Positions 1-56,030 of a DNA stretch of 56,030 bases are shown here, in pieces. The notes below the pieces were generated by a model, which saw nothing but the letters and a program-made list of their open reading frames with translations, was not told the DNA's origin and did not search any database. Numbering within the stretch: position 1 is the first letter of the stretch; each line of letters begins with the position of its first letter. The position numbers and the translations under genes were made by a program. The stretch comes from Deltaproteobacteria bacterium (GTDB taxonomy: Bacteria; Desulfobacterota; Dissulfuribacteria; Dissulfuribacterales; QOAL01), in the NCBI GenBank assembly GCA_024275145.1, contig JAJRZR010000049.1, positions 1 through 56,030 of the forward strand. The letters run 5' to 3'.

Positions 1-194
1 AGCTCGTTTATCCTTGACCATCGGTGTACAGGGATATTGCGGGTTATGCCATCCGGGAACAGGAGCGGGACCTCAACGATTGGTACAGGATGTACTCCAA
101 GGGCAATAAGTGCCGCTGCCTTTGCCGCTGCCGCAGCGCAGGCACCGGTTGAAATGCCTTGCCTGAGCTCCTTTTTTTCCTTAGGTGGTGCCAT
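1..194 (-). CDS. cbiD: CbiD, cobalt-precorrin-5B (C1)-methyltransferase, N-terminal part
   Basis: This is the first 64 codons of CbiD, which methylates C1 of the corrin ring in the anaerobic cobalamin pathway in the cytoplasm. The frame opens at ATG 194, with AAGG six bases upstream, and runs off the left edge, so most of the enzyme is missing. The segment GISTGACAAAAAKAAAL (about residues 13-29) matches the glycine/alanine-rich start typical of CbiD, and it is followed by IVEVPLLFPDG, the usual first strand. The gene is divergent from the pseudouridine synthase at 481. The frame has few alternatives, but the call rests on only 64 residues. Confidence 0.8.
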   Translation of the reverse strand, partial: MAPPKEKKELRQGISTGACAAAAAKAAALIALGVHPVPIVEVPLLFPDGITRNIPVHRWSRINE

Positions 195-330
195 GAATTA
201 CCTTGGTCGCTGATTTTCTTGAATATCCTACAGGGACGAACAAGAAACGCCTCCGGGTTCACTGTGCCTTTTTTGCCTTACTATGCCCTGCCTCCGGACA
301 AAACGGTTGTTTGCTCAGTGCCCCTTTTTT

Positions 331-405
331 ATTGTAAAGATATATCCAGGCTCTGGGCCGTATTTTCATGTCCTTGGTGCCCAGCGCATGGGGGCTTTAC
401 TTTAA
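331..405 (+). repeat. interspersed two-hairpin repeat, copy 1
   Basis: It shares the core GGGCCGTATTTTCATGTCCT with the other copies of the family described under the findings. It lies in the divergent cbiD / rluB spacer. The first hairpin is imperfect, and a GCCC/GGGC stem replaces the usual second one. Confidence 0.6.
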
Positions 406-480
406 GATATTGCGCCAAACGGTTGGTGATGCCTTCTTGTGGCATTTCAACCGGGATGGGATCTTGTATAATATAATATC

Positions 481-1209
481 ATGAGACTTCAAAAATTTTT
501 GGCGCATGCAGGGGTCTGTTCCAGGAGGGCCGCTGAGGCACTCATAAGAAAGGGGCTGGTTAGGGTGGACGGTTCAACGGTGTCAGAGTTGGGGTTCCAG
601 GTTGAGGCTGGGGTGAATGTGGTCGAGGTGTCGGGAAAGAGGGTGGAACTCTCCGGAGCGAAGGAATACTGGCTGCTCAACAAGCCCGTCGGTTTCCTGA
701 CCACAGTGCAAGATCCCTTTGGTCGCCCAACGGTCATGGACATCATAGGTAGCCGTGTAGGTACCCGTCTCTATCCGGTCGGACGGCTTGACATGGACAG
801 CCAGGGGCTCTTGTTACTTACCAACGATGGCGAGCTTGCCAACCGCCTTCTGCATCCAAGGCACAAGGTGGAAAAGTCCTACCATGTAAGGGTGAAGGGA
901 AGGCCGTCGAAGGCAGATCTGCAACGCCTGAGAGGGGGGGTAGAGATAGAAGGCCGAAGGACCTTGCCATGCAGGATCAGTGTGCTTGGGACCACCAGGC
1001 GGTATACCCTTTTAGAGATAACATTGAAGGAAGGACGTAAACGCCAGATCAGGATGATGATGGCCGCTGTTGGGCATCCGGTGGTAAAGCTTACCAGGGT
1101 AAGGATAGGACCCCTGGAATTGGCAGGACTTGCAGCAGGTGAGTTCAGAAGGCTTTCGGGAAACGAGGTGATGGCCCTCAAGAAGGCTGCAGGGTTGAAC
1201 CAGAAATAA
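481..1209 (+). CDS. rluB: RluB/RsuA-family pseudouridine synthase
   Basis: This enzyme isomerises a uridine of 23S (or 16S) rRNA to pseudouridine. The 242-residue protein has an S4 RNA-binding domain at residues 1-60 (MRLQKFLAHAGVCSRRAAE). The catalytic domain carries the signature GRLDMDSQGLLLLTNDG at about residues 101-117, where the first Asp is the family's catalytic residue. It ends with the KEGRKRQIRMM segment common to RluB and RluE types. The length fits the family. Target specificity (RluB, RluE, RluF or RsuA) cannot be settled from sequence alone. The S4 domain and length favour RluB. It stands alone on the plus strand, convergent with the regulator at 1304. Confidence 0.9.
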   Translation: MRLQKFLAHAGVCSRRAAEALIRKGLVRVDGSTVSELGFQVEAGVNVVEVSGKRVELSGAKEYWLLNKPVGFLTTVQDPFGRPTVMDIIGSRVGTRLYPVGRLDMDSQGLLLLTNDGELANRLLHPRHKVEKSYHVRVKGRPSKADLQRLRGGVEIEGRRTLPCRISVLGTTRRYTLLEITLKEGRKRQIRMMMAAVGHPVVKLTRVRIGPLELAGLAAGEFRRLSGNEVMALKKAAGLNQK

Positions 1210-1303
1210 TCCTGCCCCCCGGTTCGGATTTACTTTTGTTTGATGGCGTCTTTCCCCAGTGTCAGTCTGTTTTGTACGTCTTTCAGTGTGGCCAGTGAGT
1301 GGC

Positions 1304-2731
1304 TCAATGGTTGTTTATGCCGTAATCCTTCATTTTGTACAGGAGTGCCGGCAGGCTTATTTCAAGCAACTGGGCCGCCTGGGTCTTGTTTCCCCCTGTC
1401 TTTTCCAGCGCACGCTTGATGAGTACCCTTTCGAGTATCTTGCTCCCCTTTTTAATAGATAAGATGGAGGCGTCCAGACCTGGAATCTGGTTACAACTCT
1501 CCACGATTCCCTGGTGCCCTGGTTTCAACTGGGGTGGCAGGTCCTCTACCTGAATTGTCTTGTTCTCAGTAAGTACCATGGCCCTTTCAATTACATTTTC
1601 AAGTTCCCTGACGTTTCCAGGCCATCTGTATTCGAGTAGTAGGTGCATGGCATCAGGGCTTATGCCCTGGATATCGGTATTGAGGCGCTGGTTATACTTT
1701 TCACGGAAGTGTTCCACGAGGAGTCTTATATCCTCCTTACGCTCCCTCAGTGGTGGTATGACCATGGATAGTACATTTATCCGGTAATAGAGATCTTCTC
1801 TGAATTTCCCCTCCCTTACACTTTGTGAGAGATCCTTTGCGGTAGCCGCTACTATTCTCACGTCCACCTTGATGGTCCTGTTGTCACCCAACGGGCGTAT
1901 CTCTTCTTCCTGGAGGACCCTGAGCAGTTTTACCTGGAGGGAGAGAGGCAGGTCCCCCAGCTCGTCCAGGAACAGGGTGCCTCCGTTTGCCTCTTCGAAA
2001 AGTCCCTTTTTGGATCTTATCGCATCGGTGAATGCCCCCTTGACGTGGCCGAACAATTCGCTTTCGAGTAGATTTTCAGGTATTCCACCGCAATTTATGG
2101 CAACGAACGGGGCATTTCTCCTTACGCTGTTGAAATGCAGGGCCTTGGCAACAAGCTCCTTGCCTGTACCGCTTTCACCCGTTATGAGAACCGTTGTCTT
2201 GTAATCCTTGACCTTTTCTATCACGTCAAAGATTCTCTGCATCTCAGGGCTGCGGGCCACTATATTGCTGAAGGAATATTTTTCTTCCACCTCATTTCTT
2301 AGAAGGGCGTTTTCTTTCTTCAGACGCATCTGTTCTTCAACCCGTTTCAGGACGAAAAACAGGTGACCTGCACTTATGGGCTTGTGAATATAGTCGGCAG
2401 CACCCAGGTTGATGGCATGCATGGCAATATCGGCATCTGCCTGGCCTGACATCATTATAATATTGGACTTGATTCCGAGGGCCTTGACTTGTTGCAGAAA
2501 GTGGATCCCGTTTCCAGGCTCCATGCCGGTCATCGTTCCATCCGGGTTGGGTTTCAAGAAGATGTCTGTCAAGACATGGTCGAAATTCTGATTTTTTACC
2601 AGCGAAAGGCCTTCCTCTTCGTTGGCGGCCTGGACGACATCGAATCCTCCCCTTGAAGAACCCAAGATGGATGCTACCGTATTGCGGGCCTGGAATTCAT
2701 CATCTATTACTAATACCCTGGGCTTGTTCAC
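1304..2731 (-). CDS. NtrC-family sigma-54 response regulator with GAFTDA loop
   Basis: This is a 475-residue enhancer-binding protein with a receiver domain (VIDDE acidic pocket, phospho-acceptor Asp in VLTDIF, Lys in HKPIS; residues 1-130). An AAA+ domain follows (Walker A GESGTGKE, Walker B TLFLDELGD), then a C-terminal Fis-type helix-turn-helix (residues 435-475). The start is GTG with GGAG seven bases upstream. The sigma-54 contact loop reads GAFTDA rather than GAFTGA. The receiver has an insertion of roughly ten residues after the acceptor Asp (KPNPDGTMTGMEPGNG). No histidine kinase is adjacent, so its signal is unknown. The next genes downstream on the other strand give no hint of its targets. 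PilR-like control of pili is possible given the nearby prepilin peptidase, but this is inference. Confidence 0.88.
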   Translation of the reverse strand: MNKPRVLVIDDEFQARNTVASILGSSRGGFDVVQAANEEEGLSLVKNQNFDHVLTDIFLKPNPDGTMTGMEPGNGIHFLQQVKALGIKSNIIMMSGQADADIAMHAINLGAADYIHKPISAGHLFFVLKRVEEQMRLKKENALLRNEVEEKYSFSNIVARSPEMQRIFDVIEKVKDYKTTVLITGESGTGKELVAKALHFNSVRRNAPFVAINCGGIPENLLESELFGHVKGAFTDAIRSKKGLFEEANGGTLFLDELGDLPLSLQVKLLRVLQEEEIRPLGDNRTIKVDVRIVAATAKDLSQSVREGKFREDLYYRINVLSMVIPPLRERKEDIRLLVEHFREKYNQRLNTDIQGISPDAMHLLLEYRWPGNVRELENVIERAMVLTENKTIQVEDLPPQLKPGHQGIVESCNQIPGLDASILSIKKGSKILERVLIKRALEKTGGNKTQAAQLLEISLPALLYKMKDYGINNH

Positions 2732-3023
2732 TTAATACTCCGGATTTGCTGCTGGCAGCATTTTTTGAATTATTGCTTCCCTTGAGAAAAAATCCGTCCC
2801 CCCTGTTACGAGGTGTCTGTTCCCCACCTCAGCGGCTCCATCCCCGGTTGGCCTTGTTTGAGGGAATTGATGGCAGTTAGAAGAATTGATCCAGTTAGCG
2901 TACCGGTATGTAAGAGGGTTTACAATAATTTATATAATTATGAATATTTTTTTTGTTTACTGCAAGTCCAGGCCTTAACTTTCATGCACCCCGTACAACA
3001 ATTGTCGCTGATTCTCCCTGGCA

Positions 3024-3833
3024 CTAAAAAGGGGGGCCTGTATATATCGCGGGCACGAGGTTTAAATACCAACCCACAATATTTTTGCCCCAGAAGAGGT
3101 ATGCCATGGCCCCCCCGGCCAGGAATGGGCCATAGGGTATGGCTGTATGGCGATTGGCACCCCTAAAGGCCAGGGCTGCGATCCCTACGATGGAGCCTGT
3201 TACGGCGCTCAAGAATATGACAACGGGAATAGCCTGCCATCCAAGAAACGCCCCTATCATCGCCAGTAGCTTTATGTCACCCCCACCCATTCCCTCCCTT
3301 CCGGTCAGAAAGCGATACCCCCATGCCACCAGGAACAGTGAACCACCTCCTGCGATTATTCCCGCAAGGGAATCGGTCCAGGATGCGTTGGCCAGGACAA
3401 AGGCCGACAGGAAGCCTATCAATATGCCTGGCAGGGAAATGATGTCCGGTATGATTTGGTGCCACAGGTCTATGAATATGATCACAATAAGGGCCGCGGT
3501 AAAACAAAGATAGATGAGGAAATCGATCGAGAGCCCGAATTTGCGGAAAAGCAGCAGGGATAAAAGACCGGTTACGAGTTCGACCAGTGGATATTGGACA
3601 GATATGCCCATTTCACAGGACCGGCACCTGCCCTTCAGGACGAGGTAGCTGATCAACGGAATATTCTCCCACCAAGAAAGCCTATGCCCGCACTTGGGGC
3701 ATGCGGAACCAGGTGTCACTATTGATCTGTGGGCAGGCAGTCTGCTTATGCAGACGTTCAGGAAACTTCCTATACAGGTGCCCGTCACAAAGATCAGGAT
3801 TTCCAGTATTGGTTGGCCGGTTTCCATTGCCAT
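3024..3833 (-). CDS. pilD: Prepilin peptidase / N-methyltransferase (PilD)
   Basis: This inner-membrane aspartyl protease cleaves type IV prepilins and type II secretion pseudopilins and methylates the new N-terminus. The 269-residue protein starts with a membrane segment followed by the FLNVCISRLP motif. It keeps the zinc-type cysteines CPKCG and CRSC (about residues 45-73), which marks the bifunctional peptidase/methyltransferase form. The catalytic Asp pairs appear as FIDLWHQIIPD and MGGGDIKLL. Several hydrophobic segments fill the rest. It lies 3 nt downstream of the PilZ gene and probably shares its transcript. No pilin gene is in the window. Confidence 0.93.
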   Translation of the reverse strand: MAMETGQPILEILIFVTGTCIGSFLNVCISRLPAHRSIVTPGSACPKCGHRLSWWENIPLISYLVLKGRCRSCEMGISVQYPLVELVTGLLSLLLFRKFGLSIDFLIYLCFTAALIVIIFIDLWHQIIPDIISLPGILIGFLSAFVLANASWTDSLAGIIAGGGSLFLVAWGYRFLTGREGMGGGDIKLLAMIGAFLGWQAIPVVIFLSAVTGSIVGIAALAFRGANRHTAIPYGPFLAGGAMAYLFWGKNIVGWYLNLVPAIYTGPPF

Positions 3834-3836
3834 TTT

Positions 3837-4265
3837 TTAAGGTATGTTCCCTTGCTTGTCGGTTTCCATTTTCTTCTCAGGCATGTTCAGGAGTTTGAGT
3901 AGGCCCTTTTGCACTAGGTCCAGGTAGATCCCCCTGATTTCCTCAAGTCTTGGCATCAACTTTACGAACCTGGAATATATGGTGTAGTAGTCGGATTCTT
4001 CGTATGCAAATCTTACCTGTACAAACTGGAGGCCCATTCCCGGTTTCTTGTTACCTGTGTGTTGCACGTATCCCTTTAGGGCTACGGTTCCTATTACAGG
4101 GATTTCGATCAATAGATCGGTCAAAAAGCCTTCGGATATTGGGGTGTTGACCTCAATGTAGCATCCGTCCAGGGATATGTTGGTGGTATGGCCCCAGATC
4201 TTGAGTTCCGGGAAATAGGCCCGTAAGTTGATGGGGTAACGCGGACTTTTTCTTCTTTCTGGCAC
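3837..4265 (-). CDS. PilZ-domain protein
   Basis: This is a cyclic-di-GMP receptor-type protein of 142 residues. The PilZ signature is visible as ERRKSPRYP at the N-terminus (the RxxxR arginines) and NISLDGCYIE about 30 residues later (D/N-x-S-x-x-G). GTG 4265 is chosen as start because GAGGAG lies eight bases upstream. An ATG 51 bases further up adds an unlikely N-terminus. A helical tail of about 40 residues follows the barrel. It sits directly before pilD, so a role in linking c-di-GMP to type IV pili is plausible, though that is inference. Confidence 0.85.
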   Translation of the reverse strand: MPERRKSPRYPINLRAYFPELKIWGHTTNISLDGCYIEVNTPISEGFLTDLLIEIPVIGTVALKGYVQHTGNKKPGMGLQFVQVRFAYEESDYYTIYSRFVKLMPRLEEIRGIYLDLVQKGLLKLLNMPEKKMETDKQGNIP

Positions 4266-4380
4266 GATTGTTTCTCCTCTTGATACTGAATGTTTAAATA
4301 TGCTGGCAGCAGCCAATGGATTCGTGTCTCAGGGGCGGTGGGGATATTGTCTTGTGACGTGCCTTCCCCCCTGTTCGTCT

Positions 4381-5442
4381 TTATCGGCAATCTATGTCCT
4401 GGGATGAAATTGCTGGATCGGGTACCGGTGATGATCTGGTCTTTTCGATTGCCTTTCCCTTTGCCCAGTGAGGGGTGATCTTTTCCCTCACCCAGAGATT
4501 TTTTGGCGGCACCAGCATAGGTAGGCATCTTTCATGGTTTACACCCAGCCGCTTGTGTACAGGTATGTTGCCCGCAAATTCGCCATCGAAATGGACGGGT
4601 ATAGCCTGCCTTGTGAAGATTTCCAGCTGGTCCTGTTGTGCATCCGCATGGGGCGGGGAGAAGATGCCAACGCGTCCCTTAAGGAGAAGCATCAAGTAGG
4701 CAGCGGCCCTGGGTAGGATGAAGGCCTCTAGCCTCCCGTCGTCCCATCGCCCCGTTGGATTGATCCTGCCCCCACCTGCATAGTGATTTATGTTGATCAG
4801 AAGCAGGGCGTGCCCTGCCATGTTATTTCCATGTTGATTGTTTCTGGTGGGTGGAATGGATAGCTCGATATCCCGTGTATTGCATCCCCTTACAGGGAAG
4901 AGGACATGTCTGGCTCCGCAGGCTGCGTAAAGGAATCTGGTGCCGTATTCTCCAAGGAGTCTGCCGATCCCCGTCTTCCGAACATGTTCAACCGATTCAA
5001 GGATCCTGGCGTCAAGCCCGAATCCTGCATAGGCAACGAAGACCGGGCCGCCATTGCAGGCCCACAGGTCTATTGGCTTGACCTTGCCAGCGCTCACAGC
5101 AGCCCAGAATCCATCGAGTCCTTCATCGTGCCAAATGTGCCACCAGCCGGTAGTCCTTGCAAGATCATTCCCGGTGCCTATTGGAAGAATAGCAAAGGGG
5201 GGAGGGGTTTCGATCCTTGAAAGACCGTTTACGACCCTTGAAACCGTGCCATCTCCGCCTGCTATGACAACAAGGTCACGGCCAGGGGCAAGGGAGAGCA
5301 CCTGGGATTCCAGGCGTCCTGGATCGGTGAAGACCAGATGTTTACGTATTCCCTGAGTAGAGGAATCATTTCCTAGCAAGCTGGCAATCTTCTGGCCGGA
5401 CTTTGATCCTGAAACAGGGTTGATCAAGAATAGACAATCCAT
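4381..5442 (-). CDS. Diacylglycerol/lipid kinase-family protein (YegS-like)
   Basis: This predicted lipid kinase of the DAGK catalytic (LCB5/YegS) family is 353 residues long and probably acts at the inner membrane face. The N-terminus LFLINPVSGSKSG is the family's nucleotide-binding start. GGDGTVSRVVNG (about residues 62-73) is the signature GGDGT loop. LPIGTGNDLART follows as the second conserved motif. The C-terminal half holds the substrate-side beta domain ending near VHFDGE. The last 40 residues or so look unconserved and charged. The gene is divergent from the regulator at 5493, with 50 nt between the starts. Substrate (diacylglycerol, phosphatidylglycerol, sphingoid base) is unknown. 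Confidence 0.87.
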   Translation of the reverse strand: MDCLFLINPVSGSKSGQKIASLLGNDSSTQGIRKHLVFTDPGRLESQVLSLAPGRDLVVIAGGDGTVSRVVNGLSRIETPPPFAILPIGTGNDLARTTGWWHIWHDEGLDGFWAAVSAGKVKPIDLWACNGGPVFVAYAGFGLDARILESVEHVRKTGIGRLLGEYGTRFLYAACGARHVLFPVRGCNTRDIELSIPPTRNNQHGNNMAGHALLLININHYAGGGRINPTGRWDDGRLEAFILPRAAAYLMLLLKGRVGIFSPPHADAQQDQLEIFTRQAIPVHFDGEFAGNIPVHKRLGVNHERCLPMLVPPKNLWVREKITPHWAKGKAIEKTRSSPVPDPAISSQDIDCR

Positions 5443-5492
5443 AAGTGCTTGCTAGCATAAATTGGAATAACTAGATTATAAACAAAAAAACC

Positions 5493-6851
5493 ATGAGTAA
5501 CCAGGATTTTCGCATATTGGTAGTGGATGATGAGAAGTCCCTGACGACATTGTTGCTCAGGATACTGAAGAAAGAGGGGTTCCAGGTGCGTTCTGCCTCG
5601 AATGGCAAGGAGGCATTGTCAGTCGTTGAAGGCTTCTCCCCAAATTTGATCATAACCGATCTCAGGATGCCTGAGATGGGTGGACTGGAACTGTTGAAGG
5701 CCGTAAAGGCGAAACAGCCTGAAATCGACATCATTATCCTGACTGCCTATGCTACAGTGGAAAACGCAGTGGATGCAATGAAACACGGGGCATTGGATTA
5801 TCTGATCAAGCCACTGAAGGATCCAGATGAGCTTCGAATGGCCGTGGCCAAGGTGGTGGAACGTCAGTCTTTGGTGGCAACCAATACGTTGTGGAACAGC
5901 CAGTTGGCCGAGGGACTTCCCCCTGTGGACATAATTTTTGCAGGGATGGAGGATGTCTGGAATGAGATCAAGCAGGTTGCGGAAACCGATGCCACGGTGC
6001 TTTTGCAAGGGGAGAGCGGAACAGGTAAGAGCCTTGTGGCTAAGACCTTACATCATCTAAGCGGCAAGAAGGGTGCCTTCGTAGAGATTAATTGCGCGGC
6101 CATACCGGAAAATCTGATAGAATCCGAGCTGTTTGGACATGAAAGGGGGGCGTTCACCGGTGCTGTGAAGGCAAAGAGGGGTAAATTCGAATTGGCCCAG
6201 GAAGGTACGATCTTCCTTGATGAAATCGGGGAGATGCCGCTTCCAGCCCAGGCAAAGCTGTTAAGGGTTTTGCAGGAACGTTCCTTTGAGAGGGTTGGAG
6301 GTACCGTGACACTCAAGACCGATGCCAGGGTCATTGCCGCCACGAATCAGGACCTCATGGAGAGGATAAAGGAGCGAGGATTCCGGGAAGATCTGTTCTA
6401 CAGACTGAACGTGTTTCCCATCAACCTGCCACCGTTGAGGGAAAGGAAAGGCGCGCTTCCAAGGCTTGCCGGATATTTGGTCAACCATATCTCGGCCAAG
6501 GTGGGCAGGAAGATGCTTGAAATCCCGGATGACGTCCTCGCCACCCTGGAGTCTTACGATTGGCCAGGCAATGTAAGGGAACTGCACAATGTGCTGGAGC
6601 GCGCAATAATCCTTTCCAAGGGGCCTGTTGTAACCATTCCTCCCCTTGTTGAGGAACGGAAGAAGGAAAACAACCGCAACGATGGTATCAGGAAGGAAAG
6701 GAGGCTGAAACGTCTGGCAGATCTGGAACGGGAGGCTATAGAGGAAACACTTGAGCAAACCAAGGGACATAGACGCAAGGCCGCAGATATATTGGGAATT
6801 TCGCTAAGAACTTTGCAGTACAAGCTAAAAAATTACGGAATAAAGAAATAG
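5493..6851 (+). CDS. NtrC-family sigma-54 response regulator with canonical GAFTGA
   Basis: This is a 452-residue enhancer-binding protein. The receiver domain covers residues 1-125 (VVDDEKS, acceptor Asp in IITDLRMPE, Thr in LTAYAT, Lys in IKPLK). The AAA+ domain spans about 150-390 with Walker A GESGTGKS, the sigma-54 contact loop GAFTGA, Walker B TIFLDEIGE and the arginine-finger region FREDLFYRLNVFP. A Fis-like helix-turn-helix closes the protein (KAADILGISLRTLQYKLKNYG). No kinase is adjacent. A near-perfect sigma-54 promoter lies 71 bp beyond its stop and drives a predicted small RNA. That makes this protein the obvious candidate activator of that RNA, by proximity only. The Shine-Dalgarno sequence is weak. 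Confidence 0.92.
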   Translation: MSNQDFRILVVDDEKSLTTLLLRILKKEGFQVRSASNGKEALSVVEGFSPNLIITDLRMPEMGGLELLKAVKAKQPEIDIIILTAYATVENAVDAMKHGALDYLIKPLKDPDELRMAVAKVVERQSLVATNTLWNSQLAEGLPPVDIIFAGMEDVWNEIKQVAETDATVLLQGESGTGKSLVAKTLHHLSGKKGAFVEINCAAIPENLIESELFGHERGAFTGAVKAKRGKFELAQEGTIFLDEIGEMPLPAQAKLLRVLQERSFERVGGTVTLKTDARVIAATNQDLMERIKERGFREDLFYRLNVFPINLPPLRERKGALPRLAGYLVNHISAKVGRKMLEIPDDVLATLESYDWPGNVRELHNVLERAIILSKGPVVTIPPLVEERKKENNRNDGIRKERRLKRLADLEREAIEETLEQTKGHRRKAADILGISLRTLQYKLKNYGIKK

Positions 6852-6861
6852 ATCGATATTG

Positions 6862-6877
6862 TGGCACGCTGCATGCA
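6862..6877 (+). promoter_or_regulatory. weaker sigma-54 promoter-like site
   Basis: TGGCAC-N5-ATGC has the invariant GG-N10-GC spacing, with one mismatch in the -12 element. It lies 60 bp upstream of the stronger site in the same orientation. Confidence 0.4.
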
Positions 6878-6921
6878 TTACTTATCTTTCAAATACGATG
6901 GGAAGGCCAGGAGATAAATCC

Positions 6922-6937
6922 TGGCACAAAGTTTGCT
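6922..6937 (+). promoter_or_regulatory. sigma-54 promoter (-24/-12)
   Basis: TGGCAC-N5-TTGCT matches the sigma-54 consensus at every conserved base, with exactly 10 nt between GG (6923-6924) and GC (6935-6936). Transcription would begin about 12 nt after the -12 C, near 6948. The only element downstream before a strong terminator is the predicted small RNA. Confidence 0.75.
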
Positions 6938-6947
6938 AAATAAAACC

Positions 6948-7037
6948 ATAAAGACACAGCAAGAAACTCCCTATCCCTCCCAACCCTCCTCTCCCCGAAG
7001 GCCTTCTTGGACCTCCTCAAGAAGGCCTTCATTTTTT
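6948..7037 (+). ncRNA. predicted sigma-54-dependent C-rich small RNA
   Basis: This is a transcript of about 90 nt predicted between the sigma-54 promoter and a strong intrinsic terminator. It has no ATG, GTG or TTG upstream of the hairpin, so it is unlikely to encode a peptide. The single-stranded 5' part is almost free of G and carries C-rich modules: CTCCC 6967-6971, CCCTCCC 6975-6981, CCCTCCT 6984-6990 and CTCCCC 6991-6996. A further CCTCC sits in the terminator loop at 7012-7016. CCUCC is complementary to Shine-Dalgarno GGAGG. A post-transcriptional repressor that blocks ribosome binding sites is therefore the leading idea, and a decoy for an RNA-binding protein is an alternative. The existence of the RNA is inferred. 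Confidence 0.6.
6997..7037 (+). terminator. intrinsic terminator of the predicted small RNA
   Basis: A perfect 13-bp stem (6997-7009 with 7018-7030) closes an 8-nt loop and is followed by six T (7032-7037). Each arm contains the 10-bp palindrome GAAGGCCTTC. Confidence 0.85.
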
Positions 7038-7808
7038 CATTTGTGTCGTAGTGTTATCCCTTTAAATGTAATTTGAGATAATCTCTTTGTTTTTACAATA
7101 AGATACGACGTATGCAGGATTGCCCTTCCTGCCGTGTCGGGTTATTTCCCATATACATATGTAAGTGGGCTTCCAGGCAGAAAATCCATTGGTAAATTCT
7201 TTTGGGAACAACAAACGGGTCTTGGGAAACCAAGGATGTAACGAGGTGCAAATTTTGCACCTGCAAAAGTGCAAATTTTGCACCTCCATGCAATTGCTGC
7301 ATAAGTTTTATATGCGTTTTTCTTCCCTTATCCTTACCGAGGCTCTGGTCTGGCCATGCCTGTGTAGATGCGTTACATGCAAGCCATGGGGCCCGGCATG
7401 AATATACGGAGCGAGGTGCAATACCCATGGTCATTGGAACTTATCATCACGCCGTCGGGCATAAAGTCTGCATATTGTCTTGGGTATGCTATCTGTCGGG
7501 AGATCGAATTGTTGTGGATACCCTGGTTGGATAGGGTGTGGTTTTTGCCCCGAAAATACTCCTACTCCTGGGTGTGGCGTCAAGGGCCGGACGGGTATAT
7601 CCCTTACGACAAATGATACAGCCTCATGTTGAAAGGCAGTTTTTTTAATGACAGGTGACCTAAGTGAAGGTATTTTTATGCTGTGCTGGTGGAAGATTTG
7701 CCAGGTAATCCCAGGTAACCATGGAAGTCCCGGATCCGGATCCCCTTGGGGTAAAAGGTTCCGTCTATCGGCTTTGTGCCCGCTGCTGCTTCTTAGGAGG
7801 TATTGATC
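7038..7808. other. gene-free stretch downstream of the small RNA
   Basis: No convincing coding frame is seen on either strand: the frames here have low-complexity translations and lack ribosome binding sites. The stretch contains the tandem palindrome at 7244-7285. A degraded match to the interspersed repeat lies around 7551-7604 (GAAAATACTCCTACTCCTGG), and a tail-like piece GGGGCCCGGCATGAATATA lies near 7387-7405. A weak sigma-54-like site (TGG at 7687, TTGC at 7698-7701, GG-N10-GC spacing kept) lies about 110 bp before the next gene. Confidence 0.5.
7244..7285. promoter_or_regulatory. tandem palindromic operator-like sites
   Basis: Two copies of the 17-mer GTGCAAATTTTGCACCT (7246-7262 and 7269-7285) lie 23 bp apart, about two helical turns. 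Each is the core of a near-perfect palindrome (AGGTGCAAA-T-TTTGCACCT for the first). Spacing and symmetry look like paired dimer-binding sites for a helix-turn-helix regulator. Which regulator binds is unknown. The NtrC-type protein upstream is a candidate. Confidence 0.5.
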
Positions 7809-8306
7809 TTGGCCCCAGACCTTGAAATGCCAACCGGGATAGCAAAAACTTCCCACTTCGGACTTTGCTTTTATCTGATTGCCATGGCGATGATCGTTGG
7901 CATATGTTCCGTAGATTTCGTAGATGCGTCTACCGGCTATGATGAAAATACCGAGATCGTGATAAAGGGCAGGGTGGTGGCGGTGAACGCCCGGTCTTTT
8001 TCAGGTCTCAACTGTTTTACACTTGAGTTCAGAAACAGGATGTTCAGGGTCATAACCGCGCCGCCATGGTTTTTGCGGAGGATTGGTTTCAGGTTGAAGC
8101 CAGGCCAGAAATTAAAGGTCAGGGGCTCTAAATTTTTTGGCAGGGATGGTGGTCTCTATATCCTGGCACGATCCTTACAGATAGTGCCAAATGGACGTAA
8201 GATCATTTTCAGGGGCAGGGATTGCAAGCCGCTCTGGCGCAATTCAGGCATAAAGGAGTCGTCTTGTATCAGAATCTTTTACTGCCCGCCTCATCCGAAT
8301 TTTTAA
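7809..8306 (+). CDS. Exported OB-fold-like protein of unknown function
   Basis: I do not recognise a named family. The 165-residue product begins at TTG 7809, chosen because AGGAGG (7795-7800) is eight bases upstream. A hydrophobic segment at about residues 18-35 (FGLCFYLIAMAMIVGIC) looks like a signal peptide or membrane anchor. The remainder is strand-rich, with the pattern IKGRVVAVNARSF ... FTLEFRN ... PPWFLRRIGFRLKPGQKLKVRGSK, which resembles a small OB-fold barrel as in periplasmic YgiW/YdeI-like proteins. Two cysteines occur near the C-terminus. It is followed 72 nt later by the 5-formyl-THF cyclo-ligase gene. Secretion is inferred from the leader; function is unknown. Confidence 0.65.
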   Translation: MAPDLEMPTGIAKTSHFGLCFYLIAMAMIVGICSVDFVDASTGYDENTEIVIKGRVVAVNARSFSGLNCFTLEFRNRMFRVITAPPWFLRRIGFRLKPGQKLKVRGSKFFGRDGGLYILARSLQIVPNGRKIIFRGRDCKPLWRNSGIKESSCIRIFYCPPHPNF

Positions 8307-8378
8307 CCAGGCGAACTTCCCCTCCTGCTTGATATCAATTATCTTCCTTCCCTGAATTTCGATTTTTTTCGACCATCC

Positions 8379-8993
8379 ATGCATACCGATAGCCTGCGAA
8401 AACAGATTCTGAGGAAGAGGAGCTGCCTGAGCGGTTCCCAGAGATCGGGTTTGAGTTCCATCATAATTGGAAGACTCAAACGATTTCTCCGGTTTGTAAC
8501 CAGTAGCAATCCCTTGTTTTACGTATCCTTTAAAAGTGAGGTGGAAACACAGGGCTTGATAAAGGAACGCCTGACAGCAGGGAAAACTGTCCTGGTCCCA
8601 AAAACCGACACCGCCAGGCACCGCCTGGCGGTGTACAGGATCCGTGACTGGTCAAGGGATCTGCGCCCCGGGGCCTATGGGATTCTTGAACCATCAGGCC
8701 CCGGGGTTGAGCAGGTCGATCCATCCATGGTGGATCTCGTACTGGTGCCTGGTAGCGTATTTGATCGCCATGGCGGCCGGTATGGCTATGGTGGTGGATA
8801 TTATGATCGATTTCTATCCGAGGACGCCCCGGGTGCCTTGCGAATTGCTCTGGCCTTTGACCTCCAATTGTTGCCGCATATCGATCTTAAACCCCATGAC
8901 CAGCAAGTTGACGTGATTATTACCGAAAAAGAAACCCTGATTCTGCCAATCCATGGGCCCGGCGGTTTTTCAGGGACGATTCATATTCAATAG
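8379..8993 (+). CDS. 5-formyltetrahydrofolate cyclo-ligase
   Basis: This cytoplasmic ATP-dependent enzyme converts 5-formyl-THF to 5,10-methenyl-THF, returning a dead-end folate to the one-carbon pool. The 204-residue protein has the N-terminal SLRKQILRKRSCLS segment. It also has the diagnostic phosphate/Mg-binding motif VFDRHGGRYGYGGGYYDRFL at about residues 126-145, with DLVLVPG just before it. The length is normal. Symbols fau or ygfA are used in other bacteria. It follows the OB-fold-like gene and could share its transcript. Confidence 0.93.
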   Translation: MHTDSLRKQILRKRSCLSGSQRSGLSSIIIGRLKRFLRFVTSSNPLFYVSFKSEVETQGLIKERLTAGKTVLVPKTDTARHRLAVYRIRDWSRDLRPGAYGILEPSGPGVEQVDPSMVDLVLVPGSVFDRHGGRYGYGGGYYDRFLSEDAPGALRIALAFDLQLLPHIDLKPHDQQVDVIITEKETLILPIHGPGGFSGTIHIQ

Positions 8994-9131
8994 GTCCCCT
9001 GATAGCGCGCAAGGAAGGCACCCTGTTTGTCCTGGCTGGGAACCATTGTTGGCCGGAGAGGGTGTCAGAGACGTGTCCCGCAGTTCGAGTGCCCGCCCCC
9101 GGCGGATGTATTATCCTGTGGGCAGATACCA

Positions 9132-9368
9132 TTAGTTTTTTTTCTGCCTTTCGTAAAGCGGCTTTACCCCGAATTTATGGAGAAGGGCCGCCATTGGACA
9201 GAATCCCGTGAGTGAAAAGACTATCATATTGAAACCTGCCAGTATGGGGAGAATGAACCAGTACTTACTAACAAAGAGACCCAACAGTGTCCCCCCAAGT
9301 ACCACTACCCCTGCAATCATCCAGATTATTCTTTCCAGGTACCACCAATCAGTCCTGCCAAGATACAT
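9132..9368 (-). CDS. Small DUF2892-type inner-membrane protein
   Basis: This 78-residue protein has two hydrophobic segments (about residues 13-31 and 35-56) separated by a short turn. It has the typical sequence of the DUF2892/YgaP transmembrane family, including the loop GFCPMAALLHKFGVK after the second helix. In relatives this unit is found alone or fused to rhodanese domains, and its role is not established. Here there is no rhodanese domain. It lies 179 nt downstream of the K+ channel start-side spacer, and both flanking spacers are non-coding. Confidence 0.82.
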   Translation of the reverse strand: MYLGRTDWWYLERIIWMIAGVVVLGGTLLGLFVSKYWFILPILAGFNMIVFSLTGFCPMAALLHKFGVKPLYERQKKN

Positions 9369-9439
9369 TTTTTTTACCTCGGACTTTCATGTGTTGCCTA
9401 TGCACCCGTTGCCACACACCTTTATGTGACTAAGTTTTT

Positions 9440-9525
9440 TTACCGTAAAAAAATACATCCTGCCCTGGGCCGGATTTTCACACCCTTGGGCTGCGGTGTC
9501 AAAGGTAGGGTCGTATGAAGGTTTT
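9440..9525 (+). repeat. interspersed two-hairpin repeat, copy 2
   Basis: It shares TTACCGTAAAA, CTGGGCCGGATTTTCA and CGTATGAAGGTTTT with the family. The second hairpin is held by G-U pairs (TGCGGT against GTCGTA). Confidence 0.65.
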
Positions 9526-9547
9526 GGTTTTTTGTTGGGGGTGACCA

Positions 9548-10597
9548 TCATGCAACGCATCCTGCCAGACGCCTTACCTTGTCCAGACCCTTCCTCGGGC
9601 CAAGTACTACGATTATATCCCCTGCCCGAAAGAGATAGTCAGGACCCAATGTAAGCATCATCTCACCGCTGCTCTGCTGCACGGCCAGCACAGTCGCCCC
9701 GGTTTTTTCCCTCAGGGCGATCTGCCTGGGGGTGACCGAATCGAGGTCTGAGCCCTCATGGATCTCGATCTGCTCAATGGATAGATCGAAGGCAGAGGAA
9801 TGGACTGCCAGATCCAGGAATTCCGTTACAGTGGGTTTCAGTACGGCAAGGGCCATTCTCCTCGCCCCTATTTCGTAGGGAGAAACGACCCGGTCGGCGC
9901 CTGCCTGTATCATTTTCTTTTCTGCCAGGGGATCATCAGCCCTGGCAAGTATCTGAAGTCCCGGGTTGAGTGCCCTTGCAGTCAGGGTGATATAGACATT
10001 CGCAGCATCCGAATAAAGCACGCAGATGATACTTCTTGCCCTCTTGACGCCGGCCTTCAGCAGGATGTCGTCATGGGTTGCATCACCTGCTACATGGAGC
10101 AGTCCTTCCTGTTCTATTTTTTTTTGTACTTCAGGATCGTTCTCCACTATGACGACCGGAAGGTTCCTGCTCACGATTTCCTTTGCTATGGTCTTGCCTA
10201 TCCTTCCGTAGCCGCAGATAATAAAGTGATGGTAAAGCTTGTCTATCGCCTTTTCCATTTTTCGTCTTCCGAAGTATCCCTTCACATGTCCTTCGATGAT
10301 GGCCTCAGCCATGATGCTCAATGAATAAAAAAACAGACCGACGCCTAATGTGAGCAAGAATATTGTAAAGATCCTGCCCTGGGTGGACAAGGGATGGACC
10401 TCTCCATACCCTACCGTTGTAAGGGATATGGCGGTCATGTAAATGGAATCCAGGCAATCCCAACCCTCTATCGTTTCGTATCCGATGATTCCGGTCAGCC
10501 ACAGCCCACCGATAAGGATCATGACCAGCAGTATCCGCTTATTTGTGATCATCTTTTTCTGCTCGCCACCACTTGCCGTCCTTGGGATGGAAAACAT
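9548..10597 (-). CDS. Two-TM potassium channel with RCK (TrkA-N/TrkA-C) domains
   Basis: This is a 349-residue K+ channel of the MthK/Kch type. Two membrane helices flank a pore loop with the selectivity filter TVGYGE (residues 61-66). A cytoplasmic TrkA-N/RCK domain follows, with the nucleotide-binding fold ICGYGRIGKTIAKEI (about 127-141) and the conserved VENDPE acid at the end of strand 2. A TrkA-C domain (about 265-345) ends the protein. Such channels are gated by nucleotide or divalent-cation binding to the RCK ring. An internal ATG at 10552 is an alternative start that places the first helix closer to the N-terminus. No other potassium gene is nearby. Confidence 0.92.
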   Translation of the reverse strand: MFSIPRTASGGEQKKMITNKRILLVMILIGGLWLTGIIGYETIEGWDCLDSIYMTAISLTTVGYGEVHPLSTQGRIFTIFLLTLGVGLFFYSLSIMAEAIIEGHVKGYFGRRKMEKAIDKLYHHFIICGYGRIGKTIAKEIVSRNLPVVIVENDPEVQKKIEQEGLLHVAGDATHDDILLKAGVKRARSIICVLYSDAANVYITLTARALNPGLQILARADDPLAEKKMIQAGADRVVSPYEIGARRMALAVLKPTVTEFLDLAVHSSAFDLSIEQIEIHEGSDLDSVTPRQIALREKTGATVLAVQQSSGEMMLTLGPDYLFRAGDIIVVLGPRKGLDKVRRLAGCVA

Positions 10598-10681
10598 CCC
10601 TTCAAGGTGGAAGGCTTAACCTGATTGATCCGCAGGTATCGATCCGGACCGGTTCTTATTGCCTGCAATCTGCAGGTGTTC

Positions 10682-12364
10682 TCATAGCCGTATCGCCCTG
10701 GATAACACCTTGCTGAAGCTCGTCAGCCCCAACTCGAAATCCGCCGGAAGGTGTACGTGTATTACCCGCTTGCCGGAAGAACTGAGCGCCTCGAAATCTC
10801 CTACGGCCTGGGCGAATTGAATATGCCAGAAGGATACATCGAAGTCTGGAATCACGGGGAAATCCCTCTTTTTTCTCCTGGTAAATATGAAAAAAGCCGC
10901 TGAAATAGGGCCACCTTTGTGGATTTGCCCGGTTGAGTGAAGATATCTGGGGCCGAATCCAAGGGTCGTGGCACATCCCCTTTCCTGCCTGATAAGATGA
11001 CGCATCTGGCCGATTGTTTCCTCTACGTGTTTCTCATAGGGAAGATAGGGCAGGAAGCCTACGTAGCCCCAACTGGGCAGGATGGCAAAAAGATCACGTA
11101 TGGTCCTGGCAAGTCCCTTCATCGAGGGTGAAAGCAACTTGTTTGGCCTGAAATTGATCTGGCTTTGTGGATCGATCCAGAATTCTATGGGCATCTTCCC
11201 TTCCTTCTTGTAGACCGACAGGACCTCACTGGTTTTTTCCTTTGCCAGGCGTACATCCGGCTCGTCGAAGGCATTTACCCCCATAAAATGGCAGGCAAGC
11301 GCGGTTGCCATCTCCCAGAGGAAAAATTGTCCAGCTAGGGAGTATGGATCATCCAGCTTGATAACGTGGACAGGGAGTTCAGCCTCTATCAATTCCCTTA
11401 CAAAGGCATCGAGGGATTCCTCCTTCGGGGTCTCCTTCAACCTCAGGTACACGAATATCCTTTCCACCCCGTAAAAGCCTGGTATACCTGTAGATTCGCC
11501 AATTATTGGAACAATTCCCCTTGTGTCCTTTCCACTGCTTTCGGCTATCAGTTGCTCCAGCCACAGTCCAAAGTCCTTCACAGGTTCGTCGGCCAATATG
11601 GAGAGCTTGTCCCGGCTTTGAGCGCCGAACTCGCCGAGGTATTCACCCAAGATACATCCGGGGTTTTCAGACCAGGGTACGTCAGGAGAACAATTTTTGA
11701 TCATTTCCTCAGCCCTGTCGAGCATTTTGTCCAGGTCTAAACCGAGTAGGGCCGCTGGGACAAGGCCAAAATAGGATAACGCAGAATATCTGCCCCCAAT
11801 ATCAGGGGGATTGAGGAAGACCTTCAGGAATCCCTTTTCCTTTGCCAACGTCTCCAACGGGCTGCCGGGATCGGTTATGGCAATGAAATGATGCCCGGGG
11901 TCATCCACCCCTTTTTGTACCAGTGGCCAAAAATACTTGAACATGGCGTTGGGTTCGATGGTGGTGCCGGATTTGCTGGCAAAGATGAACAGCGTATTCC
12001 TCCAATTGTTCATTGGGGTTATCTTTTCAATTTCTTCAGGATCCGTTGTATCCAGGACCACGAGATCCGGGAAGCCCTCCTGCGGCCCAAAGATCTTGCC
12101 AAGTACCAGGGGACACAGGCTGGAGCCCCCCATTCCCATCAATATTACCCGTGTTATTCCTCCTTCAACGATTTCGTCGGTAAAATTCTTTAGCTCCTGG
12201 ACCTTGGCCCTCATCTTAGGAACGATATCTAACCAGCCAAGGCGGTTTTTGATACTTTTCTGGACGTCTGGATCTGATGACCAGAGGGAGGGATCTTTTT
12301 GCCAGAAACGCCTGAGCGTATCCTGTTTCTCTTCATCAGACAAACTGGTTGGACGTATTATCAC
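10682..12364 (-). CDS. pgi: Glucose-6-phosphate isomerase
   Basis: This enzyme interconverts glucose-6-phosphate and fructose-6-phosphate. The 560-residue protein is of the long bacterial type related to the C-terminal half of Tal-Pgi fusions. The sugar-phosphate isomerase segments are visible as LMGMGGSSLCP (about 75-85) and FASKSGTTIEP (about 129-139). The C-terminal region contains LGFGPRYLHSTGQIHKGG, with the conserved His and Lys. The start is GTG, with AGGAGG seven bases upstream. A short open frame ends across this start (GTGA overlap) but looks non-coding. No transaldolase domain is attached. Confidence 0.92.
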   Translation of the reverse strand: MIIRPTSLSDEEKQDTLRRFWQKDPSLWSSDPDVQKSIKNRLGWLDIVPKMRAKVQELKNFTDEIVEGGITRVILMGMGGSSLCPLVLGKIFGPQEGFPDLVVLDTTDPEEIEKITPMNNWRNTLFIFASKSGTTIEPNAMFKYFWPLVQKGVDDPGHHFIAITDPGSPLETLAKEKGFLKVFLNPPDIGGRYSALSYFGLVPAALLGLDLDKMLDRAEEMIKNCSPDVPWSENPGCILGEYLGEFGAQSRDKLSILADEPVKDFGLWLEQLIAESSGKDTRGIVPIIGESTGIPGFYGVERIFVYLRLKETPKEESLDAFVRELIEAELPVHVIKLDDPYSLAGQFFLWEMATALACHFMGVNAFDEPDVRLAKEKTSEVLSVYKKEGKMPIEFWIDPQSQINFRPNKLLSPSMKGLARTIRDLFAILPSWGYVGFLPYLPYEKHVEETIGQMRHLIRQERGCATTLGFGPRYLHSTGQIHKGGPISAAFFIFTRRKKRDFPVIPDFDVSFWHIQFAQAVGDFEALSSSGKRVIHVHLPADFELGLTSFSKVLSRAIRL

Positions 12365-12782
12365 TTCCGGACCTCCTGTTGTAAAAGATTTGGCCCCAGG
12401 GCCTTTTGAGCCCCCTGGAAATCTCTACCCTTTTGTCCGATAATCGCATAACCTGTTTGCGAAAATGCCTGCTTACGTCTCTTAAGGTGTGTTTTTTGCT
12501 TTTTCGACACCAGGTCTTCAAACAAAATGGCCGGTTTCCCGAGGTCTCCTTTTGTTTCAGCTCTAAATGGGGCCATTGCCTTTTCCCCTATCTCTCTCTT
12601 GAATCCCGTGGATTTTTGCTCGATAACTGAAGTGATTGAATTTAAGTCAAAGAATCAGCGGTCGCAATTGTTATTTTGAGGCAGAATGGTTTTTTCCATA
12701 CCGCCTGAATATTTGCCAGGTGCCTGGATATAGTCCCCGGTCACAACGTATACCTGACGAGGCAGTCGGGCAAACAGGGATG
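12365..12782. other. gene-free spacer upstream of pgi
   Basis: I see no convincing gene. A basic 71-codon frame on the minus strand overlaps the pgi start codon but has no family resemblance and no clear ribosome binding site. This spacer leads into a cluster of three interspersed-repeat copies. Confidence 0.5.
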
Positions 12783-12869
12783 TTACCTGAAAGATGCATC
12801 TTGTCCTGGAAGCATGTTTCAATGTCCTGAGGCGCGGCCAGCAGGTATGCGGCTACATGAAAGTTTAGA
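12783..12869 (+). repeat. interspersed two-hairpin repeat, copy 3
   Basis: The first hairpin pairs TGAAAGATGC with GCATGTTTCA, one mismatch. The copy ends in the family tail ACATGAAAGTTTA. It is the first of three successive copies here. Confidence 0.65.
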
Positions 12870-12935
12870 GTGGATTTTTTTTCAAAAGTTTATATCTTAT
12901 TGATAGTTCGTAACCACTTACGGGATAAGGCCTGT

Positions 12936-13014
12936 TTGCCTACCGCGAAAATGCTCCTTCAAGCAGTAGCGTATCTCTATGTCCTAGGTGCACGGTACGG
13001 GTCACATGGAGGTC
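12936..13014 (+). repeat. interspersed two-hairpin repeat, copy 4 (degraded)
   Basis: It shares CTACCGCGAAAATGC, a degraded central arm (GTATCTCTATGTCCTAGGTGC) and the tail GGGTCACATGGAGG. Hairpin pairing is partly lost. Confidence 0.5.
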
Positions 13015-13034
13015 CAGATGACTCGAACGAACGG

Positions 13035-13105
13035 TACTGTACAAGCGCCGGCCATGTTCTCATGCCTTGGTATCTATAGGGACGCCTGTGGATATGAGGG
13101 GGAAT
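13035..13105 (+). repeat. interspersed two-hairpin repeat, copy 5 (partial)
   Basis: Only the 3' half is recognisable: GGCCATGTTCTCATGCCTTGG and the tail GGATATGAGGGGGA. It abuts the PEBP-like gene. Confidence 0.4.
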
Positions 13106-13116
13106 GAAGCCATTTC

Positions 13117-13740
13117 ATGGCGGATCATACCTGCTCGGGTTTAAGAATGCGAATATCAGGGGAAAGATCCATTTTTTACTTAAGGTTGGGTCATCGTGCA
13201 TGCCTTGTTTGTGCCGTCTTGATCTTATCCTTTCTTTTTGCCGCGGCCTCCCAGGCCGTCAAGGGGGGTAAAATGAAGTTATCGTCTCCTGCTTTTCCTG
13301 ATGGGGGAGCGATCCCTGTAATTTTTACGAGACCGGCTGTTGGCGGGCGCGATATATCGCCACCGCTTGAGTGGTCGGGTCTTCCAAAGGGCACAAGGTC
13401 CATTGCCCTCAGTGTCGTGGATCCGCACCCCGTTGCCAGGAATTGGGTACACTGGTTGGTCATAAATATACCGCCGCAGGTTACGGGGTTGACGGAGGGG
13501 GCATCCAGGACCGCAATGCCCGCAGGGGCCAAGGAATTGGTTAACTCCTTCGGCTACACGGGTTACGGGGGGCCGCAGCCACCAGGTGGTACTGGGGAAC
13601 ATCCCTATGTTTTTACCCTTTATGCCCTGGATACCGATGAACTGGATCTGCCTGACAGGAGCAGTCTTGAAGGGTTCCTGGCAGCCATATCCCCCCATGT
13701 CATCGGGGAGGCACGGATTACAGGGTATTTTGGGCGCTAG
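13117..13740 (+). CDS. Exported PEBP/YbhB-YbcL family protein
   Basis: This phosphatidylethanolamine-binding-protein-like (Raf kinase inhibitor-like) protein has 207 residues from the first ATG. An internal ATG at 13147 gives a more compact signal peptide. A hydrophobic stretch ACLVCAVLILSFLFAAASQA at about residues 28-47 looks like a signal sequence ending at A-x-A. The mature part carries the family hallmarks ISPPLEWSGLPKGTRSIAL, DPHPVARNWVHWLV and GYGGPQPPGGTGEHPY. The ligand and role of bacterial members are mostly unknown. A repeat copy ends just upstream. Confidence 0.88.
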   Translation: MADHTCSGLRMRISGERSIFYLRLGHRACLVCAVLILSFLFAAASQAVKGGKMKLSSPAFPDGGAIPVIFTRPAVGGRDISPPLEWSGLPKGTRSIALSVVDPHPVARNWVHWLVINIPPQVTGLTEGASRTAMPAGAKELVNSFGYTGYGGPQPPGGTGEHPYVFTLYALDTDELDLPDRSSLEGFLAAISPHVIGEARITGYFGR

Positions 13741-13788
13741 CCGTACCATGTTAATGTTTCCCCCACGCATGAGATGCATATTTTCATG

Positions 13789-13874
13789 TTACTGTGAAAA
13801 TGCATTCTTCATCAGGGCCGTATTTTCATGTCCTGGGGTGCCTGTAGGTTGGGCCGGGCAGGCATGAAAGTTTA
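13789..13874 (+). repeat. interspersed two-hairpin repeat, copy 6
   Basis: This is a well-preserved copy. Hairpin 1 pairs TGAAAATGC with GTATTTTCA (one G-U pair). Hairpin 2 pairs TGCCTG (13839-13844) with CAGGCA (13859-13864). The tail is GGCATGAAAGTTTA. Confidence 0.75.
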
Positions 13875-13939
13875 GTAGGGCCATGGGTTACAAGCCGAAT
13901 CCAGAGTTGGATTGAATAGTTGCTGTAGAGAGAGTTTAT

Positions 13940-14236
13940 ATGGTTGAATTTACAAGGAATAAACGGTGTGGACAGACCAGCTCAAAGACCGTTGGATCCG
14001 TGTCTATCCGAAGGGCCGGCAACCGCATAGTATGCCCCAGATGTGGAAATGATTGGCATTTTTATGAAATAGCCGAGGATGTCACCCTTACCACCAAGTA
14101 TGTGCAGAATGCCGATGGAAGTTTCACCCCACAGTTTGACGATTCCAGGATTCTGGGAGAGGTCAAGTTCTTTTGCGGAGAATGTAAGGCGGACCTTACC
14201 AGGTTCCATAACCGGTTTGTGGAGATGCTTTTTTGA
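13940..14236 (+). CDS. Small zinc-ribbon protein paired with an ATP-grasp enzyme
   Basis: This 98-residue protein is not a named family to me. Two CxxC knuckles, VCPRCGNDW (about residues 31-39) and FCGECKADL (about 77-85), would bind one zinc ion. Between them lies a strand-rich, acidic segment (DVTLTTKYVQNADGSFTP). It ends in a short tail, HNRFVEMLF. The stop codon overlaps the TTG start of the ATP-grasp gene (TTGA), so the two are translationally coupled. The pairing recalls the zinc-ribbon carrier LysW with the RimK-like ligase LysX. The LysW-type C-terminal EDWGE is absent, so the carrier idea is inference. The start has GAGAGAG upstream. Confidence 0.75.
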   Translation: MVEFTRNKRCGQTSSKTVGSVSIRRAGNRIVCPRCGNDWHFYEIAEDVTLTTKYVQNADGSFTPQFDDSRILGEVKFFCGECKADLTRFHNRFVEMLF

Positions 14237-15003
14237 CCGATTCGACGCCTCCTGTTGTAATTCGGGACAATAAAACCCTTAGACAACATTTTGACGAACT
14301 TGGCCAGGATAGCATTATAGTGGGGCTCTTGAACATCAAGCCCGTTGAGGAGTCCCTTTTCCTGGACCTGGTTGAAAGGGGGGTGAAGATTTTTCCACCG
14401 GCCATCAGCCAGGTGCTCAGCAGGTCCAAATGTCTTCAAGCGGTAGCCTTCAGGAAATGGATGATCCCCCTCACCACGGTTATAACGGTCCAGCGTGATT
14501 TGATACATGCGGTTGGCCGGTACGGTGCTGCAAACATCGGTTCTGTCATAACGAAACAGGACAGGAAGAATTGTGGGCTGGGGATAAATCTCTGGCCTTC
14601 AGTGGAGGATGTATTCAATCAGGTATGCTTTGGCAAGCTTGATTACCCGTTTGTCCTGCAGCCCTTTGTGCCAGATGCAAAGGATGTAAGGGTCATAGTG
14701 ATTGGAGATTATCAAGAGGCCTATTGGCGCAGCAGTTCCGTTTCATTTCGCAACAATCTCCATTTTGGTGGTAGAAGCGCTGTCTATACCCTCAACGGCT
14801 ACGAGAAGTCCTTATGCGCTGCGGTCATGGACAGGGGCAGGTTCCCCTATGCACATATAGACCTCTTGATGTGCCCTTCCGGAGAGATCTATCTGTCGGA
14901 AATAAACCTGAGGGGAGGGCTAAAGGGCGCCACGATCAATGGCAGGGAATACAGGAAAAGGATCAAGGCCCTCGAGGAGGATTTCCTGAGAGGGTCAGTT
15001 TAG
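14233..15003 (+). CDS. RimK-like ATP-grasp ligase
   Basis: This 256-residue protein of the RimK/LysX-like ATP-grasp superfamily would join a carboxylate to an amine through an acyl-phosphate. Visible features are the central strand VLQPFVPDAKDVRVIVIGD (about 138-156), with the Asp-x-Arg typical of RimK, and a C-terminal Mg-ligand region IYLSEINLRGGLKG (about 217-230). The N-terminal pre-ATP-grasp region (residues 1-75) is short. It starts at TTG overlapping the stop of the zinc-ribbon gene. The substrate is unknown. An amino acid or small peptide, perhaps added to the neighbouring zinc-ribbon protein, fits the context. A tRNA gene follows 109 nt downstream. Confidence 0.8.
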   Translation: MTDSTPPVVIRDNKTLRQHFDELGQDSIIVGLLNIKPVEESLFLDLVERGVKIFPPAISQVLSRSKCLQAVAFRKWMIPLTTVITVQRDLIHAVGRYGAANIGSVITKQDRKNCGLGINLWPSVEDVFNQVCFGKLDYPFVLQPFVPDAKDVRVIVIGDYQEAYWRSSSVSFRNNLHFGGRSAVYTLNGYEKSLCAAVMDRGRFPYAHIDLLMCPSGEIYLSEINLRGGLKGATINGREYRKRIKALEEDFLRGSV

Positions 15004-15068
15004 GTGCGCCCTTTGAATTGTATCTTAACCATTCATGCTGTGGTTTTTGGTTTGGCATTACGTTTTTC

Positions 15069-15097
15069 TTGACAATATCTAAGGTTTGAATTTATTT
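15069..15097 (+). promoter_or_regulatory. sigma-70 promoter of the tRNA gene
   Basis: A perfect -35 TTGACA (15069-15074) is followed after 17 nt by a -10-like TTATTT (15092-15097). The predicted start lies about 9 nt before the tRNA. Confidence 0.6.
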
Positions 15098-15112
15098 ATT
15101 GGTCTCGTTTCA

Positions 15113-15186
15113 GGGCCCATAGCTCAGTTGGTCAGAGCCACCGGCTCATAACCGGTTGGTCCCAGGTTCGAATCCTGGTGGGCCCA
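15113..15186 (+). tRNA. tRNA with CAT anticodon (tRNA-Met, elongator-like)
   Basis: This is a complete 74-nt cloverleaf. The acceptor stem GGGCCCA/TGGGCCC is followed by discriminator A, the D stem is GCTC/GAGC, and the anticodon arm is ACCGG-CTCATAA-CCGGT. The T arm is CCAGG-TTCGAAT-CCTGG. CCA is not encoded. A CAT anticodon could also be tRNA-Ile2 modified with lysidine. The lack of a C1-A72 mismatch excludes the initiator. Elongator Met is favoured but not proven. Confidence 0.95.
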
Positions 15187-15302
15187 ATACTTAAACGATA
15201 TCTACTGCGGTGCAGCCGCTGTTTAAAGCAATGGTTAAAACATTTTTGTCGCCGAACGGGAACAAGAATTGGCTGCGTTTGGCATGCAGGGAATATTTCC
15301 TG

Positions 15303-15335
15303 AAAAGGTGCAACAGATATATGTTGCACCTTTTT
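15303..15335 (+). terminator. intrinsic terminator between tRNA and nif3
   Basis: A 12-bp stem AAAAGGTGCAAC/GTTGCACCTTTT with an 8-nt loop is followed by T residues. It probably ends the tRNA transcript. It lies upstream of the chosen nif3 start and argues against a longer coding frame. Confidence 0.75.
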
Positions 15336-15481
15336 GGTTTGCCCGGCATGGCGGACGGTTACAGTATTGCCCAGCTAGGTGTCACCTGACCAGGATCGAA
15401 TCGTATACCGTTTCTTGTGTGTGGTTGTTCATCCATGGATCGGCACTGGCTTCGGTCCTTGCTGATATCAATATTACTAAG

Positions 15482-16291
15482 ATGCCTGTTGTAAAGGAAA
15501 TATGTAGAGCCATAGAAGAATGGGCACCGGCTGATCTCGCAGAGCCTTGGGACAATGCAGGCCTTCAGTTGGGTGATCCGGACTCCGTGGTCTCCAGGGT
15601 GGTTGTCTGTCTGGACATCACCAGCAAACTGCTTGCCTTTGTCAAGGCGAAAAATGCCCAAATGGTGATATCTCACCACCCGCTGTTGTTTCATCCCATA
15701 AAAAGTTTTGATCTTTCCCGGGTAGTACCCCGCCTTTTGGCGGGTTTTTTAAACCAGGGTACAGCCATCTTCTCAGCCCATACCAATCTCGATTCTGCCA
15801 GGGGCGGTGTCAGTGATATCCTGGCCAGGGATATGGGGTTGATAAACGTGATCCCCCTGGTGCCTTCCGCCAACCTGGAAGATTGTACCGGGCTGGGCAG
15901 GGTAGGGGATTTGCCCGGGCCGCGGCGCCTGGATGAAATCTTCAAATTGTTGGTAGATTCCCTTGATATCACGGCGTTGTCGTTCGTTGGAGATCCTTCG
16001 TTTATTGTCAAGAGAATAGCGTTGTGTGGAGGGGCTGGGTCAGATTTGTGGAAAGCGGCCCTGGAAAAGGGGGCTGATCTCTATATAAGTGGCGAGATAA
16101 AGCACAGTACGGCCATAGAGGCGATGGAGTTGGGCAAGGCCATAATCGATGCGGGTCATTTTTTTACCGAAAGACCGGTGGTAAAGGCAATAGCGGAATA
16201 TCTGGTGGAATTTGCCCAAAAGAATTACTGGGATCTGGATATTGCGATTTTTACCGAGGAGGTATCGCCTCTGACCTTTTGGAAGATCTGA
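15482..16291 (+). CDS. Nif3-like dinuclear metal-centre hexameric protein
   Basis: This is a 269-residue member of the Nif3/YbgI (GTP cyclohydrolase I type 2 homologue) family of toroidal hexamers with a two-metal site. The reaction is not firmly known. The start ATG 15482 gives the canonical N-terminus leading to LAEPWDNAGLQLGDP. Metal ligands are visible in VISHHPLLFHP (His-His), SAHTNLDSARGGVSD and, near the C-terminus, DAGHFFTERPVVKA. Longer upstream reading would run through the terminator at 15303. It lies 46 nt before the C4 zinc-ribbon gene, the usual partner, and rnpB follows. This order is common in Desulfobacterota. Confidence 0.92.
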   Translation: MPVVKEICRAIEEWAPADLAEPWDNAGLQLGDPDSVVSRVVVCLDITSKLLAFVKAKNAQMVISHHPLLFHPIKSFDLSRVVPRLLAGFLNQGTAIFSAHTNLDSARGGVSDILARDMGLINVIPLVPSANLEDCTGLGRVGDLPGPRRLDEIFKLLVDSLDITALSFVGDPSFIVKRIALCGGAGSDLWKAALEKGADLYISGEIKHSTAIEAMELGKAIIDAGHFFTERPVVKAIAEYLVEFAQKNYWDLDIAIFTEEVSPLTFWKI

Positions 16292-16337
16292 CGATTTTTT
16301 CATTCATCATAAATCTTATATAATTAAGGAGTTAAAA

Positions 16338-17051
16338 TTGAGACCAGAACTTTCGATCTTGGTAAGGCTTCAGGGAATCGATCTTGAAATTCGCAAGTTC
16401 AACAAGGAAAAGGCAGAGCTTCCAGAACGTCTTCATGCACTGCAGGAACGGCTATCCGCAAGGCAAGCGGAGCTTGAGGGCCTTAAAGAACGGTTGTCAG
16501 ACGTAATGGTTCGGAAGTCAGAGGTGGAGGATGAACTCGAACTCGAGACAGAAAGGATGAAGAAGTCCCAGCAAAAAATGACCTCTGTAAAGAACAATCG
16601 TGAATATCAGGCGCTTCTCAAGGAGATCGAGGAGATAAAGAAATCCAACAAGACCCGTGAAGATGAAATATTGGAACTCGAGGAGGAGGCCAATTCGTTA
16701 AAGGAGCAGATTGCGCAAAAGAGCAAGGAAATAGAGGCAGATACCAAGGAGACCAAGGCAGAAGAAAGGCATCTCGCCAAGGCCCAGGCAAATCTCGATA
16801 CAAAGATAGCAGAGCTCACGCGGGAACGCGACGAGGTGGCAGATAAGGTTCAGCCGGAATTGCTTGCAAAATATCGGTTTCTCTCTGACCATCGGGCAGG
16901 AGTGGTGGTGGCTGCGGTGAGTGATGCCATATGCAGTGCCTGCAATATGAATATCCCCCCACAGATGTATAATGAATTGTTAAGAGACGAAAAGATCCTG
17001 ACATGCCCTTCATGCCAAAGGCTCATATATGCACTCAAGGTCGAGAAATAA
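16338..17051 (+). CDS. Coiled-coil C4-type zinc-ribbon protein (COG1579)
   Basis: This 237-residue protein consists of a long antiparallel coiled coil (about residues 5-175, rich in Glu/Lys, with a NNREYQALLKEIEEI segment). A C-terminal zinc ribbon follows, with CSACN and CPSCQ at about 198-226. The start is TTG, with AAGGAG six bases upstream. The family is broadly conserved next to nif3. Proposed roles in nucleic-acid or secretion-associated chaperoning are not settled. It is probably cotranscribed with nif3. RNase P RNA follows after a 467-nt spacer. Confidence 0.9.
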   Translation: MRPELSILVRLQGIDLEIRKFNKEKAELPERLHALQERLSARQAELEGLKERLSDVMVRKSEVEDELELETERMKKSQQKMTSVKNNREYQALLKEIEEIKKSNKTREDEILELEEEANSLKEQIAQKSKEIEADTKETKAEERHLAKAQANLDTKIAELTRERDEVADKVQPELLAKYRFLSDHRAGVVVAAVSDAICSACNMNIPPQMYNELLRDEKILTCPSCQRLIYALKVEK

Positions 17052-17080
17052 GGCAATTATCGGTTTTTTCTTGACATAAG

Positions 17081-17164
17081 TTTACCGTGAAAATACAGGC
17101 TCCATAAGGGCTGTATTTTCACGCCAGGGGTACCTGTATGGGGCGGCAGGCATGAAGGTTTTTA
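17081..17164 (+). repeat. interspersed two-hairpin repeat, copy 7 (best hairpin 1)
   Basis: Hairpin 1 is a perfect 12-bp stem, GTGAAAATACAG (17087-17098) with CTGTATTTTCAC (17111-17122), and a 12-nt loop. The tail is CAGGCATGAAGGTTTTT. It lies after the C4 zinc-ribbon gene. Confidence 0.8.
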
Positions 17165-17518
17165 TTGACAGGAACGGCCTGATACTTACATTAGAAGATG
17201 GTTTCCCCAGGGAAGATTAAACTGGATTATGCAGCTCACTAGGCTTGCCGAAGATGCGAGGCGGAGGACAGGCAGACGTACCTTGGTCCTCAGGTGTGGA
17301 CAACAAAGCAGATTTGGCAAAATCGAGGCTCCCTTGTGGCTTCAAGTGCCGAACATTTTTGCAGTTGTAACTTGTCACCATTTGGGTGAATGGCCTTTGG
17401 CATTATATTGATAATGATATTCTTAAATTATAAAAGAAATCATTTTGTCCGGCACTTAAAGTGTATAGTTTGGGATTAAATAAAGGTTTCTCCGGGGATT
17501 GTGTTAATCATATTTTTT
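17165..17518. other. gene-free spacer upstream of rnpB
   Basis: No gene is supported. The last 120 nt are AT-rich. A TATAGT (17464-17469) could serve as the -10 of the rnpB promoter, but no good -35 is seen at the right distance. Confidence 0.4.
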
Positions 17519-17891
17519 CCAGATGAGATGGCAGATGGTCGCTTGGCAGGGCCGACCTGTCAAGAGGAAAGTCCGGGCTCCACAGGGCAAGGTGGTCCGT
17601 AACACGGACCGGGGGTAACCCCAGGGAAAGTGCCACAGAAAACAGACCGCCCTGTGTATTGCAGGGTAAGGGTGAAAAGGTGAGGTAAGAGCTCACCAGC
17701 CGTGATGGTGACATCGCGGGCTTGGTAAACCCCACCTGGAGCAAGACCGAATAGGGAGACGTTTGAAGGTTGCCCGCCTGATGTCTCCGGGTAGGTTGCT
17801 TGAGGTGTCAGGCAACTGGCATCCTAGATGAATGACCATCGTCTTCGCAATTGTGAAGATACAGAACCCGGCTTATAACCATCTTGTCTGG
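17519..17891 (+). ncRNA. rnpB: RNase P RNA (class A)
   Basis: This is the catalytic RNA of RNase P, which trims tRNA 5' leaders. The terminal helix P1 pairs CCAGATGAGATGG (17519-17531) with CCATCTTGTCTGG (17879-17891). The universally conserved core is present near the 5' end (GAGGAAAGTCCGGGCTCC) and in the middle (AGGGTAAGGGTGAAAAGGTG, GGTAAACCCCACC, GAGCAAGACCGAATAGG). The length of about 373 nt is normal for bacterial type A. A T-run (17893-17899) follows P1 and probably ends transcription. Confidence 0.97.
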
Positions 17892-17898
17892 CTTTTTT

Positions 17899-17971
17899 TA
17901 CTGTGAAATGTACCCTGCCTTTGGGCCTGTTGCCTGGGTGCGGTTTCAGGTTACAGGCCATAGAAAAAGTT
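17899..17971 (+). repeat. interspersed two-hairpin repeat, copy 8 (internal deletion)
   Basis: It begins at the rnpB T-run with TTTACTGTGAAATG and continues TTTGGGCCTGTTGCCTGGGTGC. It lacks the central ATTTTCATG arm of the family. It lies between rnpB and panB. Confidence 0.5.
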
Positions 17972-17994
17972 TGTGGTGGGGAGGGGATTTTGCC

Positions 17995-18852
17995 ATGTCC
18001 ATTTTGCCTGTAGACCTGCAAAAGAAAAAAAAACGGGGTGAAAAAATCACGGTGCTTACCGCCTATGATTACAGCCTTGCCCGGATGATAGACGCATCTG
18101 GGGTAGATGCAATCCTGGTCGGCGACTCATTGGGCATGGTGGTTTTGGGTTACGACTCAACCGTTCCTGTTACCATGGAGGACATGTTGCACCATTGCAA
18201 GGCGGTAAGACGTGGGGTCAAGTCCGCTATGCTGGTGGGTGACATGCCATTTTTGTCCTATCATACCTCAAGGCGGGATGCGGTCCTGAATGCCGGGAGG
18301 TTTTTTAAGGAGGCCGGTTGCGATGCGGTCAAACTGGAGGGTGGTACGTCAATGGCTCCTGTGATAGAGAGGATAGCCCGGGCGGGGATGCCGGTTATGG
18401 GGCACATAGGGCTGACCCCCCAGACCGCGGGTGCCCTTGGTGGCTACAAGGTCCAGGGGAAGGATCTAGATTCTGCCAGGAGACTTTACGAGGACGCAAA
18501 GGCGCTTGAATCCGCAGGGGCCTTTGCGTTGGTATTGGAATGTATACCAAGTGCCGTCGGAAAGCTAATAACAGAGGCGCTTACCATACCTACTATTGGC
18601 ATAGGCGCCGGGCCATCCTGTGATGGTCAGGTACTGGTTACCCACGACCTTATAGGTATGTTTGGTGGCTTCTCGCCCCACTTTGTAAAGAAATACGTGG
18701 ACCTTGCCCCCTTGATTATGGAGGCGTTCAAGAACTTCAGGGCAGAGGTGGAAGAGGGAGCCTTTCCCGGTGAAGATTTCAGCTTTACAGGTGGGGAGGA
18801 GGCTGCTGAAAAGATAAAAGAGATCCTTTGCCAGAATCCTTCATCGGGATAA
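17995..18852 (+). CDS. panB: 3-methyl-2-oxobutanoate hydroxymethyltransferase
   Basis: This is the first committed enzyme of pantothenate (coenzyme A) synthesis. It transfers a hydroxymethyl group from 5,10-methylene-THF to alpha-ketoisovalerate. The 285-residue protein starts at ATG 17995, preceded by GGGGAGGGG. Visible motifs are TAYDYSLARMIDASGVDAIL, VGDSLGMVVLGY (Mg-binding Asp), GDMPFLSY, AVKLEGG and GHIGLTPQ, followed by the catalytic Glu region LVLECIPS and TIGIGAGPSCDGQVLV. A longer frame would start inside RNase P RNA and is rejected. panC and panD are not adjacent. Confidence 0.95.
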   Translation: MSILPVDLQKKKKRGEKITVLTAYDYSLARMIDASGVDAILVGDSLGMVVLGYDSTVPVTMEDMLHHCKAVRRGVKSAMLVGDMPFLSYHTSRRDAVLNAGRFFKEAGCDAVKLEGGTSMAPVIERIARAGMPVMGHIGLTPQTAGALGGYKVQGKDLDSARRLYEDAKALESAGAFALVLECIPSAVGKLITEALTIPTIGIGAGPSCDGQVLVTHDLIGMFGGFSPHFVKKYVDLAPLIMEAFKNFRAEVEEGAFPGEDFSFTGGEEAAEKIKEILCQNPSSG

Positions 18853-19345
18853 TCGCTCTTTTCTTGATAAAATATTTTTTATCAGTGAGGTGAGATAGCT
18901 TGACAGGCTCTCTCTTCCTCCTTTTTGCCGGTTGTATTATCCGTGCTTCCCTGTCTTTGATTATTTCAAATAAGGCCGGTGCCCTACTTCATGTTCCGCA
19001 TCTTGTTTCTTTTACCCGCCCACTTACACTTTCTCTTGCAATTGGAACAGATGGCAGGCTGAGTAGGTCTGTTAGGGTTTTTAAGACAGCGCATATATTT
19101 TTTCTCCTTTTATTCCAAATAATTAAGATCGTTATATCGGTGTGGCCCTCTTACATAGGTATACCTAGGCATGAAAACCTTACCCAATGGCAGGATTCTA
19201 GCTCCACGATAAAGTTAAGCAAATTATATGCCATTAAGAGTAACCGGTTACGGGGTCATCGCTTTAAAAAATTCCTGCCCTGTTATTGTTGGGGAGTGAA
19301 AGACAGATGGATGGAAAAGATCGAGGCGATCTCAGGATGGTATGT
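18853..19345. other. gene-free spacer between panB and the ykgJ-like gene
   Basis: An AT-rich hairpin lies just after panB (18863-18890). A plus-strand frame of 176 codons opens here but has no recognisable domain and runs into the opposite-strand coding region. A minus-strand repeat copy occupies about 19125-19205. Confidence 0.5.
19125..19205 (-). repeat. interspersed two-hairpin repeat, copy 9 (degraded)
   Basis: Read on the minus strand it gives AGAATCCTGCCATTGGG, GGTTTTCATGCCTAGGTA and a GAGGGCCACA tail, matching the order of motifs in the family. Confidence 0.45.
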
Positions 19346-20248
19346 TCAGGCCTTGTTTTCCCGGAATATTATATCGGCCTCACAAAGGTGGGCGTATTTG
19401 ATGATCTCGGCCTTAAGCGTTCTTACATAGGGGCAATCCCAGACCGCCAAGATTGTGTCGCGAAATGACAAATTTGTCAAATTTTTGTCATTTCTACATT
19501 CTACTATAAAGGGAAATACTTGGGGCCTGCGGCATGTCAATGGGCGGTCTCCGTATATGGCACAAGACCCCTGTTGGGTCAGGTTGGGGCATCTGGCCTC
19601 CCTTGTAAGTATCATGCTCCAGCCCTTTTGCCATTCATAGATGGCAGGCTGTGAGAGATAGAACGGGGTTCCGTGGATTCTTAGCGGCGGCTCGTCTTCC
19701 GGGCTCGATGCTCTGGTTTGCTTGGTAGACCTTACTGGAATATCAAAGAGGGGCACCTCTGCCGGAGACAGGGGTATTTCAAAGAAGAATTGCCTTGCGT
19801 CAACCTCTGGGCCAATGCAACAGAGTATACACTGGCACGGACCGCACAATAATGAATTTATCCGTTCAAGCTCCCTTTCAAGGACCTTTTGTTTTATCCA
19901 GGCCCTGGCTGCTTCCATGGGGTCCAGCGGGTTTCCTTCGCTGTCTTCGACTTCCGGGGGTACGTTGCCCGGGTGTATGTCAACAGGGCCTTCTGGCTTG
20001 TATGATTCAAACGGGGTCAGTAGGTCGATGTACCGGCTCAGCAGTGCCCGGGCCGATGGATAGCAGACTGATTCCATCTCTATTTCATCGGGCAGGTCCT
20101 TCAAGAGTTCGTTTAGGTCCCTGTAGGGGCCTGCCATGAACAACATGATTGCCAGATTACAAAGGGGCCAGGCAGGGGAGCCAAGGGCCTTTACGCCTGC
20201 CCGCCACTCATGAGAGCCCTTTGCTGCACTGGGTACCGTAAAGGACAT
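19346..20248 (-). CDS. YkgJ-type cysteine-cluster protein
   Basis: This 300-residue protein ends in the YkgJ/Fe-S-type cysteine pattern. CGPCQCILCC lies at about residues 138-147. Later come ARCPNLTQQGSCAIYGDRP and TCRRPQVFPF, the CPxLxxxGxCxIYxxRPxxCRxFP signature. Such proteins are thought to bind a metal or Fe-S cluster, and their reaction is unknown. The N-terminal 120 residues are specific to this protein. It begins 5 nt after the dxs stop without a clear ribosome binding site, so it is probably translated by coupling as the last gene of the xseB-ispA-dxs operon. Confidence 0.82.
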   Translation of the reverse strand: MSFTVPSAAKGSHEWRAGVKALGSPAWPLCNLAIMLFMAGPYRDLNELLKDLPDEIEMESVCYPSARALLSRYIDLLTPFESYKPEGPVDIHPGNVPPEVEDSEGNPLDPMEAARAWIKQKVLERELERINSLLCGPCQCILCCIGPEVDARQFFFEIPLSPAEVPLFDIPVRSTKQTRASSPEDEPPLRIHGTPFYLSQPAIYEWQKGWSMILTREARCPNLTQQGSCAIYGDRPLTCRRPQVFPFIVECRNDKNLTNLSFRDTILAVWDCPYVRTLKAEIIKYAHLCEADIIFRENKA

Positions 20249-20253
20249 ATTGC

Positions 20254-22179
20254 TCAGGCGTGCAGGCTGTGGACCTTGGTGGTGGATTTCCCAGAGGCCT
20301 CTTGTGTGCGGAGAAGCTCTTTCGCTGCCTTTACAATGGTTTGGGCGTCAAGGCCTACATCCCTTCTGAGGCTGTCCTGGTTTCCATGTTCGACGAACCT
20401 GTCGGGCAGGCCGATCCGCCTTATGGATACGTTGCAAAGCCCTTCATCCATGATGCATTCTATGCACCCGGTGCCAAAGCCGCCTATGAGGGCATTTTCT
20501 TCCACTGTTATTATCCTGCCAGTATCCCTGGCTGCCTTTACGATCAGACCCCGGTCTATTGGTTTGGCAAAGCGTGCGTTTATGACCATGGCCTTTATGC
20601 CCAGGGCATCTAGCTCCCGGGCGGCATTCATGGCCATGCGGACATGAGGACCAATGGCGATGATTGCGAGATCCTTACCCTCTTTCTCCACATGTCCCTT
20701 CCCAACCGGGAGATTTTTTAGCTGCCAGTCAAGGCTTGTGCCCATGCCGTGTCCCCTGGGATAACGAATGGCCACGGGACCTTTGTGGTTGATCGCTGTG
20801 AAAAGCATGTGTTGAAGTTCGTTTTCATCCTTTGGAGACATCAAGAGCATGTTGGGGATTATCCTTAAGAATGAGAGATCAAAGGCCCCGTGATGGGTAG
20901 GGCCGTCATCACCGACCAAGCCACCTCGGTCTATGGCAAAAACAACAGGTAGGTTTGGCAGGCAAACGTCATGGATTATTTGATCATAGGCCCTTTGAAG
21001 AAAGGTGGAATAGATGGCCACAACCGGTTTGAGACCTTCAAGGGCAAGGCCAGCGGCATAGGTTACTGCGTGTTGCTCGGCAATACCGACATCGAAAAAG
21101 CGGTCTGGAAGGGCCTCCTGGAATGCATTCAGACCTGTTCCTGCAGGCATTGCCGCCGTTATTGCAACGATCCTGGGATCATCCTTGGCAAGACGTATGA
21201 GTGTCTGGCTGAATATCTGGGTAAAGGTCGGTGGCTTTGGTGATGAAGATACCACGGGTTTCCCGGTTGCTACATCAAACGGACCCAATCCATGGAAGAG
21301 GTCAGGATGTCTTTCTGCTGGCCCGTAACCCTTTCCTTTTTTTGTCAATACGTGGACTAATACAGGCCCCGGTATATTCTTTACGTTTTCGAGTGTCTCT
21401 ATCAGGGTGCCAAGGTGGTGGCCAGGTATAGGGCCTACATATTCAAATTGCAGCGCCTCGAAGAGCATCCCAGGGGTCAGGAGGCTCTTCAGTGAATCTT
21501 CACTCTTCTTCAATACGGCCCATATATTTTCCCCAAGATCGGAACGTTTGAGGAAAGACTCCATCTCCTTCTTTAGCCTGGTCGCCAGGCGGCCTGTAAG
21601 CTTGCGGCTCAGGAAGGAGGATAGCGCACCCACGTTCGGTGAAATGGACATTTCGTTGTCGTTTAGAATGACGATCAGATCCCTGCGTAGGTGGCCGGCA
21701 TTGTTCAGTGCCTCGAAGGCAAGACCTGCCGTCATGGAGCCGTCACCTATGACGGCAATGACCTTACTCTTGTCACCTTTCATATGCATGGCCATCGCCA
21801 TGCCAAGGGCCGCTGATATGGAGGTGCTGCTATGCCCGGTATCCAGCGCGTCGTATGGGCTTTCACTGCGTTTGGGGAAACCGCTTATCCCATTTTGTTG
21901 CCTTAGTGTATGAAATCGTCTGGCCCTCCCGGTCAGAAGCTTGTGGGCATAGGCCTGGTGCCCTACATCCCAGATAATCTTGTCCCTAGGGGCATCAAAA
22001 ACACGGTGGAGGGCAATGGTAAGTTCCACTACACCAAGGCTGGGGGCAAGGTGTCCCCCGGTCTTGGCCACGGTCTCGACAATTTTTTTACGGATCTCCC
22101 TTGCCAACTGGTTTAGTTTTTCGAGTTTGAGATCCTTTATGTCTTTTGGTGAATCGACTGTATCTAATATGCATCCCAT
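20254..22179 (-). CDS. dxs: 1-deoxy-D-xylulose-5-phosphate synthase
   Basis: This thiamine-diphosphate enzyme condenses pyruvate and glyceraldehyde-3-phosphate, the entry step of the MEP isoprenoid pathway. It is 641 residues long, the normal length. Visible motifs are [16 protein letters not shown], the TPP-binding [18 protein letters not shown] (about 145-162) with [13 protein letters not shown] shortly after, [15 protein letters not shown] (catalytic Glu) and the C-terminal transketolase domain [11 protein letters not shown]. It follows ispA by 14 nt. Confidence 0.97.
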
Positions 22180-22193
22180 GATTGTTCGCTCGC

Positions 22194-23099
22194 CTATCTC
22201 TTTCTGTCTATTACGTAACGGGCAATGGCCCTTAGGGGCTCTGCCTCGTGGTCGAAGGGATCCAGAAGTGATATCGCCTCGCGTAGAAGTTCCAATGCCT
22301 TGGCCTTTGCGGTCTCGATGCCGAAGACCGATGGGTACGTGACCTTTTTTTGCCTTTCGTCAGAGCCTATGGGCTTCCCAATAATTTCCTGATCTCCTTC
22401 AATGTCCAGTATGTCATCCTTTATCTGAAAGGCAAGACCAAGGGTTTGTCCATACCTTCGCAGCCTGATTATATCCTCCTCGTGCCCACCCCCGAGAATA
22501 GCCCCAATTTCCACAGAGGCTCCTAGCAAGGCAGCGGTTTTGTGGTAATGGATGTAGTTTAATACCTGTGGTTCTACCGTTTTGCCTTCGTTCAGGATGT
22601 CAGCCGCCTGTCCCCCTACCATTCCATTCTCTCCCGCCGCCTTTGCCAGAACGAAGACCGCCCTATTGATCCGCTCTGGGTGTATCCCGGACGTGAGTTC
22701 AGGGCGTGTCATGAGTTCGAACGCAAGGGTCAGGAGGGCATCCCCTGCCAGTATGGCCAGGGCCTCTCCAAAGATCCTGTGACAGGTGGGTTTTCCCCTT
22801 CGAAGATCATCATTGTCCATGGCTGGGAGGTCATCGTGTATGAGCGAATATGTGTGCAGGCATTCCATGGCACAAGCCGCTGGAAGCAGATGGTGTTCGT
22901 TTGCCCTTACGGCCTGTCCCCCGGCAAGTATCAAGATAGGCCTTATCCTCTTTCCACCGGCCCCCACACTGTATCTCATTGCCTCCTTGACAGGGGCTGA
23001 AAACCCTGTTGCAGCCGGCAGCCACCGGTCCAATGCCCGGTCAATCAAGGCCCTTTTGGCCGAAAGATAACTTTTAAGGTCAAAATCCCCTGTGTTCAA
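22194..23099 (-). CDS. ispA: Short-chain polyprenyl diphosphate synthase (FPP/GGPP type)
   Basis: This enzyme condenses IPP with allylic diphosphates to make farnesyl or geranylgeranyl diphosphate. The 301-residue protein carries both aspartate-rich motifs: [17 protein letters not shown] (about 82-98) and [13 protein letters not shown] (about 225-237), plus GGKRIRP near the N-terminus. Chain length specificity cannot be fixed from sequence. It stands between xseB and dxs, the classical bacterial arrangement. Confidence 0.94.
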
Positions 23100-23146
23100 G
23101 GTCCTTTTCCTCAGTCCGTCCAGTCTGAAGGCTCTGGGTCACCATC

Positions 23147-23335
23147 CTAGTTAGAGGTAAGTATCTGGATCTTCTTTTCTGCCTCATCCAGGCACCTGTT
23201 GCAATACCTGGATAACCTTATTCCTTCTTCAAAGGTCTTCAGTGCCTTTTCAAGGGGTATCTCTTCGTCTTCAAGCCTTGAGACGATCTGTTCCAGTCTT
23301 TTCAGTGCCTCTTCGAAGCTGAGTTCTTTGTCCAT
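23147..23335 (-). CDS. xseB: Exodeoxyribonuclease VII small subunit
   Basis: This is a 62-residue helical subunit of exonuclease VII, which degrades single-stranded DNA together with XseA. The typical sequence SFEEALKRLEQIVSRLEDEE and LEKALKTFEEGIRLSRYCN fills the whole protein. ATG 23335 is chosen because everything upstream in frame lacks family resemblance. It is first gene of xseB-ispA-dxs-ykgJ. xseA is not in the window. Confidence 0.95.
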   Translation of the reverse strand: MDKELSFEEALKRLEQIVSRLEDEEIPLEKALKTFEEGIRLSRYCNRCLDEAEKKIQILTSN

Positions 23336-23370
23336 TGTCTCTTCTTTTCGCAGGTTCCTTTGGGGATAAT

Positions 23371-23455
23371 TCCTGTAAGCATTCCCCTTCTCCACAAGGC
23401 CATGTATTTTATGTCCGCAGGTAGCTCCTCCTGGTACGAGGGCCTGGCAGGCACG
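23371..23455 (+). repeat. interspersed two-hairpin repeat, copy 10 (degraded)
   Basis: It reads CTGTAAGCATTCCCCTTC, AAGGCCATGTATTTTATGTC and GAGGGCCTGGCAGGCACG in family order. It lies in the divergent spacer of xseB and the acyltransferase gene. Confidence 0.4.
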
Positions 23456-23614
23456 CAGGAGTGGATGCGAGGCTATTACCCGCTCCCTGTGCCTGCATGC
23501 CTTGCGTGAGGGGTACAGAACGGGCTTACACGGGAATCCAGCCATATGCTGGGCCTGTGATAGCTGCGATCTTATATATTGACATGCCCGCATAGCAGAC
23601 CGGGATACTTGATC

Positions 23615-24334
23615 ATGTACAAGCACCATGTTACCTCATGGCTCACAAAAGTGCGAGATCTTATGGAAGACATAAAACATAAATCAATAAGAGAGAAAGC
23701 CGGTCTCGGTTATGTCCTTGCTCTCAAGCCGTTAGAGTTATGGTTGGCCTCCTGCCGGCCAGTGGTAAAGGGGGATGGATACTTCCGCTCCCTTTGCAAA
23801 GAAGGAAGGCCGGCAATAATCGCACTTTGGCATTCAGGCCTGATATACACCCTCTTTCATTTCAGAAAACGTCCGGGCGCTATCATGATTAGCCCAAGCT
23901 CTGACGGTGAATGGGTCGCCAAGGCTGTTGCTGCATGGGGACAGATTCCGGTCAGGGGTTCCAGGCACAAGGGAGGTCTTCAGGCAATAAGGACGTTGTC
24001 TGAAATCATAAAGAAAAGGGGGGTCAATGCCGGTATAGTTGCAGATGGGTCCAGGGGACCTGCAATGAAGGCCCAGAAGGGAGCGGTGGTACTGGCCAGA
24101 CTGACAGGCGTCCCTATAATCCCCACCGGTTTTGCCGCCAGGTCCGCCATATATTTCAATAGTTGGGATAAAATGGTATTACCCTATCCAGGCTCAAGGG
24201 TGAGTATGGTCTATGGAGAGCCTATGTTCATAGAGCCTGGCACCAGGGGGATGATGATAGAGAAGGCAAGGCAGGATCTTGAGAAAAGATTAAATGATGC
24301 GTCCCGGAGCGCCCGGCTCGTGTTAGGTCTTTGA
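23615..24334 (+). CDS. Lysophospholipid acyltransferase-like protein (DUF374)
   Basis: This 239-residue protein of the DUF374 branch of glycerolipid/lipid A-type acyltransferases is probably membrane-associated. The acceptor motif appears as IIALWHSGLIYTLF, with a single His after Trp. A conserved ADGSRGPAMKAQKGAVVLA segment follows at about residues 140-158, then IIPTGFAARSAIYFNSWD. DUF374 members occur next to lipid A genes in other bacteria; here it stands between xseB and cvpA. The start is uncertain: ATG 23615 and ATG 23663 are both possible, and neither has a good ribosome binding site. Confidence 0.85.
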   Translation: MYKHHVTSWLTKVRDLMEDIKHKSIREKAGLGYVLALKPLELWLASCRPVVKGDGYFRSLCKEGRPAIIALWHSGLIYTLFHFRKRPGAIMISPSSDGEWVAKAVAAWGQIPVRGSRHKGGLQAIRTLSEIIKKRGVNAGIVADGSRGPAMKAQKGAVVLARLTGVPIIPTGFAARSAIYFNSWDKMVLPYPGSRVSMVYGEPMFIEPGTRGMMIEKARQDLEKRLNDASRSARLVLGL

Positions 24335-24336
24335 TC

Positions 24337-24405
24337 CTAAACCTTCACGCGGCCCGTACCTTTAGGCATAAAAACACGGCCCAGGGGTAAGAATGTATTT
24401 CTTGT
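24337..24405 (-). repeat. interspersed two-hairpin repeat, copy 11
   Basis: On the minus strand it reads GAAATACATTCTTACCCCTG, GGGCCGTGTTTTTATGCC and GGGCCGCGTGAAGGTTTAGG. It starts right after the acyltransferase stop codon and is shortened around hairpin 2. Confidence 0.65.
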
Positions 24406-24492
24406 GCCCGTAAGCGCCTAGTACGAGGATCGGGCAGAGGGCAGACATTAAGGTTTGGGTTGATCAATCGTATTCGGTATACAAGGAAGTCT

Positions 24493-25065
24493 ATGATGGG
24501 TGTGACGACGGATTTTCTTCATTTTAATTGGCTGGATATAGTCATACTGCTATCCATGGCCCTGATAATCATCAGGGGATTCTGGGTTGGTTTCAGCCGG
24601 GCGGTTTCCGCTCTCCTTGGCGTGATCCTGGGTTTTTGGTTTGCAGGTAATTATTATATCCTTGTTGCCCATAGATTGTCGCCATGGATCAAGACAGAGC
24701 CGTGGCAGAACATTGCGGCCTTTGCCCTGCTTTTTCTCTTGGTATATCTCGTTCTTATGGTGGTTGGCATACTCGTCCAGGGGTTTTTCCGGGTGCTGAG
24801 GCTCGGATGGATCGACCGATTGCTCGGAGGGGTAGTGGGGCTGGTCAAGGGGGTGATCCTGGCTGCCGTATTGATTTTTTTGTTGACTGTCTTCCTGCCA
24901 CCGGGCAGCAAGATTTTGAGGGAATCGTTTCTGTACCCGGCCCTTGGCAAGGCTGCCCAATCCATAGGGATATTGGTCCCAAAGAGTTTCCAGGGGCGTT
25001 TCATGTGGAAGTGGCGCAGGTTTTCCCACGGGAGTTCTAATACGGGCCGAAAGGAAGCCATTTGA
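24493..25065 (+). CDS. cvpA: CvpA-family membrane protein
   Basis: This 190-residue inner-membrane protein of the CvpA family has four hydrophobic segments. The first begins with FNWLDIVILLSMALIIIRGF, and the middle contains the family pattern GWIDRLLGGVVGLVKGVILA at about 114-133. CvpA was first linked to colicin V production in Escherichia coli; its biochemical role is unclear. ATG 24493 is chosen with AAGGA five bases upstream. The C-terminal 30 residues are polar and basic. Confidence 0.87.
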   Translation: MMGVTTDFLHFNWLDIVILLSMALIIIRGFWVGFSRAVSALLGVILGFWFAGNYYILVAHRLSPWIKTEPWQNIAAFALLFLLVYLVLMVVGILVQGFFRVLRLGWIDRLLGGVVGLVKGVILAAVLIFLLTVFLPPGSKILRESFLYPALGKAAQSIGILVPKSFQGRFMWKWRRFSHGSSNTGRKEAI

Positions 25066-25180
25066 AAAGGTGGGACGTTGCCTGTTTTTGCGTAAGGCCT
25101 ATCTTTGTAGTCGCTGGCCAGGCTACACTACAGTGGATTAACAGGGGCAAAAGGAAGAATGCTCCCTTTGAGAGGTTTTT

Positions 25181-25600
25181 ATGGATACAGCACAAGAGGT
25201 CAGAGGCCATATTGAAGCGCATGACAGGTTGATCGGGCTTTTCGACATGCAGATTCAAGAGGTTCTGCCAGGCATGGCCAGGGTTTCCATGAAGGTGGGA
25301 CCCGATCACCTCAATGCCGCGGGTATTTGCCATGGTGGAGCCATATTTTCACTGGCCGACGTAGCTTTTGCCCTGGCGGTGAACAGCATGGGTGTCATGG
25401 CCCTGGCATTGGAGATCAGTGTCAACTATCTGCGTCCCGCAAATGAAGGCACCATCCTGACTGCTACTGCGGAGCAGGTCCATGCAGGTAAGTCAACTAC
25501 ACTGTTTGTAGTAAAGGTCAAGGATGAAGCCTCCCAGATGGTTGCATTTTTCAAGGCTACGGCCTTCCGTCTCCAGGGACGTTCCGTGATCCAGTCCTAA
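25181..25600 (+). CDS. PaaI-type hotdog-fold thioesterase
   Basis: This is a cytoplasmic acyl-CoA thioesterase of 139 residues with a single hotdog fold. The active-site helix region is visible as NAAGICHGGAIFSLADVAFALA (His-Gly-Gly, catalytic Asp at about residue 62). LEISVNYLRPANEG follows. The start has GAGAGG upstream. PaaI relatives hydrolyse phenylacetyl-CoA-type thioesters, but no aromatic degradation genes are nearby, so substrate is open. Confidence 0.9.
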   Translation: MDTAQEVRGHIEAHDRLIGLFDMQIQEVLPGMARVSMKVGPDHLNAAGICHGGAIFSLADVAFALAVNSMGVMALALEISVNYLRPANEGTILTATAEQVHAGKSTTLFVVKVKDEASQMVAFFKATAFRLQGRSVIQS

Positions 25601-25788
25601 ATTCCTTGCCGGAACATATTCAAAGATCCATGGCTGGATTTTTGTTTCTGTCTTGTTTTGTTAATGATTCGCAATTAGAATATGCTGCGGGTAAATACCC
25701 GAGTAGTCAGGATATGCATGACATGCCCGTTCTTTAGAGAAATGGGCCTTGTAAGGTTTTCAAAAAAACGATCTTGAAAGGTGACAGG

Positions 25789-27966
25789 ATGTCTAACGAT
25801 CTAACCATTGCCTTGGCAGGAAATCCAAACGCCGGAAAGACCACCATATTTAATTTCCTTACAGGTGCCAGGCAGAAGGTCGGTAACTGGTCCGGTGTTA
25901 CCGTAGAAAAAAAGGAAGGTTATCTTACCCACATGGAAAGGAAGATAAGGGTGGTAGATCTTCCCGGTATCTATTCCCTTACCGCCTATTCTGTGGAGGA
26001 GATAGTTGCCAGGGATTTTATACTGGAAGAACATCCTGACGTGGTGGTGGATATCCTGGATGCCTCCAATCTTGAGAGGAATCTGTATCTTGCGGTCCAG
26101 TTGATAGAACTCAATATCCCCCTGATATTTGCCATGAACATGGTGGATGTGGCGCGATCGAGGGGAATCTTCATAGACTACGACCAGCTTTCAAGATTGC
26201 TGGGGGTGCCGATCGTACAAACGGTTGGGACAAAAGGAGAGGGGCTTAAAGATCTCCTTGATACTGCAATCGGAGTGGCCTCCGGAACCGATTCAGCCTC
26301 CAGGCACGTACATATCAATTACGGCCAGGAGATAGAGGAAGAGATAGCAAAGATTCTTGTAAAGCTGGGGAAGGATGTTGATTTTGGGAGACGCTATTAT
26401 CCAAGATGGATAGCCGTGAAGCTCCTGGAGAAGGACCCAATGGTGACCAGGAAGGTTTTGGGTCTCAACGCTGGCGATGAGATAATCGGGCAGGTAGAGG
26501 ACAGCCGTGCGCATCTCAAGAAGATCTTCGAGGAGGACCCGGAGACCATCATAGCGGAGGCAAGATATGGTTTCATCTCCGGCGCCCTCAAAGAGACTGT
26601 AAAACTCTCTGCCGCGGCCAAGAAGACGATGAGTGACCGCATCGACCAGGTCATGACGAATCGCCTCCTGGGTTTTCCTATATTCATATTGTTGATGTAC
26701 CTGTTGTTCCAGGGAACCTTTTCTCTGGGTGCATATCCAGTGGAGTGGATAGGCATTGGCGTGAACTTCCTCTCCGAACTGGTCCAGCGCTTGCTGCCCG
26801 AAGGAACACTGAGGAGCCTACTCGTGGATGGTATCATCGGAGGGGTCGGAGGGGTTATAGTGTTCTTGCCGAATATACTCCTGCTGTTCCTTGGCATAAG
26901 CCTCTTTGAGGATACAGGATACATGGCCAGGGCTGCCTTTATAATGGACAGGGTCATGCATACCCTGGGTCTTCATGGGAAATCCTTTATACCGTTGTTA
27001 ATGGGGTTTGGGTGTAACGTACCGGCCATAATGGCCGCCAGGACACTGGAGACCAGGAGGGACAGGCTGTTGACGATCCTGATCAATCCGCTCATGAGTT
27101 GTTCGGCACGGCTTCCGGTATATGTTCTGATAGCAGGGGCCTTTTTCCCGGGCAAGGAGGGAAACATCATCTTTAGTCTGTATTTTCTGGGCATTGTGCT
27201 TGCAATCCTTATGGGCCAATTATTCAGCAAGACTATATTCAAGGGTGAGACCGCTCCCTTTGTGCTGGAGCTGCCCCCGTATCGCCTTCCAACCCTGCGC
27301 AGCGTGATTATACACATGTGGGATAAGGCAAAGGTATACCTGCAAAAGATGGGGGGTGTGGTGTTGGCCTTCTCGGTGATCATATGGTTTTTGGGAAACT
27401 ATCCAAAAAATATTGTCTATAAAGGGGATTACCAGTCAAAAATCACCCAGTTGGAAAGTCAGATACAAGAAAGCCAGGCCAGACCCGGTGCCTTGGACAG
27501 GGGTGCGACGGTTTCGGCCCTTGAGGCACAGCTTGAAGATTTGAAAAGGGCAATGGAGGAGGAAAGGCTTGCTGAGAGTTATATAGGCAGGGTTGGGCAT
27601 GCCATAGAACCGGTCCTAAGACCCCTAGGGTTTGATTGGCGTTTGGGTGTGTGCCTGATCACTGGTTTCGTTGCCAAGGAGGTGGTAGTCAGCACCATGG
27701 GGGTATTGTACCAGGTGGGAGATAACGAATCGGGAGGTTATGGCCTGAAAGATGCCCTTAAAAAGAGCGGACTCACACCAGTTACTGCGTATGGATTCAT
27801 GGCCTTTGTCCTGATATACGTACCTTGCCTGGTCACCGTGGTAACGGTGTGGCGGGAGACGGGTTCGGCAGGTTGGACGGCATTTTGTGTGGGATACCTG
27901 ATGCTCCTTGCCTGGTTGGTGGCCTTTTGCATAAGGTTGGGTGGGAATATCCTGGGAATGGGATGA
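25789..27966 (+). CDS. feoB: Ferrous iron transporter FeoB
   Basis: FeoB imports Fe2+ across the inner membrane. The 725-residue protein has an N-terminal G domain with G1 GNPNAGKTT, G3 DLPGIY and G4 NMVD. A helical GDI-like region follows, then a membrane part of two Gate domains with FLPNILLLFLGISLFEDTGYMARAAF, LMGFGCNVPAIMAARTL and GFVAKEVVVSTMGVLYQ. A charged coiled segment (about residues 545-605) separates membrane helices. ATG 25789 is preferred over the upstream in-frame TTG at 25774. No feoA or feoC is adjacent. Confidence 0.96.
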   Translation: MSNDLTIALAGNPNAGKTTIFNFLTGARQKVGNWSGVTVEKKEGYLTHMERKIRVVDLPGIYSLTAYSVEEIVARDFILEEHPDVVVDILDASNLERNLYLAVQLIELNIPLIFAMNMVDVARSRGIFIDYDQLSRLLGVPIVQTVGTKGEGLKDLLDTAIGVASGTDSASRHVHINYGQEIEEEIAKILVKLGKDVDFGRRYYPRWIAVKLLEKDPMVTRKVLGLNAGDEIIGQVEDSRAHLKKIFEEDPETIIAEARYGFISGALKETVKLSAAAKKTMSDRIDQVMTNRLLGFPIFILLMYLLFQGTFSLGAYPVEWIGIGVNFLSELVQRLLPEGTLRSLLVDGIIGGVGGVIVFLPNILLLFLGISLFEDTGYMARAAFIMDRVMHTLGLHGKSFIPLLMGFGCNVPAIMAARTLETRRDRLLTILINPLMSCSARLPVYVLIAGAFFPGKEGNIIFSLYFLGIVLAILMGQLFSKTIFKGETAPFVLELPPYRLPTLRSVIIHMWDKAKVYLQKMGGVVLAFSVIIWFLGNYPKNIVYKGDYQSKITQLESQIQESQARPGALDRGATVSALEAQLEDLKRAMEEERLAESYIGRVGHAIEPVLRPLGFDWRLGVCLITGFVAKEVVVSTMGVLYQVGDNESGGYGLKDALKKSGLTPVTAYGFMAFVLIYVPCLVTVVTVWRETGSAGWTAFCVGYLMLLAWLVAFCIRLGGNILGMG

Positions 27967-28047
27967 CGAAATGGAAGAGGCACCTAGAGATCAAGAAATT
28001 TCCACGATCTTCAAGCAATGTCCCGGTAATCGGCTACAGGGGCATGG

Positions 28048-28668
28048 TCACATGCGACCCTTGAGGATTTGACGTGCACGTCTTTTTTTTCTGAGTCCAT
28101 GATAACCGAAAAGACAGATCAACGACAGCAAATAGGCCATGAGAAAGACCGCAGCAACAGATAACCCCTGTATACCGAGGACCTTACTCCCCATGTCAAC
28201 AAGTAGTATCGATCCGGTCTTTTCAAACAATGCCGACTGGGGAAAGACGTTCTGGATCCATGCCATGGCCACTACTACAGGAAGAAGGTAGGCCATTCCA
28301 TATCGGGAAAAGTAGTCTGCCATGAAGGCGTTATATTCCTCGTCGATCTCCTCGTCACTTACCCGTAGCAGGGCATCTCTTGCATATTTGTCCTCTATCC
28401 CTTTTGCCAATATCCCTTGCTCGTGTTTCTTTTTCTGGAAGATTCGCCTGAAGGCCTCTGTCTTTTCAGGTATCCTTAGTATGATCCTTAGTCTCCAGGA
28501 CAACAGTGCTGTCAATACCCCTAAAAGGAATACCTGGAGGGGTGTGGCTATGTGTAAAAAATCCATAGGCCTGATCAGTAGGGTTGTAAGCCAGTTGGAG
28601 AGATGGAGGAACAGCGGAGTAATAATATGTCCAGATATGAAATCGAGCACTAGGAATATGGTTTCCAT
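28048..28668 (-). CDS. Membrane protein of unknown function (TM - charged loop - TM - TM)
   Basis: I do not recognise the family with certainty. The 206-residue protein has hydrophobic segments at about 3-25 and 41-64. A highly charged helical stretch of about 60 residues (RIPEKTEAFRRIFQKKKHEQ onward) follows, then segments at about 125-145 and 170-195 and a basic tail. The order TM - long charged cytoplasmic helix - TM - TM resembles DUF106/EMC3/YidC-type insertases, but I see no decisive motif, so this is only a suggestion. It is 233 nt downstream of the TauE/SafE gene and convergent with feoB. Confidence 0.7.
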   Translation of the reverse strand: METIFLVLDFISGHIITPLFLHLSNWLTTLLIRPMDFLHIATPLQVFLLGVLTALLSWRLRIILRIPEKTEAFRRIFQKKKHEQGILAKGIEDKYARDALLRVSDEEIDEEYNAFMADYFSRYGMAYLLPVVVAMAWIQNVFPQSALFEKTGSILLVDMGSKVLGIQGLSVAAVFLMAYLLSLICLFGYHGLRKKRRARQILKGRM

Positions 28669-28818
28669 TATTCACTCCGTTTAGGGATTTTTGTTTCCAT
28701 GTCATCTTGCCCGAGTCAGAACCTCCAGGGCCCGTCACGCACATGTCCTGGAATTAATGCCAGGGTTGACCAAAGGCCTGCAAGACAGGTAGGTGGAGGC
28801 TCCAGGAGGTGTCATATC

Positions 28819-28862
28819 AAGCCTTCGCAAGATGCCTGGATGCGGAGGTCCTGCGAAGGCTT
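28819..28862. terminator. long stem-loop downstream of the TauE/SafE gene
   Basis: AAGCCTTCGCA (28819-28829) pairs perfectly with TGCGAAGGCTT (28852-28862) around a 22-nt loop. There is no real T-run on either strand, so termination is uncertain. Confidence 0.4.
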
Positions 28863-28901
28863 TAATTGAAATTGTCCTGGAGATTCGGTTGTCGATCGTA
28901 C

Positions 28902-30578
28902 TTAACGCATGAACGGTAGTATCTTCGTATACTTCATGAAGACGATGATCAAGGCAAGTGCCAACATCCTTTTGAGGAATATCTCCGGGAGCTTTTTCTG
29001 GATCTTAGGTCCGACCATGCCGCCACCTATTGCCCCTGCGGCTATACACGCAGCCATGACCCAGTCCGGGGAGTAGCCCATGAGGATATATTTTGCGATT
29101 CCGCCAACGGACGTGGCAAAGGTTCCGGACAAGGCTATCGGGACAGCCAGATACATTGGGTAGCCGGCAACCGAGGTCATGAAGGGCATGAACATGAAAC
29201 CACCGCCTACACCAAAGGAGGCGGCTATTGCCCCCATGAGGATTCCACCTATTAGCATCATGAGGGGCCGTGCGACAAAGGTTTCTCCCCAGAATCTCAT
29301 GTTGAATTTGATAAAATTGAACTTGTCGAACTCTACCTTGCCTAGTTCGGCTGCCTTACCGGTCTTCTTTGCCTCCCTTACGGCCTGGTTGAATTTCTGG
29401 ATAATGGCCTTCATCGCCTTTTTCTTTTCTATCGAGCTGGGCAGGCTTTCATAAAAGAGCTTTATTCCAATGAACAGACACACTATGCCCAGGTAGAACT
29501 TGTAGGCCTTCATGGGGAGATATTTTGCCGAGTATTCCGGGCCGATATAAAAGGCGCCAAAAAGTATGCCCAGGGCAAAGAATATGGCAAGGGGCCAGGC
29601 AAAGCGTTTCTCCTTAGCATATGTATAAAGGCCGGTAATGGGTGAACAAAGCGTCAGGAACAGGTTTGTAGGCTTGATCGTGTTTGCCGCATTGACACCG
29701 ACCGGACCCTTCGTTCCGATAACGGTAATCTGGTATGCCGCTGTAAAAAGCCCTCCGGCTGCCCCCATGATTACAAAGAGTACACCTATTATGAAGGCCC
29801 CTATGAATACAATCAGGGGGTTCATATAGGTACAGCCCGTCTTGAAATAATAGCCGGATTTCATGACCTTGAATCCGGCCATTTTGTTACCGTTTACATA
29901 AACCGCCATCCTGGTGTCAGGGGCGAGGTTTTTATAGGGCGATATGGTTACGGAGAATGCCCCTGTCTTCTTGTCCAGGGTCAGTGAAATCCCCTTGTTC
30001 CATGCCTCGGCTTGCCTGCTGTAATCGGTGACGACCATCCTGGCATTTCCCCCGCCAATGGGGCGCTCCTTGGTGATGGTGTTGATGCCGAATTTCTTTT
30101 CGTGTGTGTAGATCAAGAAATCCCATTGTTCCTTAGTAGTTATAGGACCCAACATCTCCTTGACATCGTTGGGAATCTGATCCCAGGGCTTGATCTTATT
30201 CACCCTGACCGTGTACTTGAAGGGGGGAAAGGCGAACGGCCCTTTGGTTTGTCCCTTGGCTGCATCTTTAGGGAATGCAAGCTTCTCGGGTGCCGTAGTA
30301 ATTACATAGTAGATGGGCGGAATAGCTATATCGCCGAAGAGCTTGGTAAGCTTTTTCTTTTCCTTGGCACCTGGGGAATCGGAAGGCCTGAAGAGTTTTT
30401 CATTACAGATTACCAGGAAAAGATCCTGTCCGGGTTCAATGGTACCTTTTATGGTAATAGGAGATCCGGCCTTGATTTCATTGGCGGAAAGGCTCACCTG
30501 CGCAGCCCAGGAGGTGGCATTCAAAAGGAAGACGGCAATAAGGGCGAAAAGGATAGAGACAGCTTTAGCTTGCTTCAT
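28902..30578 (-). CDS. TauE/SafE-family permease with large exported N-terminal domain
   Basis: This 558-residue protein has a signal peptide (residues 1-25, ending WAAQ). An extracytoplasmic domain of about 220 residues without a recognised fold follows (starting VSLSANEIKAGSPITIKG, beta-rich). The TauE/SafE membrane domain begins near residue 250. Its repeated halves contain FVIMGAAGGLFTAAYQITVIG and AAASFGVGGGFMFMPFM, the family's glycine-rich signatures, with a charged cytoplasmic loop between them. The family exports sulfite or organosulfonates, which fits a sulfur-metabolising host, but substrate is inferred. It is preceded by rex on the same strand. AGGAG lies before the ATG. Confidence 0.88.
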   Translation of the reverse strand: MKQAKAVSILFALIAVFLLNATSWAAQVSLSANEIKAGSPITIKGTIEPGQDLFLVICNEKLFRPSDSPGAKEKKKLTKLFGDIAIPPIYYVITTAPEKLAFPKDAAKGQTKGPFAFPPFKYTVRVNKIKPWDQIPNDVKEMLGPITTKEQWDFLIYTHEKKFGINTITKERPIGGGNARMVVTDYSRQAEAWNKGISLTLDKKTGAFSVTISPYKNLAPDTRMAVYVNGNKMAGFKVMKSGYYFKTGCTYMNPLIVFIGAFIIGVLFVIMGAAGGLFTAAYQITVIGTKGPVGVNAANTIKPTNLFLTLCSPITGLYTYAKEKRFAWPLAIFFALGILFGAFYIGPEYSAKYLPMKAYKFYLGIVCLFIGIKLFYESLPSSIEKKKAMKAIIQKFNQAVREAKKTGKAAELGKVEFDKFNFIKFNMRFWGETFVARPLMMLIGGILMGAIAASFGVGGGFMFMPFMTSVAGYPMYLAVPIALSGTFATSVGGIAKYILMGYSPDWVMAACIAAGAIGGGMVGPKIQKKLPEIFLKRMLALALIIVFMKYTKILPFMR

Positions 30579-30672
30579 TTTTTTTCTCCTCTCCAGAAAA
30601 GAGTTGAGCGTTTGATGTTAAAATAGTAAGCCTGTGGGGAGTTATATTTGTATATCTTTTCCACCTCCTTTC

Positions 30673-31419
30673 TTACAGGGTCTCAACCGGCTGTGCCCGG
30701 TGGTTTGATTGGATTATGGGCCAACTATGTTCATTCGTCCATTTGTCGGGATGTTCCGTTACTGAAGCCCATCGTTCCTCAGCCCTGAACGTGTTCCTGG
30801 AAATATTATATGTCAGGCTGTCCAGAAGGACCGTGAAGTCTACGTACTGTACGTTGACCCCGGATGGCACGACGAGCCGCGAGGAAGAAAAGTTGAGGAT
30901 GCCTTTTATGCCCGAGCTTACAAGGACATCCGCCACCTCTTGCGCCTTATCTGGCGTTACTGCTATGACAGCAAGATCCACCCTGTTTTCCTTTACAATC
31001 TGCATCAGTCTGTCAAACGGCCATATCCCTATGCCAGGATCTATTTCTTCGCCGATGTGCTTGCCATCGATATCTATAGCTGCCACAAAATTGTAGCCTT
31101 GTTGGGAGAACTGGGGATAACGTACGAGGGCCTTCCCTATTGGTCCAATGCCAACGAGTACCAGGCGCCAGTCCCTTTCGAGACCCAATATGGCCGACAC
31201 CCTGCTTGCCAGGCCTGCCACATCGTAGCCAACCCCCCTGACACCAAATCTTCCAAAATATGAAAGATCCTTTCTCAGTTGTGCTGGGTTTACGTTGGTT
31301 CGTTTCGCAAGCTCAGCGGATGAAATCATGGTCGTGCCTTCCTTGAGCAGTAGCTGAAGGTACCTGTGATAGACTGAAAGACGGAGAATAGTTGCGGCCG
31401 GAATCTTTTGTTTGTGCAA
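30673..31419 (-). CDS. rex: Redox-sensing transcriptional repressor Rex
   Basis: Rex senses the NADH/NAD+ ratio and represses fermentative or respiratory genes when NADH is low. The 248-residue protein starts at TTG 31419 (GGAGG seven bases upstream). The N-terminal winged helix contains IPAATILRLSVYHRYL and NPAQLRKDLSYFGRFGVRGVGY. The Rossmann domain has LVGIGPIGKALV. A C-terminal domain-swap helix follows (VDFTVLLDSLTYNI). About 40 extra residues follow that helix, making it longer than usual. I found no convincing Rex operator (TTGTGAA-type palindrome) in adjacent spacers. Confidence 0.94.
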   Translation of the reverse strand: MHKQKIPAATILRLSVYHRYLQLLLKEGTTMISSAELAKRTNVNPAQLRKDLSYFGRFGVRGVGYDVAGLASRVSAILGLERDWRLVLVGIGPIGKALVRYPQFSQQGYNFVAAIDIDGKHIGEEIDPGIGIWPFDRLMQIVKENRVDLAVIAVTPDKAQEVADVLVSSGIKGILNFSSSRLVVPSGVNVQYVDFTVLLDSLTYNISRNTFRAEERWASVTEHPDKWTNEHSWPIIQSNHRAQPVETL

Positions 31420-31825
31420 TTTGTTGCCTCCTGGATGTCTGTTTTGGAACCTTTTGTCGTCCCGGTTGCTGGGTGGGATTGTTGCCAACGGCATGGCCAC
31501 ATTATTAGACGCAAGAGACGTGCCGGCTCATTAATTTTTTCTCAAGCCGGTCTTTTGATAAAAAATATATTTATATTTCAGGTAATTAGAGCTAAAAAAG
31601 TATGGATTGGCAGGTGGTGATTTTGTAATGGTACAGGATGATGTTCTTTCTACGATGCGTCATTTTTGTGGCACTTCAATAAGGAATCGATACATTTAAT
31701 GATATGATTCAATACTCCAATAATATGGAACCATATGGGCCAAAAAAACAGCAGACCCTTTGATATGTAGGTATCCCCATGAGAGTAAACGAATAATCGT
31801 GCAACATTTTTGTTTCACTTTTCCC
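31420..31825. other. gene-free AT-rich spacer upstream of rex
   Basis: No gene is supported. A stem-loop GCCGGCT/AGCCGGT (about 31522-31552) followed by TCTTTTG could be a weak plus-strand terminator. The middle is AT-rich and may hold the rex promoter. Confidence 0.4.
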
Positions 31826-31911
31826 CAGGTTCTCGTGCGGACTGTGCCTTGACTCCTGGTTTCATGGCTTGAGAATACGGCCCGAGGGCAGGACGTGCAT
31901 TTACTGGTAAG
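31826..31911 (-). repeat. interspersed two-hairpin repeat, copy 12
   Basis: On the minus strand it reads TTACCAGTAAATGCACGTCC, GGGCCGTATTCTCA and AGTCCGCACGAGAACC. It lies downstream of the regulator gene at 31994. Confidence 0.6.
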
Positions 31912-31993
31912 AGATCAGTTTCAATAGAGAGGGGGCTTCCCGATACCTTGGTGGCCAGCGGGGAGGTAAGGGGCGTGGTGAACTTGGGAGGCC

Positions 31994-33412
31994 TTATTCC
32001 TTGGGATATCGGAAATCGACAGAGCGCAGTCCATATCTCCTCATGAGGCGTTGAAGGGCCTGCCTTTCAAGGCCGCATCTTGTTGCCGCAGCCGTTACGT
32101 TGCCGTTACAGGCCTTTAACGCCTCTGAGATGTATGTCTTTGAAAATATCGACAGGATCTCTTGTTTTGCCTCCTTGTAAGACAGGTGGGACATGCTTGG
32201 GATAAGCCGGCAATTATTGTCATCGGTATGCTTTGAAGGGATATCCCTTGGAAAGATGGTGGAGCCGGTTGTCAGCAGAACACTCCTTTTAATGACATTC
32301 TGCAATTCCCTTACGTTCCCCTTCCATTGCCTGTTTATAAGGTGGCTCAAGGTTTCCTTGGCAAAAGACATCCTTTCCCGCCCGTACTCCGCCGCATACA
32401 GATTGAGGAAATGCTGGGCTATCAGTGGAATATCCTCTGGTATCTCCCTGAGGGCTGGCATCTCGATGGTGACGACGTTCAGTCTGTAAAAGAGGTCTTC
32501 CCGAAAGAGGCCCTTTTCAATCTTCGTCTCTAAATCCTGATTGGTGGACGCTATCACGCGCACATCTATTTTTATACTTTGGTTCTGGCCAAGGGGCCGG
32601 ATTTCCTTTTCCTGTAAAACCCGCAGGAGCTTTGTTTGGACCGAAATGGGGATGTCCGCGATCTCGTCTAGAAGTATCGTAGACCCGTTTGCCGCCAGAA
32701 AGAGGCCTTGCTTGTTCCTGGTTGCCCCGGTGAAGGCCCCCTTCATATAACCAAAAAGCTCACTTTCAAGTATTTGTTCAGGGAGCGCCGGGCAGTTGAC
32801 GGTTATCATGCGGTGCGGGGCCCGGCTGCTCATGGCATGTAGTGCCTGAGCAGCAAGCTCCTTTCCAGTGCCGCTTTCACCCCGTATCAGTACGGTGACA
32901 TCTGTGTCCGCCACCCTGGAGATCAGGTCAAGTGCCTGTGCCAATTTTTCTGACTTTCCTATCAGGCCATGGAATTCACCATGGTTTTTCAGTTTTTGAT
33001 GAAGCCTTTGGTTTTCCCTAAGGAGCCTGGTCCTCTCCAGGCAGTGCGAGACTGCGTGTGTGATTTTTTTGATTTCGAAAGGCTTTTCAAAGAAGTCATA
33101 CGCCCCGTCCTTGAGTGCCCTGACCGCGAATTCTATCGTGGCATAACCGGTCATGATGATTACGGATATCGTTGGATCGAACTCCTTGACCTCTTTGAGA
33201 AGTGTGAGCCCGTCGATATCAGGCATCTTTATGTCGGTGAGGACCACGTCGGGGTGCCAGTCCTTCAATATGCTCAGTGCCTTTCTGCCAGAAGGGGCGG
33301 TCATGATGTTGCAACCACACCTACGTGAAATCACACGCTCAAGCATAGTCAACATCTCTTCTTTATCGTCTACTATCAAGAGCTTCTGTGATGTGGCAGG
33401 GTATAGCGGCAT
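31994..33412 (-). CDS. NtrC-family sigma-54 response regulator with canonical GAFTGA
   Basis: This 472-residue enhancer-binding protein has a receiver (IVDDKEE, acceptor Asp in VLTDIKMPD, Lys in FEKPFE), an AAA+ domain (GESGTGKE, GAFTGA, STILLDEIAD, the FREDLFYRLNVV region) and a Fis-like helix-turn-helix near the C-terminus (GNVTAAATRCGLERQALQRL). ATG 33412 is preferred over an in-frame TTG at 33448 because it gives the usual short N-terminus before the receiver. No kinase gene is adjacent. The upstream spacer is filled with repeat copies. Confidence 0.9.
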   Translation of the reverse strand: MPLYPATSQKLLIVDDKEEMLTMLERVISRRCGCNIMTAPSGRKALSILKDWHPDVVLTDIKMPDIDGLTLLKEVKEFDPTISVIIMTGYATIEFAVRALKDGAYDFFEKPFEIKKITHAVSHCLERTRLLRENQRLHQKLKNHGEFHGLIGKSEKLAQALDLISRVADTDVTVLIRGESGTGKELAAQALHAMSSRAPHRMITVNCPALPEQILESELFGYMKGAFTGATRNKQGLFLAANGSTILLDEIADIPISVQTKLLRVLQEKEIRPLGQNQSIKIDVRVIASTNQDLETKIEKGLFREDLFYRLNVVTIEMPALREIPEDIPLIAQHFLNLYAAEYGRERMSFAKETLSHLINRQWKGNVRELQNVIKRSVLLTTGSTIFPRDIPSKHTDDNNCRLIPSMSHLSYKEAKQEILSIFSKTYISEALKACNGNVTAAATRCGLERQALQRLMRRYGLRSVDFRYPKE

Positions 33413-33449
33413 AATCCAGACGTCTGATGGTCTCCGAAGGGCAGGCAAG

Positions 33450-33530
33450 AAGGTGTCAATGAAACTCTATGCTAGGATCTGCATATCTGTGCAACACCCA
33501 GCCATGAAAATCCAGCCTGCGTTTGGATCG
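33450..33530 (-). repeat. interspersed two-hairpin repeat, copy 13 (degraded)
   Basis: On the minus strand it reads GGCTGGATTTTCATGGCTGG, GTGTTGC and a GAGTTTCATTG tail. It lies directly upstream of the regulator start. Confidence 0.4.
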
Positions 33531-33586
33531 TGTTTGAGGAGAAAGGGCAAAAAAATCTTCAAAAAGATACTTCATGTAATATTGAC

Positions 33587-33667
33587 TACCCCTAAAACAC
33601 ATTCTCCATCGGGGCTGTATCCTTGTGCCTGGGGGGCGCTAGCAAATGTATGGATAGCGCGTGAAGG
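33587..33667 (+). repeat. interspersed two-hairpin repeat, copy 14
   Basis: It reads AAAACACATTCTCCATCGGG, GCTGTATCCTTGTGCCTGGG and a GCGCGTGAAGG tail. The second stem may pair GGCGCTA with TAGCGCG. Confidence 0.5.
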
Positions 33668-33697
33668 CCTACCACGAGAGTACGATCAAGCGAGGAC

Positions 33698-33755
33698 ACG
33701 CTCTTCATGGTTGCGGTGCCCGTCCAAGTGGCCGGGCAGACCTGAACATTATAAT
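33698..33755 (+). repeat. interspersed two-hairpin repeat, copy 15 (3' half)
   Basis: Only the 3' part is recognisable: CTCTTCATGGTTGCGGTGCC and GTGGCCGGGCAGACCTGAAC, which align with the hairpin 2 region of copy 6. Confidence 0.45.
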
Positions 33756-33930
33756 ACAATCTTAGCGCATCTTTTCACAGGCGCAAGCAAATCCATGAAA
33801 GGTGGCAGAAGCAGCCTGATCCATGACAAAAGGCAGCTTGAACAATTCCATGCCTCTACCAGCGTCACGGCGGCACGGTTCCAAGGCAGAGATTACGTGA
33901 AAAGGCATATCCATGATTAGCATATATCCA
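33756..33930. other. spacer between the repeat cluster and guaB
   Basis: No gene is seen here. Together with the repeat copies it makes a gene-free stretch of about 520 nt (33413-33930). Confidence 0.4.
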
Positions 33931-36340
<2,410 letters not shown>

Positions 36341-36724
36341 CTTATCGGTCCTGTTTTACGGATAATCCGTTGCCCCATTCCAGGGGCATGAAAAGATACA
36401 TGGCCTGTGGGGCCATCGGGGCAGGCGCGCAAAAAAGGCGGCGCCAGCCCTTTCAAGTAAAATTGTAACGCTACCGAAAACTATATTACAGACAAACCCT
36501 TCAAGATGCCTGTTTCCTGAATATGAACAAGCCAAAGGTTGCAATTTATCACAGGGCCGTTGCTTTGAAAATTGTGAAAGGTTTTTTTGAGTCATGGGCA
36601 GCCACAGGGTATACGGATACAATGCAGAAGGCACACAGAAGTCTCCTTGTACTTCAAGTATCCGATAACTCAGCGGACGTAGGGCCTGTGACCGCATGCA
36701 GAAATTTTCCTCCCACAGGCACAA
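36341..36724. other. divergent spacer between ppx and the regulator at 36725
   Basis: No gene is seen. A GC-rich inverted repeat GCCTG/CAGGC (about 36402-36425) with flanking CATGAAAAGATACATGGCC resembles a scrambled or degraded copy of the interspersed repeat. The promoters of both flanking genes should lie here, but I cannot single one out. Confidence 0.4.
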
Positions 36725-38032
36725 ATGTCGTCTTCAGATAGGTCAGGCCCGATGCCTTCCAGCATTCTTATAGTTGAAGATAATAGAAAGCTGTCAGGAA
36801 TTTTCAAAGAGGCACTTTCGGAATATTTCGAGGTCGGGCAGGCATATAGCCTTCGTCAAGCAAGGACCATGTTGAAGGATTTTGATGGTTGTCTCCTGGA
36901 CCTTCAGTTGCCCGACGGTGAAGGGCTGGAGCTGATAGGGCCTTTCAAGAGGGCAAGGCCCTTATCTGTGATAATCGTGGTAACTGCCTACGGCACGGTT
37001 AGCAAGGCAGTAGAGGCGATAAAATCCGGGGCCACGGATTTCCTGGAAAAACCCGTGGATCTCGAACAACTCGTTGGGCGCTTCAGGGATCTCATGGCCG
37101 TGCAAAGGGGTGATGACATGGTGGCAGAGTCCAGCCTGATGCGGGAGACGTTGACAATGGCGGAAAGGGTGGCCCCAACCGCATTTCCAGTGCTCATCAC
37201 CGGGGAGACCGGCACGGGCAAGGAGGTCCTGGCGAGGTATATACATAAGCGTAGCGGGAGGGAGAGGTTCATCAGCCTGAATTGTGCCAACCTTCCATCC
37301 GAGATCGCCGATTCCATGTTGTTCGGGCATCTAAAGGGCAGTTTCACCGGGGCCAGCGAATGCCGGCAGGGCCTTGTGGAGGCGGCAGATGAAGGTACCC
37401 TGTTCCTAGACGAAATTGGTGATCTTCCCATGTCATTACAGCCCAAGATACTTCGTTTTCTGGATTCAGGGGCCTATTTACCAATCGGTGGCACCAGGGA
37501 GGCACACAGCAGTGCAAGGATACTGGCAGCAACCAACAAGGATCTAAAAAAGGAGGTGAGCGAGGGAAGGTTTCGCGAGGATCTATATTTCCGGCTATCC
37601 GCCTTCCCGATACGTGTACCTCCATTGAGAAAGAGGAGAGAAGACATCCTGCCCCTTGCAAGGTTGCACCTGGCAAGGCTTGGAAGGCAGATCGAAAGGG
37701 ATGTGGATATCTGTGAAGATGCCCTGGCCATACTCCAGTCATGTAACCTTCCAGGTAATGTCCGTGAACTTTTTAATTTGCTGGACCGGGCGTTTCTGTT
37801 GTGCAACGGATCGATAACATCCAGGGATATTTCAGGGCTTTTGGATGGTGGTGTGCGGGACGATTCATCCAATGATTTTTGGAGCCAGACCAGGGCCAGT
37901 GCTATCGAAAAGGAAAGGGAGCTGATAGCGAAAGCCCTGGCGGAGGCAGGTGGGAACAAGGCAAAGGCCGCAAGGATCTTAGGGGTGAGTTATAAGACGC
38001 TTCTTAAGAAGATGAAAAGATTGGATATTTGA
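36725..38032 (+). CDS. NtrC-family sigma-54 response regulator with GSFTGA loop
   Basis: This 435-residue enhancer-binding protein has a receiver (IVEDNRK, acceptor Asp in CLLDLQLPD, Lys in LEKPVD), AAA+ domain (GETGTGKE, Walker B TLFLDEIGD, FREDLYFRLSAFP) and C-terminal Fis-type helix-turn-helix (GGNKAKAARILGVSYKTLLKKM). The sigma-54 contact loop is GSFTGA rather than GAFTGA. No histidine kinase is adjacent. It is divergent from ppx and followed by a hairpin, then by repeats before the tatA-resB-ccsA genes. Confidence 0.9.
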   Translation: MSSSDRSGPMPSSILIVEDNRKLSGIFKEALSEYFEVGQAYSLRQARTMLKDFDGCLLDLQLPDGEGLELIGPFKRARPLSVIIVVTAYGTVSKAVEAIKSGATDFLEKPVDLEQLVGRFRDLMAVQRGDDMVAESSLMRETLTMAERVAPTAFPVLITGETGTGKEVLARYIHKRSGRERFISLNCANLPSEIADSMLFGHLKGSFTGASECRQGLVEAADEGTLFLDEIGDLPMSLQPKILRFLDSGAYLPIGGTREAHSSARILAATNKDLKKEVSEGRFREDLYFRLSAFPIRVPPLRKRREDILPLARLHLARLGRQIERDVDICEDALAILQSCNLPGNVRELFNLLDRAFLLCNGSITSRDISGLLDGGVRDDSSNDFWSQTRASAIEKERELIAKALAEAGGNKAKAARILGVSYKTLLKKMKRLDI

Positions 38033-38036
38033 TGTA

Positions 38037-38061
38037 TAGAAAACCGCCCTTTTACGGGCGG
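38037..38061 (-). terminator. hairpin with T-run on the minus strand
   Basis: CCGCCC (38044-38049) pairs with GGGCGG (38056-38061) around TTTTAC. On the minus strand the stem is followed by TTTTC. It lies 11 nt after the regulator stop and would stop transcription entering from the right. Confidence 0.55.
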
Positions 38062-38216
38062 GCACCAGGCTCTAAAGGGTAATTGACACAGTGCCCTTGG
38101 CTTTGTAGACTGTGATCCAAACGTTCATGCGTCCCATACCTCTCATCCGGATGTGCCATGGGTGAACAGCAAAGCTGTGGCAGGTTAACTTGTTATCTTT
38201 TATTTGATTATCCACC

Positions 38217-38298
38217 AAGGTTTTCATGTCTGTCCGGCTCTTGTATCAGGCACCTAAGGACATGAAACTACAGTCCTGATGGAGGTTGCATTTTAAAA
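38217..38298 (-). repeat. interspersed two-hairpin repeat, copy 16
   Basis: On the minus strand it reads TTAAAATGCAACCTCCATCA, GTAGTTTCATGTCCTTAGGT and GAGCCGGACAGACATGAAAA, close to copy 6. A tail-like fragment (GGTATGGGACGCATGAACGT on the minus strand) lies at about 38120-38140. Confidence 0.65.
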
Positions 38299-38412
38299 AC
38301 AAATTGGCAATCTATTCAAGGATGGGCGCATGAGAGGAATGGGCACAGATATCTTGTTGATATTTCAAGAATTGTTTCTTGAGTGCAACAAATTCATTGG
38401 ACAAGAGGACAA

Positions 38413-38503
38413 TTTGCCTTGAAAATGCATCCTATCCTTGGGCCGGTTTTCATGTCCTTGGGGTGCGGCGTCAGCGGTACGGTGGGCCGCATGAGGGTTT
38501 TTA
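38413..38503 (+). repeat. interspersed two-hairpin repeat, copy 17
   Basis: Hairpin 2 is TGCGGC (38464-38469) with GCCGCA (38486-38491), the alternative covarying form. Hairpin 1 (TGAAAATGC against GGTTTTCA) lacks one base. The tail is GCATGAGGGTTTTTA. It lies 75 nt before tatA. Confidence 0.75.
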
Positions 38504-38577
38504 GAGGTGTCCTGTAGGTGTTTTTTTTTAAATCGCCATGTGCCAGATGCTATTAAATACAAGGGGAGCTTGACGGG

Positions 38578-38778
38578 ATGTTTGGGCTAGGGATGCCGGA
38601 ACTGCTTGTAATTTTAGTTATTATTTTGATAGTCTTTGGTGCTGGTAAGTTGCCCCAGATAGGCGAAGGCCTTGGAAAGGGCATCAGAAATTTTAAGAAA
38701 TCAGTAAAAAGCGAAGAGGAGAACCACGGTAATGACAGCTCCCCCAAATCCGACGATTCATCCGGTGAAAGTCATTAG
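38578..38778 (+). CDS. tatA: TatA/E-family twin-arginine translocase subunit (first copy)
   Basis: This 66-residue single-span protein belongs to the pore-forming component of the Tat system, which exports folded proteins. The N-terminal helix [20 protein letters not shown] is followed by the FGAGKLP hinge and amphipathic helix [16 protein letters not shown], then an acidic Ser/Asp-rich tail. It stands 59 nt before resB. A second paralogue lies after ccsA. No tatC is in the window. Confidence 0.92.
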
Positions 38779-38837
38779 TTTTTGTCCCTTCTGTCCCTCT
38801 GTTACCTTTCCGATCCGTTAATTCTGAATAGGCATCC

Positions 38838-40202
38838 ATGAAAAAAAGTACTACCCATTCCCAGGAGAATCCTGTCATTCGCTTCTTTTCCTCTGTACGT
38901 CTGGCAATCTTTCTACTTATAGCCCTGGCGCTTACCTCTATTATCGGTACGGTTATTCCCCAAGGGCAAAGCCAGCAGTTCTATCTGGACAACTTCGGGC
39001 CAGGCATGTCCAAGTTGACAAAGATCCTGCACCTGAACGATACGTATCATTCATGGTGGTATCTCTCATTGCTTGCCCTGTTCAGTACCAATCTCATTGT
39101 CTGCACCCTGAAGCGCCTGCCCTTTACCCTGAAGCTTTTCAAAAAGGACAACTTGGCCGTAAGGTCCGACTATTTGACGCGCATGCCTTATAAAAGAATC
39201 TGGAGGGTCAGGGATGGCGTCTTGGATAATGCGCGTATACAAAAACTGCTCTCCACCTTCCAGGAAAAGGCAGGCAGTTTCCAGAAAAGGTCCAATGTGG
39301 ATGGTGGCACACTTTTTCTCGTTGAGAGGGGTAAGTGGAGTTACTGGGGCCTATACGGGGTACATCTTAGCATCTTGATAATCTTTCTTGGTGCCCTATT
39401 TGGCTCCTTCTATGGCTTCAAGGGCAGGATCATGCTCATGGAAGGAGAAACTACCGATCATGCCGTGAGATTCGATACGGCGGCGCCCATTCCCCTCGGT
39501 TTCTCCATTAGGTGTGACCATTTCTTTGTTTCCTTCTATGAAAACGGGGCACCCAAGGAGTTCAGGTCGGACTTGACCATCCTTGAAAATGGAAAGGAGA
39601 TACTGCATAAGGCAATACTGGTAAACGACCCGCTGGAGTACAAGGGAATCACCTTTTATCAGGCAAGTTACCAGGCCATTCCAGAGGTAACGGTCAAGGT
39701 CGTATCATCTGAAGGCGCCCAGCGTTCGTTTATCATCCCGGCATTTCAGAAGGTTTCCTGGCCCGAATCCGGCATGACCCTGGCACTTCTGAAGTACATC
39801 CCCAATATCCACGGGGTACCGGCGGCACGTGTCTGGGTCGGGGACGGAACCGGCCAGGGGCACGCCCTGTGGGTCTTACAGGGACGCACGGAACAATACA
39901 ACAGGGGTAATACCACCTACAAGCTTTCCTTGGTCAGCGCCTCCCAGAGGTATATGACCGGGCTTCAGGTCAAAAAGGACCCAGGGGTCTGGGTCGTATG
40001 GCTTGGTTGCACCGCCTTGATACTCGGTTTCGCGATAGTATTCTGGATACCGCACCGCCGGAGCTGGCTGTGGGTGGGGCCAAAGGATGGTGAAATGCAG
40101 GTGATCTTGTCTGGACAGACCAATAAGAACAAGATTCATTTTGAAAAGGACTTTAGGGAATTAGAAGACTCAATCAACTCTGTCTTGGGGACCAATAAAT
40201 GA
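38838..40202 (+). CDS. ResB-type cytochrome c biogenesis protein
   Basis: ResB (Ccs1) is the partner of CcsA in System II haem delivery to apocytochrome c. It is thought to cross the inner membrane four times with a large periplasmic domain. The 454-residue protein shows membrane segments at about 18-38, 66-85, 160-180 and 380-400. TIIGTVIPQGQ follows the first segment, and a beta-rich periplasmic domain (about 185-375) contains NDPLEYKGITFYQASYQ. The stop overlaps the ccsA start (ATGA), so the pair is coupled. It is also called resB or ccs1. Confidence 0.93.
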   Translation: MKKSTTHSQENPVIRFFSSVRLAIFLLIALALTSIIGTVIPQGQSQQFYLDNFGPGMSKLTKILHLNDTYHSWWYLSLLALFSTNLIVCTLKRLPFTLKLFKKDNLAVRSDYLTRMPYKRIWRVRDGVLDNARIQKLLSTFQEKAGSFQKRSNVDGGTLFLVERGKWSYWGLYGVHLSILIIFLGALFGSFYGFKGRIMLMEGETTDHAVRFDTAAPIPLGFSIRCDHFFVSFYENGAPKEFRSDLTILENGKEILHKAILVNDPLEYKGITFYQASYQAIPEVTVKVVSSEGAQRSFIIPAFQKVSWPESGMTLALLKYIPNIHGVPAARVWVGDGTGQGHALWVLQGRTEQYNRGNTTYKLSLVSASQRYMTGLQVKKDPGVWVVWLGCTALILGFAIVFWIPHRRSWLWVGPKDGEMQVILSGQTNKNKIHFEKDFRELEDSINSVLGTNK

Positions 40203-41056
40203 ATCTATCCAGTTCCTATCTATTGAGCTTGACCACATTCATATATCTGGGGGCAGCCGCCCTCTACATGATCCACTGGATTTTCAGGGTGCGCCAAGTG
40301 GGCATTCTTGCCACGGTGGTAACCGTTGGCGGGTTCCTGGTCCAGACCGCCGGTATTATTCTCAGGTGGAAGGAGTCCTATCACCTGGGATATGGTCACG
40401 CCCCGCTTTCAAACCTATACGAGTCCCTGGTTTTCTTCTCGTGGGTTACCATATTGGTATACCTAGTTATCGAATGGCGGGTAAAGAAGCGTGTGATAGG
40501 GGCATTTGCCACGCCCTTCGCATCCCTGGCGATGGCGTACGCATCGTTCAGTCCATCGGTGGCGGATTCCATAGAGCCCTTGATCCCTGCACTTCAAAGT
40601 AACTGGCTCTTGGCCCACGTCATAACCTGTTTTTTGGGTTATGCATCCTTCGCGGTGGCATGCGGCCTTGGAATCATGTACCTGATAAAAATGAGGAGCG
40701 CGCACCATGAGGAAGTACCGGAGAGCGTAACAGGCAGTCTTCCACAGCTCAAGGTCCTGGATGATCTCATGCACCAGACCATAATCTTTGGTTTCCTGTG
40801 GCTCTCGGTGGGGATCATCACAGGTGCGGTTTGGGCCAATCAGGCCTGGGGAACGTATTGGAGCTGGGACCCCAAGGAAACCTGGTCCTTGATTACATGG
40901 TTTATTTATGCTACGGCTCTACATGCTAGGTTTGTAAGGGGATGGGCGGGCCAAAGGATTGCCTGGTTGTCCATCGTGGGTTTTTTGTCCGTTATCTTTA
41001 CCTATTTCGGCGTCAACTTCCTGCTGTCAGGACTGCACAGTTACGGTTCAGGTTGA
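40199..41056 (+). CDS. ccsA: CcsA/ResC-type cytochrome c biogenesis (haem handling) protein
   Basis: CcsA/ResC is the integral-membrane haem-handling subunit of the System II cytochrome c synthetase. The 285-residue protein has about eight hydrophobic segments. The tryptophan-rich WWD-type haem motif is seen as WGTYWSWDPKETWSLITW at about residues 218-235. Conserved histidines occur in YHLGYGHAPLSNLYESL, LLAHVITCFLGYASFA and ALHARFVRGW. It is translationally coupled to resB. System II suits a host with many periplasmic multihaem cytochromes. Confidence 0.94.
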   Translation: MNLSSSYLLSLTTFIYLGAAALYMIHWIFRVRQVGILATVVTVGGFLVQTAGIILRWKESYHLGYGHAPLSNLYESLVFFSWVTILVYLVIEWRVKKRVIGAFATPFASLAMAYASFSPSVADSIEPLIPALQSNWLLAHVITCFLGYASFAVACGLGIMYLIKMRSAHHEEVPESVTGSLPQLKVLDDLMHQTIIFGFLWLSVGIITGAVWANQAWGTYWSWDPKETWSLITWFIYATALHARFVRGWAGQRIAWLSIVGFLSVIFTYFGVNFLLSGLHSYGSG

Positions 41057-41131
41057 TGCCTGCTCCCCAAGGGAGCCTGGAATCACCGTCCGGTTCAAGC
41101 GTTCCCTGAGAGAGACCAAAGGAGGCCCGAC

Positions 41132-41347
41132 ATGTTTGGTCTTGGTACACAAGAACTTCTCGTAATCCTTTTGATAGCCTTTTTTATCTTTGGAGGTAAG
41201 AAATTGCCTGAAATCGGTGCCGGCCTCGGGAAGGGGTTAAGGTCATTCAAGCAAGGTCTTAGCGACCTGGATCCCAACGAAGAACCGACATCTACTGCAA
41301 AGCAGGATGCAGTAGAAGAGGCCTCGTCAGGGGAAAAGGCTGCCTGA
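41132..41347 (+). CDS. tatA: TatA/E-family twin-arginine translocase subunit (second copy)
   Basis: This 71-residue paralogue of the protein at 38578 has the same MFGLG start, a membrane helix (ELLVILLIAFFIFGGKKLP) and amphipathic helix (IGAGLGKGLRSFKQGL). An acidic, Ala/Ser-rich tail differs from the first copy. AAAGGAGG precedes the ATG. It follows ccsA by 75 nt, so two TatA-type genes bracket the cytochrome c maturation pair. One of them may serve the TatB or TatE role, which cannot be told from sequence alone. Confidence 0.92.
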   Translation: MFGLGTQELLVILLIAFFIFGGKKLPEIGAGLGKGLRSFKQGLSDLDPNEEPTSTAKQDAVEEASSGEKAA

Positions 41348-41472
41348 ATCCCCCTCGGGCGTCCTTGGATATATCCCGGGCCCGGTGGCTCATGTTTTTT
41401 CGGGGAGGCATCTCCGTGTCTTTCCCTGCCGGACAGGGCATAAGGTTTTTTAAGGTCTGATGGTATCCTGAA

Positions 41473-42411
41473 ATGCAGGCCATGGTACTAGCTGCGGGCC
41501 TGGGCTCTAGGCTTGCCCCGCTCACACATCATATCCCAAAGCCTCTATTCCCAGTTTTTAACCGACCAAATATCGAAAGGATCGTAATGGGGCTTGCCCG
41601 TGAAGGCTTTAATAATATATACATAAATGTCTTTCATCTGGCTGAAAACATCCTTTCATGGGCCAGCGGCCTGGATCTTAACGGCAGCCGCATCCATATC
41701 CTGCGAGAGTCCATGCTCCTTGGTACAGGAGGGGCACTGGCAAATGCCTATTACTATCTGGACAGGCATGATCCCATTCTTGTGATAAATAGTGATATCG
41801 TAACGGATATCAGCCTGCGGCGCACCTATGAGATCCATAAGCGGCATGGTTGCCTTGCATCTCTTGTGATACATCGGCGGACTCCATGGAACAAGATCAA
41901 GGTCCTGGATGGGGCTGTAGTTGAATTCGACTATACGGGACATGATGCCCATGCCTTTACAGGCATTTCCGTACTCGATCCTGAATTTATCAGCCGGGTT
42001 CCCCGTAGTAAGGGCTCTTTGATCGATGTGCTTGAAAGGGTCATACATGCGGGTGAAAGGGTCCTGGGAATCGATATAGATATCATCTCACACGATCCGT
42101 TACGGCACCTGTGGGAAGATATTGGTTCTCCAGAAGGGTATCTGGGGGCACATGAGGCATTGATAAAAAGGGGCTGGAGCGGAAACGAAACCCTGATAAG
42201 CGCATCAGTGGTCCCGGATGACGCCTCTTTTCACGACTGGGTGGTAATCGGTTCAGGTGTCTCCATGGGGTCCAGTGTGACGGTCAAAAGGAGTGTAATC
42301 TGGGACAACGTACGTATTCCAAGGGGCTCAGTGGTCGAGGATTGCATCTGTACCCCCTTTGGTATCCTTGGCAGGGACGGAGGTTGGTGGGGAAACCATG
42401 AACATCCATGA
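41473..42411 (+). CDS. Sugar-phosphate nucleotidyltransferase
   Basis: This 312-residue NDP-sugar pyrophosphorylase activates a sugar-1-phosphate with an NTP for polysaccharide or glycoconjugate synthesis. The N-terminal signature MQAMVLAAGLGSRLAPLT and PKPLFPVFNRP (nucleotide and PPi binding), LLGTGGALANA and the metal-binding VINSDIVTD are present. The last 70 residues look like a short left-handed beta-helix cap (VVIGSGVSMGSSVTVKRSVI). Mannose-1-phosphate guanylyltransferase-like activity is the best guess. Its 3' end overlaps the convergent small gene at 42328 by 84 nt. Confidence 0.87.
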   Translation: MQAMVLAAGLGSRLAPLTHHIPKPLFPVFNRPNIERIVMGLAREGFNNIYINVFHLAENILSWASGLDLNGSRIHILRESMLLGTGGALANAYYYLDRHDPILVINSDIVTDISLRRTYEIHKRHGCLASLVIHRRTPWNKIKVLDGAVVEFDYTGHDAHAFTGISVLDPEFISRVPRSKGSLIDVLERVIHAGERVLGIDIDIISHDPLRHLWEDIGSPEGYLGAHEALIKRGWSGNETLISASVVPDDASFHDWVVIGSGVSMGSSVTVKRSVIWDNVRIPRGSVVEDCICTPFGILGRDGGWWGNHEHP

Positions 42412-42726
42412 TGCGTCTCCGGATTCCCCGGTTTCCGGATCATGGGCCTTTACACGTATGAGAAATCGTCCGGTTGGAAGTGGATTCACATGGCCCGTAA
42501 ATTCACTGGCTGTTCCAGAAAAGGTCATGTCAACGCTCTGCAGCAGTTTGTCAGCGTTGAAGATTTCTGCAAGGATATGGAATCCTTCCGGCCTCAGCCT
42601 GCCACCAGGACCAATGGGACAGCCACAGTCTCCCATGGTGACGTAAATTCTCAATGTGAATCCACCCGCAGGCATCACAATGCCCTGTCCATTCAATGGA
42701 TGAGCTGCCTGGATGGAAAGGCTCAT
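42328..42726 (-). CDS. Small Ig-like-domain protein coupled to a PilZ gene
   Basis: I do not recognise a named family. The 132-residue product is strand-rich, with the flow GFTLRIYVTMGDCGCPIGPGG, FHILAEIFNADKL, DMTFSG and PLPTGRFLIRVKAHDPETGESG. This looks like a single immunoglobulin-like beta sandwich. There is no signal peptide. The ATG overlaps the stop of the PilZ gene (ATGA), and the 3' end overlaps the convergent nucleotidyltransferase gene by 84 nt. The coupling supports its being a real gene; function is unknown. Confidence 0.6.
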   Translation of the reverse strand: MSLSIQAAHPLNGQGIVMPAGGFTLRIYVTMGDCGCPIGPGGRLRPEGFHILAEIFNADKLLQSVDMTFSGTASEFTGHVNPLPTGRFLIRVKAHDPETGESGDASWMFMVSPPTSVPAKDTKGGTDAILDH

Positions 42727-43498
42727 TCCCGTAACGCCCCGGTCTTTAGAAGTTCAAGCTCCCTTTTTTGTATATACGGGTAGAGCCTTTCCTTTTCCTT
42801 GGTACTGATACGGAATTTCAATGCCACTTCGAGGGATTTCTTGTCGTATCTGCCGGATTCCTTGAGGCGTATGACCTCTGCCTCTGAAAATAATAGGCTA
42901 TTCCATGGCTTCTCAGCAGTCAACATGAGTTCAACGGTGAAGGGACCGACGATGGATCTCAATGGAGGCGGAGTTACTTTGCGCGGATCTTCCAGGTAAA
43001 AGGCAAGACCTCCAAGGCTTATGTCCCTGATCTTGCCCCTCAAGCCAGGCATCAATTTGATTTTCTTGCCACATCTTATCCTTTTCATAAGGATGATCCT
43101 GGAACCCAACGGACATGAGACCCTGAAGTACTGGCGTTTTTCCACCACCATGATGACCTCCGGAACCGGGGTAAGGATGCCATTGCCAGTAGTGGTTTTT
43201 ACCCGTGTCTTCAGGATGTGCCAGGGACATTGGGGTGGCCTGTAACGTATGATCAGTGGGCCGACACCCCTCTTCCAGTTTTCAGGCCGGTCTATCTCAA
43301 GTCCCCTTTTGCCTGCTTCGAGTATCAGGGTAGGCGTCGATCTGTAACCGTTGGCCAGCAACTCGATCCAGATATGTTGATCCCGTACCTTGGCGGCCTC
43401 ATCGATTATGACATCGGGGCATGTCGTGTATTTGAGGTAATCCTTGTGGTATTCCCATCTGTACCTGGAAGTCTCGGAGGGTGTGAAATTTTCCAGCA

Positions 43499-43499
<1 letters not shown>
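42723..43499 (-). CDS. PilZ-domain protein coupled to polA
   Basis: This 258-residue protein has an N-terminal domain (about 1-135) of unknown type, possibly a YcgR-N-like flagellar-brake barrel. A PilZ domain follows, with EKRQYFRVSCPLGSRI (RxxxR equivalent) and KIRDISLGGLAFYL (D-x-S-x-x-G) at about 120-170. It would bind c-di-GMP. ATG 43499 is chosen because it overlaps the polA stop in a TGATG arrangement; a longer frame from 43535 would lie inside polA. It is followed by the small Ig-like gene through an ATGA overlap. Confidence 0.85.
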
Positions 43500-47548
<4,049 letters not shown>

Positions 47549-47630
47549 GCTGATTTTTGTAGCCGGATAAGAAGATAACCATGACCGGCTTTCCCCTGGC
47601 AAGATCATGTATGCGCTCTTTATCTTGTAA

Positions 47631-48758
47631 ATGCAGATGATTGATCGCCTTTATCCTGATGTTCGTCCTGATCAATGGTCGAATTGGAGGTGGCAGTTTG
47701 CAAACAGGATCAAGGGAACCCGTGGTTTGGAGGAGCTCATGGGGCCTATGGCAGGGGGGCGTGCGCGGTATGACAGCCTGATTTCTCTTTACAGGTGGGC
47801 GGCTACTCCGTATTACCTCTCTCTGATAGATTGGTCCGATCCGGATGATCCTGTAAGGCGCCAGTGTATTCCTGATCTGAAGGAGATCACCTTCTGCCTC
47901 GATGGGTCTGAGGACGATCCCCTGGAAGAGGAAAGGCATATGCCAGTGCCCCATCTTATCCACAGATATGGTGACCGGGCCCTTTTATTGGCAACGGGGA
48001 TATGTGCCACCTATTGCAGGCACTGTAATCGTAAACGCTTCTGGGCAAGTAGGCCACGGGTGATCAACCGGAGGGCACTAAACGCTGTTATTGGGTATCT
48101 GTCGGATCATCCTGGTATACGTGAGGTTATCGTTTCAGGTGGCGATCCATTGACCATGGGATCTACTCACATCGACCGTATCCTGTCTGCCCTTAGAACC
48201 GTGAAGCATCTCGAGGTGATACGGATGGGGAGTCGCGTGCCAGTGGTTATGCCTATGAGGATCACCAGGAGACTCTGCCGTGTGCTCGCACGGTACAGGC
48301 CTCTCTGGCTGAATACCCACTTCAACCATCCAAGAGAGATAACCAGGGAGGCAGAATTGGCCTGCAACATGCTCCAGAGGCATGGCATCCCGGTTTCCAA
48401 CCAGACGGTACTACTAAAGGGGATCAATGATAACAAGGAGATAATAAAAGGCCTTTTTTGCAGGCTTCAGGCGATCATGGTCCGGCCCTATTATCTTTTT
48501 CATTGTGATGCCGTCAGGGGTACCGATCATTTCAGGACAGGCCTGCACAAGGGCATAGGGATAATGAAGGCCCTCCTTGGAAATATAGGCGGGATGTGCC
48601 TGCCGACCCTGGTGGTAGACCTGCCAGGAGGTGGCGGCAAGGTACCGTTGACCCCTGATTACCTGATCAGGATGGACAGGGATGAGGCGGTCTTCAGAAA
48701 TCATGAAGGAAGGATAGTCAGGTACAAAAGCCCATGGGGTGCTGATCATCCTGGATGA
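47631..48758 (+). CDS. KamA-family radical SAM aminomutase-like protein
   Basis: This 375-residue enzyme is related to lysine 2,3-aminomutase, which uses a 4Fe-4S cluster, SAM and PLP. The cluster motif is CATYCRHC (about residues 124-131). The PLP Lys lies in the conserved PGGGGKVPL near residue 335. The two acidic residues that bind the lysine side chain in the clostridial enzyme have counterparts in HCDAVRGTDHFR and VVDLPGGGG, so lysine is a plausible substrate. Lysine for EF-P modification or beta-lysine for osmoadaptation are possible uses. No beta-lysine acetyltransferase or epmA lies nearby. The ribosome binding site is weak. Confidence 0.88.
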   Translation: MQMIDRLYPDVRPDQWSNWRWQFANRIKGTRGLEELMGPMAGGRARYDSLISLYRWAATPYYLSLIDWSDPDDPVRRQCIPDLKEITFCLDGSEDDPLEEERHMPVPHLIHRYGDRALLLATGICATYCRHCNRKRFWASRPRVINRRALNAVIGYLSDHPGIREVIVSGGDPLTMGSTHIDRILSALRTVKHLEVIRMGSRVPVVMPMRITRRLCRVLARYRPLWLNTHFNHPREITREAELACNMLQRHGIPVSNQTVLLKGINDNKEIIKGLFCRLQAIMVRPYYLFHCDAVRGTDHFRTGLHKGIGIMKALLGNIGGMCLPTLVVDLPGGGGKVPLTPDYLIRMDRDEAVFRNHEGRIVRYKSPWGADHPG

Positions 48759-48817
48759 GTAGACCAGATACAGGACGCGCAGCCCCGCAATCCTCATCAA
48801 TTGGGGGGCCAGGGTGA

Positions 48818-50248
48818 TTATCCCTTTATACAGGCCATAGGCCTGACCAGGGCCACCTTTTTCGCCAGGCCGGCATCATGGGTTGCCTCGACGACCCTTA
48901 CTACGTCCTTGTATGCCTCAGGGGCCTCTTCGGCTGCTCCCCTGAAGCTTGCAGTTTTTACGATGATTCCTCTGTGGGCGAGATCAGAGACGATGCTTTT
49001 CCCTTTCCATCTCTTCAGGGCTGCCCTTCGGCTCATGGCACGTCCAGCCCCATGGCAGGCCGAACCCCATGCCAGCCTTTCCCCTTCATCCTGCCCTGAC
49101 AGTATGAAGGAACAGGTCCCCATGGTGCCGCCTATGAAAAGGGGTTGTCCAACCGTCTTGAACCGCTCGGGCAATTCCTTCCTCCCGGGGCCAAATGCCC
49201 TGGTGGCCCCTTTCCTGTGGACATACAGGCCTTTTATTACGCCCTCTACCCCATGGTTTTCGATCTTGCAGGTATTATGGCTGACATCATAGAGAAGCCC
49301 CATTGTCGCTTTTGGAAATTGGTCGTGGAATACCTGTCGCACAAGGTGATCTATTACCTGCCGATTGGCCAGCGCACAGTTGATTCCGCATGCCATTGCC
49401 TTAAAGTAGCGCCTTCCTTCAGGTGAGTTTATGGGGGCACAAACCAGTTCCCTTTCGCGGATGGGGATATTGTATTTTTTGGCCGCTTTGGCCAGCACCT
49501 GCAGGTAATCCGTGCCTATCTGGTGGCCTAGGGCCCTTGAACCGCAGTGTATGGCAACGATTACAGCGTCCTCTTCCAGGCCGAAGGCTGCGGCAATGGC
49601 AGGTTCGAAGATTCTTTCGACGTATTGGATTTCCAGGTAATGATTGCCGGAGCCAAGGGTCCCCACCTGTCTGTATTGTCTGCGCTTTGCCGTGTCGGAG
49701 ACACAGGATGGATCGGCCCCGGGCATGGTTCCATGTTCTTCTACGTATTCCAGATCCTTACGTTCTCCATAGCCTATGTCTACAGCCCACCTGGCACCTC
49801 CAACCAGGACCTCATCCAGCTTATCGGGTGAAAGCCTTATCTTGCCCTCGGAGCCTACACCGGAGGGAACGACCCGGAACAGTTCCTCGATCAGGGGATC
49901 GAGCCGCTGGAGGACCTCTTGCTTGTTCAGGCCGGTGAGCAGTGTTCTCACACCGCATGAAATATCGTATCCCACGCCACCAACCGAAATTACACCACCT
50001 TCATCCGGATCAAATGCAGCAACACCTCCTATGGGAAAACCGTAGCCCCAGTGGGCGTCTGGCATGGCAAAGGCAGCCTTCACTATTCCGGGAAGGGAGG
50101 CAACGTTTTTAAGTTGTTCCTGGACCTTGTCATCCATTTCGGATAAGAGCTGTCTGTCCGCATAGAGTATGGCTGGGACCCTCATGGGGCCTTCCATTGG
50201 GATCTGCCACTTGCAGGTACCGAGTTGAACGAGTCCCTTGACGTCCAT
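48818..50248 (-). CDS. rtcB: RtcB RNA-splicing ligase
   Basis: RtcB joins RNA 2',3'-cyclic phosphate or 3'-phosphate ends to 5'-OH ends with GTP and Mn2+. The 476-residue protein shows metal ligands and active-site motifs MPDAHWGYGFPIGG, VGYDISCGVRT, GSGNHYLEIQ, HCGSRALGHQIG, YDVSHNTCKIENH and SACHGAGRAMSR (the His that receives GMP lies near the last). GGGGGG precedes the ATG. The archease gene is just upstream on the same strand. Roles in bacteria include repair of RNA cut by toxins or stress nucleases. Confidence 0.96.
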   Translation of the reverse strand: MDVKGLVQLGTCKWQIPMEGPMRVPAILYADRQLLSEMDDKVQEQLKNVASLPGIVKAAFAMPDAHWGYGFPIGGVAAFDPDEGGVISVGGVGYDISCGVRTLLTGLNKQEVLQRLDPLIEELFRVVPSGVGSEGKIRLSPDKLDEVLVGGARWAVDIGYGERKDLEYVEEHGTMPGADPSCVSDTAKRRQYRQVGTLGSGNHYLEIQYVERIFEPAIAAAFGLEEDAVIVAIHCGSRALGHQIGTDYLQVLAKAAKKYNIPIRERELVCAPINSPEGRRYFKAMACGINCALANRQVIDHLVRQVFHDQFPKATMGLLYDVSHNTCKIENHGVEGVIKGLYVHRKGATRAFGPGRKELPERFKTVGQPLFIGGTMGTCSFILSGQDEGERLAWGSACHGAGRAMSRRAALKRWKGKSIVSDLAHRGIIVKTASFRGAAEEAPEAYKDVVRVVEATHDAGLAKKVALVRPMACIKG

Positions 50249-50302
50249 CTTTCCCCCCTTTTTTTCCGCCTGTCTACTATGTGTCTGCTATACGAGGCCT
50301 CC

Positions 50303-50737
50303 CTATACATCCACCACGCACTGGGCCAGCCACAGACCGTCCTGCCTTCGAACGGCCAGTTGAGTAAAGGTGGCCCCCTTGACCTCCTCACCCCGTTGGT
50401 GCCTGAGCGGGTCAAACCTTTCACCAGATGCCAGGCCTTCAAGTTCCATATCCCTTATATGGCACTTGAACCTTGAAAATACCATATTTCGTATGCTGGC
50501 CTGGGCCAATAATTCATTCAGCCAGGCCACGAACAGGCCCTCAAGATCCATGGATTCGCAGTGTATCTCTATATGTTCGCGGGGAATGACCTGGTCAAGG
50601 TCTTCAACAATGATGGAAAACAGGGCAACAGCGGCGTTTTCAAAGGCCTCCTCGATGGTTTTCCCCCATCCCCTTATGCCGATGTCAGCTACATGGTCAA
50701 AGGTTCCAAATCCCTTGGCAGCTATGCCTTTTTCCAT
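50303..50737 (-). CDS. Archease, RtcB-activating chaperone
   Basis: Archease stimulates RtcB guanylation and multiple turnover. The 144-residue protein has the family hallmarks FDHVADIGIRGWGKTIEEAFENAA and MDLEGLFVAWLNELL, with metal-binding acids in DHTAD-like DHVAD and the C-terminal VVDV. It lies 54 nt before rtcB on the same strand and overlaps the upstream PnuC-like gene by 16 nt. Confidence 0.94.
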   Translation of the reverse strand: MEKGIAAKGFGTFDHVADIGIRGWGKTIEEAFENAAVALFSIIVEDLDQVIPREHIEIHCESMDLEGLFVAWLNELLAQASIRNMVFSRFKCHIRDMELEGLASGERFDPLRHQRGEEVKGATFTQLAVRRQDGLWLAQCVVDV

Positions 50738-50988
50738 TCTTTACGTCCCCATTCTATCCATCCCCAGGTGGAAAGGCCAGTGAAGACCACGAAGAGTGCT
50801 GCCTGTGCATAGATACCATGATATATGTTTACCACGATCCATCCAATATTTGCCACGGTATAGATGGCAAAACTGGCCCTTTTTTTCTTGATATTCAGTA
50901 TCGCACCAAGGATACTGATAAGTGTCAATGTCCATGGAAACAGGTGATCCATGAACAGGGAGTTTTTCAAAATGGTTAGGCCTGTCAC
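50722..50988 (-). CDS. Small PnuC-like membrane protein
   Basis: This 88-residue protein has three hydrophobic segments (about 15-33, 38-56 and 62-79). The C-terminal stretch IGWIVVNIYHGIYAQAALFV and GLSTWGWIEW resembles the core helices of PnuC nicotinamide-riboside transporters. At 88 residues it is far shorter than PnuC (about 240), so transport would need oligomerisation. Such mini-PnuC proteins are not characterised to my knowledge. It overlaps the isochorismatase gene by 4 nt upstream and archease by 16 nt downstream, so it belongs to that operon. Confidence 0.7.
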   Translation of the reverse strand: MTGLTILKNSLFMDHLFPWTLTLISILGAILNIKKKRASFAIYTVANIGWIVVNIYHGIYAQAALFVVFTGLSTWGWIEWGRKEWKKA

Positions 50989-51551
50989 TTAAGATAGGGA
51001 AGCATCTGTTTGAATTGGGGGGTGTCGGCCCGTTTTAAAAGGTCGTATATGACCATTTCGGTAGTCACTACGGCTATACCCAGTTGTGTCATACGCCTGA
51101 TCGCTGCCCTGGCATCACGTTTTCCCCTGGAGGAAACGGCATCCTCTATGATCCATGCCCTGTATCCTACCTGCACTGCCCCAATCGCTGTCTGGTATAC
51201 GCAGATATGGGTCTCTACGCCCGTTATTAACAAGGTGTCAACGGAGCTTGGCAAGTTATCCAGGCCCTTTCGAACCTCTGGATTGTCAAGGGCGTTGAAT
51301 TCCATTTTGTCGATCTTCCTTAGATCACCAAGAAGCCCTTCTATTGCCTCCACATACCTGCCCAGTCCCTTTACATATTGGGTGGTGGCTATTACAGATA
51401 GATCCAATATCTGTGAACAGTTTATCAGTAGCGAAATGTTCTTTTCAACCCTCTTTGCCTTGTGAACGGCCTTCATCAGCCGTTCTTGGGGATCTATGAT
51501 CATCAGGCAGCATCTTCCTGGATGCAGACCGTCAGGATACAGGCAGCTCAT
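50985..51551 (-). CDS. Isochorismatase-family cysteine hydrolase
   Basis: This 188-residue hydrolase has the catalytic triad visible as Asp in LMIIDPQERL, Lys in DKMEFNAL and Cys in GVETHICVYQTAIGAV. The latter lies in the usual C-x-x-x-T context after the cis-peptide. YcaC-type and nicotinamidase-type enzymes share this fold; I do not see the nicotinamidase metal-site pattern, so substrate is open. It is the first gene of a four-gene overlap chain ending in rtcB. Confidence 0.88.
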   Translation of the reverse strand: MSCLYPDGLHPGRCCLMIIDPQERLMKAVHKAKRVEKNISLLINCSQILDLSVIATTQYVKGLGRYVEAIEGLLGDLRKIDKMEFNALDNPEVRKGLDNLPSSVDTLLITGVETHICVYQTAIGAVQVGYRAWIIEDAVSSRGKRDARAAIRRMTQLGIAVVTTEMVIYDLLKRADTPQFKQMLPYLK

Positions 51552-51584
51552 TTTTGGATATCCTCCTGTTTCCTTAGATCGTTT

Positions 51585-51622
51585 CCTGGCAGACGGTCCG
51601 CATCTCTCGACCGTCTGCCAGG
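51585..51622. other. perfect 14-bp hairpin between acs and the isochorismatase gene
   Basis: CCTGGCAGACGGTC (51585-51598) pairs perfectly with GACCGTCTGCCAGG (51609-51622) around a 10-nt loop. It begins 11 nt after the acs stop. Neither strand has a T-run after it, so it is a possible mRNA stabiliser or non-canonical terminator. Confidence 0.6.
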
Positions 51623-51632
51623 TAGACCCTGT

Positions 51633-53615
51633 TTATTGAACGGCCTTCCTGCCCTCAATAAGCCTTTCTATGACAGATGGATCCGCCAGGGTAGAGGTGT
51701 CGCCGAAATCAGAGGTATCACCGGCAGCAATTTTTCTCAGGATCCTGCGCATGATCTTGCCGCTTCGTGTCTGCGGCAGCTTCGCCGTAAATTGGATGAC
51801 CTCCGGGGTGGCGATAGGGCCTATTTCCTTTCTTACCCATGTCCTCAGTTCCTTCCTAAGTTCCTCTGAGGGTTCTATGCCGGCCTTCAATGTGACATAG
51901 GCATAGATTGCCTGCCCCTTGATTGGATGCGGCATACCGACTACCGCTGCCTCTGCCACGGCATGGTGGGCTACCAGGGCGGATTCGATCTCAGCGGTGC
52001 CCAGACGGTGGCCAGAGACGTTTATCACGTCGTCGAGCCTGCCCATGATCCAGAAGTAGCCGTCCTCATCCCTTTTGGCCCCGTCATCAGCGTCGTATAC
52101 ACCAGGGAAACTCTGGAAGTATGTCTTTTTGAATCGTTCAGGATCTCCAAATACACCCCTTAACATACCGGGCCACGGTCTCCTTATAACCAGGTGCCCG
52201 CCCTCGTTGACCGATGTCCTGGTTCCATCTTCCCTCAATACATCGGCCTCTATGCCGGGAAGGGGCAGCGTGGCCGAACCTGGCTTGAGTGGTGTGGCAA
52301 ATGGCAGGGGAGAGATCATTATCCCGCCTGTTTCGGTCTGCCACCACGTATCCACGATGGGCAGTTTACCCTTGCCGATATTTTCATGGTACCATATCCA
52401 GGCCTCTGGGTTTATCGGCTCCCCCACGCTGCCCAGTAGTCGCAATGTAGAAAGGTCATGCCTTTGGGTCCATTCGGTTCCCTCCTTCATAAGTGATCTT
52501 ATGACCGTGGGGGCGGTATAGAATATATTGACCTTGAATTTTTCGACTACCTTCCAGAAGCGATCCGGTTCGGGCCAGGTCGGAACGCCTTCGAACATGA
52601 GGGATGTGCCACCAAGGCTCAGGGGGCCATAAAGGATATACGTATGCCCGGTGATCCAGCCGATATCCGCCGTGCACCAGTAGACATCGTCGTCCTTGAG
52701 ATCGAAGACCCACTGAGTGGTGTGCGCGGCATATGTCATATAACCACCTGTAGTATGGATTACCCCTTTGGGTTTACCGGTACTGCCACTGGTATACAGA
52801 ATAAAAAGGGTATCTTCCGCACCCATTGGGACAGGATCACACCTGTCGGATATATCCTCGGCATTGATCTCTTCATGCCACCAGGTGTCACGGCCGTCCT
52901 GCATAGGGACGTCATTTCCAGCCCTTTTTACAACGATACAGCCTTCTATGCTTTGTGAATCCTTTAGTGCCTCGTCGGCATTGGGTTTTAGAGGGATGGT
53001 CCTGCCAGCCCTGAGGACAGCGTCCGAGGTGATGAGGATCTTGGCTTGGCAGTCATGAATACGATTTTGAAGATTACGGGCACTGAACCCGGCAAACACG
53101 ACGCTGTGCGTGGCACCAATCCGTGCACATGCCAACATGGCTATAGGCAGTTCTGGAATCATTGGCAGGTAGATGGCCACCCGGTCACCCTTCTTGATGC
53201 CCTTTTTTTTAAGTACGTTGGCAAAGCGGCAGACCTCGCTGTGCAGCATTTGATAGGTATAGACCTTGACATCGTCCTCGGGCTCTCCCTGCCAGATCAG
53301 TGCCGCCTTGTTCCTCCTGCCACCCGTCAGGTGTCTGTCCAGGCAATTATATGAGGCGTTCAACTGGCCACCGATGAACCATTCGAAATGGGGTTTGTGA
53401 AAATCGGCTCTCAGGACGGTTCTCCACCTTCTCGACCAGCTTATGAGTTCTTCAGCCCTGCTTGCCCAGAAATCCTCCGGATTTTCCATGGACCACTTGT
53501 ACAGCCTCTTGTACTTCTTCATGCTTTTTACATAGGCAGTTTGCTGGCCCTTGCGGGATGGCCGAAAGATACGCTCTTCACTCGTCAGGCTCTCGATGTC
53601 GATCCTGTTGCTCAT
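51633..53615 (-). CDS. acs: Acetyl-coenzyme A synthetase (AMP-forming)
   Basis: This enzyme activates acetate to acetyl-CoA through acetyl-AMP. The 660-residue protein has the adenylate-forming signature [12 protein letters not shown] (about 267-278), with [10 protein letters not shown] and [21 protein letters not shown] further on. [12 protein letters not shown] near the C-terminus holds the Lys that is acetylated in regulated Acs enzymes. AGGAG lies eight bases before the ATG. A strong sigma-70 promoter at 53753-53781 predicts a 130-nt leader containing a repeat copy. Confidence 0.97.
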
Positions 53616-53644
53616 GTTTTATTCTCCTTGGTTAAAATTTATGA

Positions 53645-53725
53645 TCCTTGAAAATACGTTCCCCCGGGAATGTATTTTCATACTAAGGGATGCGGCACTA
53701 GATACATGGGCCGCATGGTTGTTTT
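53645..53725 (+). repeat. interspersed two-hairpin repeat, copy 18 (best overall structure)
   Basis: Hairpin 1 is a 15-bp stem with one G-U pair (53649-53663 with 53666-53680). Hairpin 2 is ATGCGGC (53690-53696) with GCCGCAT (53710-53716). It lies within the predicted acs leader, antisense to the family orientation. Confidence 0.8.
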
Positions 53726-53752
53726 GGAAGAAAAGACGCCAACTGAGAAAAA

Positions 53753-53781
53753 ATTATTTCACAAGGTAATTTTCTTGTCAA
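53753..53781 (-). promoter_or_regulatory. sigma-70 promoter of acs
   Basis: On the minus strand TTGACA (53781-53776) and AATAAT (53758-53753) are separated by 17 nt. Predicted start is near 53746, giving a leader of about 130 nt before the acs ATG. Confidence 0.7.
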
Positions 53782-53938
53782 GTGGTTAGTTTTTTAAAAA
53801 ATTTTGAAATATTAAGAGGTTATAAACCATTATTGATTTTTCATGTGTTGTTAGTTTGTTGTGGAAAATATGCCTTTTCCATCATGGGGCTCCATATGGA
53901 GCAGAAACTTTTCACAGTTTTCAGCAATAATTTTGTGG
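53782..53938. other. AT-rich spacer between queF and the acs promoter
   Basis: No gene is seen. The AT-rich stretch at 53782-53860 could act as an UP-element for the acs promoter. Confidence 0.35.
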
Positions 53939-54343
53939 TCAGCTATCATTTGTTGTCCTGGCCGACGAGTCCTTGTCCAAACGACCTTCCTCCACTCGTA
54001 TAATGGTATGCACGTTCCCCCTGGGATGGAAGTCCCCTTCAACGCGTAAGAACTTGGGATTCAACACCTTGAATAGGTCCGAAAAGATCTTGTTAGTGGC
54101 CTCCTCATGGGAGATGTACATCTCTCTAAACTTGTTAAGGTATAATTTTAATGACTTGAGTTCTATTATCGATTCCGCAGGAACGTAATGGATTCGGATG
54201 GTGGCAAAATCAGGATATCCCGATCTGGGACATAGACATGTGAATTCAGGGAAATTGATATCGATCGTGTAGTCCCTTTCCGGGCTTGGATTTGGCCATG
54301 GTTCCAGGTCGGCCTTCTTTATCTCTTCTTGGCCATATTTCAT
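53939..54343 (-). CDS. queF: NADPH-dependent preQ0 reductase QueF
   Basis: QueF reduces 7-cyano-7-deazaguanine to preQ1 in queuosine synthesis. The 134-residue protein is of the short, unimodular type. The catalytic Cys sits in [17 protein letters not shown] at about residues 33-49, and [17 protein letters not shown] holds the substrate-binding Glu and Ser. FHPRGNVHT marks the C-terminal part. queC, queD and queE are not nearby. I looked for a preQ1 riboswitch upstream and did not see one. Confidence 0.95.
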
Positions 54344-54419
54344 GGATTTTTCCGGCAGCCTCCTTCAGTTATATGGAATTTTTTTACCTTTTAGACAGAG
54401 ATCGAAAAATTCAATAGTG

Positions 54420-54649
54420 CTACTTGTAGTGATTCATACTAAATCTGTTTTTGACAAGGATCCAACGTTTTGAATCCACGTAATAAAAATTGAGATAATA
54501 TGCAGAATCCTCCTCTCACGTTCTCCTTTTTTGATTGTATATATCTCATGCTCTATCGAAAATCTCTGCTTTGGAGAGAGGCGGTGGCGCAACAACCTTT
54601 CTAATTCCTTAATATCCCGTTTCCTGGGATCACGGTGTTTCAATATCAT
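54420..54649 (-). pseudogene. Remnant of a NERD-domain protein gene (frameshifted, truncated)
   Basis: The frame opens at ATG 54649 with DIKELERLLRHRLSPKQRF and IEHEIYTIKKGERE, which resembles the start of NERD (nuclease-related domain) proteins. It then goes out of frame near 54515. Shifting the frame restores the expected continuation EDSAYYLNFYYVDSKRW before a stop at 54420. The rest of the domain is absent. One indel plus 3' truncation explains this best. Without the shift a 71-residue product would be made. The family link is by eye. Confidence 0.6.
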
Positions 54650-54766
54650 GGGATGGATTAATTATTATCCTGACAGCTCCTTTGTCGAAAATTGCCTGAA
54701 GCCCTTCATGCCGGGGCCTGGACAGGTGTCTGCAAGAGCCTGAAAGCATGCCATAAAAGGCAAAAC

Positions 54767-55672
54767 CTATAGAATCTCGTGGACAGGTACGAGTTTCACC
54801 TTTTTCCTTATATCTGGTAATCGGCAGTAAAGGACTTTTAGTGTAATCCTTGAGGGGTGACCGATGGCTATCGCCTTTCCCCTTTTTTGCGCGAGCTGCA
54901 CTAGGCGTGAAAGTTCCCTGTTGATGCTGGATACGTTCAAGGTATGATCCAGGAAGACCGTTCTCGCTGCTGATGGGATGCCCATCGCCCGTGCGGTCTC
55001 CAGGGCGATGGTGTCCTTTGTGGTTCTTGAGTCTATAAAGAACATATTCCGCCTCTTGACCTCGGCAAGGACCCATTCCATTGCCTTCCTGTCCGTTGTA
55101 AATTTTGATCCCATATGATTGTTAACACCCGTAGCGCCTGGAACCGCATCAAGATCCCTTCTCAATATCCTTAGGACGGTGTCAAAATCCATGTCCAGCC
55201 TCAGTGTCCCCGGCCCCGGGTTCATGGACCGGTCCATTGCCTCAAGGGGCAGGTGGACCAGTATGTCATGTCCCCTCTTCTTTGCCGTTGCCGCGAGTCG
55301 CTTGGTATTCGGTGCGAAGGGCAGGAAGGCAAACGACAAGGGCGCTTCGATATTGATCAGTGCCTCGTCGGTGGCAAAGTCATAGCCCATATCATCTATG
55401 ATAATTGCGACCATGGGCCGTTGTGGAGCAGGTAGGATCTTTTCAGGTGCGGGTGGCGGGGTGACAGGAGCAGGCCTGAAATCCTCGAAGGCCGGCCTGT
55501 TGACGTCCATAGTTGGCCGACCTGGGAAGACATAGATGATAGCCAGTATGGCAGAGACGATACTCAGGGCCAGGATGGCCGGTACGAGGCCCGGAAAGCG
55601 TCTTTTCGCCCTGTTGCCAGGGCCGTTACCCGTCCCTCTATTTTTTGTCTTCTTCCGGCCTCTTCGGTTCAT
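54767..55672 (-). CDS. Divergent polysaccharide deacetylase family protein
   Basis: This 301-residue envelope protein has a basic N-terminus, one membrane anchor (about 29-50) and a proline-rich linker. A YibQ/DUF610-type divergent polysaccharide deacetylase domain follows. The domain shows VAIIIDDMGYDFATDEALI (Asp-Asp metal site), LSFAFLPFAP, GHDILVHLPLEAMD, GVNNHMGSKFTTD and FIDSRTT. It follows the S41 protease gene, an arrangement common with an EnvC-type murein hydrolase activator further upstream, which would lie outside the window. Confidence 0.9.
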   Translation of the reverse strand: MNRRGRKKTKNRGTGNGPGNRAKRRFPGLVPAILALSIVSAILAIIYVFPGRPTMDVNRPAFEDFRPAPVTPPPAPEKILPAPQRPMVAIIIDDMGYDFATDEALINIEAPLSFAFLPFAPNTKRLAATAKKRGHDILVHLPLEAMDRSMNPGPGTLRLDMDFDTVLRILRRDLDAVPGATGVNNHMGSKFTTDRKAMEWVLAEVKRRNMFFIDSRTTKDTIALETARAMGIPSAARTVFLDHTLNVSSINRELSRLVQLAQKRGKAIAIGHPSRITLKVLYCRLPDIRKKVKLVPVHEIL

Positions 55673-55773
55673 GCCAGGCGTATCTTCCCAGTGGATCTCC
55701 CCAGACCTTCATCCCGGACTACGCGACTTTCAGGTTTGCCGAAGATACAAGGCAGAAGGGACGCGGGTTTTTT

Positions 55774-56030
55774 CTACTTGCCAGGAATCTTCATATTGGA
55801 AAGTATGGTCCATGCCTTCAATATCCTCAATGCCTCCCTGAGCTGGTTATCCATTGGCATCATTGTCTCCTTCTTCTCCGAGGTCATGTTGCCATCCTTT
55901 TCTTTGTATTTTTTGTCTTCTACCCCGGGAAGGTGGCCCTTCAGATCCCGTTCCTTTATGAAGTGGAATCCATTCCTTTTGCCCTTTTCTTCCCCTTTTG
56001 GTTCTGGCACGAAGGGCACTACGATATCAG
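55774..56030 (-). CDS. C-terminal end of an S41-family carboxy-terminal processing protease
   Basis: The frame enters from the right edge and ends at 55774, giving about 85 residues. FHFIKERDLKGHLPG and DNQLREALRILKAWTI match the region that follows the catalytic domain in CtpA/S41 peptidases of Desulfobacterota. The catalytic Ser/Lys part is outside the window. The neighbouring divergent polysaccharide deacetylase supports the call. The similarity is modest, so it is given with reserve. Confidence 0.65.
   Translation of the reverse strand, partial: DIVVPFVPEPKGEEKGKRNGFHFIKERDLKGHLPGVEDKKYKEKDGNMTSEKKETMMPMDNQLREALRILKAWTILSNMKIPGK

Follow-up and report, generated by a model that had tools for sequence, protein, structure and literature searches.

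The question raised by this locus was whether the short interval behind an NtrC-type response regulator gene, in the 56,030-nucleotide stretch of DNA that we analysed (the window), encodes a small RNA and, if so, which messages such an RNA might control. A sequence-only reading of the window had proposed that a sigma-54 promoter at this position drives a short C-rich RNA, and that an orphan regulator uses this RNA to silence a regulon of mRNAs by pairing with their Shine-Dalgarno regions.

Promoter, core and terminator beside a regulator gene

The regulator gene (5493–6851, + strand) was found by Pfam to encode a receiver domain, a sigma-54 activation domain that keeps the GAFTGA motif, as had been claimed, and an HTH_8 domain (Fis-type HTH); against this protein all NCBIfam subfamily models scored under their cut-offs. 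Counted at ≥55% identity in the 46 genomes available for the order Dissulfuribacterales, orthologs of the regulator were present in 42 (55–94% identity). An sRNA controlled by sigma-54 and a bEBP is in general expected to adjoin the gene of its own GAFTGA-containing bEBP, as is the case here, and the gene at 5493–6851 is probably the activator of the adjoining sRNA. Starting 70 nt past the stop codon of this ORF we saw the main promoter, P2 (TGGCACAAAGTTTGCT, 6922–6937, + strand), a perfect −24/−12 match that has the exact GG-N10-GC spacing noted in the sequence-only reading and is the sole zero-mismatch sigma-54 site in the 56-kb window. That reading had missed an upstream promoter-like site, P1 (TGGCACGCTGCATGCA, 6862–6877, + strand), which has one mismatch to the consensus and sits 60 bp upstream of P2. 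A tandem sigma-54 site 52–65 bp upstream of P2 was found for 18 of 48 sRNA copies, and a sigma-54 promoter was present in all 48, with GG and GC invariant and the spacer bases variable.

With the 5' end inferred from P2 and the 3' end from the T-run, the small RNA is predicted to be ~90 nt long (6948–7037, + strand). It ends in an intrinsic terminator (6997–7037, + strand) composed of a 14-bp stem (6997–7030), a loop that includes CCTCC (7012–7016) and a run of six T; the stem-loop had a folding z of −4.3, and its stem showed compensatory changes in 6 of 10 consensus pairs, a result that none of 500 shuffles equalled. From 6948 up to the hairpin no ATG, GTG or TTG occurs, and the 49 nt that precede the hairpin comprise 23 C and 3 G, in agreement with the earlier description of a nearly G-free transcript with no start codon ahead of its terminator. 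The RNA is thus laid out as an unpaired C-rich 5' region followed by one hairpin, and the 5' region holds the core AACCCTCCTCTCC (in RNA, AACCCUCCUCUCC; 6982–6994, + strand), which we presume to be the seed. No copy in alignment A1 departs from this core; its 13 nt were invariant across 24 diverse copies, even where the terminator sequence was unrelated (L039). The conserved unit is therefore AACCCTCCTCTCC, which extends beyond CCTCC and had been overlooked; the three CCTCC modules emphasized in the sequence-only reading do lie where it placed them, but since the loop CCTCC is missing in the large family f2, it is not the set of three that is conserved. We also considered whether the C-rich DNA acts as a G-quadruplex or i-motif, and do not favour this, as f2 loses the extended motif and retains the core.

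Distribution of the locus and its downstream palindromes

Searches with our covariance model R1 gave strong matches in 41 of the 46 order genomes, and the unit of promoter, core and hairpin was likewise found in about 41 of them, which argues that the locus is not due to chance; judged by this comparison of sequences, it is a genuine gene. Both the regulator and the RNA were present in 40 of the 46 genomes and neither in three (G004, G025 and G037), while two had the regulator without the RNA (G011 and G034) and one the RNA without the regulator (G032), all three of these near contig ends; most genomes without the full pair involve contig ends or incomplete assemblies. The co-occurrence of regulator and RNA had a Fisher p of 0.0025, calculated with shared ancestry ignored. 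Related genomes that keep the regulator and lose promoter, core and terminator would have spoken against the proposal, and when we sought them we found that almost all keep everything, with exceptions at contig ends. Downstream of the regulator orthologs, nearly all of the sequences read contained the unit, made up of one or two sigma-54 promoters, a C-rich stretch and a terminator. The earlier idea of a non-coding RNA that sigma-54 polymerase transcribes and that is linked to this regulator is thus supported. Copies of the sRNA were in tandem in four genomes (three copies in G023, two each in G002, G005 and G033), inverted beside the regulator in G024, and relocated in G036 and in the case of a third G024 copy; duplicated, inverted or relocated, the copies always retained their own promoter.

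When the covariance model was run on a phylum-wide sample of 395 genomes, strong matches occurred only inside the order; the matches outside it were mostly bare hairpins, with C-rich stretches in three (L084, L090 and L095). At L084 (G097:C4:545514-545585) we observed a sigma-54 site, TGGCAAGGGCTTTGCT, a C-rich RNA and a terminator, the unit being flanked by genes for a sigma-54 activator and a histidine kinase; this sole similar-looking unit outside the order is possibly a distant or a convergent relative. In 84,980 named species genomes the combination of core, promoter and hairpin was confined to MAGs labelled as deltaproteobacterial or as related sulfate reducers, one of them labelled SeepSRB2, and most other core matches in that scan had neither promoter nor hairpin. 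The published taxonomy of the SeepSRB2 MAG JAJSZR places it in the order Dissulfuribacterales (PMC10553843). A phylum-wide pattern search for a sigma-54 site plus CCCTCCTC was run with a spacing of N8 where N7 is proper, and it is void as a test of distribution.

Also missed by the sequence-only reading were three palindromes of the form TGCA-N5-TGCA downstream of the RNA: TGCAAATTTTGCA at 7247–7259, the same sequence at 7270–7282 (23 bp from the first), and TGCAATTGCTGCA at 7289–7301. In this genome paired palindromes occurred only at the sRNA locus, besides one GC-rich match elsewhere. Across the order there were usually two or three, with a spacing of ~22 bp, 60–590 bp (mostly 150–370 bp) downstream of the core, and in 158 kb of locus DNA 82 of 84 matches fell within 0–600 bp downstream of the core. 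For the relocated sRNA copies (G036 and one in G024) the palindromes were upstream of the sRNA promoter. A comparable arrangement was seen outside the order at L043 (G054:C30), where a relative of the regulator (49% identity) adjoins a histidine kinase and two palindromes 22 bp apart are followed by the sigma-54 promoter of a gene for a small secreted protein. In light of this relative the regulator, which had been called an orphan, has not been without a kinase neighbour across its evolutionary range, and the L043 kinase offers a clue to the type of kinase missing for the sRNA-linked regulator. From these patterns we infer that the palindromes are enhancer sites of the regulator and act mostly from downstream, so that activation from an enhancer lying beyond the RNA gene is a possible mode of control; with presumed activator sites conserved downstream of a transcription unit, the locus lends itself to testing whether sigma-54 promoters can be activated from behind.

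nuoA as a candidate target

The complement of the core is GGAGAGGAGGGTT, and we surveyed possible targets by pattern and protein searches that were not exhaustive. The pattern GAGAGGAGG-N3-9-ATG occurred at three sites in this genome, ahead of gpmI, nuoA and a trehalose-synthase-like gene. Among 19 genomes of the family there were ~64 matches of GAGAGGAGG ahead of an ATG, and nuoA had one in ~15 of the 19; the nuoA match recurred in most f1 and f2 genomes and also in G020, whereas among the matches examined recurrence of any other gene was limited to two genera at most. The gpmI site recurred in the sister genome only, and gpmI and the trehalose-synthase-like gene are further target candidates in this genome. 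With one order member that was present in both lists set aside, GAGAGGAGG, an exact complement of the core, was found in 25 of 42 nuoA leaders in the order and in none of 27 outside it, counts in which the genomes share ancestry. Matches to the sRNA core over at least 9 nt were found in 27 of the 42 nuoA leaders, compared with a match of that length to the canonical 16S tail in 1 of 42, and with 8 of 201 other leaders, those listed being the OB-fold neighbour gene in genera g3/g4. This neighbour (7803–8306, + strand) encodes a small protein with an apparent signal peptide and a weak OB-fold match and is syntenic in the order (L001–L042); its leader is complementary to the core in g3/g4, where it carries GGGAGAGGA, a 9-nt complement, and not in this genome.

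Pairing energies were less discriminating. The 16S tail that we used was the canonical bacterial sequence, which may differ from this genome's own, and nuoA leaders paired well with it (median −16 kcal/mol); relative to control loci chosen without use of the motif, the sRNA-minus-16S energy difference of nuoA leaders was not extreme. In several families that bear the RNA (G021, G023, G028, G031 and G033) nuoA had no 9-nt match, and in G004 the nuoA motif is kept and neither RNA nor regulator was detected. A strong nuoA Shine-Dalgarno sequence could be conserved for translation alone. The nuoA leaders do hold, as a matter of complementarity, the conserved complement at the ribosome-binding site that a target of an anti-Shine-Dalgarno RNA should have, and because this complement is exact for an invariant core, they lend support to Shine-Dalgarno pairing. 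The earlier proposal of an anti-Shine-Dalgarno regulon thus survives in its pairing, as a prediction, and finds no support in its breadth; nuoA appears to be the best target candidate, and other targets are likely.

Taking these observations together, we consider it fairly probable that the locus represents a two-component, sigma-54 and anti-Shine-Dalgarno sRNA system acting partly on complex I. A kinase would phosphorylate the response regulator, which would then bind the TGCA-N5-TGCA sites that lie beyond the RNA gene and, through looping of the DNA, activate sigma-54 polymerase at P2 and perhaps also at P1. Transcription would yield the 90-nt RNA ending at the intrinsic terminator, and its unpaired core AACCCUCCUCUCC would pair with GGAGAGGAGGG-like Shine-Dalgarno regions and block ribosome loading. 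As nuoA is the first gene of the complex I operon, its repression upon activation of the regulator would be expected to lower complex I synthesis. Such target logic has a precedent in E. coli, where RyhB represses nuoA by pairing at the ribosome-binding site and lowers complex I (PMC6497325); RyhB is itself an unrelated RNA under iron-dependent control. In SeepSRB2, partners of methane-oxidising archaea, NADH for carbon fixation is inferred to come via complex I (PMC10553843). That the whole order, SeepSRB2 included, throttles complex I through one regulator and a nearly invariant anti-Shine-Dalgarno RNA activated by a downstream enhancer is a wider claim that we put forward tentatively, with more doubt than confidence. 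If nuoA is the target, an environmental signal would be linked to the control of complex I. The order consists of sulfate reducers and sulfur disproportionators that are difficult to grow in culture, and in such bacteria a regulatory RNA that is strongly conserved and has a concrete target would offer an uncommon point of access.

Across the order, an inverted repeat resembling TGAAT-N4-ATTCA recurs upstream of many nuoA genes (L175–L216) and may be an operator. The window also contains, at 30673–31500, a gene that was recognized by eye as that of a Rex-like repressor.

Alternative explanations and known relatives

That there is no gene at all, and that a chance promoter match happens to stand beside the terminator of the regulator transcript, gains some plausibility from one-mismatch sigma-54-like sites being expected by chance about twice per window; it is already contradicted by promoter, core and covarying hairpin being conserved throughout the order and by the duplication in tandem and relocation of these as a unit, and we regard it as scarcely credible. 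We also thought it very unlikely that the stretch serves the downstream OB-fold gene as its leader or attenuator, with the palindromes as operators of that gene. Synteny of the OB-fold gene, and the usual position of the palindromes in the interval from the RNA to this gene, mean that they might serve it; however, RNA and gene are separated by a strong terminator and 300–930 nt, most genomes have no sigma-54 promoter ahead of the gene, and in G036 RNA and gene are divergently oriented. In addition, no OB-fold gene lies near the RNA pair of G024, which does have palindromes, and in G023 a third RNA copy is inserted between the last palindromes and the OB-fold gene, arrangements that argue against this gene being the palindromes' only client.

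Two further explanations accept a real RNA and differ in how it would act, and we judge both to be unlikely, though less so than the preceding two. In one, the sigma-54-driven RNA titrates a protein that binds C- or pyrimidine-rich single strands (cold-shock, KH-type or Rho) and does not pair with mRNA, which would suit the very C-rich and G-poor single strand of ~45 nt ahead of the hairpin; yet 13 invariant letters exceed what a degenerate protein site needs, and the exact complement in nuoA leaders is far above background. In the other, the RNA acts as a decoy of the 16S 3' tail and silences Shine-Dalgarno regions generally; it would have no specific target, and nuoA would be incidental. CCUCC does resemble the 16S anti-Shine-Dalgarno sequence, and many hairpin loops among the copies contain an exact ACCUCCU, but the invariant core reaches CUCUCC, which pairs with GGAGAGG and not with the GGAAAGG of canonical sites, and nuoA carries GAGAGGAGG even though GAAAGGAGG is several times commoner, both in the family and genome-wide. 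Specific pairing of the core with nuoA and other leaders remains the reading that we prefer.

A search of Rfam 15 found no family match at or above the gathering threshold at the locus, the weak sub-threshold matches including FsrA (14.6 bits, where the threshold is 80), and the literature contained no description of this RNA that we could find. The sRNA would represent a new family of RNAs that Rfam does not contain, its architecture having precedents in Dv_sRNA2, Pxr and NfeR1; the RNA itself is, as the sequence-only reading had supposed, undescribed as far as we found, while neighbouring regulator and sRNA genes were already known in Desulfovibrio and Myxococcus. In Desulfovibrio vulgaris the mapped target of the sigma-54-dependent regulator DVU0679 is Dv_sRNA2, directly downstream of the regulator's own gene, and an ncRNA downstream of DVU0653 was predicted in a similar arrangement (PMC3333781, PMC4641369). 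Dv_sRNA2 and DVU0679 belong to the same phylum as our locus and share with it a sigma-54-dependent regulator with an sRNA immediately downstream; the likeness to our family is one of gene arrangement, and in the genome collection scanned the core accompanied by promoter and hairpin was not seen outside the order. In Myxococcus xanthus the Pxr sRNA lies downstream of nla19 (PMC5568312, PMC11928866). There too regulator gene, sigma-54 promoter and sRNA follow in order, with paralogs in some genera, but Pxr has three stem-loops and controls development, in contrast to the one stem-loop and C-rich single strand of the RNA described here.

The closest parallel for the seed is NfeR1/alpha-r14 (cuckoo) of rhizobia, which has ultraconserved anti-Shine-Dalgarno seeds (PMC10746234). 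As we propose for our RNA, an ultraconserved CCUCC-type seed occludes ribosome-binding sites there while the stems vary; alpha-r14, however, has CCUCCUCCC in each of three hairpins, whereas the RNA here has AACCCUCCUCUCC in an unpaired 5' region and a single hairpin, and NfeR1, which LsrB activates and NtrC represses, is not transcribed from a sigma-54 promoter under a neighbouring regulator. The Qrr RNAs of Vibrio are trans-acting sRNAs in multiple copies that are driven by LuxO (NtrC-type) with sigma-54 and need Hfq. They are different RNAs with a different structure, and the locus has no Rfam match.

Elsewhere in the window NtrC-type sigma-54 activators are unusually dense, with at least four in 56 kb: 1304–2731 (− strand), 5493–6851 (+ strand), 31994–33448 (− strand) and 36725–38032 (+ strand). 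We also noted a sigma-54-like site, TGGCATATAATTTGCT, at 19233–19218 (− strand), followed by a Shine-Dalgarno sequence and a 36-codon ORF, MRCLKNPNRPTQPAICSNCKRKCKWAGKRNKMRNMK, at ~19093–18985 (− strand), which is a candidate for a sigma-54-driven small protein.
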